A stretch of DNA of 64,000 bases. It comes from Sinorhizobium alkalisoli (GTDB lineage Bacteria; Pseudomonadota; Alphaproteobacteria; Rhizobiales; Rhizobiaceae). The translations under genes were made by a program, and so were the position numbers. Below the pieces are notes generated by a model. That model was given only the letters and a program-made list of their open reading frames with translations. It did no database searches and was not told the origin of the DNA. Where the stretch lies: assembly GCF_008932245.1 (NCBI RefSeq), contig NZ_CP034910.1:310001-374000 (forward strand). Reading direction: 5' to 3'. Below are positions 1-64,000 of the stretch, piece after piece. Within the stretch, counting starts at the first letter, position 1. Every line of letters starts with the position of its first letter.

Positions 1-212
1 TGGTCGGGTGGTCTTGGGAACGGCGCTGCGAGTTTTGCGGAGCGTACCAGCTGACAAGAATGTACCGTCAACCGCCGGTTTCCGAGAATGCCGACGATGA
101 GTTTGACTGGTGTTGAAGTCAGTCGAAGCGGTTGGATTGGTGTCCGGCTCACAGTGGAGCGTTCCGCGAAGCGCAAGGGCTTCGGGATGGGGTGCCGTCT
201 TTCCATGCCGGG

Positions 213-1403
213 TCATGGCGAGGCCCCCCCGGTCGAAGCCGCGCAGTGAGGCGGTGCGCGGGGTTGCTGCCAGCGGGCGAAGGTCTCGATGGTGATCATG
301 TGCCCACCGCAGCAAGGGCACGGCGGCCGGGTATCGGAAAGCTCCGGCGCATCGTCCTCAGGCTGCGGAGCGACGCTGAGCAATTCTCGCGCGCGATCGA
401 GGCTGGTCTGGCGAGATGCACCGGCAAGCAGGCCGTAATGGCGAATACGGTGGAAGCCGCGCGGCAGGACATGAAGCAGGAAGCGGCGGATGAACTCTTC
501 GGTGGCGAGGGTCATGACCTGCTGCTGGTCGGGGCCGCTGCGGCGGTGATCCTTGTAGCGGAAAGTGATCCCGTTCTCGTCGAAGCCGATGAGGCGACGG
601 TTTGAGATGGCGACCCTGTGGGTGTAGCGGGACAGGTAGGCGAGCACCGCTTCCGGCCCGGCGAAGGGTGCCTTGGCGTAGACGGCCCAACGCTTTTTGT
701 GCACCGGCGACCGATGCCTCAGGAAGACCCGCCGCTCGGCCAATTGGGCCATCGATCCGAAGAAATCGAGCCGGCCTGTGTCGTGAAGTGCGATCAGCCG
801 GGTCAGGAACAGACGGCGGAACAGCTTGCCCAGCACCCGCACCGGCAGGAGGAAGGCAGGACGTGACGATATCCAGCGCGTTCCGTCTAGCGAGATGCCA
901 CCGCCCGGCACGATCATGTGCACGTGGGGATGATGGGTCATTGCCGATCCCCAGGTGTGGAGCACCGCAGTGATGCCGATCTTTGCACCGAGGTGCTTCG
1001 GGTCTGCGGCGATCGCGAGCATCGTTTCCGACGCGGCGCGGAACAACAGGTCGTAGACCAGCGCCTTGTTCTGGAAGGCAATGGCGGCAACCTCGGCAGG
1101 TAGCGTGAAAACGACATGAAAGTAGCCGACCGGCAAGAGATCAGCCTTCCGCTGGGCGAGCCAGGCGCGCGCGGCGCCACCCTGGCACTTGGGGCAGTGC
1201 CGGTTGCGACAGCTGTTGTAGGCGATGCGCCAGTGCCCGCAGTCCTCGCAGGTCTCGACATGTCCACCCAATGCAGCTGTGCGGCAATGTTCGACCGCCG
1301 ACATCACCTTAAGCTGGGCCAGGCTCAGGTGTCCGGCGTGAGAGACCCGGTAGGCGGGTCCGGCAACGCGGAAGATGTCGGCGACCTCAAGCGAGGCGGA
1401 CAC
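213..1403 (-). CDS. IS91-family Y2 transposase
   Basis: The 396-residue protein has the features of rolling-circle HUH transposases of the IS91 family. An N-terminal cysteine-rich zinc-binding region reads CEDCGHWRIAYNSCRNRHC. The metal-binding HUH-type motif is HPHVHMIVPGGG, and the paired catalytic tyrosines are in YLSRYTHRVAIS. A further CPCCGG zinc knuckle lies near the C-terminus. The start is GTG, just downstream of the recombinase stop codon, so the two genes are probably co-translated. Length is close to that expected for the family. The last 20 or so residues (rich in P, A and S) do not match what I recall of relatives, so the tail may have been replaced. Confidence 0.85.
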   Translation of the reverse strand: MSASLEVADIFRVAGPAYRVSHAGHLSLAQLKVMSAVEHCRTAALGGHVETCEDCGHWRIAYNSCRNRHCPKCQGGAARAWLAQRKADLLPVGYFHVVFTLPAEVAAIAFQNKALVYDLLFRAASETMLAIAADPKHLGAKIGITAVLHTWGSAMTHHPHVHMIVPGGGISLDGTRWISSRPAFLLPVRVLGKLFRRLFLTRLIALHDTGRLDFFGSMAQLAERRVFLRHRSPVHKKRWAVYAKAPFAGPEAVLAYLSRYTHRVAISNRRLIGFDENGITFRYKDHRRSGPDQQQVMTLATEEFIRRFLLHVLPRGFHRIRHYGLLAGASRQTSLDRARELLSVAPQPEDDAPELSDTRPPCPCCGGHMITIETFARWQQPRAPPHCAASTGGASP

Positions 1404-1406
1404 ACC

Positions 1407-2207
1407 TCACGCATCAGGTGCATTGTCTCCGACAGTGAAGATGCCGAGCTTGTCGAGGGGGCTGATGACGGTGCGCACCGTGCGCGTCGCGACCTTGGTA
1501 TAGAAGGCGGTGTTCTCCAGCTTGGTATGCCCAAGCAGGACCTGGATCACGCGGATATCGGTACCGTCCTCGAGCAGATGGGTGGCGAAGCTGTGGCGCA
1601 GCGTGTGCGGGCCGACCCGCTTCCCGATGTCGGCCGCTCGAGCCGCTTCGACGACAATGCGATGGAGCTGGCGCGTGCTGATCGGCTTTGTGTAATGCTG
1701 TCCCGGGAACAGCCAGCCGTCGCGATGCATCACGCCCTGCTGATACCCGACCTTCCACCAGTGCCGTAGCAGGGTGAGCAGGTCTTGAGACAGTATGGCA
1801 TTGCGATACTGTCCGCCCTTGCCGCGTTCGACCCGGATCAGCATACGCTCGCTATCAATGTCGCGGACCTTGAGCATCGATATCTCCGCCACACGAAGGC
1901 CTGCGCCATAGGCGACCGACAGGGCCGCCTGATGCTTGAGGCAGGTGGTCGCGTTGAGCAGTCGGGTTACTTCGTCCCGGCTCAGAACGACAGGGAGCTT
2001 GCGCATGCTCTTCACCCGGACCAGCTTGCGCCGGTGCAGGTCTTCGGCAGTGGCCGTGTCAGGAGGGCGCCTGAGATAGGTCGCGAAACGTCCGACATCG
2101 CGTGTGTAGTTGCGCTGCGTCTCCATCGAGAAATGGCGCAAGTTCATGTCTTCGATCAGCCGTTGGCGCAGCGGACTGATTGGCGTGGTGGATGTAACTT
2201 CGGTCAT
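1407..2207 (-). CDS. tyrosine recombinase of IS91 element, apparent in-frame internal deletion
   Basis: The 266-residue protein belongs to the XerC/D-like recombinases that accompany IS91-type transposases. The catalytic domain is complete: Arg in GAGLRVAEIS, Lys in RGKGGQYRNA, His-x-x-Arg in HTLRHSFATHL, a second His in LLGHTKLENT, and the nucleophilic Tyr in AFYTKVAT. The N-terminal core-binding domain is shortened. After DTATAEDLHRRK the sequence passes within about ten residues to RKLPVVLSRDEV, where relatives as I recall them have a further 35-40 residues (including an FFFTVTL-like segment). The reading frame survives. ATG at 2207 is preferred over an upstream in-frame start because AAGGA precedes it. 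Activity is doubtful because DNA binding needs the missing helices. Confidence 0.75.
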   Translation of the reverse strand: MTEVTSTTPISPLRQRLIEDMNLRHFSMETQRNYTRDVGRFATYLRRPPDTATAEDLHRRKLVRVKSMRKLPVVLSRDEVTRLLNATTCLKHQAALSVAYGAGLRVAEISMLKVRDIDSERMLIRVERGKGGQYRNAILSQDLLTLLRHWWKVGYQQGVMHRDGWLFPGQHYTKPISTRQLHRIVVEAARAADIGKRVGPHTLRHSFATHLLEDGTDIRVIQVLLGHTKLENTAFYTKVATRTVRTVISPLDKLGIFTVGDNAPDA

Positions 2208-2210
2208 CGT

Positions 2211-2238
2211 CTGGTTCCTTCTGGTTGAAAGGAACCAG
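2211..2238. repeat. 10-bp inverted repeat upstream of recombinase gene
   Basis: CTGGTTCCTT (2211-2220) and AAGGAACCAG (2229-2238) form perfect 10-bp arms around an 8-nt loop; the outer T-A pair at 2210/2239 extends it. It overlaps the ribosome-binding region of the recombinase gene. It could be a hairpin at the element end or an operator. Confidence 0.6.
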
Positions 2239-2240
2239 AT

Positions 2241-2642
2241 GGTCCGATCAGGACCGGCGACGCACAATCAAAACACGAACGTCAAGAAATTGCCGAGACC
2301 TTACCACTTGCGCCCTCCCGCGCAGCGGGTTCGTTCAACGGCCCCAAATACGCCCTTTGGGCCCGTCTTGGCGAAACCCGCTTTGTCAGCTGACTGCGCG
2401 TTCAGATCGATGGCGGCAAGGCGAACTTCCCACACAATCGAGACGATCGGAAGTCGGCAACATACCGCCCAGTCCTGGATATCGACTCCCCTCGCCTTGA
2501 ACGGAATCGAACTGGAGACCAGGGATTTCAACAAAGCCTGTCTGAGCCTGCTCTAAGAGCTTCGGGTACTTTCATTTATTTCGTTTATTGCGTCTGCTTC
2601 GAATATAAGATAGAAATGGGTTTCAAACGGAGGGTTTTCAAA
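2241..2642. other. intergenic region between IS91 unit and toxin-antitoxin pair
   Basis: About 400 nt with no supportable gene. The part next to the IS91 unit may still belong to the element. The last 70 nt before the antitoxin are AT-rich (around 2565-2615) and probably hold its promoter; they include ATTTCGTTTATT, which also occurs before the Fic gene near 20912. Confidence 0.5.
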
Positions 2643-3101
2643 ATGACAGTTCCAGCAGCAGCCCAGGAACTGGGCGGGCGCCTGCCGTCGGCCTCCGAAA
2701 AAGCTGCCGCGAACCACCTGCGGAAGATACTGGCGGCTCATGCTACCGGCGACGCAAAATTGCGCGTGCTCGACGATGAGACGCAGCAGCCAACGGAGAT
2801 TACCCTCACCCCAGCGCTGTCCAGCCTCCTAATAGAGCTGTTGCGTCATATCGGCAAAGGTGACGCGGTGACGCTTGTTCCCGTCAGCAAGATGCTGACG
2901 ACGCAACAAGCGGCGGATATTCTCAATGTATCGAGGCCGTTCCTGATTTCCCTCCTCGATAAGGGCGAGATCGAGTACTCCCTTGTTGGTCGACATCGAA
3001 GGATTCAGGCCGATCAACTGTTCAAATACAAGAAGGAACGCGACGAGAAGCGGAGTAAGGCCCTTGCAGATCTTGCCGAGTTGGACGCGGAGCATCTGTA
3101 A
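2643..3101 (+). CDS. HTH (excisionase-type) antitoxin of PIN toxin
   Basis: The 152-residue protein has a C-terminal helix-turn-helix of the excisionase/MerR-like DNA-binding type. The segment KMLTTQQAADILNVSRPFL followed by LVGRHRRIQADQLF is the usual signature. The N-terminal half is alpha-helical and without recognisable motif. The gene lies 2 nt before a PIN-domain gene on the same strand, which is the standard layout of this toxin-antitoxin type: the first protein neutralises the nuclease and represses the promoter. ATG at 2643 was chosen over the in-frame ATG at 2616 because GGAGGG (2629-2634) stands 8 nt ahead of it. Confidence 0.75.
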   Translation: MTVPAAAQELGGRLPSASEKAAANHLRKILAAHATGDAKLRVLDDETQQPTEITLTPALSSLLIELLRHIGKGDAVTLVPVSKMLTTQQAADILNVSRPFLISLLDKGEIEYSLVGRHRRIQADQLFKYKKERDEKRSKALADLAELDAEHL

Positions 3102-3103
3102 GC

Positions 3104-3694
3104 TTGTTCGCTAATCGCTTCGCCGCCCTCGTCGACGCCTGCACACTCGCAAGTGCACTAAAGCGAAACTTGCTGCTGACTCTTGCGGAAGCGGAATTCT
3201 TCCGCCTCCGCTGGTCCGCAATCATTCTTGATGAGAGCCAGAAGGCCATCGAAAAGATCCTGGCCGACAAGGACGTCGCCGACGCCACCGTACGTGCATC
3301 GCGCGCAAGAGCAAGCATGGAGGCTGCATTCGAGGAAGCGATGGTCGTTGAATTTGATCAGTTTCTCTCCGCTTGCGAGGGTCTCCCCGACGAAAACGAC
3401 GCGCATGTAGTTGCAGCTGCTCTGAAGACGCAGGCTGCTGTAATTGTGACCGATAATCTGAGAGACTTCCCCGAGGAATTGCTCCGCCGATTGAACCTTG
3501 AAGCGAGGTCGGCCGATGCCTTTATCGCTGATACAATTGCCTTGGATACCGGTAGAGCGGTAGCAGCGATTAGACGCATGAGAGAGCGCTTCAGAAGGCC
3601 GGAAAAAACCGCCGAGCTCCTTCTTTTGGATATGGAGGCAAACGGCCTCACGGAAACCGTGGACGTTCTAAGGCCCCACATTCTCTCGCTTTAG
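3104..3694 (+). CDS. PIN-domain toxin (VapC-like ribonuclease)
   Basis: The 196-residue protein begins with the PIN-type strand ALVDACTL carrying the first metal-binding Asp. Further acidic positions are seen in AIILDE, in DENDAHVVAAALK and in AVIVTDNLRDFP, which together match the four-acid PIN active site. Such proteins cleave RNA and act as toxins. The start appears to be TTG at 3104, only 2 nt after the antitoxin stop, so translation is probably coupled and kept low. The C-terminal 60 residues (from about RSADAFIADTIAL) are an extension typical of this PIN subfamily paired with excisionase-like antitoxins. Confidence 0.75.
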   Translation: MFANRFAALVDACTLASALKRNLLLTLAEAEFFRLRWSAIILDESQKAIEKILADKDVADATVRASRARASMEAAFEEAMVVEFDQFLSACEGLPDENDAHVVAAALKTQAAVIVTDNLRDFPEELLRRLNLEARSADAFIADTIALDTGRAVAAIRRMRERFRRPEKTAELLLLDMEANGLTETVDVLRPHILSL

Positions 3695-3742
3695 GTTCGA
3701 AGGAGCCCGCCTACCCTCTCTGGAGCGCCGCAACGCCATAGC

Positions 3743-3874
3743 CGTGTTCCCGTTGATACATTATGCGATCTTTTTGGCCCAGAACGTGAACATCCTCGAA
3801 ACAATCCGTGCACGGCGCTCGTGGAGAACGGCTCCATTCAACCGCTGCGGACTTTGGCGCCGGACGCGATCTAG
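3743..3874 (+). pseudogene. short coding relic with VPVDTLCD motif (copy 1)
   Basis: An open frame after the PIN toxin stop encodes RVPVDTLCDLFGPEREHP and ends in TAG at 3872. The same motif occurs after the Fic gene at 22169-22216 (QVPVDTLCDIPGREREAL). Most codon differences between the copies are synonymous, so both descend from a translated sequence. I do not recognise the family. No start codon or ribosome-binding site is evident here. Confidence 0.4.
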
Positions 3875-4004
3875 AGCTCGATTTATCCCCGAAGCGGACT
3901 GCCAATTCTTTGCGCGGGGACGGCAGGTTTGCGCTCTCACTCGCGACGCCTTTCGAATCCTGTCACCCTGGGAGCTGGTCGGTATCGAAGCTACCGGCCA
4001 ATCT
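3875..4004. other. intergenic, no feature recognised
   Basis: This stretch between the relic and the converging TRAP operon holds no gene, strong hairpin or T-run that I can support. Confidence 0.4.
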
Positions 4005-5306
4005 TCAATACAACAGCATCGGCAGCCAAAGCGCAATCTGAGGGAAGGCGAACAGCAGCAGGATCAGCGCGAAGGGCGCCAGCAGGAAGGGCAGGATCGC
4101 CACGTAAAGCTGCTTGATCTTGATGTCGGGCGCCTGCGCCTGAATGATGAAGAGATTCATGCCGACCGGTGGATGAATGAGACCCAACTCAACCACGATG
4201 ACGACGATAATCGCAAACCAGATTGGGTCATAGCCGAAGCTCACGACGACCGGCAGAAAGACCGGCACCGTGATCAGCACCATGCCGATCCCTTCGAGGA
4301 AACAGCCCATCAGGATGTAGATGACGATGATCAGGGCCATGACGGCCCACGGTGCGAGATGCAGGGCCTGGGCGCCGGCGAGGAGCAGATCCGGCAGCTT
4401 CGTCTGAACGATGAAGTTTGCGAAGATCGTGGCGCCGATGATGATCGTGAACAGCACGCAACTGGTGATCACCGTCACTTTCAGCGCGTGCGCCAGCCCC
4501 TGCAAGGTCAACCGCCGGCCGAGGAAGCCGAGCAGGATCGCGCCGAAGGCGCCCACCGCGGCGGCCTCGTTCGGGGAGAAGACACCGGCATAGATGCCGC
4601 CGATCGTCGCGATGAAGAGCGCGAGGAACTGCCACGGGTCTTTGAGCGCCAGCAACCGGTCCTTGAGGCTTGCCGGCGGATCGACCGGCACATTGTCCTT
4701 CTGCCGCCGGGCGATGATGAGGGCAACGAGAATATAGAGCAGCATCAACAGGATGCCCGGCAGCAGCGCGGCGGCAAAGAGTTGCGGCAAGGGCTGTTCG
4801 GAGATCGCCGCATAGATCACCAGAATGATCGACGGCGGGATTAGGATGCCGAGACTGCCGCCAGCGGCGACCGATGCGGTGGCAAGACCGTCGTCGTAAC
4901 CGGCTTCGCGCATTTCCGGCAGGGATATCCGCGTCATGGTCGCGGCCGTCGCGACCGATGATCCGCACACGGCGCCGAACGCGCCCGACGCCCCAATCGT
5001 CGCCACGGCCAGGCCGCCCGGAATGCCGGACAGGATGACGCGCGCCGCTTTGAACAGTTCGGCCGACAGGCGGCTGTTCGTCGCCACCTCGCCCATCAGG
5101 ATGAACAGGGGAATGACCGACAGGCCGTAATTGGAAGCCGTGTCGAAGGCATTGGTTCCGGTGACGGCGGCCGCCACGGAAAGGCGCGACAGCAAGGTGT
5201 TGCCGGCAATGCCGCAGATGAGAAGAGCGAGCCAGACGGGCATTCTGAGAAACAGGATGCCGAACATGAAGAGGACCACGAACAGGCCGATCAGCGAGGC
5301 ACTCAT
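4005..5306 (-). CDS. dctM: TRAP transporter large permease (DctM family)
   Basis: The 433-residue protein is almost entirely hydrophobic with about a dozen membrane segments, the size and pattern of DctM subunits. Family signatures include GASGAFGAVCGSSVATAAT, which precedes the conserved GILIPPSIILVIY loop, and PVGMNLFIIQ near the C-terminus. It forms the sodium-driven translocation channel of a tripartite transporter in the inner membrane with the small subunit encoded just upstream; the two genes overlap by 4 nt (ATGA). It is the last gene of a seven-gene minus-strand operon beginning at 11512, whose enzymes suggest an aromatic acid as substrate. The substrate is inferred from context only. 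Confidence 0.9.
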   Translation of the reverse strand: MSASLIGLFVVLFMFGILFLRMPVWLALLICGIAGNTLLSRLSVAAAVTGTNAFDTASNYGLSVIPLFILMGEVATNSRLSAELFKAARVILSGIPGGLAVATIGASGAFGAVCGSSVATAATMTRISLPEMREAGYDDGLATASVAAGGSLGILIPPSIILVIYAAISEQPLPQLFAAALLPGILLMLLYILVALIIARRQKDNVPVDPPASLKDRLLALKDPWQFLALFIATIGGIYAGVFSPNEAAAVGAFGAILLGFLGRRLTLQGLAHALKVTVITSCVLFTIIIGATIFANFIVQTKLPDLLLAGAQALHLAPWAVMALIIVIYILMGCFLEGIGMVLITVPVFLPVVVSFGYDPIWFAIIVVIVVELGLIHPPVGMNLFIIQAQAPDIKIKQLYVAILPFLLAPFALILLLFAFPQIALWLPMLLY

Positions 5307-5824
5307 AGCGCGCCCTCGCCGTCCAGCGATCCGCCGTCTGCGAACCCTGTCCCGAAAAGAACTGCAATTGCGGCAATGATGCTGTTGAAAAGGCCGAACA
5401 GGGCGAACATCCAGATGATCCAGACCGGGAAGTTCAGCTCGAGCTTCATATCGCCGAAGTCATAGGCGTCACGGGCCGGTTTCAACATCGACCAGAAGAT
5501 GAAGCCGAGCACCACGACGGCGGCGATGGCCGCCACGAACTTCATGAGCCGGACCAGCCTTTCGGGCACGAGGCCGTCGATCAGGTCTATGACGATCTGG
5601 TGGCCCTCCAGAATGACGGCGGGCAGCGCGAAATAAATGCTGATCAGCAGGCTGATCTCGACGGTGTCATAGGCGCCGCGGATCGGCGCGTTGAAGACAT
5701 AGCGCATGAAGACGTCGGCAACGGTGGTGAGCATCATCGCCACGAGCGCAAGAATGGGTATGACGAGCAGCAGGCGAAAGTACCGCTCCAGGAGCCGCGA
5801 AAATCCGGCCGACGACACTGACAT
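5303..5824 (-). CDS. dctQ: TRAP transporter small permease (DctQ family)
   Basis: The 173-residue protein has four hydrophobic segments as expected of DctQ: around residues 12-35, 50-70, 90-112 and 135-160. The segment DVFMRYVFNAPIRGAYDTVE is the usual conserved part after the first helix. It anchors the binding protein interaction and partners DctM. AGGAGG lies 7 nt before the ATG, and its stop overlaps the start of dctM by 4 nt. The binding-protein gene lies 62 nt upstream in the same direction. Confidence 0.88.
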   Translation of the reverse strand: MSVSSAGFSRLLERYFRLLLVIPILALVAMMLTTVADVFMRYVFNAPIRGAYDTVEISLLISIYFALPAVILEGHQIVIDLIDGLVPERLVRLMKFVAAIAAVVVLGFIFWSMLKPARDAYDFGDMKLELNFPVWIIWMFALFGLFNSIIAAIAVLFGTGFADGGSLDGEGAL

Positions 5825-5886
5825 TTGCTGACCTCCTCAAGCAGCATGGAGCCGCGCCGCCCGATGAGGCGGCGCGGTAATCGGTA

Positions 5887-6888
5887 TTATTTCGTATAGG
5901 CGGTAATGAAGGCGCTGCCGGGCTTTCCGGTCGCATCCACGGCATCGACGGCCTTCTTCACGATCGGCTCGACGGCCTGCTTGAAGGGCGCGATCTGCTC
6001 GTCCGACAGAGTTTCGATCTTGACGTTGTTGTCGACCATGTACTGCCGACCGTCCGCCTCGCTCGCATCCCAGCGACGACCGAATGCCTCGGCGCGCGCA
6101 GGGCCCGTCGTTTGCTCGATGAGCTTCTGATCGTCCGCGCTCAGTCCGTCGAAGACTGACTGGTTCATAACGAGAGCGAAGGTGGCCGATGCCAGGCCCG
6201 GTTCCAGCGAATATTTTACGACGGAGCCGAGGTTGAATGACTTCGTCGCCTCAAAAGGGAACATTGCGCCGTCGGCCACGCCCTTGGAAAGCGCGTCAAC
6301 CGTTTCTCCCGGCGGGATCGGCAGCGGTGCGGCGCCGAAGGCTTCCAGCATTTCCTGGAACACCTTGCCGGCATAGCGCACGCGCAGGCCCTTGACGTCG
6401 CCGACCGTCGTCACGTCCTTATTGGTGGTGTGCAACTTCAGCGGCGGCGTGACGGCCATCCAGAGGATCTTCGTGTCGGGATGCTCCGCAGCAAGATATT
6501 CCGGCGCCAGCTCCGTCAGGCGACGAGACATAATCTCGCTGGTCTTGCGGGTCGAAGGGAAGGTCAGCGGCTGGCCGGCGAGTTCGGTCATCGGAAAGCG
6601 ACCCGGCGTCGCGCTGTGAAGGATGACGGCAATGTCAGCCACGCCATTGGTGACGAGTTGATACTGGCGGTTCGGCGGGCCGAGTTGCGCGGCCGGAAAG
6701 ATCTGAAGCGTAAGTTCGCCGTTGGACTTTTCCTTAAGCTCCTCTCCCCATGCCTCTAGCTCCTTCTGCCAGGCGTTGTTCGGCGGCAGGAAGCTTGAAA
6801 CTTTGAGCGTCGTCTGGGCCGATGCCGGCGCCATGCCAGCCAAAAGAAGCGTGACTGCGGCAATGCCGCCTGCGAGATATCTGTTCAT
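5887..6888 (-). CDS. dctP: TRAP transporter periplasmic binding protein (DctP family)
   Basis: The 333-residue protein starts with a clear signal peptide (MNRYLAGG followed by a hydrophobic run and cleavage near ASA-Q). The mature part has TRAP-type features: TLKVSSFLPPNNAWQKE at the N-terminus, GPPNRQYQLVTNGVADIAV in the first lobe, and GLRVRYAGKVFQEMLEAFGA with the family Arg that binds a substrate carboxylate. GGAGG precedes the ATG. It captures an organic anion in the periplasm and delivers it to the DctQM pair. The ligand is not readable, but the operon enzymes point to an aromatic carboxylate. Confidence 0.88.
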   Translation of the reverse strand: MNRYLAGGIAAVTLLLAGMAPASAQTTLKVSSFLPPNNAWQKELEAWGEELKEKSNGELTLQIFPAAQLGPPNRQYQLVTNGVADIAVILHSATPGRFPMTELAGQPLTFPSTRKTSEIMSRRLTELAPEYLAAEHPDTKILWMAVTPPLKLHTTNKDVTTVGDVKGLRVRYAGKVFQEMLEAFGAAPLPIPPGETVDALSKGVADGAMFPFEATKSFNLGSVVKYSLEPGLASATFALVMNQSVFDGLSADDQKLIEQTTGPARAEAFGRRWDASEADGRQYMVDNNVKIETLSDEQIAPFKQAVEPIVKKAVDAVDATGKPGSAFITAYTK

Positions 6889-7005
6889 TTCATCCTCCCG
6901 ATTGTCATGAACGGCCGCAGATCGACGGCCAGGGTTACACTCAGTCGCTTGAAATTCTCTTCCGTCTTCGCGGGCCGGCCGCTTGAGACCGGCCGCACCT
7001 GCCGG

Positions 7006-7851
7006 TCAGGCCTCCTGGCCGATCGAATTCCTCAGGATGCCTAGCTTGTCGATTTCGACTTCGACGATGTCGCCGGGCTTCATCCACAGCGGCGGATTGC
7101 GCTTGGCGCCGACTCCGCCCGGGGTGCCCGTGGCGATTACGTCGCCGGCTTCTAGCCGGGTAAAGCTCGAGCAGTATTCGATGATGCGCGCCACGTCGAA
7201 GATCATCATGCCGAAGGTCGCGTCCTGGACGATCTCGCCGTTGAGGCGGGTCTGGATGCGCAGGGGATCGAGATCGCCGAGCTCGTCCGGCGTCATCATC
7301 CAGGGACCGAAGGCGCCGGTGTCAGGGAAATTCTTGCCCGGCGTGAACTGATGCGTGTGCCGCTGGAAATCCCTCACACTGCCATCATTGTAGATCGAAT
7401 AGCCGGCCACGTGTTCCAGGGCGTTCTCGCGGCTGATGTAGCGGCCGGGCTTGGAAATGATGACCGCCAGTTCACCTTCGTAATCGAGATCGCTCGACAC
7501 CTTCGGCCGGATGATCGGCGTGAGGTGGCCGGTCTGGCTGTTTGCGTAGCGGGTGAAGATCGTCGGATTTTCAACGACGCTGCGGCCCGTCTCCTGCCGG
7601 TGCATCTCATAATTCAGGCCAACGCAGAGGATCTTGTCCGGGTTCGGGATGACGGCCAGCCACTCGACCTCGGAGGTCGGATAGGTTGCCGCACCGGCCT
7701 TCGCTTCGGCAACGCCCGAAAGGCCCGCGGCAACGGCCTGCTTGAGGTCGGGATAGGTTGCCTTCATCCCCGCGCCCACGTCGTGGAAGGTCTCGCCTTC
7801 GACGATGCCCCAGGTCACGCGTCCCGCGATCTTGACGGTGGAAAGTTTCAT
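7006..7851 (-). CDS. fumarylacetoacetate hydrolase-family enzyme
   Basis: The 281-residue protein has the FAH fold. The metal site is visible as ExE in DYEGELAVII and Asp in YNDGSVRDFQ, with the catalytic-lid region NYEMHRQETG and the C-terminal GDVIATGTPGGVG motif. Family members hydrolyse, hydrate or decarboxylate 1,3-diketone or enol acids made by aromatic ring cleavage, such as acylpyruvates or oxalocrotonate-type acids. In this operon it is placed to act on the ring-fission product of the dioxygenase. GGAGAG precedes the ATG. The exact reaction cannot be chosen from sequence. Confidence 0.85.
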   Translation of the reverse strand: MKLSTVKIAGRVTWGIVEGETFHDVGAGMKATYPDLKQAVAAGLSGVAEAKAGAATYPTSEVEWLAVIPNPDKILCVGLNYEMHRQETGRSVVENPTIFTRYANSQTGHLTPIIRPKVSSDLDYEGELAVIISKPGRYISRENALEHVAGYSIYNDGSVRDFQRHTHQFTPGKNFPDTGAFGPWMMTPDELGDLDPLRIQTRLNGEIVQDATFGMMIFDVARIIEYCSSFTRLEAGDVIATGTPGGVGAKRNPPLWMKPGDIVEVEIDKLGILRNSIGQEA

Positions 7852-7945
7852 GTCTCTGTCTCTCCTTGCATGCGGGGCGTTCTCCAGCCCTCGGTCTCAT
7901 TCATGTCGCGAAGCCGCGGATCGCGGCTCCGACGCCGATTTTTCT

Positions 7946-9550
7946 TCAGCCGAGCTTACGCTTCAGCTCGCCAAGCTCGGCCACCAGCTCCGCCTGCGTG
8001 CGGGCGGTGGCGAAGACGTAATGGTCCGGCCGCACCAGTGCGGCGCGCGTCTCATGGCGATCGAACCATCCAGAAAGCACGTCGTCCTTCTCCGTCAGCG
8101 CGTCGGGCGAAGTGCCGTCGGAGCCGGGCGGAACGATCGTCGCGACGCTGAGACCGATTTCCGCTGCCGCCGCCGCGACATCCCGCATATCGATGTCGCC
8201 CCTGCCGTCGACGATCAGCCGCCAGCCGGCGCCGGTCAGCTTGTCGAGAAGCCAGTCTCCGTCCGCCTGTCGAATTTCGGGCTGGGGAAACAGCGTGCCC
8301 CGCGCCGGGCAGGGCGCGCCGGCAAGCAGCCCCTCCTGTAGCGGCGGGACAATTTCCTGACGGGTGATCGTCCGCGGGCTTCCGCCCCCGTCCGCGAGAA
8401 TCCGCGCATCGCGCGCGTCCGCCTCGGCGGGATCGCGGATGCAGATCATCTCGCCGATCGCCTTGATCTTGCCGGTGAGTTCAATCACGTGGCGCTTGCG
8501 CTCGACGCCGTAGGTCTCGAGCAAACCGTCCGACGACATGCCCTTGATCACCCGGTCGAGCTTCCAGACAAGGTTGGTGACGTCCCGCAGGCCCTGGCAC
8601 ATGCCCTGACCGATGAAGGGCGGCTGCTGGTGCGCGGCATCGCCGGCAATGAAGACGCGCCCGTCACGCCACTTTTCGGCGACCAGCGCATGGAACCGGT
8701 AGGCCGCCGCGCGCCAGAGCGTGCCGTCCTCCGGCGTCAGCCACGGAGACAGAAGCGTCCAGACGTTTTCCGGCTTTTCCATCTCGCGCGGATTTTCGCC
8801 GGGCAGCAGCATGATTTCCCAGCGACGGTGGTTCTTCGGCCCCATCACGAAACTCGTCGGCCGCGACGGATCGCAGAACTGCGCTGAGGTTTGCGGCAGC
8901 TTGGCAATACCGGCGTCATTCACCCGAACGTCGATCACCAGCCAGGGCTCGTCGAAGATCAGATCCTCAAGACGAATGTCGACGATCTGGCGAACCGTGC
9001 TGGAGGCCCCGTCGCAGCCGATGAGATAATCCGCGGTCACCGATCTCACTCGGCCGTCGGCGGACTTGAGCTCTGCCGAAACGCCGTCCGCATTCTGCGT
9101 CAGGCCGATAAGCTCCACACCGAGATCGACGTCCACGCAATCGAAGCCTTCGGCATGGCGCCGCATCACGGCCTCGACCGGCGGCTGCGTGAACACCATG
9201 CTCGGCGTATAACCGAGCGGATAGGGCTCGGGCACCATGTCGATGCGCCGGATCAGCTGGCCCTTGGCACCGAAATGCTGCGAGGCCGTGAACGGCGCGA
9301 TATGGGGCATCACCTCGTCGGCGATCCCCATATTGTCCAGATGACGGAGGATTTCGTGATCGACTGCAATCGCACGCGGCTTGTCGTAGATATCGGTCAA
9401 CCGGTCGATGACCAGGGTGCGGTGACCGAGCTTGCCCAGAAGGCCTGCGGCGATGGCCCCGGCGGGACCGAAGCCCACAACCAGGACTGTGTAATGATCG
9501 CTTTTTGCTTTGTCGTTCGTCACGGAAAACTGCCTGCTCAAAACTGTCAT
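7946..9550 (-). CDS. FAD-dependent aromatic hydroxylase (MhpA/PheA-like)
   Basis: The 534-residue protein is a class A flavoprotein monooxygenase. It has a Rossmann dinucleotide motif VVGFGPAGAIAAGLLG, the DG motif YLIGCDGASSTVRQ, and the FAD-ribityl motif FIAGDAAHQQPPFIGQG. A thioredoxin-like C-terminal domain ends the protein, as in phenol and 3-(3-hydroxyphenyl)propionate hydroxylases. It would insert an OH group ortho or para to an existing phenol OH using NAD(P)H and O2. The start at 9550 lies 10 nt after the stop of the dioxygenase gene; a longer in-frame reading to 9814 is rejected because it lies inside that gene. The aromatic substrate is inferred. Confidence 0.85.
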   Translation of the reverse strand: MTVLSRQFSVTNDKAKSDHYTVLVVGFGPAGAIAAGLLGKLGHRTLVIDRLTDIYDKPRAIAVDHEILRHLDNMGIADEVMPHIAPFTASQHFGAKGQLIRRIDMVPEPYPLGYTPSMVFTQPPVEAVMRRHAEGFDCVDVDLGVELIGLTQNADGVSAELKSADGRVRSVTADYLIGCDGASSTVRQIVDIRLEDLIFDEPWLVIDVRVNDAGIAKLPQTSAQFCDPSRPTSFVMGPKNHRRWEIMLLPGENPREMEKPENVWTLLSPWLTPEDGTLWRAAAYRFHALVAEKWRDGRVFIAGDAAHQQPPFIGQGMCQGLRDVTNLVWKLDRVIKGMSSDGLLETYGVERKRHVIELTGKIKAIGEMICIRDPAEADARDARILADGGGSPRTITRQEIVPPLQEGLLAGAPCPARGTLFPQPEIRQADGDWLLDKLTGAGWRLIVDGRGDIDMRDVAAAAAEIGLSVATIVPPGSDGTSPDALTEKDDVLSGWFDRHETRAALVRPDHYVFATARTQAELVAELGELKRKLG

Positions 9551-9560
9551 GGTGGTTGGT

Positions 9561-10454
9561 TCATGGGCCCGCGAAAGACACGGACACCTGCGCTTTCTTG
9601 CACGCGTCGCTTTTTGGCGGCGCGATGCCCCAGTGATCGGTGCGTCCGGGCGGCCAGACCCATTCGGACGGCCCGCGGAAGCGGTAATTGTCGTCGACCT
9701 GCAGAACCTCGGCGGTGTATTCGATAACGACACCGGTCGGATCGACGAAATAGGCAAAGACGTTGTCGCCCGGACCATGCCGGCCAACGCCCCAGCCGAT
9801 CGGATAACCGGCATCCTTCACCCTGCCCGAGCCGCGCATGACGGATTCGAGGTCCGGCATCTGGAAGGCGATATGGTTCAGGCCGTTGACGTTGGCTTCG
9901 GCGAGCACGACCGAATGATGGTCGCTGTTGCAGCACAGGAAGGACATCATCTTCGACCGGTCGGTCAGACGGAAGCCGAGAGCGGAGCGGTAGAACGCGG
10001 TCAGCGCTTCGATGTCGCTGGAATTAATGTTCACATGCGCCAGCCTTAGCGGGACGTTGGGCACGATCCGCTCCGGCTTCGTCTTGTCGCCGAAGACGAA
10101 TTCGAGCGTCGACCCCTGCGGCTCGCGCACCACGAAGCGCTCGCCGCCAGCCGGGGAATCGGCGGGGCCGAGCGGACGCAGGAGCGTGCAGCCGGCAGCG
10201 GCCAGGGTCTTTTCCAGCGTAGCGAGCTCGTCGCGCGACCGGGCGCGGAAGGTAACCTTGCGCAGGAGGGGCGTATCGCCAGGCTTCAGCTCGAGCACGT
10301 AGTGATCGCTGCCGGTGGCCGCCAGAAAGACCTTGCCCAGTTCCCGGGCAACTTCTTCAAGGCCCCAGACGCGGGTGTAGAATTCGACGGATCCTTCCAG
10401 ATCGGGCGTGGACAGTTCCACGCTTCTCAGCCCGGCGAGCGAAAAGTCGGACAT
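9561..10454 (-). CDS. VOC-family extradiol ring-cleavage dioxygenase
   Basis: The 297-residue protein has two vicinal-oxygen-chelate modules. The second carries the type I extradiol iron ligands: His in LAHVNINSSD, His in GLNHIAFQMPD and Glu in VVIEYTAEV. A distal-pocket His is seen in SDHHSVVLAE. The N-terminal module (from SVELSTPDLEGSVEFY) is degenerate, as in two-domain catechol 2,3-dioxygenases. It would open a catechol or hydroxyquinol ring made by the adjacent hydroxylase. Its ATG overlaps the stop of the upstream amidohydrolase gene by 1 nt (TGATG), showing tight co-translation. Confidence 0.85.
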   Translation of the reverse strand: MSDFSLAGLRSVELSTPDLEGSVEFYTRVWGLEEVARELGKVFLAATGSDHYVLELKPGDTPLLRKVTFRARSRDELATLEKTLAAAGCTLLRPLGPADSPAGGERFVVREPQGSTLEFVFGDKTKPERIVPNVPLRLAHVNINSSDIEALTAFYRSALGFRLTDRSKMMSFLCCNSDHHSVVLAEANVNGLNHIAFQMPDLESVMRGSGRVKDAGYPIGWGVGRHGPGDNVFAYFVDPTGVVIEYTAEVLQVDDNYRFRGPSEWVWPPGRTDHWGIAPPKSDACKKAQVSVSFAGP

Positions 10455-11512
10455 CAGGCGGCCTCCTGAAGGTTCAGAAATGTGGCGGCGTTGGCGAAGG
10501 CCAGCCGCTCGCGCAGGGCCGCATCCTCGAATGCGGCCTCGATCCGGCCGAGCGGCGCACGCTCATGGAAATTGAAGGGGTAGTCGGTACCGATCAGGAT
10601 ACGATCATCGCCGAAGATCGTCAGCAGATGGCGCAGCGTCGGCTCGTCATAGACCAGTGAATCGACATAGAAGCGCCGGGCCTGATCATAGGGATCCGCC
10701 TGCAGGGCGTCAGCCAGAGCCGGGAAGACCGTCCAGCCCTCCCGCAGACGCGGCAGGAGGCTCGCCAGCGTTCCGCCGCCATGGCTGAAGGCGATGCGCA
10801 GCTTCGGAAGCTTCAACAGGAGGTTGGAGGTGATGCAGGAGGCCGCGGCAAGTCCGATATCCGTCGGATAGGCAAGCACCTGCTGCAGTTGTCCGGGGCC
10901 GACGAGGCGATCCATGCCGGCCGGCCGCACCGCGTGGACGAAAACGGCCGCGCCGAGCCTTTCGGCCTCCTCGAAGAAGGGCAGGAAACGCGGATCGCCG
11001 ATCGGCACGCCGTTGACATTGCTGCCGATCTCTACGCCGGCGAAGCCGAGCGTTTCCACGGCGCGCCGGAGTTCGGCGACGGCAAGATCGAGCGACTGGA
11101 GGGGAACTGCGGCCAGACCTGCAAAGCGGCCCCTGCCTTCGTCCACCATGCCGGCGATCACGTCATTGATATACCGCAGCAGATCGTCCGCCGGCTGGGG
11201 ATCCGTCCAGTAGCTGAATAGTTCCGGCATCGGCGAAAGCGCCTGCAGGCCGATGCCCGCCGCATCCATATCGGCGATCCGGCGCTCGACCGACCAGCAG
11301 GCGTCGCTGACGGTCCGGTAGTTCTTTCCGTCAACGACCATGGTGCGATGACAGCCTTCGGCCTGCTGCATGGAGGGCCATGATTTCGGGACGGCTTCGG
11401 CGGCGAAGCGGGGAAATTCGTAAGGAACGACATGCGCGTGCACATCGACTCCGCAACCTGCGCAACTGCGACCGAAGGCGAATTTCCTGATTTGACGCGC
11501 ATTGCCGTCCAA
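10454..11512 (-). CDS. amidohydrolase-fold decarboxylase/hydrolase (ACMSD-like)
   Basis: The 352-residue protein belongs to the metal-dependent amidohydrolase-2 group that includes aminocarboxymuconate-semialdehyde decarboxylase and resorcylate decarboxylases. Metal-ligand positions are visible: HAH in GVDVHAHVVPYEF, His in VFVHAVRPAG, His in IAFSHGGGTL and Asp in ILIGTDYPFNF. It is first in the operon, so it may decarboxylate the imported aromatic acid or act on the ring-cleaved product. The start appears to be TTG at 11512, with GGAGG 7 nt ahead. No in-frame ATG lies before the HxH motif. The true start is the least certain part. Confidence 0.82.
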   Translation of the reverse strand: MDGNARQIRKFAFGRSCAGCGVDVHAHVVPYEFPRFAAEAVPKSWPSMQQAEGCHRTMVVDGKNYRTVSDACWSVERRIADMDAAGIGLQALSPMPELFSYWTDPQPADDLLRYINDVIAGMVDEGRGRFAGLAAVPLQSLDLAVAELRRAVETLGFAGVEIGSNVNGVPIGDPRFLPFFEEAERLGAAVFVHAVRPAGMDRLVGPGQLQQVLAYPTDIGLAAASCITSNLLLKLPKLRIAFSHGGGTLASLLPRLREGWTVFPALADALQADPYDQARRFYVDSLVYDEPTLRHLLTIFGDDRILIGTDYPFNFHERAPLGRIEAAFEDAALRERLAFANAATFLNLQEAA

Positions 11513-11638
11513 CGCCCTTCCTCCCTTTCTATCTCTTGAATAAAATACAAAATAAGTTATGTAAACATGGAATTTATAAATTTCTTGCTTCTAGCAATTG
11601 ATGTATATGAAATTCAGTATCAACCGCACGAGACGGAC
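11513..11638. promoter_or_regulatory. divergent promoter region of aromatic operon and GntR gene
   Basis: This 126-nt AT-rich spacer separates the operon start from the divergent GntR regulator. It contains a 12-bp perfect palindrome AATTTATAAATT at 11571-11582, a reasonable candidate for a regulator or promoter element. No convincing -35/-10 pair was fixed. Confidence 0.4.
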
Positions 11639-12328
11639 ATGCGCCAGGACACGCTCGAGAAATCCACGGAAGCTCCGGCAACCCGGGCAACAGGCGTCTA
11701 TGAGCGCCTCAAGGCCGACATCCTGTCTGCGGAGCTCGAGCCCGGCCGCAAGCTGCAGTTGCGCTTTCTGACGGAACATTACGAATCCGGTCAGACGCCC
11801 ATCCGCGAGGCGTTGAACCGCCTGGCGAGCGAGGAACTGGTCATCGGCAAGGAGCAGCGCGGCTTCTTCGTCAAGCCGATCAGTCTGGACGAACTGCAGG
11901 AACTGACGAAGACACGCTGCTGGGTCGAGGGGATCGCGCTCGGCGAATCTATCCAGCGAGCAGACGCGGACTGGGAAGAGGCGCTCTTGATCGCCCATCA
12001 CCGCCTCGACCGGACGCCGCGTTCGCTGGATCCGGAAACCTTCAAGGACAACCCCGAATGGGAGCGGCATCACCGCCGCTTCCACGCGCTGCTGATCGGC
12101 AATTGCGGCTCGAAGCCGCTGATCGGATTTTGCGAACAGCTGGCGGACCGTCTCTACCGCTACCGGGCCCTCTCGATCCGCAAGGCGTTTCGGGTCCGCA
12201 AGGTCGGCGACGAACATGCCCAGATTTTCAAGGCTGCCATTGAGAGGCGGACGGAAGACGCGATCGCGCTCCTGCAGAACCACTACCGCCGCACGGCCGA
12301 CATCATCCGCGCCGACCTGGGCGAATAA
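11639..12328 (+). CDS. GntR-family transcriptional regulator (FCD subgroup)
   Basis: The 229-residue protein has an N-terminal winged helix: VYERLKADILSAELEPGRKL, then the recognition part GQTPIREALNRLASEELV. A C-terminal all-helical FCD-type ligand domain follows, with candidate metal or ligand residues Asp, Arg and His across the helices (for example ERHHRRFHALLIGNC and EHAQIFKAAIERR). Members usually repress catabolic operons and are released by a substrate or intermediate acid. It is transcribed away from the aromatic operon, which it probably controls. ATG at 11639 is preferred over 11567 because the alignable wing begins shortly after it and the palindrome then falls upstream. Confidence 0.85.
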   Translation: MRQDTLEKSTEAPATRATGVYERLKADILSAELEPGRKLQLRFLTEHYESGQTPIREALNRLASEELVIGKEQRGFFVKPISLDELQELTKTRCWVEGIALGESIQRADADWEEALLIAHHRLDRTPRSLDPETFKDNPEWERHHRRFHALLIGNCGSKPLIGFCEQLADRLYRYRALSIRKAFRVRKVGDEHAQIFKAAIERRTEDAIALLQNHYRRTADIIRADLGE

Positions 12329-12513
12329 GGCCGGCGGCCAGAATCGTCGGCCCTGTCGATCAGAATGGGTAGTGCGTCACCCAGCGCAAATCCCTGGCTC
12401 TTGATGGGAGCGGAACCTGAGACCCGCCATCCGACATCTGTGCAGTTGAACGGAGTCGAACTACGGGCCATGTTCGCGATTGAGCGGCGTAAAGCTGTGT
12501 ACTGGAACAGAAA

Positions 12514-13194
12514 TCAGACCGGGACGGCAATTGTTGCCGGCATGTCCTGCTGCGGCCATCGCAGCAATGCTTCCCGCCCAGCGCCCGTCAGGCCGTAGAC
12601 GCCTCTGTCAAGCCGTTCAAACCAGCCATAGACATTTGAAAGCAAAATCTTCCCCGCGTCCGGTATGCTGGATCTGATTTCACGCACGCGCAGCGGTCCT
12701 GACGCCAGCGCTAAAGCACAGCCGAGCGCCTGCTGGCGGTACGCGGTCATGACGGGCGCGCGTGTGCTCCCGCCCACTGCCGGATCGCCGCGTCGCCTCT
12801 GGTGTTCACGCATGAGCCTCGAACGCCGTTTCGGATTGGTTCGCGGCATTGGCGATACGGAGCCGACGATAACGCTGACGTCGCCGGCATCGGAAATGCC
12901 GAGCATGCCGATCCCGAGCCTGCGGCAGAGATCGCGGTAGCGTTTGTCGGCCTCGCGACCTTTGCCCTTGGCCGAGACTCGCGCCGCGATCCAGACCTCG
13001 TCCGCGACAGCTGCACGATCGACGGCCTGCAGTATGAGCTCCAGATTGAAACTCAGTTTCAACTCGCAGATAACGACCACAGGCGGATCACCATCGCTCA
13101 AGCCGACGAGATCGCAGCCGCCAACTTCGCCCTTAACGACGTAGCCTGCCTTTTCGAGGAAGCCTTTGACGGGCAGATAAAGCGAAGTTTCCAT
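12514..13194 (-). CDS. DUF2161-family protein with nuclease-like fold
   Basis: The 226-residue protein matches what I know as the DUF2161/COG5482 family. The N-terminal half has a PD-(D/E)xK-like core: GGCDLVGL (Asp), then VVVICELKLSF with the ExK pair, followed by a helix with QAVDRAAVADEVWIA. This suggests a nuclease or phosphodiesterase fold. A basic linker (SPMPRTNPKRRSRLMREHQRRR) leads to a C-terminal winged-helix-like part ending in VYGWFERLDRGVYGLTGAG. It stands alone between two operons on the minus strand. Function is unknown. Confidence 0.65.
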   Translation of the reverse strand: METSLYLPVKGFLEKAGYVVKGEVGGCDLVGLSDGDPPVVVICELKLSFNLELILQAVDRAAVADEVWIAARVSAKGKGREADKRYRDLCRRLGIGMLGISDAGDVSVIVGSVSPMPRTNPKRRSRLMREHQRRRGDPAVGGSTRAPVMTAYRQQALGCALALASGPLRVREIRSSIPDAGKILLSNVYGWFERLDRGVYGLTGAGREALLRWPQQDMPATIAVPV

Positions 13195-13593
13195 ATGCCT
13201 GCAGGTCTAAGCGAAGAATCGGTCCACAATTATATCGATCCGCTCGGACGGGACACCCATCTATCGCCGCCGACGCGATCACACGGTATGGGCTGTGGAA
13301 GCAGCCGCCAACGCATCCTGCGACGATCGGCCAGGACCTCGCCGCCGGCATTGAAACGATGGTCTTGAGCCGGATCGAACCATCGACCCCATTAATTAGC
13401 ATGGTGACGCATCGGCACAGTTGCGCCCTGCGCGGGTGAACCCGAAGGGCGGCCACGTTGGTTGACGGCGTGGCGGGGACCGGCGCGACTGCTACACGGC
13501 ACTCCGCGAGAATGGAAACCCGACTCTGGAGACCCCCCACGGTCCTCCAACATCCTGTTTCCATCCATGCCGATTTCAAGACGGCAGGAGAGC
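13195..13593. other. intergenic, no gene recognised
   Basis: About 400 nt between the DUF2161 gene and the gluconokinase gene. Open frames exist on both strands but none has a ribosome-binding site or recognisable protein. Relic DNA is possible. Confidence 0.4.
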
Positions 13594-14097
13594 TTAGATG
13601 TTCGAGATGGCTGGGCCGAGAACACTTTCGGCCGCCGCAAGCAGGCGTGGCAGGTTTAGCCTTCCGTCCAGCGTCGCACCAAACTCGTCAGGCGCCAGTG
13701 GCTCGAGCGTTGCCAATTGACTGTCCAGCAAGGATGTCGGCATGAAATGCTGGCGGGATGACATCCGTCGCAACAGATTCTTGCGCTCGACGTCGATGTG
13801 CAGAAAGAACACGGCATTGGCCATGGAAAGCCGCTGTCTGTAGGTCCGCTTGAGCGCGGAGCAAGACACAACTACGCCATCAGCATGCTTCTGGAGACTG
13901 TTAGAAATCCGGTCCAGCCAGGGCCAGCGCATGTCGTCGTCGAGCGGAAGCCCATTCCGCATCCGCTCAATACTCTCAACCAGATGCAACTCGTCCCCTT
14001 CCACAAACTTAAGCCCGAGCCGTGCCGCCAGGCACGCGCCGATCGTCGACTTGCCGCAACCGCTCACGCCCATGACGACGATGCGCGGCGCACTCAT
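13594..14097 (-). CDS. gntK: gluconokinase-family carbohydrate kinase
   Basis: The 167-residue protein has the P-loop VMGVSGCGKSTIG at the very start. The GntK-type segment RMRNGLPLDDDMRWPWLDRI and the lid/Walker-like VVVSCSALKRTYRQRL follow. The FLHIDVERKNLLRRMSSRQHFMPTSLLDSQLATLEPL region also matches gluconokinases. It would phosphorylate gluconate or a related sugar acid with ATP. The usual DxFHP-type segment reads EGDELHLVESI here, so the substrate may differ from gluconate. It is the last gene of a TRAP operon, overlapping the DctM stop by 4 nt, consistent with phosphorylating the imported compound or its oxidised product. Confidence 0.82.
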   Translation of the reverse strand: MSAPRIVVMGVSGCGKSTIGACLAARLGLKFVEGDELHLVESIERMRNGLPLDDDMRWPWLDRISNSLQKHADGVVVSCSALKRTYRQRLSMANAVFFLHIDVERKNLLRRMSSRQHFMPTSLLDSQLATLEPLAPDEFGATLDGRLNLPRLLAAAESVLGPAISNI

Positions 14098-15368
14098 AGG
14101 GTCAGCCACCTGATCGGCAGCATGACGATCTCGGGGAAGGCCGCGATCATGACCAGCACGACGAGATTGACCGCGTAGAACGGCATTGCTGCGGCGACGA
14201 GGCGCGGCGTCGGCACCTTGGATACGTAGGCTGCGGCAAATAGACAGGTCCCGACCGGCGGCGTTGCCAGGCCGACCGCCAGGCAGGCGACCATGTAGAT
14301 CAGGAAATGCATCGGTTCCACGCCCGCAGCAACGGCCGCCGGCATCAGGACGGGGATCAGCATCAGTGCCGCCGCAACGATGTCCATCAACATGCCAACG
14401 ATGATGAAGATGAGCCCCATCAACATCAGCGTCATGAACGGCGACCCCCCGAACGTCGACAGCACACCTGAAGCCTTTTGCGGCAAGAGATCGACCGTGA
14501 ACACGAAGGTGGCTGCACTCGCCACCATCAGTATGAGAAGAACCGAGCCTGCCAGCCTCCCTGAACTGATGGTGAGCTCGACAACGTCCTTGAAACCGAT
14601 CTCCCGATGCACGATGCCGGCCACGATCATCGTGTAGAGCACCGCCAAGCCGGCCGCCTCGGTCGGAGTCACGACGCCTGAGAACATGCCGGTCAAGATG
14701 ATGATCGGGGCGCCGACGGACGGCAGTGCCCGGAATAGCGAGCGCGCCGAATGGCGCATGCTGAAGTTGGTGATCGCACCATAGCCCTTCTTGCGCGAAA
14801 TGATCGTGTTGTAGATCGCCAGGGCGACAGCGAGCAGAATGCCGGGGCCAAGGCCTCCCGCGAGTGCCGCACCGACGGACTGGCCAGCAGACGCGGCCGC
14901 AACGATGATCAGGATCGACGGCGGCACCAGTGTTGCCAGCGTCGAGGTGATCAGGGTTAGAGCTGCAGAATAGGGCCTCGGATAACCGCGCGACGTCATC
15001 GAACGGATGGTGATCGGACCGAGGCTGGCGATGTCGGCAACGGAAGACCCGGAAATCCCGCCGAACACGAAACTTGAGGCAATGTTGACATGGCCGACGC
15101 CCCCGGGGAGCCGGCCGACCAGTGCCTCGGCGGCGTCGAAGATCCGCTCGGACAGCCCGCCGCGCTCCATGATCTGGCCAGCAAGGATGAACAGCGGAAC
15201 CGCGATCAGGAGGAAGGAGTTGATCGACGTCGCCATCGACTGCGTGATCATCGAAAGCGGCAGATCGAACCACCAGAGCGTCACGACCGACGACAGACCG
15301 AGCGCGACGGAAAGCGGAACGTCGAGCAGCGCCAACAGCGCGAAGACAGCGATCAGCGTGTAGCTCAT
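14094..15368 (-). CDS. dctM: TRAP transporter large permease (DctM family), second system
   Basis: The 424-residue membrane protein carries DctM signatures: GLSERIFDAAEALVGRLPGG, FGGISGSSVADIASLGPI, TLVPPSILIIVAAASAGQSVG and ATPPVGTCLFAAAYVSKVP. About twelve membrane segments are visible. It overlaps dctQ at its 5' end and the gluconokinase gene at its 3' end by 4 nt each, so the transporter and kinase are made together. Operon context suggests a sugar-acid substrate. It differs widely from the first DctM in the window and is not a recent duplicate. Confidence 0.9.
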   Translation of the reverse strand: MSYTLIAVFALLALLDVPLSVALGLSSVVTLWWFDLPLSMITQSMATSINSFLLIAVPLFILAGQIMERGGLSERIFDAAEALVGRLPGGVGHVNIASSFVFGGISGSSVADIASLGPITIRSMTSRGYPRPYSAALTLITSTLATLVPPSILIIVAAASAGQSVGAALAGGLGPGILLAVALAIYNTIISRKKGYGAITNFSMRHSARSLFRALPSVGAPIIILTGMFSGVVTPTEAAGLAVLYTMIVAGIVHREIGFKDVVELTISSGRLAGSVLLILMVASAATFVFTVDLLPQKASGVLSTFGGSPFMTLMLMGLIFIIVGMLMDIVAAALMLIPVLMPAAVAAGVEPMHFLIYMVACLAVGLATPPVGTCLFAAAYVSKVPTPRLVAAAMPFYAVNLVVLVMIAAFPEIVMLPIRWLTL

Positions 15369-15877
15369 TTAACGGCTCCTTCGTGATTGCCGAGCACCGC
15401 GACAGCGACGTCGTCTTCATTACCTTGCGCGATCGCATTGACCGCGGTTCCGACAATGGCGAGACCGGCGCCAAGCACGAGCGGCAGGGTCGTCAGCCAC
15501 ATTCCGATCTGAAGGATCGCCGATTCCTCCCCAAACCTGATCTGCTGCATCATGAGATGCCAGCCCTGCCATGTGACAACCCCGAACAGGATCATTGCGC
15601 TCACAGCCGGGATAAGCCGGTAAGCGATTCGCATGGAGGCCGGGATCAGGCCGGTCAGGAAATTCAGCGCGGGATGCTGACCGTTGCGGAAGCCTGCCGC
15701 AAGGCCGAGCCAGATGGTCCAGATGAAGAGAAATCGTGAGAGCTCTTCGGTCCAGGCCACGGAGTGTCCGACGAGGCGGGAACCGACCTGAAGCGCAATC
15801 AGCACCACCATGCTGATGACGGCGACAAGCAGGACGGCATCGACCACCCGCCAGATGATCTTGTCCAGGAGTTGCAT
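15365..15877 (-). CDS. dctQ: TRAP transporter small permease (DctQ family), second system
   Basis: The 170-residue protein has four hydrophobic segments and the DctQ core GSRLVGHSVAWTEELSRFLF followed by IWTIWLGLAAGFRNGQHPAL. It would sit with DctM in the inner membrane. It ends in the ATGA overlap with dctM and follows the binding-protein gene by 49 nt. Confidence 0.87.
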   Translation of the reverse strand: MQLLDKIIWRVVDAVLLVAVISMVVLIALQVGSRLVGHSVAWTEELSRFLFIWTIWLGLAAGFRNGQHPALNFLTGLIPASMRIAYRLIPAVSAMILFGVVTWQGWHLMMQQIRFGEESAILQIGMWLTTLPLVLGAGLAIVGTAVNAIAQGNEDDVAVAVLGNHEGAVK

Positions 15878-15926
15878 GACGTCCTCTTTCTGGCGAACCG
15901 GGGCGCCGAAGCGCCCCGCAATCGGA

Positions 15927-16952
15927 TCAGTTCGCCTTCACGAAGTCGATGCTCTTCTTCATGAAATCGGCACCGATCTTATCTTCGAATTCGCCATAGA
16001 TGCCGCGGGCGATCTCCTGAACCTTCTCAAGCTCGCCGTCGGCGAAGTCATTCACCTGCATGCCCTTTTCCTTGAGCTTGCCGATGATCTCCTCTTCCTG
16101 CCGGATCTCCTCGGCGTCGTGCTCGGAAATCATCAGTTCCGCCGCTTCCTGTACAGCGTCCTGGTGCTCTTCGGGAATTTTGGCCCAGGCAGTCGACGAA
16201 AGTCCGAGAAGGAAGCTGTCAGCGAGGTGCTGGGTCATGTTGAGCTGACCTTGAACCTCGTACAAGCGGTTGTTGTACGGGACCTCGACCGGGTTTTCCT
16301 GCCCATCGATCGCCTTGAGCTGCAAAGCCGAATAGACCTCTGAGAAGGCCATCGGCGTCGGGTTGGCGCCTAGCGCCTGGAAGAGACGAACGAACAACGG
16401 ATTGTTGGGCGTGCGCAGGGTAAGTCCCTTGAAGTCTTCTGCCTTGGTTATGGCCCGGTCGCGCGTGGTCACATCGCGGAAGGTCCGCAGGAAGAAGCCG
16501 AGCCCCTTGATGTTCAGGCGATCCAGCGAGGTCAGCAGTTCCTGACCCGGTTCGCCGGCGAGATAGGCCTTCAACTGATCGTAGTTCGAGAACAGGTAGG
16601 GCAAGGAAATGGCATTCATCTTCGGCTCGAAGGAGGCGTAGACGGATGTCGCCAGGATCAGGCCGTCCAGAGCTCCCGAGCCAAGCTGATTGATGGCCGC
16701 ATTCTGATCCTTGCCGAAGAGCACGCCATCCGGGAAGACCTGGATCGTCACCTCGCCGCCGGTCTTCTCGTTGACCAACTCGGCGAACCGGGTTGCGGCG
16801 CGACCGACGGAACTGTCGGCCGGATCTGGTACGGCCAGGCGAAGCGACGTCTGTGCGAAAGACGGCGCAGCAATCCCGCAACCGGCTGCTATCATCGCAG
16901 CCACGGCAATCCCGCGCATGACGGCGCGACGGGTGGTGTTAAGTTTCTTCAT
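15927..16952 (-). CDS. dctP: TRAP transporter periplasmic binding protein, second system
   Basis: The 341-residue protein has a signal peptide (MKKLNTTRRAVMRG, a hydrophobic stretch, cleavage near SFA-Q). The mature protein resembles sugar-acid-type DctP proteins: SSVGRAATRFAELVNEKTGG, VLFGKDQNAAINQLGSGALDG, and the Arg-bearing FKGLTLRTPNNPLFVRLFQALGANPTPM. The motif AFSEVYSALQLKAIDGQENP is typical of the family. It presents an anionic carbohydrate to DctQM. The specific ligand is unknown. Confidence 0.88.
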   Translation of the reverse strand: MKKLNTTRRAVMRGIAVAAMIAAGCGIAAPSFAQTSLRLAVPDPADSSVGRAATRFAELVNEKTGGEVTIQVFPDGVLFGKDQNAAINQLGSGALDGLILATSVYASFEPKMNAISLPYLFSNYDQLKAYLAGEPGQELLTSLDRLNIKGLGFFLRTFRDVTTRDRAITKAEDFKGLTLRTPNNPLFVRLFQALGANPTPMAFSEVYSALQLKAIDGQENPVEVPYNNRLYEVQGQLNMTQHLADSFLLGLSSTAWAKIPEEHQDAVQEAAELMISEHDAEEIRQEEEIIGKLKEKGMQVNDFADGELEKVQEIARGIYGEFEDKIGADFMKKSIDFVKAN

Positions 16953-16979
16953 GATCGGGTCTCCTCCCTTTACTTAAGA

Positions 16980-17885
16980 TCAGTCGTGCAGGGGGCTGCC
17001 CGGGGGCAGTCTTCCGTTCCGACGTTTGAGTTCGAGTATCAACGCCGAATGGTCGAGGTCTCCACCTCCATGGTCGACCAGTGACGTGAACAGTCCGTCC
17101 GCGAGTCGGAGGACCGGTAGTTCGAGGTTGAGCGCGGCGGCCACATCGAGCGCCGCCCTTGTATCCTTGATCTGGTATTTCGCGGGCCCACCCGGCGCGA
17201 AGTCGCCGGCGATCATGCGCTGACCGTGAAGCTCGAGAATTCGCGAAGAGGCAAAACCAGCCAGCATCGCTTCGCGCACCTTGGCCGGGTCGGCGCCGCC
17301 CTCCTCTGCCATCAACATGGCCTCGGAGATGGCAACGATCGTGCTTGCGACCAGAAGCTGGTTGACCAGCTTTGCCAGTGCTCCCGTTCCGGCGGGTCCG
17401 ATATGCACCACCCGGCCCATTGCTGACAAAACCGGGTTGGCCGCTCTGACGTCTTCGATGTCGCCGCCCGCCATGATCGAAAGGGTGCCGGCCTTCGCCG
17501 CCGAAGTTCCGCCCGAGACAGGTGCATCGAGCCAGCGAAGCCCCAGCTTTCTGGCCTTGTCAGCCATCAGTTGGGCGTCGGCCATGCCAATGGAGGACAT
17601 GACGATCAACAGCGCATTCTTGCGCATGGCGCGCGCGGCGCCTTCGGGACCGAAGAGAACCTCATCACAGACGCGACCGGACGACAGCATCACCACGACC
17701 CAGTCGGCGTCGATGACAGCGCCTGCCGGGTTGCCGGCAGGGCCGGCTCCCATTTTGGCGAGTGACTGTGTCTTGTCGGCGCTACGGTTCCACACCGCAA
17801 CATCGAAACCGGACGCAACGAGGTTGGCCGCCATCGGTCCGCCCATCAGCCCCGTACCAAGCACCGCAACGCTGCCTCTGCTCAT
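16980..17885 (-). CDS. NAD(P)-dependent 3-hydroxyisobutyrate dehydrogenase-like enzyme
   Basis: The 301-residue protein is a beta-hydroxyacid dehydrogenase. It has a Rossmann start VAVLGTGLMGGPMAANLVASG, the substrate-binding DAPVSGGTSAAKAGTLS, and the catalytic Lys in GTGALAKLVNQLLVAS. Related enzymes oxidise hydroxyisobutyrate, tartronate semialdehyde partners, or sugar-acid intermediates such as threonate. In this TRAP and gluconokinase operon it probably oxidises the imported acid or interconverts a semialdehyde. ATG at 17885 is supported by GAGG 8 nt upstream and lies just downstream of the preceding stop; a longer frame to 17906 would overlap that gene. Confidence 0.83.
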   Translation of the reverse strand: MSRGSVAVLGTGLMGGPMAANLVASGFDVAVWNRSADKTQSLAKMGAGPAGNPAGAVIDADWVVVMLSSGRVCDEVLFGPEGAARAMRKNALLIVMSSIGMADAQLMADKARKLGLRWLDAPVSGGTSAAKAGTLSIMAGGDIEDVRAANPVLSAMGRVVHIGPAGTGALAKLVNQLLVASTIVAISEAMLMAEEGGADPAKVREAMLAGFASSRILELHGQRMIAGDFAPGGPAKYQIKDTRAALDVAAALNLELPVLRLADGLFTSLVDHGGGDLDHSALILELKRRNGRLPPGSPLHD

Positions 17886-17895
17886 CGCTTGATCC

Positions 17896-18189
17896 TCAAG
17901 GTGCAACGCGTTCGAAGAAGCCTACCGACCCTTCCGTGACAAGGCTCAAGGCTTGCCTGAACCGCGCCAGATGCGGAGTTTTCAAATGCGCTTCGAAGGC
18001 GGCCCGGTCGTCATAGACTTCGTAGAACATCACCTTTATCGGCGAGACGCGGCGGTCCACGACGACATCGAACTGTTGGCATCCGGGTTCATTTGCAACG
18101 GAGTTCTCTGCGTCGTCCCTGGCGGCCTCCAGAAAGGTCTCTAGGCGGTCTTCGGCGACGTCAAATTGCGGCAGGACGACATAGCTCAT
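17896..18189 (-). CDS. antibiotic-biosynthesis-monooxygenase (ABM) domain protein
   Basis: The 97-residue protein is a single ferredoxin-like ABM domain: NEPGCQQFDVVVDR, VMFYEVYDDRAAFEAHLKTPH and a C-terminal SVGFFERVAP. Such proteins include quinol monooxygenases and small isomerase-like helpers such as YgiN or LsrG relatives. It lies inside the second TRAP operon, overlapping the upstream SAF-domain gene by 4 nt. Its role there is unknown; acting on an unstable oxidised sugar intermediate, as LsrG does, is one possibility. Confidence 0.78.
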   Translation of the reverse strand: MSYVVLPQFDVAEDRLETFLEAARDDAENSVANEPGCQQFDVVVDRRVSPIKVMFYEVYDDRAAFEAHLKTPHLARFRQALSLVTEGSVGFFERVAP

Positions 18190-19544
18190 GCCGCAACCTC
18201 GGATGTCGGGCCCATGGTGCGCACCTGTTCACGACGCAACTCGACCACGTCGAGATCGTCCACGAGTACGACATCGGACATGCGCACAACCTGGTCGCGC
18301 CTGATCGGCTTTTTGAGCTTGACGTTGTGAGCGAGGCCGATCGGCAGGGCATCGATCTCACTGGAGATCGTGGCCGGAATGGCCTTGGCCCAGACGGCGT
18401 ACCCGCCCTCGCCATCGAGCATGTCGCCGGCCTTGAAGTCCCCCTTGGCTGTCGCAACCGCGTCACCGCGATATTCCTTCGACGAGCCGGTGGGTTCGCC
18501 GCGAAGAATCGCCGAAAGAACGGATACGGAGGTCTCCAGTCCGATCAGGTGGAAGGGGCGCCACATGGAGCCGTACCAACCGGTCTTGTCGGTCAGGAGG
18601 CCATACTGCTTGAAGCAGTCGCGGGTATATGCATCGGGCGCCTTGAAGGTGACGAACATGCCGTAACGGATGTTGTTCAACACCTCACGCCCATCGGGCT
18701 CCTGGCTTGCCGCGATGTCGACGAGACCGGCCTTCGGCAAACGACCGCCTTCCGAGACGGGTTTGAACACGGATGCCAAGTCCTGCAATCCAGACGGATA
18801 GAAAGCCAGTCCGTCGTCCGGGCAGTCAAGCCCGGTGCCATTGGCGACAGCGGCCATTTCGATTGCAGCCTTGGTTCCGTCGGTGAAGGAGTTGTACATC
18901 TTCGGATTGAAGTCGCCCTTGGCGACTTCTTCCTCGGTCCAACCGAAGTAGCCCCAGACGGTATCCGGCGTCGAATAGCGGTAACGCGGCTCAAAATTCA
19001 TGCCCTTGCCGGCGGAGATCAGTTCGAAGCCGCAAGACCGGACCCAGTCGACGAGTTCACAGATGAAGGCCGGCTGGTCGCCATAGGCCATCGAGTAGAC
19101 GAGACCCCTGGCCCGCGCCTTGGCCGCCAGGATCGGGCCGCACATCACGTCAGCCTCGACGTTGACCATGACGATGTGCTTCATGCCGTCGATCGCCAAC
19201 AGCGCATGACGGGTGCCGGCAATCGGATGCCCGGTCGCCTCGATGATACATTCGATGCCCTCAAAGGCGCAAAGCGCGGCGGCATCTTCGGTCACGAAGG
19301 TCTTGCCGGTGTCCATCGCATCAGACAGGGACCGGGCGCCGTACTCGTCTTCCTGCCAGCCGGTGCGCTTCAGCGAGGCACGGGCCTTGCCGGCATCGAG
19401 ATCCGCAACGCCGACGATGTGATAGCCGGCAATCTTGCGGGCCTGAGCGAGCACCATCGAGCCAAACTTGCCGGCGCCAATCAGGCCGACACGAATGGGG
19501 CGCCCTTCGGCATGACGCGCGGCAAGCATCGAATAGAGGTTCAT
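18186..19544 (-). CDS. homoserine-dehydrogenase-like oxidoreductase with C-terminal SAF domain
   Basis: The 452-residue protein starts with a Rossmann NAD(P)-binding segment IRVGLIGAGKFGSMVLAQAR. A conserved central part includes IVMVNVEADVMCGPILAAKA, YSMAYGDQPAFICELVDWVR and SAGKGMNFEPRYRYSTPD. It ends with an SAF-like antifreeze fold (DGEGGYAVWAKAIPA to LAHNVKLKKPIRRDQVVRMSDVV). Databases often mislabel such proteins as homoserine dehydrogenase or FlgA. They are found in carbohydrate-acid gene clusters. It is the first gene of the operon, so it may catalyse the first oxidation. The substrate cannot be told. ATG at 19544 is the natural start. Confidence 0.8.
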   Translation of the reverse strand: MNLYSMLAARHAEGRPIRVGLIGAGKFGSMVLAQARKIAGYHIVGVADLDAGKARASLKRTGWQEDEYGARSLSDAMDTGKTFVTEDAAALCAFEGIECIIEATGHPIAGTRHALLAIDGMKHIVMVNVEADVMCGPILAAKARARGLVYSMAYGDQPAFICELVDWVRSCGFELISAGKGMNFEPRYRYSTPDTVWGYFGWTEEEVAKGDFNPKMYNSFTDGTKAAIEMAAVANGTGLDCPDDGLAFYPSGLQDLASVFKPVSEGGRLPKAGLVDIAASQEPDGREVLNNIRYGMFVTFKAPDAYTRDCFKQYGLLTDKTGWYGSMWRPFHLIGLETSVSVLSAILRGEPTGSSKEYRGDAVATAKGDFKAGDMLDGEGGYAVWAKAIPATISSEIDALPIGLAHNVKLKKPIRRDQVVRMSDVVLVDDLDVVELRREQVRTMGPTSEVAA

Positions 19545-19763
19545 AGTGGATGACTCCGTCTTGCGGCCACAGGGCCGGAAACTCAAAGCGCACGCAGGTA
19601 GGGCGCCGACGATCGCGTTTCCGGGCACCGATTACGGTGCTACCGCAGACGATGATTTCGGTATTTCCTCCCAACGTGCCGACGATCTTCGTCGGACGCT
19701 GGTATCCTTCGGCAAAGAGACCCGCAGAACAATTTAAATTATCTGCCCGATTTTGTAGCTGAG

Positions 19764-20717
19764 CTAATCAATCAGTGATCGATCTTCGTTATACCAGATC
19801 TGAGCCTCGCGCTTGATCCACTCGATGAAGCGCTTGACGCGCGTGCGCCTGAGATGGGTGTAAGGGCAGACAATCCACTGGGTCGCAATCCGCATCTCGG
19901 GGGGATTGGCCACCGCGACGACGAGCCGGCCGTCCTTGAGTTCTCGCTCCATCATCAGATTGCTCTCAAGCGCAATGCCCATGCCCAGCACCGCCGCATC
20001 CACCACCATGTGCGACCGGTCGAAGAAGAGCCGCTTTGAAGGAATATCGTGGGTGACGCCCTGATGGGCGAACCAGGACTTCCACTGAATCTGCGCTTTC
20101 ACCGAATGGATGAGCCGATGTTGCAGAATGTCCGTGGCCGAGAGCGAATGCGCACTGGCAAGGGCCGGCGAGCACACCGGCAGGAAACGTTCCTCGACGA
20201 GTTGTTCCACATGGAGGCCTGGCCAGCGTCCCGCTCCGTGACGTATCTCGATATCGACCAGATCGCGATTGAAGTCGGTCGGCTCATTGGAGCCGTCGAG
20301 ACGGATATCGATCTGGGGATTGACATCGAAGAAGCGTGGCAGGCGTGGCAGAATCCACTTGGTGGAAACCGTGGGCGTCGCCCTGATCGTCAGAAGGGTG
20401 GAGGTCTTATTGCCACGCATCATCTCGGTCGACCGAATGATGTCTTCGACCTGTTGGGATATCAGCTCGTAATAGCGCTCGCCCGCCTCCGTCAGCTTGA
20501 TCTTTCTGCCCACTTTAGCGACGAGCGTGCTTCCCAGCTGCTCCTCGAGAACGCGGATCTGCTGGCTGATCGCCGAGGGCGTTACGTTCAGTTGCTGGGC
20601 GGCTGCGGACACCGAATTGAGCGTGGCCACGTGATAGAAGATTGCGATGGATCGGAATGGAGTCACGAGCGAATAATACTTCAATTCTGCTAAACAATCA
20701 GACGATCTTTGCCGCAT
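19764..20717 (-). CDS. LysR-family transcriptional regulator
   Basis: The protein (317 residues from ATG 20717) has a LysR winged helix: FRSIAIFYHVATLNSVSAAA, NVTPSAISQQIRVLEEQLGS and AGERYYELISQQV. A co-inducer domain with GcvA-like features follows (TVSTKWILPRLPRFFDVNPQ and VDIEIRHGAGRWPGL). It lies upstream of the second TRAP operon in the same direction, with 219 nt between, and probably regulates it. The start is uncertain: GTG at about 20668, just before TPFRS, is closer to the family N-terminus, and neither choice has a good ribosome-binding site. Confidence 0.82.
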   Translation of the reverse strand: MRQRSSDCLAELKYYSLVTPFRSIAIFYHVATLNSVSAAAQQLNVTPSAISQQIRVLEEQLGSTLVAKVGRKIKLTEAGERYYELISQQVEDIIRSTEMMRGNKTSTLLTIRATPTVSTKWILPRLPRFFDVNPQIDIRLDGSNEPTDFNRDLVDIEIRHGAGRWPGLHVEQLVEERFLPVCSPALASAHSLSATDILQHRLIHSVKAQIQWKSWFAHQGVTHDIPSKRLFFDRSHMVVDAAVLGMGIALESNLMMERELKDGRLVVAVANPPEMRIATQWIVCPYTHLRRTRVKRFIEWIKREAQIWYNEDRSLID

Positions 20718-20893
20718 TTGCTTAAAAGTTAACTGGTCGATCGTTGATAGCTCGAGCACGGTGACGGTGGCGCGGCGGAAGCATCTTCTTGAGCCGAAGC
20801 TAACCGAAGACCCTGCAAACAACACTGCTTAAGCTGCCCCTGCCTTTAAGGGTTCGAACTGAAGCTGTTATCCGGACTAAAATAGGCGACTCC

Positions 20894-20926
20894 GTTAATT
20901 AACGAAACTGCCATTTCGTTTATTAA
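20894..20926. promoter_or_regulatory. imperfect dyad upstream of Fic gene
   Basis: TTAATTAACGAAA (20895-20907) and TTTCGTTTATTAA (20914-20926) form a 13-bp dyad with one mismatch around a 6-nt centre. It is AT-rich in a GC-rich region and ends 19 nt before the Fic start, so it is a likely operator or promoter element. The half-site ATTTCGTTTATT also occurs in front of the antitoxin at 2643. Confidence 0.5.
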
Positions 20927-20945
20927 AGCGACATGCTAATTAAAG

Positions 20946-22145
20946 GTGACAGACTTAGCCGAACTGGAAAGTGCATTGAGAAACGACATCGCTGATAACA
21001 AACGCCTTGGTCGTTTTGTGGAGACCGCTGTTGGCGGCGAGCGCGTAAAGGCTTTCATACCTCCACCTCTCCCCCCTACTCCCCCGATCGAAATCACTGG
21101 CCTGTTGACGCGCCTCAGTGCGGCGGAACGCGCTCTAGGACGACTTGATGGCGTTTCCATTCTGCTGCCGAACAAGGAACTGTTCCTTTACATGTACGTG
21201 CGCAAAGAGGCTGTGCTGTCGTCCCAGATCGAGGGCACGCAATCGACGCTTTCCGATCTCCTTCGCTTCGAGACGGAAGCAATCAGCGGCGAGCCGGTCG
21301 ACGACATCCGCGAGGTCTCGAACTACGTCGACGCCATGATGTTCGGCCTCGAGCGGATGCAGCAGTTGCCCCTGTCACTGCGCCTCATCCGGGAAATGCA
21401 CCAGCGGTTGCTGGATAGCGGTCGCGGTGGCACAAAGAGCCCCGGCGAATTCCGTACCTCACAGAACTGGATCGGCGGCACGCGTCCGGGAAACGCCATG
21501 TTCGTACCTCCTCCGCCGAATGAAGTCATGACCTGCCTCGGTGACTGGGAGAGATTTATTCACGAGGATACGCCGAGCATTCCGCCGCTGATCAAGGCGG
21601 GCCTTCTCCATGTCCAGTTTGAAACCATCCACCCGTTCCTGGATGGTAATGGGCGCCTCGGCCGACTCCTGATCACGCTCTTCCTTTGCGCCGCGGGCGT
21701 GCTGCGACAACCTCTGCTTTACCTGAGCCTTTATTTCAAAACGCGCCGGGCCGATTACTACCGGCTTCTGCAGGAAGTCCGAGAATATGGAACGTGGGAA
21801 GCCTGGCTCGAGTTTTTTCTGGAGGGAGTGGCCGAGACAGCGGATCAAGCTTTTGAGACCGCCAACCGTATCGCACGCCTCTTCGAGGACGACCGGGAAC
21901 GCATTGTGAGGGAATCGGAGCGGACAGGATCGGTCCTCCAGATCCACGAAGCCATGCGCACGAGCCCCTATCTGACTGCCGCATCCGCGGCGAAACGAAG
22001 CGGACTCACGGTGCCAACCGTGAATGCAGCGCTGGACCAACTACAGAAACTTGGCATTGTCGAAGAAGCCACCGGGCGACGCCGCGGCAGGGTTTTCGTT
22101 TATCGCGCATACATGGACATTCTCGGCGACGGCGCGGGCAGTTGA
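20946..22145 (+). CDS. fic: Fic-domain protein (putative AMP-transferase) with C-terminal winged helix
   Basis: The 399-residue protein carries the Fic active-site motif IHPFLDGNGRLGR with catalytic His229. An N-terminal inhibitory motif SSQIEG (Ser92, Glu96, Gly97) fits the (S/T)xxxE(G/N) rule, so it is a class II Fic protein whose Glu blocks ATP until relieved. The C-terminus (SPYLTAASAAKRSGLTVPTV and a VFVYRAYMDIL strand) is a winged helix of the type common in this subgroup, probably for DNA binding. Such enzymes transfer AMP to a protein target. The start is GTG without a clear ribosome-binding site. A short reading frame overlaps its stop codon. Confidence 0.87.
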   Translation: MTDLAELESALRNDIADNKRLGRFVETAVGGERVKAFIPPPLPPTPPIEITGLLTRLSAAERALGRLDGVSILLPNKELFLYMYVRKEAVLSSQIEGTQSTLSDLLRFETEAISGEPVDDIREVSNYVDAMMFGLERMQQLPLSLRLIREMHQRLLDSGRGGTKSPGEFRTSQNWIGGTRPGNAMFVPPPPNEVMTCLGDWERFIHEDTPSIPPLIKAGLLHVQFETIHPFLDGNGRLGRLLITLFLCAAGVLRQPLLYLSLYFKTRRADYYRLLQEVREYGTWEAWLEFFLEGVAETADQAFETANRIARLFEDDRERIVRESERTGSVLQIHEAMRTSPYLTAASAAKRSGLTVPTVNAALDQLQKLGIVEEATGRRRGRVFVYRAYMDILGDGAGS

Positions 22146-22216
22146 TGTCGCACCTGCACAGAGCTGGCCAGGTTCCAGTCGATACATTATGCGACATTCC
22201 AGGCAGAGAACGAGAG
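22145..22216 (+). pseudogene. short coding relic with VPVDTLCD motif (copy 2)
   Basis: An ATG at 22145 overlaps the Fic stop codon and opens a frame reading QVPVDTLCDIPGREREALRRY. The motif matches the relic at 3743 with mostly synonymous codon changes. The frame stays open to 22579, but beyond about 22270 it runs antisense to an ABC ATPase relic, so only the first part is supported. Family not recognised. Confidence 0.4.
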
Positions 22217-22372
22217 GCCTTGCGTCGATACCTCAGAACCCTTCTGGAGTACGAACTCTCGTGGCGGCACGCTGGACATGTAGGTTGGCTTCAGAGGCCT
22301 GCACATTCAATGAGGACGGCAACCCCCATCGGACACATTCCGCCCGGTCCGGCGGTTGCGTGGCGGTCCCGG

Positions 22373-22600
22373 TCAGTTGAGGCGGAGGCCCGACCTGGCG
22401 TCGAAGAGATGAAATGTCTACGGATTGCCGCGCAAGTGAATCTGTTCGCCCACCCGGATCGTGGCATGCCGCGGGAATTCGACGGTGAGCATCTGTCCCT
22501 CGCCGATTTCGACATAGCCGTAGGTCTGGCTGCCCAGCCGTTCGGCGACCGCCAGCTCGCCGCTGAACCAGGCCTCTAAGTCGAACAGCTTTGTTTTGGA
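22373..22600 (-). pseudogene. C-terminal relic of UgpC/MalK-type sugar ABC ATPase
   Basis: The minus strand encodes a fragment ending WFSGELAVAERLGSQTYGYV, then VEIGEGQMLTVEFP, IRVGEQIHLRGNP, a TAG stop at 22418-22420, and TFHLFDARSGLRLN before TGA. This is the MOBE/TOBE-domain tail of sugar-importer ATPases. The in-frame TAG stands where Gln (CAG) would be expected, so a nonsense change occurred as well as loss of the whole ATPase core. Confidence 0.65.
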
Positions 22601-22774
22601 ATTCGCTCATCCTCACCAACTTAGATCAAAATCGACCTGCTCATCCCAATATCTCCGAAAGTTGAACGTCGCTTTAATTTCAACCAAAAAAGCAATACAT
22701 TTGGCTGCGCAAGTCAGCAATCGATTGAACGGTGCGAGGCACCTTGCGTCGCGCGCATCAGCCAAATCCTGCTG

Positions 22775-22993
22775 GTTGACGTTGGACTGCAGCTCGCCGA
22801 AGGCGCCCTGGAACTCGCCGCGCATGGTTTCGGTGAGGTCGCCCTCGGCCAGCGCCGAGATCACCCGGCGGGTTTCGGCGACGCCGCGGTCGACGGAAGT
22901 CACCAGTTCGTTTACCTGGCCGGCGAAGCGGTTGAGGTCGGCGTTGTCATAGTCCTTGCTGATGCGGCGGGTGGAGTCTCGGAAGTCCAGGTC
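22775..22993 (-). pseudogene. relic of methyl-accepting chemotaxis protein, HAMP region
   Basis: An open minus-strand stretch encodes DLDFRDSTRRISKDYDNADL, then NRFAGQVNELVTSVDRGVAE, TRRVISALAEGDLTETMRGE and FQGAFGELQSNVN. This is the HAMP/post-HAMP part of a rhizobial chemoreceptor. Sequence on both sides is unrelated, and neither a start nor the signalling domain is present. Confidence 0.7.
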
Positions 22994-23185
22994 GTACGTA
23001 ACGTATTTAGTTCGTGAATCACACCTTCACTCGGCTGATCTCGCCTCTGGCGAGGTCGGTCCTGCGGATCGTCAGGAGGAGTCGTAGGTGTCACCCAGCG
23101 TTTGGCGGGGAGCGGTGAGCATCTTGCCCGAGACCCGTCGGAGAGGCACAAGGGTGTCTGAGGCTGGCGGGATGAAAGGGTCGAG

Positions 23186-25186
23186 ATGCTGAGGTTTTCA
23201 CGGAGAGCTGACCAGGATCAGGTCAAAGCCGCTAGCCGATCGATGCAGGTCGCACTCGCGCCGGGAGCGGCGGCAATCGCGCAGCCTTCCCGGCTTCCAA
23301 CGCTTGCAGCGACGGCAGCAACGGTGGCCGTCCTCTATTTCGCCAGCGAAGTCTTTCTTCCATTGGCGATCGCCATCCTGCTTACGTTTGCTCTGGCGCC
23401 GTTGGTTTCGCGGCTACGCAGGGCCGGCTTGCCGCGCTCGGTGGCCGTTCTCGGCACGGTCGCGACAGCTTTCTTGTTTCTCTCCGTTTTTAGCGCTGTC
23501 CTCGCAGTGCAGGTCAGTGAAGTGGCGCAGAATCTCCCAACCTACCAGTACAACATTATCGAGAAGATCAGGGTTCTGAAGGAGGCGGGAGCGGAGAGCC
23601 AGATATTCGAACGCCTGAGCCGCGTCGTGGAAAGGATTACCACCGAAATCAGCCGGCCCAAGCCCGAAACCGCCCTGTCTCCCCAACCGGAACCGGAGCC
23701 AAAGCCGCTGCTCGTGGAGATTTTTTCTCCAGAACGCCCGATCGAAACCCTGAGGAATATCATCGATCCCCTGCTGGGGCCGCTCGCCACGACCGGTCTC
23801 GTCATTGTCGTCGTCATCTTCATGCTTTTCGAAAGGGAGGACCTGCGCGATCGCTTCATCCGGCTCGTAGGTTATGGAGACCTGCACCGCACGACCGAGG
23901 CCCTGCAGGATGCCGGCGCGCGGGTCGGCCAGTACCTGCTGATGCAGCTGGTGGTGAACATCGCGTACGGAATACCGCTTGCTATCGGTCTCTGGTTGCT
24001 CGGAATACCCAATGCGGTCCTGTGGGGAATGCTTGCCATTGTGCTGCGCTTCGTGCCCTATATCGGCCCGGTCATCGCGGCGAGCCTTCCCCTGTTTCTA
24101 GCCTTTGCCGCGGCTCCGGGCTGGGCCCTGCTGGTATGGACAGCGGCCCTGTTCATTGTCCTCGAGCTCGTCAGCAACAATGTGGTCGAGCCTTGGCTGT
24201 ACGGCTCGCGGACCGGCCTTTCGCCGCTTGCGATCATCGTTGCAGCGATCTTCTGGGCTTGGCTCTGGGGCCCGGTCGGACTGGTGCTGTCGACGCCGCT
24301 GACGGTTTGCCTCGTGGTGCTCGGTCGCCATGTCCCGCAGTTCGAGTTCCTCGAAATTCTGTTGGGCAACGAACCTGTGCTCAACCCCAAGGAGCGGCTT
24401 TATCAGCGACTGCTGGCCGGGGATCCGGACGAGGCGACCGACAATGCGGAGGAGATGCTCGAGGAGAAATACCTCATCGAGTTCTACGACACGGTCGCTA
24501 TACCCGCGCTGCTGCTCGCGGAACGCGACCGAGTGCGAGGCGCGCTGGCCGAGCCGCAGGTGGCTCAGATCGCCCAGAGTGCGCGCACTCTCGTCTCCAA
24601 TCTGGAGGAGATCGCCAGTGAAGAAGAGGAGGAGGAGGAGGAAGAAGGGTTTGGCGAAGAGACCGGTGATGGAGACGAGCAGTACGACTTGCCTCTTGGA
24701 GATGGAAAATCCGTGCTGTGCATCGGCGGACGGGGCGATCTCGACGACGTAACTGCATCGATGCTGGCACAGGTCATCCGAGTCCAGGGGGCGGAAGTTG
24801 CTTCTGCGAGTCATAGGGACTTGAAGCCGGGCGCTATCCGAGGACTCCCCTTCGCCGGTCGCAATGCGATCCTCGTGAGCTTTCTCGACCAGGATTCGCT
24901 GCGACATGCCAGGTTCATCGTGCGGCGGCTGAAGCGCATTGCGCCAATGTCGCGCATCGGTATCGTGCTCTGGCACGAGGACGGTGCGTCAAGGACCGAG
25001 CTGGTCGAAGAGCTACAAGCGGACTTTGTCGTGTCCGCAATCGCCGAGTCCGTCCGTGAAGCGCTTTCCGAAGAGCTCGCCCGGCCATTGAAGGCTGTGC
25101 GCGCGAAAATTGCCCCCCGCCATCACTTACGTAAGCGGAAGACCTCTGCGGAGAAAGCCTCCCCCTCAGGCCAGAATACGGGCTAA
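23186..25186 (+). CDS. AI-2E (PerM)-family membrane protein with acidic linker and C-terminal domain
   Basis: The 666-residue protein has an AI-2E/PerM-type core (about residues 40-400): paired N-terminal helices, a soluble segment with a proline-rich PQPEPEPKP insert, then five or six helices including VLRFVPYIGPVIAASLPLFL and STPLTVCLVVLGRH. After the core come a soluble helical part (ERLYQRLLAGDPDEATDNAE), an acidic linker with nine consecutive Glu, and a C-terminal alpha/beta domain (SVLCIGGRGDLDDVTASMLA to RIGIVLWH) resembling a B12-binding or receiver-like fold without recognisable catalytic residues. It may export small molecules or ions. Its stop overlaps the stop of a chemoreceptor relic on the other strand. 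Confidence 0.8.
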   Translation: MLRFSRRADQDQVKAASRSMQVALAPGAAAIAQPSRLPTLAATAATVAVLYFASEVFLPLAIAILLTFALAPLVSRLRRAGLPRSVAVLGTVATAFLFLSVFSAVLAVQVSEVAQNLPTYQYNIIEKIRVLKEAGAESQIFERLSRVVERITTEISRPKPETALSPQPEPEPKPLLVEIFSPERPIETLRNIIDPLLGPLATTGLVIVVVIFMLFEREDLRDRFIRLVGYGDLHRTTEALQDAGARVGQYLLMQLVVNIAYGIPLAIGLWLLGIPNAVLWGMLAIVLRFVPYIGPVIAASLPLFLAFAAAPGWALLVWTAALFIVLELVSNNVVEPWLYGSRTGLSPLAIIVAAIFWAWLWGPVGLVLSTPLTVCLVVLGRHVPQFEFLEILLGNEPVLNPKERLYQRLLAGDPDEATDNAEEMLEEKYLIEFYDTVAIPALLLAERDRVRGALAEPQVAQIAQSARTLVSNLEEIASEEEEEEEEEGFGEETGDGDEQYDLPLGDGKSVLCIGGRGDLDDVTASMLAQVIRVQGAEVASASHRDLKPGAIRGLPFAGRNAILVSFLDQDSLRHARFIVRRLKRIAPMSRIGIVLWHEDGASRTELVEELQADFVVSAIAESVREALSEELARPLKAVRAKIAPRHHLRKRKTSAEKASPSGQNTG

Positions 25187-25428
25187 GTTCGGTTGGAGGC
25201 GACCGCTGTTGCGGCTGTCCCGCGGCACCCGAAGGCGCCGGCGAGCTTGCGGCTGAGGGCGCGGGCGGGCGAGACGACGGACCTCCTGCCGCTGCCAGCG
25301 GCGCGCAGCACCGCCATACCGGCCTCGATCTTAAAGCTGGCGATCAGCCGCGCTAGGTTTGCCGCCTCGTCGGCAAGCCGGTTGGTCGCCGCTGTCGATT
25401 CCTCCACCATTGCCGCATTCTGCTGCGG
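25183..25428 (-). pseudogene. relic of methyl-accepting chemotaxis protein, C-terminal end
   Basis: The minus strand reads PQQNAAMVEESTAATNRLAD, EAANLARLIASFKIEAG and PARALSRKLAGAFGCRGTAA, ending TAVASNRT. This is the end of the signalling domain and C-terminal tail of a chemoreceptor. It breaks off at about 25428. Both chemoreceptor fragments lie on the minus strand, but this C-terminal piece is upstream of the HAMP piece, so they cannot be one gene split by a simple insertion. Confidence 0.7.
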
Positions 25429-25555
25429 CGTCTGGTGCGGCCCCCTTTGCAAGCGCAAACCGGTCAGCAGCCCCCTTGCCGGCCAAAAACCGACCCTTCG
25501 GTCCGGCGCCCTTGACTGGATTCGAGTACCCCTCCGGTGATGGCCGCCTTGCCGA

Positions 25556-26085
25556 CGTAGGCTGAAGACTACAATTCCTAGTGCAAGCACTACGAGTAGT
25601 CCTATGACGAAGCATCAGATTGAGGTGATTACGTCGGTCGAGCGGCGTCGGCGCTGGTCTCGGGAGGAGAAGGAGCGGCTGGTCGCGGCGACGCTTGAGC
25701 CAGGCGCAAGCGTTTCGGAGATCGCGCACTCGGCCGGCATTCAGGTGAGCCAGCTCTTCCGCTGGCGCAAGGAGCTCTGCCAAATCTCCGCGCCGTCCGT
25801 CCCGCAGCTCGTTCCGGTGGAGGTCGTCGAAGCGCTGCCAGCACCGGCGATCCCGCCCGAGCCGCCGCCAGTCTCCCGGCCGCGCAAAAAGGCACCCATG
25901 GTGATGATCGAACTTGGCAATGGCCGTCGTCTCCGGGTCGAGAGTGACGTCGACATCGAAGCCTTGGCCCGCATCCTCGATGTGTTGGAGCGATGATGAT
26001 CCCGGTCCCGAGCGGTGTGAAGGTCTGGCTGGCGACAGGCTATACTGACATGCGGAGAGGCTTTCTCGGCCTGTCGCTGATGCGC
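25556..26085 (+). mobile_element. truncated IS66-family element
   Basis: A complete first gene (TnpA) is followed by a TnpB gene cut after about 30 codons; TnpC is absent. The left end probably lies in 25556-25603, directly after the chemoreceptor relic. The right end is lost and I could not place the breakpoint better than about 26080. Confidence 0.65.
25604..25996 (+). CDS. tnpA: IS66-family accessory protein TnpA
   Basis: The 130-residue protein has the IS66 OrfA pattern: a helix-turn-helix (RRRRWSREEKERLVAATL, then VSEIAHSAGIQVSQLFRWRK), a proline-rich middle (PAPAIPPEPPPVSRP) and a conserved tail MIELGNGRRLRVESDVDIEA followed by ALARILDVLE. Its stop overlaps the tnpB start, as in intact IS66 elements. 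It is an accessory DNA-binding protein, not the catalytic transposase, and cannot move the element alone. Confidence 0.85.
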   Translation: MTKHQIEVITSVERRRRWSREEKERLVAATLEPGASVSEIAHSAGIQVSQLFRWRKELCQISAPSVPQLVPVEVVEALPAPAIPPEPPPVSRPRKKAPMVMIELGNGRRLRVESDVDIEALARILDVLER

Positions 26086-26175
26086 GAGATGCGTTGCGTG
26101 AGCATGGAGTCGCCTGTAGCAAGAATGCTAACTTTTGTCACGACTGACCAGATCGCACATCCAAGCGGCTTGTGA
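25993..26175 (+). pseudogene. tnpB: truncated IS66 tnpB
   Basis: The frame starts MMIPVPSGVKVWLATGYTDM and RRGFLGLSL, the conserved TnpB N-terminus. It then departs from the family at about residue 30 and ends after 60 codons in unrelated sequence. Normal TnpB is about 110-120 residues. Confidence 0.75.
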
Positions 26176-26394
26176 GCGACTGGTACAATCGTTGGCGGAT
26201 GGAAAAAGGAGCTTGCGCGCCCGGGGAATCAAGGTTTCATGAGCCCTTACAAGGTTAGTCGTTGACGTGGGATGCGAATGCCCTACCGGTCTCCATCACC
26301 CATATACATGTGACCGGGTCCGCAAATAAGGTTTAGGCCGAATCCAGCGACTGCCCGCCTTTCCAGCGGGCCAATCCAGTAGAAGCGCTTTACT
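26176..26394. other. intergenic, no gene recognised
   Basis: Sequence between the broken IS66 element and the kinase relic. With the non-homologous tail of the tnpB frame it makes about 315 nt in which I see no gene or strong structure. Confidence 0.4.
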
Positions 26395-27466
26395 TTACTC
26401 GGCGTCCAATATCGCTCGTTGGAGTTCCGGCTCAAGTCGATCCAGCTCGGCGCCCAGTGCGCGCCGTGCCTCTGGAACGGGTGCAAGCTTGCCTTCGCGG
26501 CCTAGGTCCGCGAGCCGCTGGGCGGCGGTCACCACGCCATCGGCGCCAATCACGTCCGCTGAGCCCTTTAAGGTGTGAGCTGCACGCCGCAACTCCGCAG
26601 CATTGTCATTGGTATAAGCCGCATCGAGCGCGGCGATCAGCTTCGGGTATTCGATCACGAACATTGCCGCCAGTTCGCGCAGCAGCGCCTCGTTCCGATC
26701 GAGATTGCGCAGAGCACGCTCCCAATCCAGGACCGAGGCGTCGGCAGCCAACGGCTGCGCTGGGACGGCGGTTACCGGTTCTTCCGGCGCCTGAACCCGC
26801 TTGGAGTCATATTGTTCAACGACACGGAACAGCTCGGCGGCGCGAAATGGTTTGGTGACGTAGCCGTCCATTCCTGCCGCGAGACAACGCTCGCGATCGG
26901 CAGCCGTCGCGCTCGCGGTCAGCGCGACGATCGGTACACGAGCCTTCTCGGGCCGAGCGAGCGCCCGAATTGCCGCGGTCGCGGCGAGCCCGTCCATGAC
27001 CGGCATGTGGACGTCCATGAGCACCAGGTCGTAACCTTCACGGTCGACCGCTTCAACGGCTTCCTGGCCATTCCCAACGGCCACGACCCGGTGGCCGCGC
27101 TTCGTCAGAAGATCGACGGCGACCTGCCGGTTGACCGCCCCGTCCTCGGCAAGCAGCACGATGAGCCCCGGGCCCCTCCGCAGGCGCGCCGCGCCGGCCG
27201 GGCCTTCGCCCTCGTCTTCCCGCATAGAGACCCCGAGTGCGTTGGTGATCGCATTCAGGAGATCGGACTGTTTCACCGGTTTCACCAGCAGTCTGGAGAC
27301 ATCCAGTCTGCGCAGCAGCGCGTCGTCGCTTGGCCGGCCAGCGGACGACATCATGACAATACGGGTCTCCCTGAGCCCTGGGCGCAGTCGCATGCAGGCC
27401 GCAAGTTCGAAGCCGCTCATCCCCGGCATCATCACGTCGAGAAGCGCGAGGTCCGGCAGCGCGCCG
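26395..27466 (-). pseudogene. C-terminal half of hybrid histidine kinase (REC-REC-Hpt)
   Basis: The minus strand encodes, in order, a partial receiver starting LPDLALLDVMMPGMSGFELA, a second complete receiver (LIVLLAEDGAVNRQVAVDLL, phospho-Asp in DLVLMDVHMPVMDGLAA, ALTASA, GYVTKPF), and an Hpt domain with the phospho-His in AAELRRAAHTLKGSADVIGA. All are typical of the end of a large hybrid kinase. The sensor, HisKA and ATPase domains and the first 45 or so residues of receiver 1 are missing. The frame stops being kinase-like at about 27466, where an unrelated permease fragment begins on the other strand. No start signal is visible. Confidence 0.75.
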
Positions 27467-28018
27467 GATGCCTGATCCTGTGCGCGCTCCTGCTGCTCGT
27501 CACGGTCGGCGGAACCTTCATTATGCTGCGTTCGCGGCTCGGGCTCGCCATGACGGCCATGCGCGACGATCGGGTTTCTGCGGCGAGCCAGGGGGTGAAC
27601 GTGGGGCGCATGCGCTTCGGCATCTTCGTGATGGCAGCAATGGGGACCGGTCTGGCGGGCGCGATCTACTACATGGCGCAACTGCGCATCTCGCCAAGTA
27701 GTGGCTTCGACCCTTACTGGTCGTCCATCTGCATATTCATCGTCATGGTCGGTGGCCTCGGCCGCCTCGAAGGGCCAATCGTCGGAGCACTGCTTTACTT
27801 CTTCGCGACACGCCTCTTCAGCCACTACGGGGCGAGCTACATGATCGTCCTCGGTGTGCTGACACTGCTCATCGTGCTCTTCTCACCTGGTGGCCTCTGG
27901 GGTCTGTTCAGCAGAATGCGGGACTGGCAATGGTTCCCTGTCGGGTACAGTTTGGAATACAGAGGTGACCTTACGGCGAAGTTGGACCAGCAAGAGCCTG
28001 CAGGCGCAAGGCATTCGT
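27467..28018 (+). pseudogene. C-terminal half of LivM-type branched-chain amino acid permease
   Basis: The plus strand encodes LILCALLLLVTVGGTFIMLR, SRLGLAMTAMRDDRVSAASQ, GVNVGRMRFGIFVMAAMGTG and the diagnostic MVGGLGRLEGPIVGALLYFF, ending GGLWGLFSRMRDWQWFPVGY plus a short tail. This is the second half of a LivM permease of a Leu/Ile/Val-type ABC importer. The N-terminal half, partner permease and ATPases are absent. It abuts the kinase relic directly, so one deletion or recombination event may have removed both N-termini. Confidence 0.75.
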
Positions 28019-28368
28019 GACCGGTTAACAAGTAGGCCGGCGCGATCAGCCGCTACGGACTCCTGGATCATGCTCAACTTCCTGCCCTTCCCCTTCGTCG
28101 CGCTTGCGCCAATATGGGCAGCGCCGACCCGCAAGAGTGGGCAGGTCCTTCTGCATTCCAGGCTTCGACGAAACGGCGAGCGCCGACCGCAAATACATAG
28201 CGACTGCTTGTGGTGCCGATTTCGAGGACCGGACCAGGCACGGATCGCCCCTGCGACCTTGCTTCAGAACTCGCCACCCCGGGATGGCGCTTTGCGTCCT
28301 TGCCGGGATGATATCGATGGAAGCTGGCGATGATGTCGTCTTTTCAGTGAATTGCCATCCTTTCCCAT
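28019..28368. other. intergenic, no gene recognised
   Basis: About 350 nt between the LivM relic and the converging response regulator gene. I found no homology, strong hairpin or T-tract. It probably continues the decayed region. Confidence 0.4.
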
Positions 28369-29094
28369 TCACTTCTGTTCCTGGAGCCACTCCTGAAGCT
28401 CGGATTCGGCTTTCTCCAATGCGCTGTAGTTCAGCAGCTTCCGGAGGAAAGCGACGGTGACGGCGCGGGCGCGGAGGTTGAATTGGCCGTCGGATTGTTC
28501 CTCGGCGACGGCCTGGTAGACGTCGAGCTTGTCATAGAGCTGCTGCAACCGGTTCTGGACGCTGCGCAGTGACAGGTTGCGGCGTTTGGCAATTGTCCGG
28601 TCCGTCAGACCGAGCGCAATGTCGACGAGAATCTCGTATTCGGAATCGGTGAAGCTGTTCGCGTGGCCGATGCTCCTTTGCTGTAAACCGCGCACCTCGC
28701 GGTCGATCACGCATTGGCTTTCCACGAAAATCGAGCGAAGCGCCAGCTTCAGCCGCTCGTCGGAGGCGGACTTCAGCACGTAACCATAGGCGGCCCCGTC
28801 CGGAACGATGCGCGACACGCCGCGGACATAGGCCTCGTCGGAGTAGTTCGACCAGAAGAGGATGCGCGTTTCCGGGCGCTCTTTCCAGATGGTGCGCGCC
28901 GCCTCGATCCCGTTGCGTGTCTGCATCTGCAGGTCCATGACGATATGTGCCGACTTGTGATCTCGCGCGAGCTGCTCGCCGGCGATGCCGTTCTCCGCCT
29001 CGATGACGGTATCGCATTCGGGAAGGGCGGCACAGACCGCCTCGTGCAGATACGAACGGTGAAGCGGATCGTCCTCCACGATCAGTACCTTCAT
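28369..29094 (-). CDS. NarL/LuxR-type response regulator
   Basis: The 241-residue protein has an N-terminal receiver (MKVLIVEDDPLHRSYLHEAV; phospho-Asp in IVMDLQMQTRNGIEAA; switch Lys in YVLKSASDERL). A C-terminal LuxR helix-turn-helix follows: SFTDSEYEILVDIALGLTDR, then TIAKRRNLSLRSVQNRLQQL. It would bind DNA when phosphorylated by the kinase encoded immediately upstream, whose stop codon it overlaps by 4 nt. The divergent sugar ABC operon at 30641 is the obvious target. The tail after the HTH (ALEKAESELQEWLQEQK) is longer than usual and helical. Confidence 0.87.
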   Translation of the reverse strand: MKVLIVEDDPLHRSYLHEAVCAALPECDTVIEAENGIAGEQLARDHKSAHIVMDLQMQTRNGIEAARTIWKERPETRILFWSNYSDEAYVRGVSRIVPDGAAYGYVLKSASDERLKLALRSIFVESQCVIDREVRGLQQRSIGHANSFTDSEYEILVDIALGLTDRTIAKRRNLSLRSVQNRLQQLYDKLDVYQAVAEEQSDGQFNLRARAVTVAFLRKLLNYSALEKAESELQEWLQEQK

Positions 29095-30359
29095 CGCGGA
29101 TCCTCCTTGATGGCTGCTTGCGGCTGGGGCTCGAGGTCTGCCCGGCGCTCTTCGAGCGGCAGCAGGACAGCGACCGTCGTGCCGCGGTTCCTATCACCCG
29201 GTCCGATCGCGAATTTCGCGGAAATGAGCCGTGCCCGCGTCTTCATGTTGTCGATACCGCCGCCGATGCGCCCGCGGGCTCTGGCGAGGCCGCGTCCGTC
29301 GTCCGAAATCTCGATGGCGAGCTCGCCGGCTTCAAGCCGCAGCCTGACGGTGATCGCCATCGGCTGGGCGTGGCGGACGGCATTGTTGATCGCCTCCTGC
29401 GCAATTCGGAAAAGCGCGACGCTGACCGTCGGTTCAAGGCCGTCGAGAGCGCCACCGCTCTCGTCGACGAGAGCCCACTCGATCGGCATCCCGCTGTCGC
29501 GCACCGACCGGTCGAGATGGTTTTCGATTGCCTGGGCAAGGCCGAAGAGCTGCAAAACGGAGGGCTTTGCCTGTTCGATGATCTGCCGCAGATCCTGCAT
29601 GCAATGATGCAGACTGCGGGAAACCGGTTCCAGCACCTCGCTGCTCAGCTCGCCGGCGCGGGCCAGGCGATCGATGCGGCGCGACAGCCGCGTAAGATCG
29701 GCAAGGGTCTGGTCGTGGAGGTCCATGCCGATGCGCTGGCGCTCCTGTTCGAGCGCCTCGGTCAGCTTCAACGCGCCCTGGCGCAAGCCTTCCTCGCGCG
29801 CACGCGCCTCCGCCTCGACGATGGCGGATTGCTGGGCCTGTTCGGCGGCCCTGAGCGCGAAGAAATAGGGTGCCAGCAGGTCGGCGATGATCCGCGCCCT
29901 GCCGACGTCCTGCTTCGTATATAGGCCGGGCGTCTGCGACGAGCAGCTGAGCGCGGCGATGATCTTGCCTTGAACCTTCAGCGGTACGTGCAAGCGGCTG
30001 CGCAGCGATTGTTCGATGATCGGCCGCTTGAAGGCGCCCTCGAAATGGAAGCGCGCATCATTGATGGCGTCGTCCGTCAGTAGGTAATCGACCTCGCCCC
30101 AGAGCAGGGAACGGATCGGGCTGTTGACGACCGGCGCCGAGGCGGCATCGCCCCAGGCGGTGTCCATGCCGGTCTCGTAGGCGGTGTGATAGTTGCCGTC
30201 GACCATCAGGATGCAGACGTCGAGGTGATCATGGGGGATGATATGCGCCACTTCCGCCGCGACGGCGCGGATCGCCGAGCGGAAGTCGAGCTGGCCGGCA
30301 AGCAGCCGGGATATGCCAAGATAGTGATCGACCAAGGCGGCCGGCGCCAGATGCGGCAT
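29091..30359 (-). CDS. NarX/DegS-type sensor histidine kinase with GAF domain
   Basis: The 422-residue protein has no membrane segment. Residues of about 20-200 look like a GAF domain (LLAGQLDFRSAIRAVAAEVA to ALSCSSQTPGLYTKQDVGRA). A helical linker leads to the HisKA_3 motif ERQRIGMDLHDQTLADLTRL with the phospho-His. The ATPase part has the N-box RIAQEAINNAVRHAQPM and the G-box ISDDGRGLARARGRIGGG. It probably senses a cytoplasmic metabolite. ATG at 30359 is chosen because GGAGGAA lies 8 nt upstream; the frame extends to 30473 but without such a signal. It forms a two-gene operon with the response regulator. Confidence 0.85.
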   Translation of the reverse strand: MPHLAPAALVDHYLGISRLLAGQLDFRSAIRAVAAEVAHIIPHDHLDVCILMVDGNYHTAYETGMDTAWGDAASAPVVNSPIRSLLWGEVDYLLTDDAINDARFHFEGAFKRPIIEQSLRSRLHVPLKVQGKIIAALSCSSQTPGLYTKQDVGRARIIADLLAPYFFALRAAEQAQQSAIVEAEARAREEGLRQGALKLTEALEQERQRIGMDLHDQTLADLTRLSRRIDRLARAGELSSEVLEPVSRSLHHCMQDLRQIIEQAKPSVLQLFGLAQAIENHLDRSVRDSGMPIEWALVDESGGALDGLEPTVSVALFRIAQEAINNAVRHAQPMAITVRLRLEAGELAIEISDDGRGLARARGRIGGGIDNMKTRARLISAKFAIGPGDRNRGTTVAVLLPLEERRADLEPQPQAAIKEDPR

Positions 30360-30640
30360 GTGCGCTGTTCCTCCCGCGATCGCGCCCGTTGCTCCGTGTG
30401 CGGCGACCGCCAGCTCCATTAAGCGCTCGACAGGGCGTGCTCGTCTTGCACGAACACGCAGCCTTTTGTGCAAAAGCCCGCAAACGGGTTGCCGTATACG
30501 ATCTATACAGGCGACAAATTCTCCCGCATCCTGCCATTACTGAGAGGAGGAAGCTCAGTGCAAGTCCCATTTGCAGACGACCGCAGAGAGAGCGGCCGAT
30601 GAGGCGATCCGGCCGAAGCCGGGTCCAGAGGGAGGAAAAC
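30360..30640. promoter_or_regulatory. divergent control region between kinase/regulator and sugar ABC operon
   Basis: The 281-nt spacer contains several small dyads: CTTTTG-TG-CAAAAG at 30463-30476, CCCG-CAAA-CGGG at 30477-30488 and GTATA/TATAC at 30494-30508. One or more may bind the NarL-type regulator. The binding-protein gene has GGAGG close to its ATG. No promoter hexamers were assigned. Confidence 0.4.
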
Positions 30641-31657
30641 ATGACATTTCGCAAGATGCTTCTGGCGTCAGCGGTCGTCCTGTGCGCCGCAATGCCGAAT
30701 TCCGCGTCGGCCGAAACATCCGACAAGAAGATTGCGCTTTCGAACAATTATGCCGGAAACTCCTGGCGGCAGGCGATGCTCACGAGCTGGGACAAGGTGA
30801 CGGGCGAGGCCGTCAAGGCGGGCGTGGTTGCGGCTGCCGATCCCTTCACGACGGCGGAAAACCAGGCGACCGAGCAGGCCGCGCAGATCCAGAACATGAT
30901 CCTGCAGGGCTATGACGCCATCGTCCTCAACGCCGCCTCGCCGACCGCGCTCAACGGCGCGGTCAAGGAGGCATGCGATGCCGGCATCATCGTCGTCTCG
31001 TTCGACGGCGTGGTGAGCGAGCCCTGTGCCTGGCGGATCGCCGTCAATTTCAAGGAAATGGGCCGCAGCGAGGTCGAATATCTGTCGAAGAAGCTGCCCG
31101 AGGGCGGGAACCTCCTTGAGATCCGCGGCCTTGCCGGCGTCTTCGTCGATGATGAGATCTCGGCGGGCATTCACGAGGGCGTCAAGCAGTACCCGCAGTT
31201 CAAGATCGTCGGGTCCGTCCATGGCGATTGGGCGCAGGATGTCGCCCAGAAGGCCGTCGCCGGTATCCTGCCGAGCCTTCCCGAGATCGTCGGCGTCGTA
31301 ACCCAGGGCGGTGACGGCTATGGCGCCGCCCAGGCGTTCGCAGCCGCCAATCGGCCGATGCCGATCATCATCATGGGAAACCGCGAGGACGAACTGAAGT
31401 GGTGGAAGGAGCAGAAGGATGCCAACGGCTATGAAACCATGTCGGTCTCGATCGCGCCCGGTGTCTCCACGCTCGCATTCTGGGTTGCCCAGCAGATCCT
31501 CGACGGCAAGGAAGTCAAGAAGGACCTCGTCGTGCCCTTCCTGCGCATCGACCAGGACAATCTCGAAGAGAACCTCGCCAATACCCAGGCCGGCGGTGTT
31601 GCCAACGTCGAATATTCGCAGGCCGATGCGATCAAGGTGATCGAATCCGCGGAATGA
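30641..31657 (+). CDS. sugar ABC transporter periplasmic binding protein (RbsB-like)
   Basis: The 338-residue protein has a signal peptide (MTFRKMLLASAVVLCAA, cleavage near ASA-E). The type I periplasmic-binding fold follows: KIALSNNYAGNSWRQAMLTS, IQNMILQGYDAIVLNAASPT, ACDAGIIVVSFDGVV and VVTQGGDGYGAAQAFAA. It delivers a pentose, hexose or polyol to the ABC permeases encoded downstream. GGAGG precedes the chosen ATG. The C-terminal lobe with EDELKWWKEQKDANGYETM suggests a ligand different from ribose; identity unknown. Confidence 0.87.
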   Translation: MTFRKMLLASAVVLCAAMPNSASAETSDKKIALSNNYAGNSWRQAMLTSWDKVTGEAVKAGVVAAADPFTTAENQATEQAAQIQNMILQGYDAIVLNAASPTALNGAVKEACDAGIIVVSFDGVVSEPCAWRIAVNFKEMGRSEVEYLSKKLPEGGNLLEIRGLAGVFVDDEISAGIHEGVKQYPQFKIVGSVHGDWAQDVAQKAVAGILPSLPEIVGVVTQGGDGYGAAQAFAAANRPMPIIIMGNREDELKWWKEQKDANGYETMSVSIAPGVSTLAFWVAQQILDGKEVKKDLVVPFLRIDQDNLEENLANTQAGGVANVEYSQADAIKVIESAE

Positions 31658-31742
31658 CGGTCTTGCCCATGTCGCGCGGTCCTCTTCGGGGCCGCGCCAC
31701 AGACCCCGTTCAAATCGATCCCAATACAACAGACGGCGGTAA

Positions 31743-33200
31743 ATGACGGTCAGAATGTCGAAGTCGATAATCGAGGTTGCCGACGCCAAGGTGAGTTTCG
31801 GAGCGGTCAGGGCGCTCGCCGGCGTGACGCTCGCCATCCGGCCGGGGGAATGCGTCGGCCTCGTCGGCCATAACGGTGCCGGCAAGTCGACGATCGTCAG
31901 CGTCATCAATGGTGGCCTGACGCCGCAGCAGGGCAGCATCTCGGGCGACGGCGAACCTCTTCAGCGCTACGGTATCAACGCGGCCAGGGCGCGCGGCATA
32001 CGCTGCGTCTTCCAGGAGCTTTCTCTCTGCCCGAACCTCACCGTGGTCGAAAATACCCGCATTCTGCACCGCCAACTGGGTGGCCTCGGCTGGCGCAGGC
32101 GGGCAAGGCTCGTGATCGAGCGCAGCCTCGATGCGGTTTTTCCGGGCCACGGGATCGAAAGCGACAGGACCGTCGGGGATCTTTCCATCGCCGAACGGCA
32201 GATGGTCGAGATTGCCATGGCATTCTCCGATGCCGGCATTGCGCCCCGGCTCATCATCCTGGACGAGCCGACCTCCTCGCTCGATGGGAGCCTCGCCGAG
32301 CAGATGCTCGCTTATGTCCGGCGTTTCGTCGCGGGCGGCGGTGCGGTCTTTCTGATTTCCCATATCCTCCACGAGATCCTCGCCACGGCGAGCCGGATCG
32401 TGGTCATGAAGGACGGGCGCATCGTCGCCGAACGGCCTGCCGATGCCTGGAGCGAGCACGGCCTGGTCGAGGCCATGGGAAGCGTCGTCAAGGGCGAGGC
32501 GCATCGGCGCACGCTGCGCGACCTTGCCAAAGAGCCCGTGGTGATCGCGCAGACCGGCCGCGGCCTGTCCCTTCAGGCCAAACGCGGCGAGATCGTCGGG
32601 CTCGCCGGGCTCGCCGGACACGGCCAGACGCGCATGCTGATGAAACTCCATGCGGCGAGCACCGCCGATTGGCTGCCTCGCCGCGACCCGGCGGTGACCT
32701 TCGTCGCGGGGGATCGCCGCCTGAACGGCGTCTTCGAACTCTGGAGCGTCCTCAAGAACTTCTCCATCGCCTCGCTCCACGATCTTGCCGCACGCGGCGT
32801 AGTCGACGCCGAGGCGGAGGCCGAGCGCGCCGGAGAGTGGAGGCGCCGCATAGATATCCGCACGCCCGACATGGCCAACCGCATGCTGTCGCTTTCGGGC
32901 GGCAACCAGCAGAAGGTGCTCTTCGCCCGGTCGCTCGCGACCCGGGCGCCGGTGGTGCTGATGGACGATCCCATGCGCGGCGTCGACGTCGGCACCAAGC
33001 AGGAGGTCTACGAGATCATTCGGCAGGAGGCTCAGCGCGGCCGCACCTTCGTCTGGTATTCGACGGAGATGGAGGAGGTCTGCCTCTGCGACCGCGTCTA
33101 TGTCTTCCGCGAAGGGGAAATCGTCGCGGAACTGGCGGGAGACGCCGTCAGCGAGGAAAACATCCTCGCCGCGTCCTTCAAGGGGGAGGCAGCGGCATGA
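31743..33200 (+). CDS. sugar ABC transporter ATP-binding protein, two NBDs (RbsA/MglA-like)
   Basis: The 485-residue protein has two nucleotide-binding halves. The first has Walker A GHNGAGKST, signature LSIAERQMVEIA and Walker B LIILDEPTSSLD. The second has a degenerate P-loop (GLAGLAGHGQTRM, no Lys) but a good signature LSGGNQQK and Walker B VVLMDDPMRGVD. This asymmetry is normal in the ribose-type family, where the first site does most hydrolysis. An in-frame ATG at 31755 is an alternative start. Its stop overlaps the next gene by 4 nt. Confidence 0.88.
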   Translation: MTVRMSKSIIEVADAKVSFGAVRALAGVTLAIRPGECVGLVGHNGAGKSTIVSVINGGLTPQQGSISGDGEPLQRYGINAARARGIRCVFQELSLCPNLTVVENTRILHRQLGGLGWRRRARLVIERSLDAVFPGHGIESDRTVGDLSIAERQMVEIAMAFSDAGIAPRLIILDEPTSSLDGSLAEQMLAYVRRFVAGGGAVFLISHILHEILATASRIVVMKDGRIVAERPADAWSEHGLVEAMGSVVKGEAHRRTLRDLAKEPVVIAQTGRGLSLQAKRGEIVGLAGLAGHGQTRMLMKLHAASTADWLPRRDPAVTFVAGDRRLNGVFELWSVLKNFSIASLHDLAARGVVDAEAEAERAGEWRRRIDIRTPDMANRMLSLSGGNQQKVLFARSLATRAPVVLMDDPMRGVDVGTKQEVYEIIRQEAQRGRTFVWYSTEMEEVCLCDRVYVFREGEIVAELAGDAVSEENILAASFKGEAAA

Positions 33201-34144
33201 AGCTGACGCCTTCGGCTGATGCGATCCGGCTCGCCATTCCCGCCCTTTCGCTCGCCGTGCTTCTTGCTGCCGTCTTCTGGCTGCAGCCGCGCGCGATGAG
33301 CTATATCGGCCTCAACCTGCTCTTCAATCTCGCGGTTCCGATCGCACTCGCGACGATCGCCCAGATGCTCATCATGTCGGTGAACGACCTCGATCTCGCG
33401 ATGGGCACCTTCGTCAGCTTCGTCGCCTGCGTGACGGCGACCTTCCTGCGCGACCAGCCGCTTGTCGGGATTTTGATCCTTGCCGGCGCCGTCGCCGTCT
33501 ATGCCGTGCTCGGCGTCGTCATTCACCTGCGCGGCCTGCCATCGATCGTGGTTTCGCTCGGCATGAGCTTCGTCTGGGCCGGGCTTGCCGTGCTTCTGCT
33601 GCCGGCGCCCGGCGGACAGGCGCCGGAATGGGTCCGAAGCCTGATGACGATGAAGCCACCCGTCGCCCCGATGGCGATCGTCGCCAGCGTCGTCATTGCC
33701 ATCGTCGCGCATCTGATCGTAATGCGCTCCTCGCTCGGCGTACTCATCCGCGGTATCGGCGGCAATCAGCGCTCGGTGGAGCGGGCGGGCTGGTCGGTGC
33801 TCGCCGCCCGCGCTGCGGCTTACGGACTTGCCGGCGTCTTTGCGGTGCTCGCCGGCATCGCGCTCGTCGGGCTCACCACATCGGCCGATGCCAACATCGC
33901 GCTTAGATACACGCTGCTCTCGATCGCGGGCGTGATCCTCGGCGGCGGCGAATTCATAGGCGGGCGCGTCTCGCCCATCGGCGCGGTCATCGGCGCCCTG
34001 ACGCTGACGCTTGCCGGCTCGTTCCTCTCCTTCCTGCGCATCTCGCCCGACTGGCAGATCGGCGCCCAGGGCGCGATCCTCATTATCGTGCTCGCCTTGC
34101 GCCTGCTGCTCAACCGTCTGGAATATCGGGAGAAGCGGCGATGA
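33197..34144 (+). CDS. sugar ABC transporter permease (RbsC-like), first
   Basis: The 315-residue protein is an inner-membrane permease of the ribose type with about eight to ten helices. The family signature region is AGVILGGGEFIGGRVSPIGA, and the early conserved segment is AQMLIMSVNDLDLAMGTFVS. ATGA overlaps join it to both neighbouring genes, so the four transport genes form one unit. Two different permeases indicate a heterodimeric channel rather than the RbsC homodimer. Confidence 0.87.
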   Translation: MKLTPSADAIRLAIPALSLAVLLAAVFWLQPRAMSYIGLNLLFNLAVPIALATIAQMLIMSVNDLDLAMGTFVSFVACVTATFLRDQPLVGILILAGAVAVYAVLGVVIHLRGLPSIVVSLGMSFVWAGLAVLLLPAPGGQAPEWVRSLMTMKPPVAPMAIVASVVIAIVAHLIVMRSSLGVLIRGIGGNQRSVERAGWSVLAARAAAYGLAGVFAVLAGIALVGLTTSADANIALRYTLLSIAGVILGGGEFIGGRVSPIGAVIGALTLTLAGSFLSFLRISPDWQIGAQGAILIIVLALRLLLNRLEYREKRR

Positions 34145-35091
34145 GGATCGTCGACCGGCTTTCGCGCGCGCCCTGGATCTGGTCATGGTTCGCGGCCTTC
34201 CTGGTCTGGTTCGCGACGATCATGGTGACGGGCGGCGCAAGCACCCTCGGCCTCTCCCAGGCGGCGCTGACCTTTGCCGCCTTCTCGATCATCGTCGGCA
34301 TCAGCCAGATGTTCGTCATCACGCTTGGCCCCGGCAACATCGACCTGTCGATACCCGCCACCATGACGCTCGCGGGCACCGTGGCGCTGAAGCTCATGGA
34401 CGTCGACAACGCCATGATCCTGCCGGGCTTGGCGACGGCAATCCTGATCGGGATGGGTGTCGGCCTGTCGAACTATGCCCTCATCAAGGCCCTGCGCATC
34501 CCGCCGATCATCGCGACGCTGTCGATGAGCTTCATCATCCAGTCGGCGGCCATCTGGACCAATCGCGGCCTGCGCATCAAACCGCCGAGCTTCCTCGCCG
34601 ATTTCACGACGTCGACCACGCTCGGCGTACCCAACGTTTCCCTCGTGGCGCTGGTGATCTCCGTCGCCGCCTGGTTCCTGCTCGAAAAGACCGTTTACGG
34701 GCGCTGGATCTCCGCGATCGGCCAGAGCATGCCGGCGGCGCGCATGGCGGGCGTTCCGGTCGACGGCACCCGTTTCGTCACCTACGTGCTCTCGGCCGTC
34801 CTTGCCTCGCTTGCGGGCTACCTGCTCGCCTGCTTCTCGGGCGGTGCGGCCCTCAACATGGGCACGGAATATCTTCTGATGTCGATCGCGGTCGTCGTTC
34901 TCGGCGGCACCGCGGTCGCCGGCGGCGATTCCAACGTGCCGGGCATCTGGGGCGCCTCGCTCTTCATGTTTCTCGTCGTCTCCATGCTCAATACCTACGG
35001 CCTCGGCGCGGGCATCCGCCTGATCATGACCGGGCTCATCATCATCAGCGTCATCATGCTCGCAGGCGGCCGACAGCCTGGCGCGCGTTAG
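34141..35091 (+). CDS. sugar ABC transporter permease (RbsC-like), second
   Basis: The 316-residue protein is the second permease of the system, with the family motifs ISQMFVITLGPGNIDLSIPA near the N-terminus and AVVVLGGTAVAGGDSNVPGI near the C-terminus. It starts inside the stop codon of the first permease gene (ATGA). The operon may continue into the lactonase gene 118 nt downstream, although a palindromic repeat lies between. Confidence 0.87.
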   Translation: MRIVDRLSRAPWIWSWFAAFLVWFATIMVTGGASTLGLSQAALTFAAFSIIVGISQMFVITLGPGNIDLSIPATMTLAGTVALKLMDVDNAMILPGLATAILIGMGVGLSNYALIKALRIPPIIATLSMSFIIQSAAIWTNRGLRIKPPSFLADFTTSTTLGVPNVSLVALVISVAAWFLLEKTVYGRWISAIGQSMPAARMAGVPVDGTRFVTYVLSAVLASLAGYLLACFSGGAALNMGTEYLLMSIAVVVLGGTAVAGGDSNVPGIWGASLFMFLVVSMLNTYGLGAGIRLIMTGLIIISVIMLAGGRQPGAR

Positions 35092-35149
35092 AGCATGGAC
35101 CGACCGGAGTGAAACGACGATCGATAAGATCATGCGTCAGAAAGAAAGC

Positions 35150-35192
35150 GTTAGAGCGTCGATCTGATCCAGTCAGATCGAAACGCGCTCGA
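35150..35192. repeat. RIME-like palindromic intergenic repeat
   Basis: GAGCGTCGATCTGAT and ATCAGATCG-type arms form a stem (CGATCTGA at 35159-35166 with TCAGATCG at 35173-35180), flanked by GAGCG and CGCTC. This layout fits the small mosaic palindromes common between rhizobial genes. Confidence 0.55.
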
Positions 35193-35209
35193 GTTCGGGG
35201 ACGGACCAC

Positions 35210-36121
35210 ATGGCCAGGGAACAAATCTACCAGATCGACGATCCGCGTTTCGCCCATCTGATCGTCGGCAGCGCGCGCCTCGAGGAGCTCTATTCCGGCT
35301 GCCGCTGGGCGGAGGGGCCGGTCTGGTTCAGCGATGCCAACCAGCTCCTCTGGAGCGACATCCCGAACGAGCGGATGCTGCGTTGGACCCCGGAAGGCGG
35401 CGTCTCCGCCTTCCGGCAGCCGTCGAATTTCGCCAACGGCCACACGCGCGACCGGCAGGGACGCCTGATTTCCTGCGAGCACGGAACACGCCGCGTCACC
35501 CGGACCGAGATCGACGGCTCGATCACGACGCTCGCCGAAAGGTTTGGCGGCCGGCGGCTCAATTCACCCAACGACGTCGTCGTCCGGTCGGACGGCACGA
35601 TCTGGTTCACCGACCCGACCTACGGCATCCTTTCCGACTATGAGGGCTATCGCGCGGAGCCGGAACAGGAGAGCCGCAATGTCTACCGGCTGGACCCGAT
35701 AACCGGCGAGCTCGCCGCGGTCGCCACCGACTTCAACCAGCCAAACGGCCTCGCCTTCTCGCCCGACGAGACGATCCTCTATGTCGCCGACTCCGGCGCA
35801 AGCCATGACGACGCGCTGCCGCGGCATATTCGCGCCTTCGATGTTCTGGACGGGCAGCTCGCCAACGGGCGTGTCTTTTCGACGATCGACAACGGCATCC
35901 CCGACGGCATCCGCACCGACACGGCAGGCAATCTCTGGTCGAGCGCCGGGGACGGCGTGCACTGCTTCGCACCGGACGGCGTGCGCATCGGCAAGATTCT
36001 CGTGCCGCAGACGGTCGCCAACCTCACCTTCGGCGGCCCTCGCCGCAATCGCCTCTTCATCGCCGCGACGACGTCGCTCTACGCGATCTATGTCACCGCG
36101 ACCGGCGCCCAGGTTCCGTGA
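35210..36121 (+). CDS. SMP-30/gluconolactonase-family lactonase
   Basis: The 303-residue protein is a six-bladed propeller lactonase. Metal-binding residues are visible: Glu in CRWAEGPVWFSDANQLLWSD, Asn in LNSPNDVVVRSDGTIWFTDP and Asp in ETILYVADSGAS. Such enzymes open sugar lactones made by sugar dehydrogenases. It follows the sugar ABC transporter genes, so it probably hydrolyses a lactone of the imported sugar. No signal peptide is seen, so it is cytoplasmic. A GGGGACGG stretch precedes the ATG. Confidence 0.85.
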   Translation: MAREQIYQIDDPRFAHLIVGSARLEELYSGCRWAEGPVWFSDANQLLWSDIPNERMLRWTPEGGVSAFRQPSNFANGHTRDRQGRLISCEHGTRRVTRTEIDGSITTLAERFGGRRLNSPNDVVVRSDGTIWFTDPTYGILSDYEGYRAEPEQESRNVYRLDPITGELAAVATDFNQPNGLAFSPDETILYVADSGASHDDALPRHIRAFDVLDGQLANGRVFSTIDNGIPDGIRTDTAGNLWSSAGDGVHCFAPDGVRIGKILVPQTVANLTFGGPRRNRLFIAATTSLYAIYVTATGAQVP

Positions 36122-36278
36122 GCGGGGGGTGTCGCTTGGCATTTCGCAACGGTTCGAGCCACGTCCTACCCGGAGCTGCGATTTTGGCCAACTGCCTTAC
36201 CGGCCAGACGGCGCCAGTTTCAGGTGGCGTCCGGTAGGATTTTATCCTGCTCTCACAAAGAGCAAGCAAGCTGGACGC

Positions 36279-36548
36279 ATGAGTATGGCCGAAAAACTGG
36301 GCATTACCCTTCCCATTGAAATGGCCGACGCCATCAAGGCGCGCGTGGAGGCGGGTCTTTACGGCTCCACAAGCAAGGCAATGCGCGCGGCGGTGCGCGC
36401 CCTTCTTCGGGACGAGGAAGAGCACGAGGAGCGCCTGGCCGCAATCAGGGCCCGCGTGCGCCAGTCCCTTGTGGATCCCCGTCCGAGTCTGACGGGTGGA
36501 GAGGTCCCGAAGCACCTCAACAGTCTCTACTCCGAGCACCAAAGCTAA
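36279..36548 (+). CDS. ParD-like antitoxin, orphan
   Basis: The 89-residue protein resembles ParD/CC2985-type antitoxins: an N-terminal ribbon-helix-helix (LGITLPIEMADAIKARVEAG, then LYGSTSKAMRAAVRALL) and an acidic-basic helical tail (RDEEEHEERLAAIRARVRQS) that would wrap the toxin. In intact modules it represses its own promoter and blocks a ParE toxin encoded next. Here the ParE frame stops after about 20 codons, so the antitoxin is an orphan. The ribosome-binding site is weak. Confidence 0.72.
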   Translation: MSMAEKLGITLPIEMADAIKARVEAGLYGSTSKAMRAAVRALLRDEEEHEERLAAIRARVRQSLVDPRPSLTGGEVPKHLNSLYSEHQS

Positions 36549-36606
36549 ACGCTCGACGAAGCGATTCCAGGTTGTTTACCGCCCTGAGGCGGTCGCCGAC
36601 ATTTGA
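36541..36606 (+). pseudogene. decayed ParE toxin start
   Basis: In the frame shifted against the antitoxin, codons read KAKRSTKRFQVVYRPEAVADI and then TGA at 36604. FQVVYRPEAVADI matches the usual ParE N-terminus (xVVYRPEAxADL). Nothing ParE-like follows, so the toxin has lost everything after the first strand and helix. Confidence 0.6.
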
Positions 36607-36656
36607 CCAGACCGCCGACTTCGATCACGGCAGGCGTGGAGGAGCGGTGCAGACCC

Positions 36657-37106
36657 TCACAGGTAGCCGATCACCGCCGGTGGCCGATCCCAGGCATCGT
36701 GCCGGCCGTCCTCATACACGATCGGAGCATTCGCGAGTTCCTCATCCGTCGCGTCGTCGAGACAGGCGATGTTCACCGCATGGAACGGGCCGCCCATCAT
36801 CTCGAAGTCGGCGCTGGCAAACGGATGGACGCCGCAGTGCCGGCAGAGGACGTGGCGGATCATGCGTTCGCCGAAGCGGTATTCCGCCAAAGCCTCCTCG
36901 CCGGAAAGCAGCGAGAAATCCTCTGGCGTGACGAACACCTTCCAGAACCGCGTCTTCAGGCAGGAGGAACAGTTGCAGCGAAAGGTTGTCGTCCACCAGA
37001 CGCCCGGCCGCGGCGCTGGGGAACGGCTTCCCTCCGGTGCAAGATCGAGATTTGCGGAAAAGCGCACCGCGCCGCAGTGGCAGCTTCCGTGATAGCCCTT
37101 CTTCAT
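36657..37106 (-). CDS. GFA-family (CENP-V/GFA domain) protein
   Basis: The 149-residue protein has the zinc-binding GFA pattern: GSCHCGAVRF, CNCSSCLKTRFW and VLCRHCGVHPFA. The family includes glutathione-dependent formaldehyde-activating enzyme, but many members have no known reaction. The ATG at 37106 has AGGAGG 7 nt upstream and overlaps the stop of the SRPBCC gene. It is third in an ArsR-SRPBCC-GFA operon. Confidence 0.82.
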   Translation of the reverse strand: MKKGYHGSCHCGAVRFSANLDLAPEGSRSPAPRPGVWWTTTFRCNCSSCLKTRFWKVFVTPEDFSLLSGEEALAEYRFGERMIRHVLCRHCGVHPFASADFEMMGGPFHAVNIACLDDATDEELANAPIVYEDGRHDAWDRPPAVIGYL

Positions 37107-37567
37107 TGCATTTCCTCCTGCCGGGCAGCGACATAGGCGACGAGCCGGTCCATGCACTCGCTCCATCCCTCCGCGTGCGAATCGCGGCTCTCGGCGCTCG
37201 TGAACGGCGCCTGATGGAAGGTGAGACGCGTGCTCTCCGCCACGTCCTCGAGGGTGACCGTGATCAGCGTGTCGATGGCGCCTTCCTCCTCCCAGGTGAA
37301 GCTGAGGACGATGCGGCTCGGGGCCACGATCTCGCGATAGCTGCCGTGCGCCCAGTAATCCTGGCCTTGGGGCGAGCGGACGCAGCCGCGCCAGGCGCCG
37401 CCTTCACGAAAATCCGTTGTAATCGCGGGCACCGTGAAGTCTTTCGGCCCCCACCAGCGGGCCAGGTGTTCCGGTGTGGTCCATGCCTCGAAGACGAGGT
37501 GGGCGGGCGCCTTGAAGATGCGCGTGATGGTGAGGCCGGTTTGCTCCTTCGCAGACGGGGCATTCAT
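37103..37567 (-). CDS. SRPBCC/AHSA1-domain protein
   Basis: The 154-residue protein shows the START-like AHSA1 pattern: RIFKAPAHLVFEAWTTPEHL, ARWWGPKDFTVPAITTDFRE, and a C-terminal GWSECMDRLVAYVAAR helix that covers the hydrophobic pocket. These proteins bind small hydrophobic ligands and are very often paired with ArsR regulators, as here. It lies 32 nt after arsR and overlaps the GFA gene by 4 nt. Ligand and role are unknown. Confidence 0.82.
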   Translation of the reverse strand: MNAPSAKEQTGLTITRIFKAPAHLVFEAWTTPEHLARWWGPKDFTVPAITTDFREGGAWRGCVRSPQGQDYWAHGSYREIVAPSRIVLSFTWEEEGAIDTLITVTLEDVAESTRLTFHQAPFTSAESRDSHAEGWSECMDRLVAYVAARQEEMQ

Positions 37568-37599
37568 GATCTTCTCCCTTGCGGTCGGGCGAACCCGGT

Positions 37600-37938
37600 T
37601 CAGTCGTGATCCGATTTCTCGTTGCGCTGCAGTTCATGAAGATAGTCGTCGAGCCGGTCGAAACTGCCGTCCCAGAAGTGGCGGTACCGCTCGACCCAGT
37701 TAGCGATTTCCTTCAACGGCTCCGCCTCCAGCCGGCACGGCCGCCATTGGGCATTACGGCCCCGGGATATCAGCCCCGCGCGTTCCAACACCTTCAGATG
37801 CTTGGATACCGCCGGCAGGCTCATATCGAATGGCGCTGCAAGTTCGTTCACCGTCGCCTCGCCGGCGGCAAGGCGTGCAATGATCGCCCGGCGGGTCGGG
37901 TCGGCCAATGCCGAGAGGGTGCTGCTGAGTTGATCCAC
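37600..37938 (-). CDS. ArsR-family transcriptional regulator
   Basis: The 112-residue protein is a winged helix of the SRPBCC-associated ArsR type: LSALADPTRRAIIARLAAGE, ELAAPFDMSLPAVSKHLKVL, ERAGLISRGRNAQWRPCRLE. The tail (ANWVERYRHFWDGSFDRLDD) is typical of this subgroup, which lacks the classical metal-binding CxC site; none is seen here. It probably represses the operon from the promoter region at 37939-38000. Confidence 0.85.
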   Translation of the reverse strand: MDQLSSTLSALADPTRRAIIARLAAGEATVNELAAPFDMSLPAVSKHLKVLERAGLISRGRNAQWRPCRLEAEPLKEIANWVERYRHFWDGSFDRLDDYLHELQRNEKSDHD

Positions 37939-37971
37939 TTGTTTAACCGGACGTTTAATTAACTTATCGGT

Positions 37972-37999
37972 TTATTACAAAGATACACCGGACTGTCAA
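37972..37999 (-). promoter_or_regulatory. sigma70-type promoter of arsR operon
   Basis: On the minus strand TTGACA (37999-37994) and TAATAA (37977-37972) are 16 nt apart and lead into arsR, 34 nt downstream. AACCG and CGGTT half-sites flank the start region (around 37945-37973) and could be the ArsR operator. Confidence 0.55.
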
Positions 38000-38008
38000 G
38001 CGCTCCCC

Positions 38009-38037
38009 TTGACCTGCGACAATTGATCATCCATATA
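38009..38037 (+). promoter_or_regulatory. sigma70-type promoter of RHH regulator gene
   Basis: TTGACC (38009-38014) and CATATA (38032-38037) are separated by 17 nt. The expected start point falls inside the palindrome at 38036-38055. It stands back to back with the arsR promoter, the two -35 boxes being 9 nt apart. Confidence 0.6.
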
Positions 38038-38055
38038 CCATCCATGTGGATGGTA
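38036..38055. promoter_or_regulatory. palindromic operator candidate of RHH regulator
   Basis: TACCATCCA and TGGATGGTA form perfect 9-bp arms around TG. The palindrome overlaps the -10 box and predicted start point, the expected place for autorepression by the ribbon-helix-helix protein encoded 11 nt downstream. Confidence 0.6.
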
Positions 38056-38066
38056 GAGAATTGCTC

Positions 38067-38480
38067 ATGAACGTCAGGCAATTGCGCGACAAGACCCCGG
38101 AGTCGGAGAAGATCACGATCAACCTCGGCTATGTAGATCTGGGGAGGATCGACCTGCTCGTGCAGGAGGGCTTCTACTCCAACCGGACCGACTTCATCCG
38201 GACGGCAATCCGCAACCAGCTGGCGAGCCACTCCGACGAGATCTCGCGCTCCATCGACCGGCACACGCTGGAGCTCGGGCTGCGCGATTACGCGGCCACC
38301 GATCTCGAGGCGGTGCGGGCGGCGGGCCAACGGCTTCACATCAAGGTGGTGGGTCTCATCCGCATTGCACCGGACGTGAGCCCTGCGCTCGCGCGCGACA
38401 CCATCGGTTCCCTCACCGTTCTGGGGGCACTGCAGGCAAGCGCCGAGGTGAAGGCGGCGCTTGCGGATCGGATCAGGTAA
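38067..38480 (+). CDS. ribbon-helix-helix (CopG-type) regulator
   Basis: The 137-residue protein has an RHH DNA-binding domain in its first half: KITINLGYVDLGRIDLLVQE and GFYSNRTDFIRTAIRNQLAS. The second half is an uncharacterised regulatory part (LGLRDYAATDLEAVRAAGQR to ALARDTIGSLTVLGALQASA). It is encoded 30 nt before a PHA-depolymerase-like esterase, an association I have seen in rhizobia, and probably controls it. ATG at 38067 is preferred over GTG at 38046, which would lie inside the palindrome. Confidence 0.75.
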   Translation: MNVRQLRDKTPESEKITINLGYVDLGRIDLLVQEGFYSNRTDFIRTAIRNQLASHSDEISRSIDRHTLELGLRDYAATDLEAVRAAGQRLHIKVVGLIRIAPDVSPALARDTIGSLTVLGALQASAEVKAALADRIR

Positions 38481-38510
38481 CGCCGCGGGAGCGGCAGGAA
38501 GGCAATCATC

Positions 38511-39740
38511 ATGAAGAGCGACTTCGTCGCGGAGATCCTCCGCGCGACCGGCACCTTGCGCGCCGGCGATCCCGCGGGAGCCACCGCGATCATCCGGGCC
38601 GCACTCGCGGCTGGAGGCCTCGGGCCGGGGAGCAACGCTGCGCCCGGCGCTACGGCAGTGGCTTCCCGGCCCTCCCAATGGGCAGCGGCGCGTGTCATTG
38701 AGGGCAGCCTTGCCGGCGAGCCCGCACCCGCCGCGGATAAGGGGCCACCTTCTGGCCCGGCGTCGAAGCGGCGGAATAGACCTCTGGGCGAGGTGCTGCG
38801 CATCCTTGGGGACGGCCGGCGACGGCTTGGACTTGACGGCGCCGTCCGGAGGCTCCCGGCAAGGGTGCCCGAGCTGCCGCTCCCGGATGGTGCCGAGTTC
38901 CGGGACCTGACCTTCGCCTGCGCCGCCGGCTCGCGACGCTACCGGCTCTACGTGCCGGCTTCCGGTTCGGATAGGCTCGAGGGCCTCGTCGTGATGCTGC
39001 ACGGCTGCACACAGAGCCCCGAGGACTTTGCCGCGGGCACGCGCATGAACGAGCTTGCCGAGGAGCATCGCCTGCTCGTCGCCTATCCCGCCCAGACGGC
39101 CGGCGACAACGCCATGTCCTGCTGGAACTGGTTCCGGCCGGGCGATCAGGCACGCGGGGCCGGAGAGCCGGCCATCATCGCCGGACTGACAATCAGCGTC
39201 CGCGACGCTTTTGCGATCCCGCCGGACCGGGTCTTCGTCGCAGGCCTCTCCGCCGGGGGCGCGATGGCAGCAATCATGGCCGAGACCTACCCGGACCTCT
39301 ATGCTGGCGTCGGCATCCATTCCGGCCTCGCCTACCGCTCGGCAAGCGACGTGGTATCGGCCTTCGCTGCAATGCGCGGGCAGGGCGGGCCGGGCTTGCC
39401 GGCCGACGACCTGAAGGGCGAAGGCGGGCCGCGCTTGATCGTGTTCCACGGAACCGCCGACTCGACGGTGGATCCTTCCAATGCCGAACGGATCATGGCG
39501 TGGCATTGTGGCGCCGGGCGGATCACGCGCTCTGTCCAGCCTGCTGCCGGCGATAGGCGCGGCTACACAAGAATTGTCAGAGAAGGCGCGAAGGGAGTGG
39601 CGGCGGAGTGCTGGATTGTCGACGGGGCGCAGCACGCCTGGAGCGGCGGGAGCGCGCGCGGATCCTACGCCGACCCCAAAGGCCCCGACGCTTCCCGGAT
39701 CATGGTACAGTTTTTCCTGGGCACGGCGCCGGACTGCTAA
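38511..39740 (+). CDS. PHB-depolymerase/LpqC-type alpha/beta-hydrolase
   Basis: The 409-residue protein has an esterase domain from about residue 130. It shows the oxyanion segment LVVMLHGCTQSPEDFAAGTR, the nucleophile elbow AGLSAGGAMAA (Ser247), a candidate Asp in FHGTADSTVDP and His in DGAQHAWSGG. The pattern fits short-chain PHA depolymerases and feruloyl-esterase-like LpqC proteins. The N-terminal 120 residues are low-complexity and alanine/proline-rich, with no signal peptide, so a cytoplasmic role on granule or oligomer substrates is possible. GGAAGG precedes the ATG. Confidence 0.82.
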   Translation: MKSDFVAEILRATGTLRAGDPAGATAIIRAALAAGGLGPGSNAAPGATAVASRPSQWAAARVIEGSLAGEPAPAADKGPPSGPASKRRNRPLGEVLRILGDGRRRLGLDGAVRRLPARVPELPLPDGAEFRDLTFACAAGSRRYRLYVPASGSDRLEGLVVMLHGCTQSPEDFAAGTRMNELAEEHRLLVAYPAQTAGDNAMSCWNWFRPGDQARGAGEPAIIAGLTISVRDAFAIPPDRVFVAGLSAGGAMAAIMAETYPDLYAGVGIHSGLAYRSASDVVSAFAAMRGQGGPGLPADDLKGEGGPRLIVFHGTADSTVDPSNAERIMAWHCGAGRITRSVQPAAGDRRGYTRIVREGAKGVAAECWIVDGAQHAWSGGSARGSYADPKGPDASRIMVQFFLGTAPDC

Positions 39741-39792
39741 ATCGACAGTTTGCTTCAGTTTCTTGGCACATGCCTTATAGAGGAGACGCAGC

Positions 39793-40185
39793 ATGGACCG
39801 TTTCACCGGTGGCTGCCTGTGCGGCAACGTACGAATCATGGCCTCGGGACGACCATACCGGGTCGGCCTTTGTCACTGTCTCGATTGCCGCAAGCATCAT
39901 GGAGCCCTTTTTCACGCTTCCGCGATATTCCCTCAGGAGGCGGTGACGATCGAGGGCGAAACACGCGATTATGCCGGCCGGTTTTTCTGCCCCCGCTGCG
40001 GCTCGTCCGTTTTCGGACGCAGCGCCGACGAGATTGAAGTGAACCTGGGATCCCTGGATGCCCCTGATCAGTTGATGCCGACCTACGAACTCTGGACCGT
40101 CCGCCGCGAGTGCTGGTTGCCGCCGTTCCCGTTGACGAGACGGTACGAGCGCGATCGTGACGCCACGGGTCGCCTTGAGGAGTGA
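39793..40185 (+). CDS. GFA-family (CENP-V/GFA domain) protein, second
   Basis: The 130-residue protein carries GGCLCGNVRI, CHCLDCRKHHGALFHASAIF and FFCPRCGSSVFG, the three zinc-binding clusters of GFA proteins. GGAG lies 7 nt before ATG. It is transcribed alone after the esterase gene, 52 nt downstream. It is not a close copy of the GFA protein at 36657; the spacing and C-terminal sequence differ. Confidence 0.82.
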   Translation: MDRFTGGCLCGNVRIMASGRPYRVGLCHCLDCRKHHGALFHASAIFPQEAVTIEGETRDYAGRFFCPRCGSSVFGRSADEIEVNLGSLDAPDQLMPTYELWTVRRECWLPPFPLTRRYERDRDATGRLEE

Positions 40186-40314
40186 GGTCAATATCCGGAA
40201 CGGACTGTAGGGGAAGGCGAGTGGTCAACGAGGCCGGGAGGCGGTAAGGCGCGGTGCCGGCACGAAGCGCGACCTTCGCCAGCGCCAAGCGAGCTTGACT
40301 GGACTTAATCACTC

Positions 40315-40331
40315 CTAATCACTATGATTAG
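40315..40331. promoter_or_regulatory. operator candidate of RHH/ParE module
   Basis: CTAATC (40315-40320) and GATTAG (40326-40331) form a perfect dyad around ACTAT, with a further TTAATCACT half-site just upstream. TTGACT at 40295-40300 may be the -35 box. The position 24 nt before the antitoxin ATG suits autorepression. Confidence 0.55.
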
Positions 40332-40354
40332 TTTTGAATCGTAGAGGATTTTCG

Positions 40355-40615
40355 ATGGAGACAAAGGTCTTAACGGCTCACGTGCCGCGACCGCTGGCCG
40401 AGAAGGTGGACGAGATCGCGGCGCGACTCCAACGCTCGCGCGGCTGGATTGTCAAGCAGGCGCTGTCTGCCTGGATTGATCAAGAAGAAGAGCGCCGGCG
40501 CCTGACGCTGGAGGCGCTGGCGGATGTGGACGACGGCCACTTTATTGATCAGCAGGCTGTTGAAGCCTGGGCCAACAGCCTCGACAGCGATACGCCTCTG
40601 CAGCCGCCGGCGTGA
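40355..40615 (+). CDS. RHH antitoxin of ParE-type module
   Basis: The 86-residue protein starts METKVLTAHVPRPLAEKVDE and IAARLQRSRGWIVKQALSAW, a ribbon-helix-helix. An acidic tail (DQEEERRRLTLEALADVDDG) probably binds the toxin. GAGG lies 8 nt before ATG 40355, which rules against the earlier in-frame ATG. Its TGA overlaps the toxin ATG by 1 nt. Confidence 0.82.
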   Translation: METKVLTAHVPRPLAEKVDEIAARLQRSRGWIVKQALSAWIDQEEERRRLTLEALADVDDGHFIDQQAVEAWANSLDSDTPLQPPA

Positions 40616-40890
40616 TGCAGCTCATGTGGACGACCAAGGCGGTTTCCGACCTCGGCCGCCTGTATGATATTCTCGCACCGGTCAATCGCTTGGCTGCAGC
40701 ACGGACGGTGCGGTCTCTGACTGCCGCTCCAAAGCGCCTGCTCGAACAACTGCGCCTTGGCGAACGGCTCGAGGAATTCGAGCCCCGGGAAGTCCGGCGA
40801 GTTCTCGTTGGCCACTATGAGATCCGCTATGAAATCCAGCAGTCGACGATCTATGTCTTACGGCTCTGGCACACACGCGAGAACCGCTAG
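40615..40890 (+). CDS. RelE/ParE-family toxin
   Basis: The 91-residue protein follows the ParE pattern: MWTTKAVSDLGRLYDILAPV, the helix VRSLTAAPKRLLEQLRLGER, the strand EVRRVLVGHYEIRYEIQQST and the ending IYVLRLWHTREN. Such toxins poison gyrase (ParE) or cleave mRNA (RelE); the RLWHTREN ending is ParE-like. It is complete, unlike the ParE relic at 36541. Confidence 0.83.
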   Translation: MQLMWTTKAVSDLGRLYDILAPVNRLAAARTVRSLTAAPKRLLEQLRLGERLEEFEPREVRRVLVGHYEIRYEIQQSTIYVLRLWHTRENR

Positions 40891-41433
40891 TCTGAAGCGA
40901 CGTGCTTTCCGACATGTCCGGAAACGAAAAGCAGAGTCGGTCTCAGGCGGCGCTATTGCAACAACGCTGCACGTAAATCCGAGCGGCGAAGCTGATTATC
41001 TGAACCGAGCAGGCAAGGCGCTCTGCGCAGTCACGGCCCGAAGAGGCGGCGATCCCAGTAAACCGGGTGATGAAGACTGCCCTGAATTTCAGGGAACTCC
41101 GAATGAGCTGGATTTATCAGAATATTGCGGTCGAGTCGGGCGACAACACTGGGGACCAGCAAGATCACGCTCCTCCTTTCGAGACACCATTGCTCGCCAA
41201 ATCCCTTGCGGGCACAAGCGTCACATCGCCGCCGGCACACTCGATTGGTGATCGGCCTCGTGACTCACATCGCCCATATTCAACAGTCGCGACGGCACCG
41301 TTGATCAACCGAAACGCGTCCACGTCCGCATTCCGCAGCAACTTTCCCGCAACGCAGCAATTCCGCCCGTCCTCCGCCCGTGCTACGAAGGGAAAACTGG
41401 CGTCCGCCGGCAATCCGAGAGAACCGAGGCAAT
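40891..41433. other. intergenic, presumed promoter of permease-kinase gene
   Basis: About 540 nt without a supportable gene. The last part before 41434 should hold the promoter of the permease-kinase gene, but I could not assign hexamers or an operator. Confidence 0.4.
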
Positions 41434-44400
41434 ATGGCGGCACGCCAGCGCATCATTCCCGTTCGACGCGAATATAATCGCTGGGTCGCCAACCAGACGC
41501 TTGAGGACTATGCGCTGCGCTTCACCGCGAAAGGCGCACGGCGCTTCTCCTCCGAGCGCATCTCGCAGACGGCGATCGGCGCCATCTCCTTTCTCGCGCT
41601 GGAGGCGATCGGCGGCGCCATCACCATGTCCTACGGCACCACCAATGCGATCGTTGCGATCCTGGTGGCGAGCCTGATGATCCTCCTGGTCGGCCTGCCG
41701 ATCAGCCGCTACGCCATTCGCTACGGGGTGGACATCGACCTTCTGACGCGCGGCGCAAGCTTCGGCTATATCGGCTCCACCATCACCTCGCTCGTCTATG
41801 CCAGCTTCACCTTCATCCTCTTTGCGATCGAGGCCTCGATCATGTCGGGCGCGCTGGAGCTCGCGCTTGGGCTACCGCTCTGGATCGGCTACATCGTCAG
41901 CGCCGTCGTCGTGATCCCGCTGGTCACCCACGGCGTCCGGCTGATCAGCAAGTTCCAGCTTGCCACCCAGCCCTTCTGGATCGTGCTCAACATCCTGCCC
42001 TTCGCCTTCATCGCGCTTGCCGATTGGGAGAAGGTGGGCCTCTGGCTTTCCTATGCCGGCCTCCGGCATACTTCCGGGCCCGTAGGTACCCTCGCCCCCT
42101 TCGATCTCCTCGAATTCGGCGCCGCCTCCGCGGTCATTTTCGCCCTCATGGCGCAGATCGGCGAACAGGTGGACTTCCTGCGCTTCCTGCCTCCGGACGG
42201 CCAGCGCAAGCTGCACCATCGGATCGGCGTCTTCCTCGCCGGCGCCGGCTGGGTCGTCCTCGGCGCGCCGAAGCTCCTCGCCGGCTCTTTCCTCGTCGTG
42301 CTGGCGCTGAGCTCCGGCGTGCCTTCGACCCGCGCCGCCGATCCGGCGCAGATGTATTACACCGCCTTCGGCTACATCTTTCCGTCGGAAACGGCGGCCC
42401 TGCTCCTGATGGTCGCCTTTGTGGTCATCTCGCAGCTGAAGATCAACGTGATGAACGCCTATGCCGGGTCGCTCGCCTGGTCGAACTTCTTTTCGCGGTT
42501 GACCCACAGCCATCCCGGCCGCGTCATCTGGCTCGTCTTCAACGTGGCGATCGCGCTTCTCCTCATGGAACTCGGCATCTATCGGCTGCTCGAGGAGACG
42601 CTCGGCATCTTCTCCATCATCGCCATGGCCTGGCTTTGCTCGATCTCGGCCGACCTCTTCGTCAACAAGCCGCTCGGCCTGTCACCCCCCGGGATCGAAT
42701 TCAAGCGTGCCCATCTCTACGACATAAACCCCGTCGGCATCGGCGCGATGGGCGTTTCGGCGCTTCTCGCACTCGTCGCGCATTTCGGCGCACTCGGGGC
42801 GACCGCCGCCTCGCTTGCGCCCTATATCGCACTCATCACCGCCTTCATCGTCTCGCCGCTGATTGCCTGGTGGACGGACGGCAAGTTCTACCTCGCCCGC
42901 AAGCCGCGCAAGAGCTGGTTCCGCGAAAGCGAAATCACCTGCTCGATCTGCGAGCACCCGTTCGAGCCCGAGGACATGGCCTGGTGCCCGGCCTATGCGG
43001 CGCCGATCTGTTCGCTCTGCTGTTCGCTCGACAGCCGCTGTCACGACATGTGCAAGCCGAAGGCACGGCTGAACACGCAAATCGCAACCGTCGCCAAGAC
43101 GCTGCTGCCGGAGCCGGTCGTCGAAAGGCTCGCCACCCGCCTTGGCCGCTACGCGATCGCCGCCATCCTGTCGATCGCCGGCATCGGCGTCATTCTGGCG
43201 ATGATCGCGCACCAGACGACCGCAGCCCAGCCCGAGACCGCCGAAGTGGTCGAGCGGACGATCGCGATCGTCTTCTTCGTCTTTGCGATCGCCGCGGGCG
43301 TCGTCTCCTGGTTCTATGTGCTCGCCCATGACAGCCGCGTCGTGGCCGAAGAAGAATCCTCCCGCCAGAACACGCTACTCCTGAAGGAAATCGCCGCCCA
43401 CAAGAAGACCGACGCGGCGCTGCAGAACGCCAAGGAGGCGGCGGAGGCGGCGAACCGCGCCAAGAGCCGTTATGTCGTCGGCCTCAGCCACGAACTGCGC
43501 ACGCCGCTGAATGCGGTTCTCGGCTATGCCCAGATCCTCGAGCGCGACGAGACCATCCCGCCTGCCCGGCAAGGGGCGATCAAGGCGATCCGGCGCAGCG
43601 CCGACCACCTCTCGGGCCTGATCGACGGCTTGCTCGACATTTCCAAGATCGAGGCTGGCAAGCTGCAGGTCTATTCGAACGAGATCGATGTCCACGACTT
43701 CCTCGACCAGATCGTCGACATGTTCCACCCGCAGGCCCAAGCCAAGGGCGTCGCCTTCGAGCACAGCCGGGCCCCGTCGCTGCCGCAATATGTGCGCACC
43801 GACGAGAAGCGGCTCCGGCAGATTCTCGTCAACCTGCTGTCCAACGCCCTGAAATTCACCGATCGAGGCCGCATCCGCTTGGACGTCGCCTATCGAAGCC
43901 AGGTGGCGGCATTCACCATCGAGGACAGCGGCCGCGGCATCAGCGACAAGGACCTGCCGAAGATCTTCGAACCCTTCCAACGCGGCGATGCGGAATATCG
44001 CATGCCGGGGCTCGGTCTCGGCTTGACGATCACCCGCCTGCTCACCCAGACGCTCGGCGGTGAAATCTCCGTGGTGAGCGAGAAGGACAAGGGCACCGCC
44101 TTCAAGGTGAGGCTGATGCTCTCGGCCGTCGACCGGCCGGCGGCGCTCAAGGATCCGGTGCGCAGGATCAGGTCCTACAAGGGCGCGCGCCGGACAATTC
44201 TGGTCGTCGACGACAACCAGGACCACCGCGACCTCATGCGCGAAATTTTGGCGCCGCTCGATTTTACGGTGATTGCAGCGGCAAGCGGCGCCGAGTGCCT
44301 GGCGCTCGTCGAAGCCGTCAAGGCCGATCTGTTCCTGATCGACATAACCATGCCCGGCATCAATGGCTGGGAACTAGTGACGAGGCTCAGAGAAGCCGGC

Positions 44401-44814
44401 CAGACGGCGCCGGTGATCATGCTCTCGGCCAATATCGGCGACGGCTCGGCGGCCGCCGCCATCGGCCACAACGACACGCTTGCCAAGCCCTTCGGCGTGC
44501 GCCAGCTCACCGACAAGCTGGCGATCCACCTCAAGCTCGACTGGATCTACGAGGACGATGCAAGGCACACGCCGGACCCGGGGAAGACCGGCGCGGTGAG
44601 GAGCCCCGGCGACCATCACGTGAAGGAATTGATCCGGCTCGGCGAAATCGGCTACGTCAGAGGCATCGAGGCGAAGCTGACGGAGATTGCCCTGAACCCG
44701 GAGAACCAGCCCTTTGCCGAGGCCGTCAGCGCCTTTGTCGAGGCCTTCGACCTCGCCGGCTACGACGCCCTCCTGAAACGGATGTTGCCCGAGGAGGCGA
44801 ATAGCCGTGACTGA
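41434..44814 (+). CDS. NCS1-type permease fused to hybrid histidine kinase
   Basis: The 1126-residue protein has five parts. Residues 1-485 resemble an NCS1 (purine/cytosine/allantoin) permease: NRWVANQTLEDYALRFTAKG, ISQTAIGAISFLALEAIGG, about twelve membrane helices. Residues 500-542 are a cysteine cluster with Cys503, 506, 518, 526, 529, 530, 536 and 540. Two more membrane helices and a coiled linker follow. The kinase has the H-box VGLSHELRTPLNAVLGYAQI (His686), N-box LLSNALKFTDRG and GLGLGLTI. A receiver has phospho-Asp970 (DLFLIDITMPGINGWEL). About 90 C-terminal residues are helical. It probably senses a transported or bound ligand and passes phosphate to the LuxR-type regulator encoded next. 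ATG 41434 follows GAGG closely; the frame extends to 41380. Confidence 0.88.
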   Translation: MAARQRIIPVRREYNRWVANQTLEDYALRFTAKGARRFSSERISQTAIGAISFLALEAIGGAITMSYGTTNAIVAILVASLMILLVGLPISRYAIRYGVDIDLLTRGASFGYIGSTITSLVYASFTFILFAIEASIMSGALELALGLPLWIGYIVSAVVVIPLVTHGVRLISKFQLATQPFWIVLNILPFAFIALADWEKVGLWLSYAGLRHTSGPVGTLAPFDLLEFGAASAVIFALMAQIGEQVDFLRFLPPDGQRKLHHRIGVFLAGAGWVVLGAPKLLAGSFLVVLALSSGVPSTRAADPAQMYYTAFGYIFPSETAALLLMVAFVVISQLKINVMNAYAGSLAWSNFFSRLTHSHPGRVIWLVFNVAIALLLMELGIYRLLEETLGIFSIIAMAWLCSISADLFVNKPLGLSPPGIEFKRAHLYDINPVGIGAMGVSALLALVAHFGALGATAASLAPYIALITAFIVSPLIAWWTDGKFYLARKPRKSWFRESEITCSICEHPFEPEDMAWCPAYAAPICSLCCSLDSRCHDMCKPKARLNTQIATVAKTLLPEPVVERLATRLGRYAIAAILSIAGIGVILAMIAHQTTAAQPETAEVVERTIAIVFFVFAIAAGVVSWFYVLAHDSRVVAEEESSRQNTLLLKEIAAHKKTDAALQNAKEAAEAANRAKSRYVVGLSHELRTPLNAVLGYAQILERDETIPPARQGAIKAIRRSADHLSGLIDGLLDISKIEAGKLQVYSNEIDVHDFLDQIVDMFHPQAQAKGVAFEHSRAPSLPQYVRTDEKRLRQILVNLLSNALKFTDRGRIRLDVAYRSQVAAFTIEDSGRGISDKDLPKIFEPFQRGDAEYRMPGLGLGLTITRLLTQTLGGEISVVSEKDKGTAFKVRLMLSAVDRPAALKDPVRRIRSYKGARRTILVVDDNQDHRDLMREILAPLDFTVIAAASGAECLALVEAVKADLFLIDITMPGINGWELVTRLREAGQTAPVIMLSANIGDGSAAAAIGHNDTLAKPFGVRQLTDKLAIHLKLDWIYEDDARHTPDPGKTGAVRSPGDHHVKELIRLGEIGYVRGIEAKLTEIALNPENQPFAEAVSAFVEAFDLAGYDALLKRMLPEEANSRD

Positions 44815-45727
44815 CGCGAACCCGCGCGACATTGTCCTGCTCGTCGATGATTCTCCCGAGGCGCTCGGCTTCCTGACCGAGGCGCTGGAACAGTCCGGCT
44901 TCTCGGTGTTGATCGCCACCTCAGGCAATGCCGCGCTCAATATCGCCGACCGCATCACCCCCGATATCATCCTTCTCGATGCGGTCATGCCCGGCATGGA
45001 CGGATTCGAAACCTGCATACGGCTGAAGGCGAATGCATCCGTTGCCCAGGTGCCGGTGGTGTTCATGACGGGGCTGACGGAGACGGAGCATGTCGTGCAC
45101 GCGCTGGAAGCGGGCGGCGTCGACTATCTTACGAAGCCGATCAACATCGACGAGTTGCGCGCCCGCATGCGCGTCCACCTTTCGAACGCCCGCTCCGCCC
45201 AGAGCGCCCGCGTCGCGCTCGATGCCGCCGGGCGACATCTGCTGGCCGTGCGCGGCGACGGCACCCTGCGCTGGTCGACGCCGCAGGCGACCCGCCTCGT
45301 CAACGCCGCCACCGGCAGCGACGATGGCCTCGCCGTCGTCGCCGGCCGCATCGCCGCATGGTTGCGGGAGCGCGAAGGACGGGCCGGCGAAAGGCAGGGC
45401 AGCGTCACGCTGCAGCAGGCGGGCCAGACGGGCCTGCAGATTTCCTATCTCGGCGCCATCGGCGCCAATGAATATCTATTCCGGCTGACGGCCGAGAACG
45501 GCATGAGCGACGACGAGATGCTGCGCCAGCATTTCCATCTGACCCAGCGGGAATCCGAGGTGCTGCTCTGGATCGCCAAGGGCAAGGCGAACCGCGACAT
45601 CGGCGAGATACTGGGGTTGAGCGCCCGCACCGTCACCAAGCATCTCGAACAGATCTATGTGAAGCTCGGCGTCGAAAACCGGGCCTCCGCCGCCGTCAAG
45701 GCGACCCAGGTGCTGCACGGCATTTGA
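44807..45727 (+). CDS. LuxR-type response regulator coupled to permease-kinase
   Basis: The 306-residue protein has a receiver (IVLLVDDSPEALGFLTEALE; phospho-Asp in IILLDAVMPGMDGFET; Lys in VDYLTKPI), a middle of about 100 residues without recognised motif (ARSAQSARVALDAAGRHLLA onward), and a C-terminal LuxR helix-turn-helix: LTQRESEVLLWIAKGKANRD, IGEILGLSARTVTKHLEQIY. It starts with GTG inside the end of the kinase gene (8-nt overlap), so it is the partner regulator. Targets are unknown. Confidence 0.87.
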   Translation: MTDANPRDIVLLVDDSPEALGFLTEALEQSGFSVLIATSGNAALNIADRITPDIILLDAVMPGMDGFETCIRLKANASVAQVPVVFMTGLTETEHVVHALEAGGVDYLTKPINIDELRARMRVHLSNARSAQSARVALDAAGRHLLAVRGDGTLRWSTPQATRLVNAATGSDDGLAVVAGRIAAWLREREGRAGERQGSVTLQQAGQTGLQISYLGAIGANEYLFRLTAENGMSDDEMLRQHFHLTQRESEVLLWIAKGKANRDIGEILGLSARTVTKHLEQIYVKLGVENRASAAVKATQVLHGI

Positions 45728-45733
45728 CCAAAC

Positions 45734-45771
45734 AAAAAAAGGGGCGCGATCCGGAAGACCGGACCGCGCCC
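45734..45771 (-). terminator. Rho-independent terminator of dctA
   Basis: On the minus strand GGGCGCG-G-TCCGG, loop TCTT and CCGGA-T-CGCGCCC form a long GC stem followed by a run of T (45740-45734). It stands 33 nt after the dctA stop. The facing response regulator gene ends 7 nt away on the other strand. Confidence 0.85.
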
Positions 45772-45803
45772 AACCGCACTTGTCGTGCGGGCCCTGGGAG
45801 GCA

Positions 45804-47129
45804 TTACTCCGCTGGCTGGACCACCGCCGGAATGGTTTCGACCGGGGCGTCGCCTGCGAGTGCGACGGAAAGCTGCGCCTGATCAAGCTCGCCTTCCCAC
45901 TTCGCCACCACCAGCGTCGCTACTGCATTACCGATAAAATTGGTAATTGCGCGGCACTCGGACATGAAACGGTCGATGCCGAGGATCAGCGCCATGCCGG
46001 CGACCGGAACCGCCGGAACGACAGAGAGGGTGGCGGCAAGCGTGATGAAGCCGGCGCCGGTGATGCCGGCCGCCCCCTTCGAGCTCAGCATGGCGACGAG
46101 CAGCAGCAGAATCTGGTCGGCAAAGGAGAGCGGCGTGTCAGTCGCCTGGGCAATGAAGAGCGCCGCAAGCGTCATGTAGATGTTGGTGCCGTCGAGGTTG
46201 AAGGAATAGCCCGTCGGGATAACCAGGCCTACGACGGAGCGCTTGCAGCCCGCCTTCTCCATCTTGTTCATCAGGCCCGGAAGTGCCGCCTCGGAAGACG
46301 ACGTCCCGAGGACGAGCAGCAGCTCTTCCTTGATATAGCGGATGAGCGAGACGATCGAGAAGCCGTTGTAGCGGGCAACCGCGCCGAGCACGAGGAAGAT
46401 GAACAGGAACGAGGTCAGATAGAAGGTGCCGATCAGCATGGCGAGGTTGGCGATCGAGGCGAGGCCGTACTTGCCGATGGTGAAGGCCATGGCGCCGAAG
46501 GCCCCGATCGGGGCGGCCTTCATCAGGATCGCCACCAGCCGGAAGATCGGCAGCGTCAGCGCCTGCAGGAAATCGACGACCGGCTCGGCCTTCTTGCCGA
46601 CCATCGCCAGCGAAATGCCGAAGAGCACCGAGATGAACAGCACCTGCAGAATGTCGCCCTCGGCAAAGGCGCCGACGAGCGTCGTCGGGATGACGTTCAT
46701 GAGGAAGCCGGTGATCGACTGCTCATGCGCCTTTTCCGCATAGCCGGTGACCGCCTTGGCATCGAGCGAGGCGGGGTCGATATGCATGCCGGAACCCGGC
46801 TGCACCACATTGGCGACCACGAGACCGACAAGGAGCGCCAGCGTCGAGAAGGTCAGGAAGTAGATCATCGCCTTTCCGGCGACGCGGCCGACCTTGGCGA
46901 GATCGGTCATGCCGGCGATGCCGGTCGCGACCGTCAGGAAGATCACCGGCGCGATGATCATCTTGACGAGCTTGATGAAGGCGTCGCCGAACGGCTTCAA
47001 CTCGGTACCGATGCCGGGATAGAAATGCCCGAGCAGGATGCCCGCGGCGATCGCCGCCAGGACCTGGACATAGAGATGGCGATAGATGGGTGTCGTGCCG
47101 CGGGCTTCCGCGGAATGTTCTATGATCAT
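45804..47129 (-). CDS. dctA: C4-dicarboxylate transport protein DctA
   Basis: The 441-residue protein is the sodium/proton-coupled importer of succinate, malate and fumarate in the inner membrane (DAACS family), essential for feeding bacteroids in nodulating rhizobia. Landmarks: [20 protein letters not shown] at the start, the serine-rich hairpin [20 protein letters not shown], the substrate-binding helix [20 protein letters not shown], and [25 protein letters not shown] lies 5 nt before ATG 47129, and this start gives the length known for the rhizobial protein. Transcription starts from the sigma54 promoter upstream, activated by DctD. Confidence 0.97.
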
Positions 47130-47223
47130 GATATCCTCCACATGGCGCCCAGTCCGGCGATTGCCGGGCCTCCCGGGCCGCTTTTCCGAAGATCGACAGC
47201 TGCTGCCGCCTTGTGAGCTATTT

Positions 47224-47240
47224 AGCAACGCGCGTGCCAG
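47224..47240 (-). promoter_or_regulatory. sigma54 (-24/-12) promoter of dctA
   Basis: On the minus strand CTGGCACGCGCGTTGCT fits the sigma54 consensus TGGCAC-N5-TTGCW with the GG and GC pairs correctly spaced. The dctA ATG is about 95 nt downstream. Confidence 0.92.
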
Positions 47241-47310
47241 TTCTGTGCGGCACCGCGAGATAGTTGAAATCGCTTGCATTTTCTTTGTGCTTCACAATTC
47301 TGCACTCCTT

Positions 47311-47334
47311 ACCTGTGCGGATATCCGCACAGGT
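47311..47334. promoter_or_regulatory. DctD upstream activator site
   Basis: A perfect 24-bp palindrome whose left arm is ACCTGTGCGGAT. It contains TGTGC-N8-GCACA, the DctD-binding pattern, and lies about 75-110 nt upstream of the sigma54 promoter. It also lies 24 nt before the dctB start. A half-site TGTGCGG recurs at 47245-47251 near the promoter and may be the second, weaker site. Confidence 0.85.
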
Positions 47335-47357
47335 CCACTGGCGCTTTGCGCGAAAAC

Positions 47358-49223
47358 ATGCACAATGGCGCGATGTTCAAGAAACTGTCCGGCACGGACG
47401 ATCTGCGAACGCTTCGCCGCCGCGCGCGGCGGTCGTGGCTTGTTTTCGCAGCGGTGGCGCTTGCCGTTCTGGCGGCCGGCCTTTTACTTGCCGGCGAATA
47501 CGGCCGGACGAGAGCGCTTGCGGGGATCGACTCGCAAAGCCGCATCGACGCCAGCTTGAAGGCGTCGCTCTTGAGGGCCGTCATCGAACGGCAGCGCGCG
47601 CTTCCATTGGTTCTTGCCGATGATTCCGCCATTCGCGAAGCCCTTCGCTCCGCGGACGAACAATCGCTCGACCGGATCAACCGCAAGCTCGAGAGCCTGG
47701 CGGCAAGTGCGGAAACGGCGGTCGTCTATCTGATCGGGCAGAATGGTGTCGCCGTCGCCGCCAGCAATTGGCGGGAGCCGACGAGCTTCGTCGGCAGCAA
47801 TTACGGCTTTCGCGACTATTTCCGGTTGGCAATGCGCGACGGCAAGGCCGAGCATTTCGCCCTGGGCACGGTCAGCAGGCAGCCCGGTCTCTACATTTCC
47901 CGACGGATCGACGGGGCGGACGGACCGCTCGGCGTGATCGTCGCCAAACTCGAATTCGACGGTCTCGAAACCGACTGGCGCGTCTCGGACAAGCCGACCT
48001 ATGTCACCGACCGCCGCGGCATCGTGCTGATCACCAGCCTGCCGTCGTGGCGCTTCATGACGACGAAGCCAATCGCCGAAGACCGGCTCGCCGCCATCCG
48101 CGAAAGCCTGCAATTCGGCGATGCTCCCCTGCTGCCGCTGCCCTTCGACAAGGTCGAAGCGCGGCCCGACGGCTCCTCTACGCTCGACGCCCTGCTGCCA
48201 GGCGGCGGCGCTGGAGCCTTCCTGCGCGTCGAGACCATGGTGCCATCGACGAACTGGCGGCTCGAGCTGCTGTCGCCGCTGACTGCCCCGCTCGCGGCCG
48301 GCGCGCGGGAAGCACGGCTGATCCTGCTCGCGGTTCTCGTGCCGCTCTTCGGGCTCGCAGCCTTCCTCCTGCGCCGCCGCCAGGCGATCGCGATGCGGTC
48401 GGCGGCCGAGCGGCTGAGAGCCAGGGAACTCGAAGGGAAAGTGGCGGAACGAACGCGCGATCTCAGCATGGCCCGCGACCGCCTCGAAACCGAGATCGCC
48501 GATCATCGCCAGACGACGGAAAAGCTGCAGGCCGTGCAGCAGGATCTCGTGCAGGCGAACCGCCTGGCGATCCTCGGCCAAGTCGCCGCCGGCGTCGCCC
48601 ACGAGATCAACCAGCCGGTCGCCACGATCCGTGCCTATGCCGACAATGCCCGCACCTTTCTCGATCGCGGCCAGAGCGCGACCGCGGCGGAGAACATGGA
48701 GTGCATTGCCGAACTCACCGACCGGGTCGGCGCCATCACCGAGGAACTGCGCCGCTTTGCCCGCAAGGGCCATTTTGCCGCCGAGCCGACGCCGATGAAG
48801 AATGTCATCGAGGGCGCGCTCATGCTTCTGCGCAGCCGCTTTGCCGGGCGCATGGACGCGATCCGGATCGCGCTGCCGCCGGACGGATTAAGGGCGCTCG
48901 GCAATCGCATCCGGCTGGAGCAGGTGCTGATCAATCTGCTGCAGAACGCGCTGGAAGCGATCGGCAGCGGCGACGGCGGCACGATCGAGGTGCGCTGCGA
49001 GGAGACGGCCAACGGCGTCACGCTCACCGTCACCGACAACGGCCCCGGCATTCCGGCCGATATTCGCGAGGAACTGTTCACGCCCTTCAACACCTCGAAG
49101 GAGGAGGGTCTCGGGCTGGGCCTGGCGATCTCCAAGGAAATCGTTTCCGACTATGGCGGCACGATCGAGGTCGAAAGCGGCTCCACCGGCACGACATTCA
49201 CCGTCCTCTTGCAGAAGGCTTGA
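47358..49223 (+). CDS. dctB: C4-dicarboxylate sensor histidine kinase DctB
   Basis: The 621-residue membrane kinase has a first helix at about residues 20-43 ([20 protein letters not shown]). A periplasmic tandem-PAS sensor follows ([60 protein letters not shown]), then a second helix ([18 protein letters not shown]). The coiled linker precedes the H-box [20 protein letters not shown]; the ATPase has [16 protein letters not shown] and DNGPGIP. It detects C4-dicarboxylates and phosphorylates DctD. ATG 47358 gives the usual length; an ATG at 47373 is possible. Confidence 0.95.
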
Positions 49224-49227
49224 ACTA

Positions 49228-50589
49228 ATGAGCGGCGCCGTGTTCCTGATCGACGACGACCGAGACCTGCGCAAGGCGATGCAGCAGACCTTGGAGCTTG
49301 CCGGCTTCACCGTCTCGCCCTTTGCCAGCGCAACCGAAGCGTTCGAAGCACTCAACCCAGACTTCGACGGCGTGATCGTCAGCGATATCCGCATGCCGGG
49401 CATGGACGGGCTGGCCTTGTTCCGCAAGGTCGCCAGCCTCGACCCGGACCTGCCCGTCATCCTCGTGACCGGCCACGGCGACATACCGATGGCGGTACAG
49501 GCGATTCAGGACGGCGCCTATGACTTCATCGCCAAGCCCTTCGCCGCCGACCGGCTGGTGCAGAGCGCGCGGCGCGCCGACGAGAAGCGCCGGCTCGTCA
49601 TGGAAAACCGGGGGCTGCGCCAGGCGGCGGAAGCCGCCGCCGACAGCCTGCCGCTGATCGGCCAGACGCTGGTGATGGAACGGCTGCGCCAGACGCTCAA
49701 ACACATCGCCGACACCGATGTCGACGTGCTCATCGCCGGCGAAACCGGCAGCGGCAAGGAGGTCGTGGCGACGCTCCTGCACCAGTGGAGCCGGCGCAGG
49801 ACCGGCAATTTCGTGGCGCTGAATTGCGGCGCCCTGCCGGAGACGGTGATCGAGAGCGAACTCTTCGGCCATGAGCCCGGCGCCTTCACCGGCGCCGTCA
49901 AGAAGCGCATCGGCCGGATCGAACATGCGAGCGGCGGCACGCTCTTCCTCGACGAGATCGAGGCGATGCCGCCGGCGACCCAGGTCAAGATGCTGCGCGT
50001 TCTGGAAGCGCGCGAGATCACCCCGCTCGGTACCAATATCGTTCGGCCCGTGGACATCCGCGTCGTCGCGGCGGCAAAGATCGATCTCGGCGATCCGGCC
50101 GAGCGCGGCGACTTCCGCGAGGACCTCTACTATCGGCTGAACGTCGTGACGCTGTCGATCCCGCCCTTGCGCGAACGCCGTGAGGACATCCCGCTGCTCT
50201 TCTCGCACTTCCTGAAGCGCGCCGCCGAACGCTTCGGCCGCGACATGCCGGACATCCCGGCCGCCGTCCGCGACCACCTGATGTCGCACCCCTGGCCCGG
50301 CAATGTGCGCGAACTTTCGCATTTCGCCGAGCGGGTGGCTTTGGGCGTGGCGGAGATGCCGGCCGGGAAACCCGCCGCCCCGGAAAATGGCGGCACCCTG
50401 CCCGAACGGCTGGAGCGCTACGAGGCGGACATCCTCAGGCAGGCGCTGACGGCAAACAACGGTGACGTCAAGGAGACCCTGCTGGCACTCGGAATTCCCC
50501 GCAAGACCTTCTACGACAAGCTCCAGCGCCACGGCATCAATCGCGCGAACTATGCCGGGCGAGACTCCGCGAAGGATGGAAGCGTTTAG
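49228..50589 (+). CDS. dctD: sigma54-dependent response regulator DctD
   Basis: The 453-residue protein has a receiver ([20 protein letters not shown]; phospho-Asp in [14 protein letters not shown]), an AAA+ domain (Walker A GETGSGKE, sigma54-contact loop [15 protein letters not shown], Walker [14 protein letters not shown]) and a Fis-type helix-turn-helix ([20 protein letters not shown]). When phosphorylated by DctB it binds the palindrome before dctA and drives open-complex formation. It follows dctB by 4 nt, with AGAAGG inside the dctB end. Confidence 0.95.
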
Positions 50590-50667
50590 GCGCATCAGCC
50601 CGAAAATCGTAAGCGGCGCTGTAGGCGCGATAATGCGTTCCGGGCGGAGAACCGCCCCTCACCCAAG

Positions 50668-50694
50668 CCCTCTCCCCGCAAGCGGGGCGAGGGG
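50668..50694. repeat. palindromic intergenic repeat, copy in dctD-ABC gap
   Basis: The 27-nt unit starts CCCTCTCCCCGCAAGCGG and forms a stem CTCCCCGC/GCGGGGCGAG. The same 27 nt occur at 60912-60938. In both places a second part beginning GCCGCGAGTC and containing a CGGGG(G)-AAGG stem follows about 80 nt later (50756-50795; 61019-61057), so it is a two-part mobile repeat of rhizobial type. The rest of 50590-50858 holds no gene. Confidence 0.75.
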
Positions 50695-50858
50695 GATGAG
50701 AGTTGGCCGCTCGCCCCTCCGCTTCTGTCAGCGATGCCTGCAAGGCGACAGGGCGCCGCGAGTCCCTTGTCCCGCCTGCTGCGGGGGAAGGTCGCGGTAG
50801 CGGGAAGGGACGGCAACAGCCCCAAGGACTCGGGTCGGAATCGCGCGGATCGCTGGCC

Positions 50859-52823
50859 TCACCTTGATCCGGAGCCGACCGCTGTTTCCGCATGCGCCTT
50901 TATGCGTGCAGGGCCGACGGGGCCGATTATCAGTCTGGACAGCGGCATCTTGGCCACCCTGCCGTCGGCAATGGCGAGCTTGCTGTCGTAGAATTCCAGG
51001 CCCTTCACGGATTTCGGCGGCACGACGTTGTGCATGATACTGATCACCGTTGCGCCGGGGCATTCATCCTTGATCGCCTGGTGAAACGCGACCGTCGCCT
51101 CGCTGTCGAGCGCGCTCGTCGGTTCATCTAGGAAGAGCAGCCGCGGGCGGTGCAGCAGGATGCGCGCCAGCACGAGCTTCTGCTTCTGCCCCCCGGAAAG
51201 AAGCTGGTCCCAGCTTCCCGTGCCGCGACCCTCCTCGGCAAGGTCGCCGACGAATTCGGCAAGGCCGGCCTTGGAGAGCGCCGCGGCGGCGGCGGCGTCC
51301 GAGTAGGCGCCGACGAGGCCGGGCAGGCATACCAGCGCCTTCAGCGATACGGGCGGAAGCTTCACGTCCTGCGCGGCAAAGAAGGTCCTGACGTTTCTCG
51401 GCAACACGACCGTGCCGCGGCCATGCGGCCAAAAGCCGTTGATGGCCTTGAGCATCGATGTCTTGCCGCTGCCCGACTTGCCGACGAGAAGGGCCCACTC
51501 GCCGGGGTCGAGGTGAAGATGGCTGGTCTCGACGAAGGGCAGAACATCACCCGGGTGCATCAGCTCTAGCCGTCTGATCGTCAAGCCGAACTCGGGAGCC
51601 TGCTGGGCATAGCGCAATTCCGACCGGCCCGTGCGGGCATAGAAGTCGCGCGGCTGCTGCACGTCCTCGATCGCCTGCGCCAGGTCGGTGATGCGGCGTG
51701 CATTCGCCCGGAGCCTTGCTATATTGGGCATGACATGAATGAACCATGAGCAATCGTTGATGATCGCATTGGCAAGCTCCGCCCCGGTGACATAGGACTG
51801 CATGCTGATCCTGCTGGCGACATAGGGGAGCAACCCGGGCGCATAGGCGACGATGCGCGAGCCGAAGAAGTTGTAGACGCGCTCGAAGCCCATGTAGCAC
51901 GCGGCCAGGATGTTGAGGATCGACCAGGTGTGGTCGATGTCGCGATAGCGTCGCCTGTGGATGTCCTTCTGTACTGCCTCGCCATCGGCGACCGCCACAT
52001 GGTAGCTGCGGTGAAGCAGCGTCGTCAGTTCGCGACGGTAGCTGCCTTCGGCCCATTGCATCCTGACTTCCAGCCTTTGCTGGATCGCCCCGAGCTTCGC
52101 CGCAAGGAAGGTGTTGATCGGAACGTAGACGATGACGGCTGCGAGCGTCAGGCAGGCGCTGGCATAACTGCCGAGGAACTCCAAGCCTTCGACCTCGGTC
52201 GAGGTTTCGATAATCTTGCGGCCGACGAAGAAGAGCGACAGGATGACGCCGGCAATGCCCATGGCAAGCCCGATGGCGCCGCCGGTCATGCCCTTGATCG
52301 ATTCCTGGATCCGCTGGTCGATATTGTCCGGGACTGCCGCGTTCGACGCGTTGGCCTTCGCCATACCGTGCTGCAGGTGCAGATGCGTGTGCTTGCGGTC
52401 GAGCAGCGCCTCATTGAAGCGATGGTCGAGCCACGCGCGCCATTTGCGGTGCAAGGTCGTCGAGAAGAAGTGGCGGATTGCGATGAATCCGATCTCCTTG
52501 AGCACGACGATCCCGGCCAATGTTCCCGCGCTTGCCAGGATGGAGGTGAGCGTCGTCGCGTTTTGTGGATGGTGAAGAAAGGCGATTGCACTGACGAGTT
52601 CGCCCGACGCCTCGGCAAACCAGACACTGGCCATTGCCGACAAGGCCGTAAGCACGATGATAACCGCGGCGAGCCCCCATGCTTCCTTCCATCTGTCGGA
52701 AAGCCAGTAGGCGCCCATTACCCCCCAAAAGCTGCGCATTGCGGAAACGGGCGTCGATTGCGGCTCCCTTACCCGCCTGCGGCTCCCCCGGTGTAAATTG
52801 CGACTCCCCCAGTGCAAATTCAC
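50859..52823 (-). CDS. ABC transporter, fused membrane and ATPase domains (YddA/BacA-related), copy 1
   Basis: The protein of about 654 residues has an N-terminal membrane domain of the SbmA/BacA/YddA type: MRSFWGVMGAYWLSDRWKEA, the conserved loop VPDNIDQRIQESIKGMTGGA, and IVAYAPGLLPYVASRISMQS. The ATPase has Walker A GKSGSGKTS, signature LLSGGQKQK and Walker [13 protein letters not shown]. This family moves peptides, vitamin B12 or very-long-chain lipids; rhizobial BacA relatives matter for peptide tolerance and lipid A. GTG 52823 with a strong GGAGG-rich leader is a possible start, ATG 52739 the minimal one. A close paralogue follows at 54050. Confidence 0.82.
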   Translation of the reverse strand: MNLHWGSRNLHRGSRRRVREPQSTPVSAMRSFWGVMGAYWLSDRWKEAWGLAAVIIVLTALSAMASVWFAEASGELVSAIAFLHHPQNATTLTSILASAGTLAGIVVLKEIGFIAIRHFFSTTLHRKWRAWLDHRFNEALLDRKHTHLHLQHGMAKANASNAAVPDNIDQRIQESIKGMTGGAIGLAMGIAGVILSLFFVGRKIIETSTEVEGLEFLGSYASACLTLAAVIVYVPINTFLAAKLGAIQQRLEVRMQWAEGSYRRELTTLLHRSYHVAVADGEAVQKDIHRRRYRDIDHTWSILNILAACYMGFERVYNFFGSRIVAYAPGLLPYVASRISMQSYVTGAELANAIINDCSWFIHVMPNIARLRANARRITDLAQAIEDVQQPRDFYARTGRSELRYAQQAPEFGLTIRRLELMHPGDVLPFVETSHLHLDPGEWALLVGKSGSGKTSMLKAINGFWPHGRGTVVLPRNVRTFFAAQDVKLPPVSLKALVCLPGLVGAYSDAAAAAALSKAGLAEFVGDLAEEGRGTGSWDQLLSGGQKQKLVLARILLHRPRLLFLDEPTSALDSEATVAFHQAIKDECPGATVISIMHNVVPPKSVKGLEFYDSKLAIADGRVAKMPLSRLIIGPVGPARIKAHAETAVGSGSR

Positions 52824-53551
52824 GTCCCCCCCTCCCTTGCCTGTGAGCATCCCTGTTCGGGACCTCAAGCACACAGGGGTCACGCACGGCCGCTTCGCAA
52901 GCGCCCGTCTGCCCGCTCATTCCGAATGTCCAACTGCAGTTTCAGCCCTGGCGACCGACCATGACCGGCCGCGATAGGAACCCGCCCCTCTTGGAAATTC
53001 GATGACAGCCCCTATGCAATTAACAACAATACCACGCTGGGACGCACGTATTCGTGACGCCCGATAGTGTGCAGCGGTCTGGGTCGACGGCACGCGACGC
53101 CCGTTAATGCAATCAATCGCAGCAAGCATAACCGTTGCGCGTTCGCGTCTCAACTACCGCGCAGCCCATCTCTTCAGACGCGATGGATCGTTACAGCACT
53201 TTTTATTACAGGCTGTATTACGATTTAAGGAAATATGAGCCAGTGGCACCTTTGTCGCAGGCCGCGGCGCGCAGCCACATTTGCCCCACGAGTGCTGCCG
53301 CGGCGACGCAGCTGCGGGCAGCAATCCTGAATTCTTTCCGCCTACAGCGTGGTGCGTCTTATCCGCGGTCGCGACGATCGTCCCCGACGGCGTCCAGACA
53401 GCGCCCGGTCGGTGCTGTTGCCGCCCGCCGGCTGGTGCGGGTGCGCCCGGGGCGCTGCTCGCAAGCTCCGAACGCTCACCAACCGTAGCTGAGGGTGATG
53501 CCGCTGCCGCCATTGCCGTTCTGCTCGGTGTTGACGGCGGCGGGTCACCCC
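52824..53551. other. intergenic region upstream of ABC copy 1
   Basis: About 730 nt without a convincing gene. A short minus-strand frame ending near 53485 reads AVNTEQNGNGGSGITLSYGW before TGA, which resembles the last strands of an outer-membrane or curlin-like repeat protein, but it has no upstream continuation. An AT-rich stretch at 53190-53235 may hold a promoter for the ABC gene. Confidence 0.35.
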
Positions 53552-53698
53552 CTACCAAGCGCATAAACGACGGTACCGAGGAATCAATGTCGGTTCCGTG
53601 GGCGGCGCCTCATCTCTTGGGCCCACTGCCAGGATACTCAATACGACAGCGATGAGGGTGAAGATAAGTACCAGGACCGCAATGCTGGCTTGGTCCAT
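53552..53698 (-). CDS. small putative membrane peptide, 48 residues
   Basis: ATG 53698 opens a 48-codon frame: MDQASIAVLVLIFTLIAVVL, then SILAVGPRDEAPPTEPTLIP and RYRRLCAW. One hydrophobic helix (residues 5-24) is followed by a short proline-rich, then basic tail. No good ribosome-binding site (AGGG is adjacent to ATG). It lies between the two ABC paralogues in the same direction. It could be real or chance. Confidence 0.35.
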   Translation of the reverse strand: MDQASIAVLVLIFTLIAVVLSILAVGPRDEAPPTEPTLIPRYRRLCAW

Positions 53699-53755
53699 TC
53701 CCTGTAAAGCGTTTGAATGCGAGAAATTGGAGGCAGTGAGTGAAGCGGCCGACCG

Positions 53756-53878
53756 TTAACTGCTTGCAAGTTCCTGAGCCGTCGCCACGATCTGCACATT
53801 CCCCAGAGAATGATCAGCGTATTTGAAGGCAAGTATGCTCAGAACTGAGGCAATCATAGCGACTAGAATGACACGCAT
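53756..53878 (-). CDS. small putative membrane peptide, 40 residues
   Basis: ATG 53878 is preceded by AGGAG at 8 nt. The 40-residue product MRVILVAMIASVLSILAFKY continues ADHSLGNVQIVATAQELASS: one hydrophobic helix and a polar tail, or a signal-peptide-like start. It shares the string VLSILA with the neighbouring 48-residue frame. It lies on the same strand as the two ABC genes. Confidence 0.5.
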   Translation of the reverse strand: MRVILVAMIASVLSILAFKYADHSLGNVQIVATAQELASS

Positions 53879-54049
53879 CGTGTGCTCTCCTGGTTGGCTG
53901 CCCAAATGTAGCAGCCGATCAGGGGAACCCTTGTTACCGAGGGAGCAGGCGGCGCACCCGGTCATTGATAGCGACATGGAGGGGCTCCTGTCGCTTCGCA
54001 TCCAAATTAATTTAATTAGGGTCTTCCTCAATTCATATGGTGGCGGGCT

Positions 54050-55978
54050 TCATCTCGATCCTGGCCCCATTGGCTCCGGATGCCGCCTCACGCGCGCGGG
54101 ACCGACCGGGCCACCTGCCAGTTTCGGCAGCGACCGCTTCGTCACGCGGCCGTCGGCAATGGCGAGCACGCTGTCGTAATAATTCTCGCCCTTTGCAGAT
54201 TTCGGCGGCACTGCGTCATGCATGATGCTGACGACGGTTGCGCCGGGGCACACATCCTTGATCGCCTGATGGAACGCGACCGTCGCCTCGACGTCGAGCG
54301 CGCCGGTCGGTTCGTCAAGAAAGATCAGGCCCGGCCGTTGCAGGAGGATGCGCGCAAGCACCAGCTTCTGCTTCTGCCCTCCGGAAAGGAGCTGGTCCCA
54401 GCTTTGCGCACCGCGCCCCTCCGCGGCGAGATCGCCGACGAATTCGGCAAGGCCGGCCATGGAAAGCGCCGCTAAAGCTTCCCGATCCGTAAACGCGTCG
54501 CCCGGCTCGGGCAGGCATATCAGTTCCTTCAGCGATATCGGCGGCAGCTTCACGTCCTGGGCGGCAAAGAGCGTGCGCACGTTTCCGGGCAGGGCGACTG
54601 TGCCGCGGCCATGCGGCCAGAGACCGTTTATCGCCTTGAGCAGCGACGACTTGCCGCTGCCCGACCTGCCGACGAGAAGCGTCCATTCGCCAGGACTGAT
54701 GTGGAGATAGCCGGTCGTAATGAAGGGCAGGTCATGGCCAGGATGCATCAGCTCGAGGCGGCGGATCGTCACGCCGAATTCGGGATCCTGCCAGACGCGG
54801 TTCAACTCCGCGTGACCTGTCCGGGCATAGAAAGCGCGGGGCCGCTGAACGTCCTCGATCGCATTGGCAAGATCGGTGATGCGGCGCGCATTCGCTCTCA
54901 GCCTTGCTATGTCCGGCATGACGTGGATGAACCAGGAGCAATCATTGATGATCGCATTGGCAAGCTCCGCCCCGGTGACATAGCCCTGCAGCGTGACCTT
55001 GCCATTGACATAGGGAAGCAGACCCGGAGCATAGGCGACGATGCGCTGGCCGAAGAAATTGTGGACGAGCTCGAAGCCCATATAACACGCCGTCAGGATG
55101 TTCAGGTTCGACCAAGTCTGGTCGATGTCGCGATAGCGCCGCCTGTGGATGCGCTTCTGGACCCCTTCCGCTTGCGAGGCCGCGACATGGAAGCTGCGGT
55201 GGAGAAGCGTCGTCAGTTCGCGGCGGTAGCTGCCCTCGGCCCATTGCATCCGGACGTCGAGCCGCTGCTGGATCGCGCCGAGCTTGGCGGCGACATAAGT
55301 ATTGAAGGGGACGTAGGCAGCGACGGCAACAAGCGTCAGAAAGGCGCTGCCATAGCTGCCGAGAAACTCCAGCCCGCTCACCTCCGTCGAGGTCTCGATG
55401 ATCCTGCCGCCGACGAAGTAGAGCGACAGGGTCACCCCGGCAACGCCCATGGCAAGCCCGATAGCGCCGCCGGTCATGCCCTTGATCGATTCCTGGACGC
55501 GTTGGTCTATATTGTCCGGCACGCCCACCGACGTCGGAATGGCTTCCGCCACGCCGCGCTGCAGGTGAAGATGGGTATGTTTGCAGTCGAGCAGCGCGTC
55601 ATTGAAGCGTCGGTCAAGCCAGGCCCGCCATTTGCGATGCAGGGTCGTCGAAAAGAAGTGGCGCACGGCCGTGAACGCGATGGATTTCAGCACCATGATC
55701 GCGGCGAGCGTCCCCGCGATCGTCAGAATGGAGCTGAGCGTCGTGGGATTTTGCGGATGGTGGAGAAAGGCTATCGCGCTGACGAGTTCGCCCGAGGCTT
55801 CGGCGAACCAGACGCTCGCAATCGCCGACAGACCGGTGAGCACGACGATGACCGCTGCCAGCCCCCAGGCCTCCTGCCACTTCTCGGAAAACCAATAGGC
55901 CCACATCAGCCCCCAGAAGCTGCGCATCGGCGATACGGGAGTCGACCGGGGCTCTCTTCCCCACTTTCGGCTCCACAC
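54050..55978 (-). CDS. ABC transporter, fused membrane and ATPase domains (YddA/BacA-related), copy 2
   Basis: The protein of about 642 residues is a close paralogue of the gene at 50859; by eye about four of five positions agree from MRSFWG to the end. Membrane-domain signatures are VPDNIDQRVQESIKGMTGGA and IVAYAPGLLPYVNGKVTLQG. The ATPase has GRSGSGKSS, LLSGGQKQK and LIFLDEPTGALD. GTG 55978 and TTG 55984 lie after GGGGAGAAGG; ATG 55927 is the minimal start matching copy 1. The frame is open to 56221, but that end enters the thiamin riboswitch of the opposite strand and is rejected. Confidence 0.82.
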   Translation of the reverse strand: MWSRKWGREPRSTPVSPMRSFWGLMWAYWFSEKWQEAWGLAAVIVVLTGLSAIASVWFAEASGELVSAIAFLHHPQNPTTLSSILTIAGTLAAIMVLKSIAFTAVRHFFSTTLHRKWRAWLDRRFNDALLDCKHTHLHLQRGVAEAIPTSVGVPDNIDQRVQESIKGMTGGAIGLAMGVAGVTLSLYFVGGRIIETSTEVSGLEFLGSYGSAFLTLVAVAAYVPFNTYVAAKLGAIQQRLDVRMQWAEGSYRRELTTLLHRSFHVAASQAEGVQKRIHRRRYRDIDQTWSNLNILTACYMGFELVHNFFGQRIVAYAPGLLPYVNGKVTLQGYVTGAELANAIINDCSWFIHVMPDIARLRANARRITDLANAIEDVQRPRAFYARTGHAELNRVWQDPEFGVTIRRLELMHPGHDLPFITTGYLHISPGEWTLLVGRSGSGKSSLLKAINGLWPHGRGTVALPGNVRTLFAAQDVKLPPISLKELICLPEPGDAFTDREALAALSMAGLAEFVGDLAAEGRGAQSWDQLLSGGQKQKLVLARILLQRPGLIFLDEPTGALDVEATVAFHQAIKDVCPGATVVSIMHDAVPPKSAKGENYYDSVLAIADGRVTKRSLPKLAGGPVGPARVRRHPEPMGPGSR

Positions 55979-56225
55979 GTGCAAGGCCTTCTCCCCGATC
56001 TTCCTGATCAGAACACGCTCCTCATTCCCATCCCATCCACTATCGACAAGGCTGCGCCCGACCGCACTGATCGCGATCAGTTTCCTAAGAGAATAGTCCC
56101 TGTGCCCTGATGTTCCAACCAAGCGGGAGGCGAGAAACGAGACAGTCCACCGCGAGTGCCTCGCTGGGGTCCCAAAAAACCATCTTGACGGCGCGGCGAT
56201 ATCGGTGACTATGGGCGCCATTCAC

Positions 56226-56313
56226 CAGGGGGGTCCCGGCAAGGGGCTGAGATACTGCTGGAGCGCGCAGTGACCCGTTGAACCTGATCCAGTTCATACT
56301 GGCGTAGGGACGG
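56226..56313 (+). promoter_or_regulatory. thiC: TPP riboswitch (THI element) of thiC
   Basis: The conserved blocks of the thiamin pyrophosphate aptamer are present in order: GGGGCTGAGATACTG, then ACCCGTTGAACCTGATC, then CAGTTCATACTGGCGTAGGG. Binding of TPP shuts down the downstream thiC operon. The aptamer ends 111 nt before the thiC ATG. Confidence 0.95.
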
Positions 56314-56343
56314 TGCAGACGTGCGAAAGCCAGGATTCCGTAG

Positions 56344-58254
<1,911 letters not shown>

Positions 58255-58255
58255 G

Positions 58256-59296
58256 ATGCCGGTCCTGATCAAGGGAGCCGGCGTCGCCGGTCTCGCCACC
58301 GCCCTCGAGCTCAGCCGCCGCGGCATCGCGGTGGAGGTGGTCGATGCGGCGGAAACCGTCGGAACCGGCGCATCCACCTATGCCGGCGGCATGCTCGCGG
58401 CGTTTTGCGAACGCGAAGCGGGCGACGAAGCCGTGTTGATGCTTGGGCTTTCCTCTGCCGACTGGTGGGAGGAGGCCCTCCCTGGCGCGGTATTCCGCAA
58501 GGGTACACTTGTCGTCGCGGCTGGCCGCGACAGCGGAGAACTCGATCGCTTCGCCGCCCGCACCCGCGGATATGAATGGGTCGGCGGCAACGCGATCGCA
58601 GAGCTCGAACCGGACCTCGCGGGCCGCTTCGAGCGGGCGCTGTTCTTTGCCGAGGAAGCCCATCTCGATCCGCGGAAGGCGATGGCCGGCCTCTACGAGA
58701 CACTGATTGCGAGCGGCGTCCATTTCCACCTCGGCTGTTCGGACGTGCCCTCCGATCGATCCTATGCCGCCGTGGTCGAATGCACGGGCGCCGCGGCGAT
58801 CGCCACCACGCCCGGCCTTCGCGGCGTGCGCGGCGAGATGCTTTTTCTGGAAACCCCGGAGATCAGCCTCTCGAGGCCGGTCCGCCTGCTTCATCCGCGC
58901 CATCCGCTCTATGTCGTGCCGCGCGAAGACCACCGGTTCATGGTCGGCGCGACCATGATCGAGACCGATGATGACGGACCGATCACCGCTCGCTCGCTGA
59001 TGGAGCTGCTGAACGCCGCCTACGCGGTACATCCCGCCTTCGGCGAGGCGCGTGTCGTGGAGACTGGCGTCGGCATTCGTCCGGCCTTCGCCGACAACCT
59101 GCCCCGCGTCCTCGACCGTGACGACGGGTTCGCGATCGCCGGCATGTACCGCCACGGCTTCCTGCTTGCCCCCACCATGGCGCGGCAGCTGGCGGAAAGG
59201 CTCTGTGCCGGGGAACATCCGCCCTTCACTCCCGTCTTCGAGGAACCCGCGGCGGCGGACCGCCACCCATCTTTTCGACACGGAGCAATCCAATGA
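58256..59296 (+). CDS. thiO: glycine oxidase ThiO
   Basis: The 346-residue flavoprotein oxidises glycine to the imine used in thiazole formation. It has the FAD-binding start IKGAGVAGLATALELSRRGI and the DAO-family ending ETGVGIRPAFADNLPRVLDR, MYRHGFLLAPTMARQLAE. Its ATG is 1 nt after the thiC stop and its stop overlaps thiS (ATGA). Confidence 0.92.
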   Translation: MPVLIKGAGVAGLATALELSRRGIAVEVVDAAETVGTGASTYAGGMLAAFCEREAGDEAVLMLGLSSADWWEEALPGAVFRKGTLVVAAGRDSGELDRFAARTRGYEWVGGNAIAELEPDLAGRFERALFFAEEAHLDPRKAMAGLYETLIASGVHFHLGCSDVPSDRSYAAVVECTGAAAIATTPGLRGVRGEMLFLETPEISLSRPVRLLHPRHPLYVVPREDHRFMVGATMIETDDDGPITARSLMELLNAAYAVHPAFGEARVVETGVGIRPAFADNLPRVLDRDDGFAIAGMYRHGFLLAPTMARQLAERLCAGEHPPFTPVFEEPAAADRHPSFRHGAIQ

Positions 59297-59490
59297 CCTT
59301 GATCGTCAATGGCGAGACGCTGGAGAGCGGCGCAGCGACGTTGTCGGAGCTTTTGCTGGCGCTCGAATACGAGGGCGAGTGGCTGGCGACGGCCGTCAAC
59401 GGGGAACTGGTGCACCGCGAGGATCGCAGCACCTGCCGGCTTTCCGACGGCGACCGGATCGAAGTGCTCTCGCCGATGCAGGGAGGCTGA
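59293..59490 (+). CDS. thiS: sulfur carrier protein ThiS
   Basis: The 65-residue ubiquitin-fold protein ends in the required GlyGly (EVLSPMQGG), which becomes the thiocarboxylate sulfur donor for the thiazole ring. It starts inside the thiO stop codon and is followed 1 nt later by thiG. Confidence 0.93.
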
Positions 59491-59491
59491 C

Positions 59492-60265
59492 ATGCTCGAA
59501 CTCTACGGAACCCGAGTCTCCTCGCGCCTCCTCCTCGGGACCGCGCGTTATCCCTCCCCCGCCGTTCTCGCGGAGGCCGTGCGCCGCTCGGGCACGGAGA
59601 TCGTCACCGTATCGCTCCGCCGCGAGACCGCCGGCGGCAGGAACGGCGGCGCTTTCTTCGAATTGATCCGCGAGCTCGGCGTGCGCGTGCTGCCGAACAC
59701 CGCCGGCTGCTATTCCGTGTCGGAAGCGGTGCTGACGGCGAAGATGGCGCGGGAGGTCTTTTCGACTAACTGGATCAAGCTGGAGGTGATCGGCCATCAC
59801 GACACGTTGCAGCCGGACGTCTTCGGCCTGGTCGAGGCGGCGCGCATCCTCGTCGGCGAAGGCTTCGAGGTGTTCCCCTACACGACCGACGACCTCGTCG
59901 TCGCGGAACGGCTGCTCAGCGCCGGCTGCAAGGTGCTGATGCCCTGGTGCGCGCCAATCGGCAGCGCCATGGGCCCGCAGAACCTGCCGGCGCTGCGCGC
60001 CATGCGGGCGGATTTTCCCGATGTGCCGCTGATCGTCGACGCCGGTATCGGCCGCCCGTCGCATGCCGCAACGGTGATGGAACTCGGCTTCGAGGCGGTG
60101 CTGCTCAACACGGCGGTCGCCGGCGCCGGCGACCCGGCCGCAATGGCGGAGGCCTTCGCCAATGCGATCGAAGCCGGTCATGCGGCCTTTCAGGCCGGCA
60201 TGATCGAGCCGCGCGACATGGCCGTCCCCTCAACCCCGGTCATCGGAAAGGCGGTGTTCTCGTGA
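59492..60265 (+). CDS. thiG: thiazole synthase ThiG
   Basis: The 257-residue TIM-barrel enzyme joins deoxyxylulose phosphate, dehydroglycine and ThiS thiocarboxylate into the thiazole phosphate. The Schiff-base Lys is in NWIKLEVIG; further family segments are [40 protein letters not shown] and [26 protein letters not shown] lies just before ATG. It overlaps thiE by 4 nt. Confidence 0.96.
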
Positions 60266-60867
60266 AGCTCGACCCCTTCTATCTCATCGTCGACAGCGCC
60301 GCCTGGATCGAACGCCTCGTGCCGCTCGGCGTCAAGCTGGTGCAGCTTCGGATCAAGGACTTGAGCGACGAGGACATCCGCGGCGAGATCGGCGCCGCGA
60401 AGGCGACCTGCGCGGCGCATGGCTGCCAGTTGATCCTCAACGATTACTGGCGCCTCGCGATCGAGGAGGGTTGTGACTTCGTCCATCTCGGCCAGGAGGA
60501 TCTCGCCGACGCCGACCTCGGTGCGATCCGCGCCGCCGGGCTGAAGCTTGGGCTCAGCACTCATGACGAGACGGAGCTTGAGGCCGCGCTTGTTGCCGAG
60601 CCGGACTATGTGGCACTCGGGCCGATCTACCCGACGATCCTGAAAAAGATGAAATGGGCACCACAGGGGCTCGACCGGCTTTCCAGCTGGCGCGAACGCG
60701 TAGGAACGCTGCCGCTCGTGGCGATCGGCGGGCTCAATCCGGAGCGGATCGGCGGGGTGTTTGCCCATGGTGCGGACAGCGCCGCGGTGGTGACGGATAT
60801 CACGTTGAATGCGGATCCCGAAGGTCGGACCCGGGAGTGGATTCGGAAGACTGAGGCTTGGCGGTGA
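60262..60867 (+). CDS. thiE: thiamin phosphate synthase ThiE
   Basis: The 201-residue enzyme couples the pyrimidine and thiazole phosphates. It has [51 protein letters not shown], and the C-terminal phosphate-binding [23 protein letters not shown] start overlaps the thiG stop. No thiD is adjacent, so the pyrimidine kinase must be encoded elsewhere. Confidence 0.92.
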
Positions 60868-60911
60868 GGGTCACACTCTGCCCCTCTCCTCGGGTTTAAC
60901 CCGAGAACTAG

Positions 60912-60938
60912 CCCTCTCCCCGCAAGCGGGGCGAGGGG
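60912..60938. repeat. palindromic intergenic repeat, copy after thiE
   Basis: The 27-nt unit is identical to that at 50668-50694. A preceding CTCGGGTTTAACCCGAG palindrome (60898-60906 region) may serve as a transcription stop for the thi operon, but it lacks a T-run. Confidence 0.75.
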
Positions 60939-61029
60939 ACACCGTCGCAATTTGTCGCTACCGGTGAACGCCCACCGTGATCCGCGCCATAGTTGGAGCT
61001 GTTATGGGCAATGTGGGCGCCGCGAGTCT

Positions 61030-61055
61030 CCTTCGCCCCGCTTGCGGGGAGAAGG
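61030..61055. repeat. second part of composite intergenic repeat
   Basis: CCTTCGCCCCGC and GCGGGGAGAAGG pair to form a stem. It follows GCCGCGAGTC, as does the weaker version at 50756-50795, and is the inverted relative of the unit at 60912. The rest of 60868-61127 holds no gene. Confidence 0.65.
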
Positions 61056-61127
61056 TGGCCGGTCCACCCTCCGCAGTTGCTGCGGAGGACGGGCAGGCCG
61101 GATGAGGGGGAAACCACCATCGAGAAA

Positions 61128-61153
61128 GGCCCCGGAACCAATGTCCCGGGGCC
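61128..61153 (-). terminator. candidate terminator of melA operon
   Basis: On the minus strand GGCCCCGG, a 10-nt loop and CCGGGGCC are followed by TTTCTC. The stem is strong but the T-run short. It lies 28 nt after the melA stop. Confidence 0.6.
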
Positions 61154-61180
61154 ATCTGGTCGCCTGACCGGGAGAAAGAA

Positions 61181-62554
61181 TCAGGCGGCCTCAACCTTCT
61201 TCGACACGCGGGCCCATTCCGGGATCCAGTCGCGGTGGGCGGCGAGCAGGTCGTCGACGAGCGACCAGATCTGGTCGAGGTCGAGCTCTGCGGCCGTGTG
61301 CGGGTCCATCATCGCCGCATGGTAGAGATGCTCGCGATTGTCGGTAACGAGAGCCTGGACCGTCAGTTCCTGGACGTTGATATTGGTGCGGATGAGTGCG
61401 GTCAATTGCGGCGGCAGCGCGCCGATATAGGTCGGCTGAATGCCGGAGGCGTCGACAAGGCAGGGCACCTCGGCTGCGCAGTTTTCCGGCAGCGAGGTGA
61501 TGCAGCCATTGTTGCGGAGGTTGCCGTAGATCACCGACGGCTCGCCGGTCCAGACCGAGTTCATGATCGAGGAGGCGTATTCGTGGCTCTCGGCAACCTC
61601 GATCGTCTCGGCCTCCCGATATGCAGCCGCCTGGCCCTTCCACCGCTCGATCTGCTCGATGCAGCGCTTCGGATATTCGTCGAGCGGAATGCCGTATTTC
61701 TCGATCAGGTCCGGGCGGCCGTCCTTGATGAAATAGGGCGTGTATTCGGCGAAATGCTCCGAGCTTTCGGTGACGAAATAGCCGAGCCGCGTCAGCATTT
61801 CGTAGCGCACCTTGTTCGGGCAGCGCGGGTTCCAATGGCTGGGCTTCGGAATGCGTCCCTCGCGATAGCCGCGGATCAGGTCCGGATAAAGATCGCGATA
61901 GCTGCCGTCCTTCTGGCGGTGCTCGAACTTGAGATAGAACGCCATGTGGTTGATGCCGGCGGCGCGGTAGCGGATTTCGTCGAGCGGAATATCGAGGTCG
62001 CGGGCAAGCTCGAAGGCGGTACCCTGCACCGAGTGGCAAAGGCCGACCTGCTTGATCGTCGGATATTTCTCGGCGATCGCCCAGGTATTGATCGCCATCG
62101 GGTTGACGTATTGCAGGAGGATCGCCTCGGGGCAGACCTCGAGCATGTCCTCGCAGATCTTCCAGAGATGCGGCACGGTGCGTAGACCCCGCATGATGCC
62201 GCCGACGCCGAGCGTGTCGGCGATCGTCTGGCGCAGCCCGTATTTCTTCGGCACTTCGAAATCGGTCACCGTGCAGGGCTCGTAGCCGCCGATCTGGAAG
62301 GCGACGACGACGAAATCAGCGCCTTCGAGCGCCTTCAACTGATTCGAATAGGTCTCGATCTTCGCCTTTGCGCCGAGCGTGCGCACCAGTTTGCCGGCGA
62401 CGATCTCGCTTTCGGCAAGACGCTCCGGGTTCAAATCCATCAGCGCGATGGTCGCGGCCGAAAGCGCCGGACGCTGCAGCACGTCGCCGATGATGTTCTT
62501 CATGAACACGGTCGAGCCGGCGCCGATGAAGGTGATCTTGGGTTGTCGGGTCAT
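61181..62554 (-). CDS. melA: alpha-galactosidase, GH4 family
   Basis: The 457-residue enzyme hydrolyses melibiose- and raffinose-type alpha-galactosides by the NAD- and Mn-dependent GH4 mechanism. It has the NAD-binding start ITFIGAGSTVFMKNIIGDVL, the metal ligands Cys in GLCHSVQGTAFEL and His in AAGINHMAFYL, and QYVNPMAINTWAIAEKYPT. GAGG precedes the ATG by 6 nt. It lies 22 nt after an ABC ATPase gene of peptide-transporter type; rhizobial alpha-galactoside uptake is known to use such a transporter (AgpA system), so the cluster fits. Confidence 0.92.
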   Translation of the reverse strand: MTRQPKITFIGAGSTVFMKNIIGDVLQRPALSAATIALMDLNPERLAESEIVAGKLVRTLGAKAKIETYSNQLKALEGADFVVVAFQIGGYEPCTVTDFEVPKKYGLRQTIADTLGVGGIMRGLRTVPHLWKICEDMLEVCPEAILLQYVNPMAINTWAIAEKYPTIKQVGLCHSVQGTAFELARDLDIPLDEIRYRAAGINHMAFYLKFEHRQKDGSYRDLYPDLIRGYREGRIPKPSHWNPRCPNKVRYEMLTRLGYFVTESSEHFAEYTPYFIKDGRPDLIEKYGIPLDEYPKRCIEQIERWKGQAAAYREAETIEVAESHEYASSIMNSVWTGEPSVIYGNLRNNGCITSLPENCAAEVPCLVDASGIQPTYIGALPPQLTALIRTNINVQELTVQALVTDNREHLYHAAMMDPHTAAELDLDQIWSLVDDLLAAHRDWIPEWARVSKKVEAA

Positions 62555-62576
62555 GGAGTACCTCTGTTCTGATAGG

Positions 62577-64000
<1,424 letters not shown>

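Follow-up and report, generated by a model that had tools for sequence, protein, structure and literature searches.

The window analysed here is a 64,000 nucleotide stretch of Sinorhizobium alkalisoli DNA (genome G000, contig 2, positions 310001 to 374000). An open reading frame of 1126 amino acids on the + strand, from an ATG at 41434 to 44814, encodes a fusion of an NCS1-like transporter with a hybrid histidine kinase, as identified from the frame, its translation and its homologues. The first start codon of the frame aligns with the ATG at 41434 in several homologues; a GTG at 41380, upstream of this ATG, is a possible alternative start. The fusion begins with a sensor domain of NCS1 fold (residues 1–485; 41434–42888), followed by a module of eight cysteines (residues 503–540; 42940–43053). 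A hydropathy scan yielded 12 membrane segments between residues 47 and 473, all within the sensor domain, and two extra helices at residues 574–592 and 612–630 (43153–43323). Pfam identified a HisKA dimerisation and phosphoacceptor domain (PF00512; residues 677–742, 43462–43659), a HATPase_c catalytic domain (PF02518; residues 789–896, 43798–44121) and a receiver domain (PF00072; residues 922–1029, 44197–44520), all on the + strand.

The end of the kinase frame overlaps by 8 nucleotides with a second frame on the + strand (44807–45727), which encodes a LuxR/NarL-type response regulator of 306 amino acids with REC (residues 10–121) and GerE (residues 245–299) domains. His686 (43489–43491) and Asp970 (44341–44343) of the kinase and Asp58 of the regulator lie at the expected positions, and no phosphotransfer (HPt) domain was found in the Pfam scan. 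The pair is a hybrid histidine kinase with a LuxR partner, and the coupling proposed by the earlier sequence-only reading is borne out. A homologue of the regulator adjoins the kinase in all 81 loci compared, comprising 80 named loci and that of the window.

The same reading had assigned the membrane part to an NCS1-type permease, had called for a profile search to establish that fold, and had named a match to the SSS or another family as the competing outcome. Comparison of the membrane domain (A1) with 12 NCS1 proteins, including Escherichia coli CodB, using HHalign gave a probability of 99.96 and an E value of 3.7e-39 over 439 columns. In fold comparisons NCS1 chains headed the list, with CodB and Mhp1 as the best folds. 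The NCS1 assignment therefore holds, although the Pfam NCS1 model PF02133 matched neither the window protein nor any member in the Pfam scan. At E ≤ 1, SSF matched neither the window protein nor a single one of 16 members, and the Pfam scan of the window protein returned no STAC domain, for which Pfam may have no model. Membership of the SLC5/STAC kinases was rejected, given the absence of an SSF match and the first rank of the NCS1 folds. The membrane domain has the NCS1 variant of the LeuT fold.

Using residues 1–640 as the query, at least 8000 matches were obtained at E ≤ 1e-3. The fusion is visible in existing annotation, where the name 'signal transduction histidine kinase/purine-cytosine permease-like protein' occurs among the best 120 matches. 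In whole-genome searches the sensor domain turned up in 26 of the 385 genomes sampled from the Alphaproteobacteria and in 53 of the 398 sampled from the Pseudomonadota, the latter sample including near relatives; related sequences in these and the following counts are not independent. The genome of the window gave a single match to the sensor domain and no second copy of the kinase. Open frames of 1124 to 1243 amino acids were present for 25 of the 26 hits in the class, the remaining hit (L027) being broken into pieces. The phylum set included two hits with frames of 894 and 899 amino acids, one stand-alone permease and a few partial hits. The nearest stand-alone permease (L201, 28% identity) adjoins a C-N hydrolase and AmiC-like and AmiR-like proteins, named by eye.

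Loci were labelled using tblastn with representative proteins confirmed by NCBIfam, and each took the label of its nearest labelled gene, so that 'urea-type' and 'amide-type' denote linkage and not ligand. Across 135 loci (80 named, 20 from the class and 35 from the phylum), the nearest labelled gene was a urease or urt gene in 87 and a formamidase, amidase or amide-transporter gene in 42. The six with neither in the flanking sequence examined were L076, L090, L082, L155, L156 and L157. L076 and L090 end at contig edges, L155 and L156 belong to one genus, and urtA lies approximately 60 kb away from L157. Every one of the 35 fused loci from the phylum, which were chosen without knowledge of their neighbours, was linked to urea- or amide-type genes. 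Linkage to these genes across the Pseudomonadota is strong.

Among the named loci, the kinase and regulator genes are usually divergent from urtABCDE, and 76 of the 80 have urtA on the upstream side of the kinase gene. In L104 an aliphatic amidase gene occupies the position of urtA; the other three exceptions are L082 and two loci for which the available upstream sequence is short or missing, L076 and L090. Gene names were confirmed above the NCBIfam cut-offs in one to two representative loci each: UrtA to UrtE with urease gamma and beta downstream in Rhizobium (L035); UrtA, UrtB, UrtC, formamidase FmdA and an aliphatic amidase in Bradyrhizobium (L103); and FmdA also at L100. A 281 amino acid frame of L035 labelled UreD had no NCBIfam match at 1e-20 and was not used for labels. 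In the class sample, urtA was present in 25 of the 26 genomes bearing the kinase and in 81 of the 359 others. Since the kinase is encoded beside genes for the import and breakdown of urea or amides in many bacteria, it is probably the sensor and switch for neighbouring genes of urea or formamide-type amide use. The earlier suggestion of a purine, pyrimidine, hydantoin or vitamin as ligand found no support in this comparison, in which the linked genes handle urea or short-chain amides.

Five genomes carried two fused copies. In four of these (G605, G584, G725 and G520) one copy was urease-linked and the other formamidase-linked, while in the fifth (G460) both were formamidase-linked. Six label changes fall on a tree built from 82 sensor domains (40 urea-type, 40 amide-type and 2 unlabelled), at least three of them being required by well-supported branches alone; none of 500 label shuffles gave a number as low as that observed. 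The sensor residues that best separate the two types include 401, 402 and 129, with Phe129 present in 40 of 40 amide-type rows versus 12 of 40 urea-type rows; these positions are a hint of specificity only, because large clades drive the separation.

Position 129 is also one of those that correspond to the cytosine site of CodB, where Gln105 aligns to Thr126 and Trp108 to Leu/Phe129, the alignments of TM6 and TM8 being gapped. The hallmark residues of the NCS1 family are present as Asn338, at CodB Asn275, and Arg250, at CodB Arg216. Their retention would suit an active transceptor, in which the membrane domain is a working urea or amide symporter and flux rather than occupancy generates the signal, as has been discussed for CbrA, a kinase reported to transport histidine (PMC7918813, PMC13022988). 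Against this, the gene neighbourhood often already provides an ABC transporter devoted to substrates of this class, and it is not clear that the sodium ligands Thr278 and Thr279 of CodB are conserved, the alignment being gapped at that spot. Signalling by flux is regarded as clearly less probable than a receptor that responds to binding of its ligand.

The cysteines lie at positions 503, 506, 518, 526, 529, 530, 536 and 540, within the segment of eight cysteines in 38 residues that the sequence-only reading had noted, and that reading had made their conservation among orthologues decisive. The fused frame and all eight cysteines were retained in 25 of 25 full-length homologues from the class, including the window protein, the others sharing 45–56% identity with it; the fusion and its cluster are therefore not the product of chance. 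The eight-cysteine pattern recurred in 105 of 105 loci (L002–L026 and L028–L107, own locus included), the broken L027 being left out, and a looser pattern in all 35 of the 35 phylum loci examined (L181–L216 without L201). Neither result that the reading had said would count against it, an SSS or other assignment of the membrane part or unconserved cysteines, was obtained. The N-terminus of NCS1 proteins is cytoplasmic and, if this applies to the fusion, residues 503–540 are probably cytoplasmic too.

Profile and fold searches assigned the module to no convincing family or fold. The best E values among members were weak (Prok-RING_1, 0.0052; FYVE, 0.0099; CRIPT, 0.028), and the Foldseek list was led by RING, PHD, FYVE and LIM rows with non-significant E values. 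In a separate search with the module, the rows of lowest E value (3.8e-5) were C2H2 fingers, which matched through short CxxC stretches, none significant alone, and were not used. The spacing of the cysteines is compatible with treble-clef or cross-brace zinc fingers.

The earlier idea of a combined sensor for a metabolite and for redox or metal state would make the cluster a redox-active iron-sulphur site or a regulatory site for a metal such as nickel, providing a second input. Eight conserved cysteines in the linker between sensor and kinase would be well placed for such a role, and urease is a nickel enzyme. The cluster is, however, equally retained in the formamidase-linked proteins, and its spacing and weak matches fit zinc fingers, short of proof; a second input of this kind is considered improbable. 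A putative structural zinc site is likelier, because the cluster is kept whatever the linked gene set and because zinc fingers account for most of the weak hits in the profile and fold searches.

Across rhizobia and closely related bacteria, urtA promoters share an inverted repeat, TACGT-N6-ACGTA, approximately 110 bp before the gene. It was found in 70 of 70 promoters (59 exact and 11 with one mismatch), comprising 69 linked named loci outside Bradyrhizobium and Afipia and the unlinked urtA of the window's own genome. In seven promoters from Bradyrhizobium and Afipia the repeat carried two mismatches in six cases and three in one. The own genome departs from the usual linkage and so puts the proposal to the test. 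Its urtA (contig 2, 182552–183649) is the only match there to TIGR03407 at E ≤ 1e-20 and shares approximately 97% identity with UrtA from the linked loci of three other sinorhizobia. Within this genome of 6.13 Mb the exact repeat occurs once, 109 bp before urtA and 168 kb from the kinase gene, while a control pattern read backwards occurs five times. In the laboratory strain Sinorhizobium meliloti 1021 the kinase and regulator genes lie at NC_003078.1:1622168–1626464, and urtA, approximately 1.8 kb upstream of them, is preceded by the exact repeat at a distance of 97 bp. Regulation by the pair of the C4-dicarboxylate genes dctA, dctB and dctD (45804–50589), which lie directly downstream in the window, is very unlikely indeed and was rejected, since dctA is beside the pair in only 4 of 81 loci (the own locus and three named Sinorhizobium), dctB and dctD themselves form a two-component pair, and TACGT-N6-ACGTA is absent from the window.

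No repeat within two mismatches was present in 30 control urtA promoters, 25 from genomes where the kinase was not found and five from kinase-bearing genomes; one control (L135, genome G246) is counted as kinase-linked and yet is without the motif. The same result was obtained for another 29 promoters of urtA-like genes, taken from 17 selected relatives; ten of these 29 belong to urtA genes (76–88% identical) from genomes of the same family or order in which no kinase was found. A relaxed form, TACG-N8-CGTA, was present in 70 of 70 promoters of the main set, 5 of 7 from Bradyrhizobium and Afipia, and 0 of 40 controls (30 and 10). In rhizobia and near relatives the repeat therefore accompanies the kinase-regulator pair and not urtA as such. 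This operator test supports control of urtA in rhizobia, not beyond, and the LuxR protein would be the factor that binds the repeat.

When all 4-base inverted repeats with spacers of 2 to 12 were scanned in 55 kinase promoters from many families, TACG-N8-CGTA ranked first, occurring in 27 of 55 versus 0.4 in shuffles. These occurrences fell in 23 of 34 amide-type, 2 of 18 urea-type and 2 of 3 unlinked promoters. The strict form, with up to one mismatch allowed, preceded 0 of 10 urtA and 0 of 13 ureA genes at urea-type loci from the class and phylum sets, and the relaxed form preceded 1 of 10 and 0 of 13 respectively. For UrtA2 genes the relaxed form preceded 12 of 32, an unsure count because the long N-terminal extension of the query shifts the start. 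Alignment of six f193 urease-linked promoters revealed no common motif of the TACG form. A single general operator for all urea-type members is not supported by the strict and relaxed counts before urtA and ureA in the class and phylum sets. As urea-type loci of other families are without it before these genes, the repeat is not the whole story, and other urea-type members must use something else or escape such control. The bare pattern TACGT-N6-ACGTA is moreover not diagnostic, since it occurs somewhere in 93 of 385 class genomes, of which just 8 belong to the 26 that bear the kinase.

Taken together, the pair is likely to be a two-component system that activates genes for uptake and breakdown in response to urea or, in other lineages, to formamide and similar short-chain amides. 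The NCS1-fold domain would bind urea or amide in its substrate cavity, perhaps still carrying it, and the change between outward- and inward-facing states would travel to the kinase through the eight-cysteine module, probably a treble-clef-like structural joint holding two zinc ions, and the two extra helices. His686 would then be phosphorylated and the phosphate passed to Asp58 of the regulator, either directly or via Asp970 and some phosphotransfer protein. Its predicted target in rhizobia and closely related bacteria is TACGT-N6-ACGTA approximately 110 bp before urtA, where the regulator would bind and activate urtABCDE, downstream of which many relatives have urease genes. In many formamidase-linked lineages a similar site, TACG-N8-CGTA, lies in the kinase promoter region, which the divergent amide-transporter operon shares.

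The nearest known systems are the SLC5/STAC kinases (CbrA, CrbS/MxtR and RpuS), which likewise fuse a LeuT-fold carrier domain to a histidine kinase. MxtR/CrbS is a hybrid kinase, and CrbR, a regulator of the LuxR type, depends on an imperfect inverted repeat ahead of its target genes (PMC5715377, PMC7918813, PMC9100948); the SLC5/STAC systems reported in a study of Sinorhizobium fredii are CrbS/R and RpuS/R (PMC9100948). The present family differs in that the carrier is NCS1 rather than SLC5, the eight-cysteine module and two helices lie where STAC and PAS are found, and the linked genes concern urea or amides and not histidine, acetate or pyruvate. A second class joins the carrier domain of a nitrogen compound to a histidine kinase, as here, in a sensor type whose short name we take to be Ks-Amt5. 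There, an ammonium transporter domain is fused to the kinase and ammonium is the signal (PMC5764959).

CodB and Mhp1 (PMC9379551) resemble the membrane domain in fold and profile. In the window protein this domain is fused to a cysteine module and kinase, the cytosine contacts Gln105 and Trp108 of CodB are not kept by alignment, and nucleobase transport is unsupported by evidence. Amides or urea also govern amide uptake and hydrolysis in the AmiC/AmiR system, where a soluble amide-binding protein and an antiterminator stand in place of a membrane sensor kinase. The fmd cluster of Methylophilus, reported to be induced by formamide and urea, is similar in this respect, and the role given here to a membrane sensor kinase falls there to a putative positive regulator (PMC10781810). 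The sequence-only reading had found the fusion type unfamiliar, and no description of an NCS1-kinase fusion, or of a urea or amide two-component system with an NCS1 domain, was found in the open-licence literature; the carrier-kinase fusions found there were of the SLC5/STAC and ammonium transporter types, none NCS1.

The chances are judged about even for a broader proposal, that these proteins constitute a further fold class of transporter-derived sensor kinase, in which an NCS1-fold receptor for urea or short-chain amides is coupled through a zinc-finger-like joint. Such a class, present in approximately one in eight of the sampled Pseudomonadota genomes, would have undergone duplication and, on at least three occasions, a change of linkage between urea and formamide gene sets, would share a TACG-N8-CGTA operator between rhizobial urea-type and many amide-type members, and would be a main way in which these bacteria sense these nitrogen sources. 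To our knowledge, the perception of urea and formamide at the bacterial membrane is poorly defined; a sensor family that is widespread and tied to the gene sets for urease and formamidase would close this gap. Interest in both compounds as nitrogen sources extends to soil and to biotechnology, and paralogues with switched linkage would offer a natural system for examining how a carrier fold becomes a receptor.

The exact inverted repeat TACGT-N6-ACGTA, found approximately 110 bp before urtA (the first gene of the urea-transporter set urtABCDE) in rhizobia, precedes the kinase gene itself by approximately 90 bp at L082 (L082:9909-9924), one of the few loci lacking urtA nearby. No urea or amide genes were found near the kinase-regulator pair at two loci of a single genus, g38 (L155 and L156); TACGCAAAATAACGTA is located approximately 195 bp upstream of the kinase gene at both, and several UrtA-like proteins are encoded elsewhere in these genomes.

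Divergent from urtA in the Sinorhizobium alkalisoli genome is a signalling cluster (L109:9939-15457). By eye, its products are a small c-type-heme-like protein, a hybrid kinase that carries a HAMP domain and two receivers, and a protein resembling adenylate cyclases. The urt genes of this genome now adjoin a signalling cluster other than the pair. Beside the pair in the window, at 45804-50589, are dctA, on the minus strand, and two genes whose products we take to be a kinase resembling DctB and a sigma-54 regulator resembling DctD, the NCBIfam matches of these two proteins being to other two-component families and below cut-off. The pair was adjoined by dctA at 4 of 81 loci, every named one sinorhizobial.

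The kinase gene is broken at L027 (genome G326, contig 211), where frames match the N-terminal and C-terminal parts only, and a search of that genome for urtA yielded no match. L057, on a contig titled as an Arenimonas MAG, has a sensor domain 81% identical and a rhizobial gene order, and its placement there is probably a binning error.

Two deep-branching, shorter sensor variants (L202 and L203; frames of 894 and 899 amino acids) keep all eight cysteines and have a formamidase (FmdA) gene nearby; no LuxR regulator match was found within either stretch. The nearest non-fused relative found is a stand-alone NCS1 permease at L201 (L201:6949-11984), whose neighbours, assigned by eye, are a double C-N hydrolase, a protein resembling AmiC and a regulator resembling AmiR. 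This permease is a candidate amide or ureide carrier.
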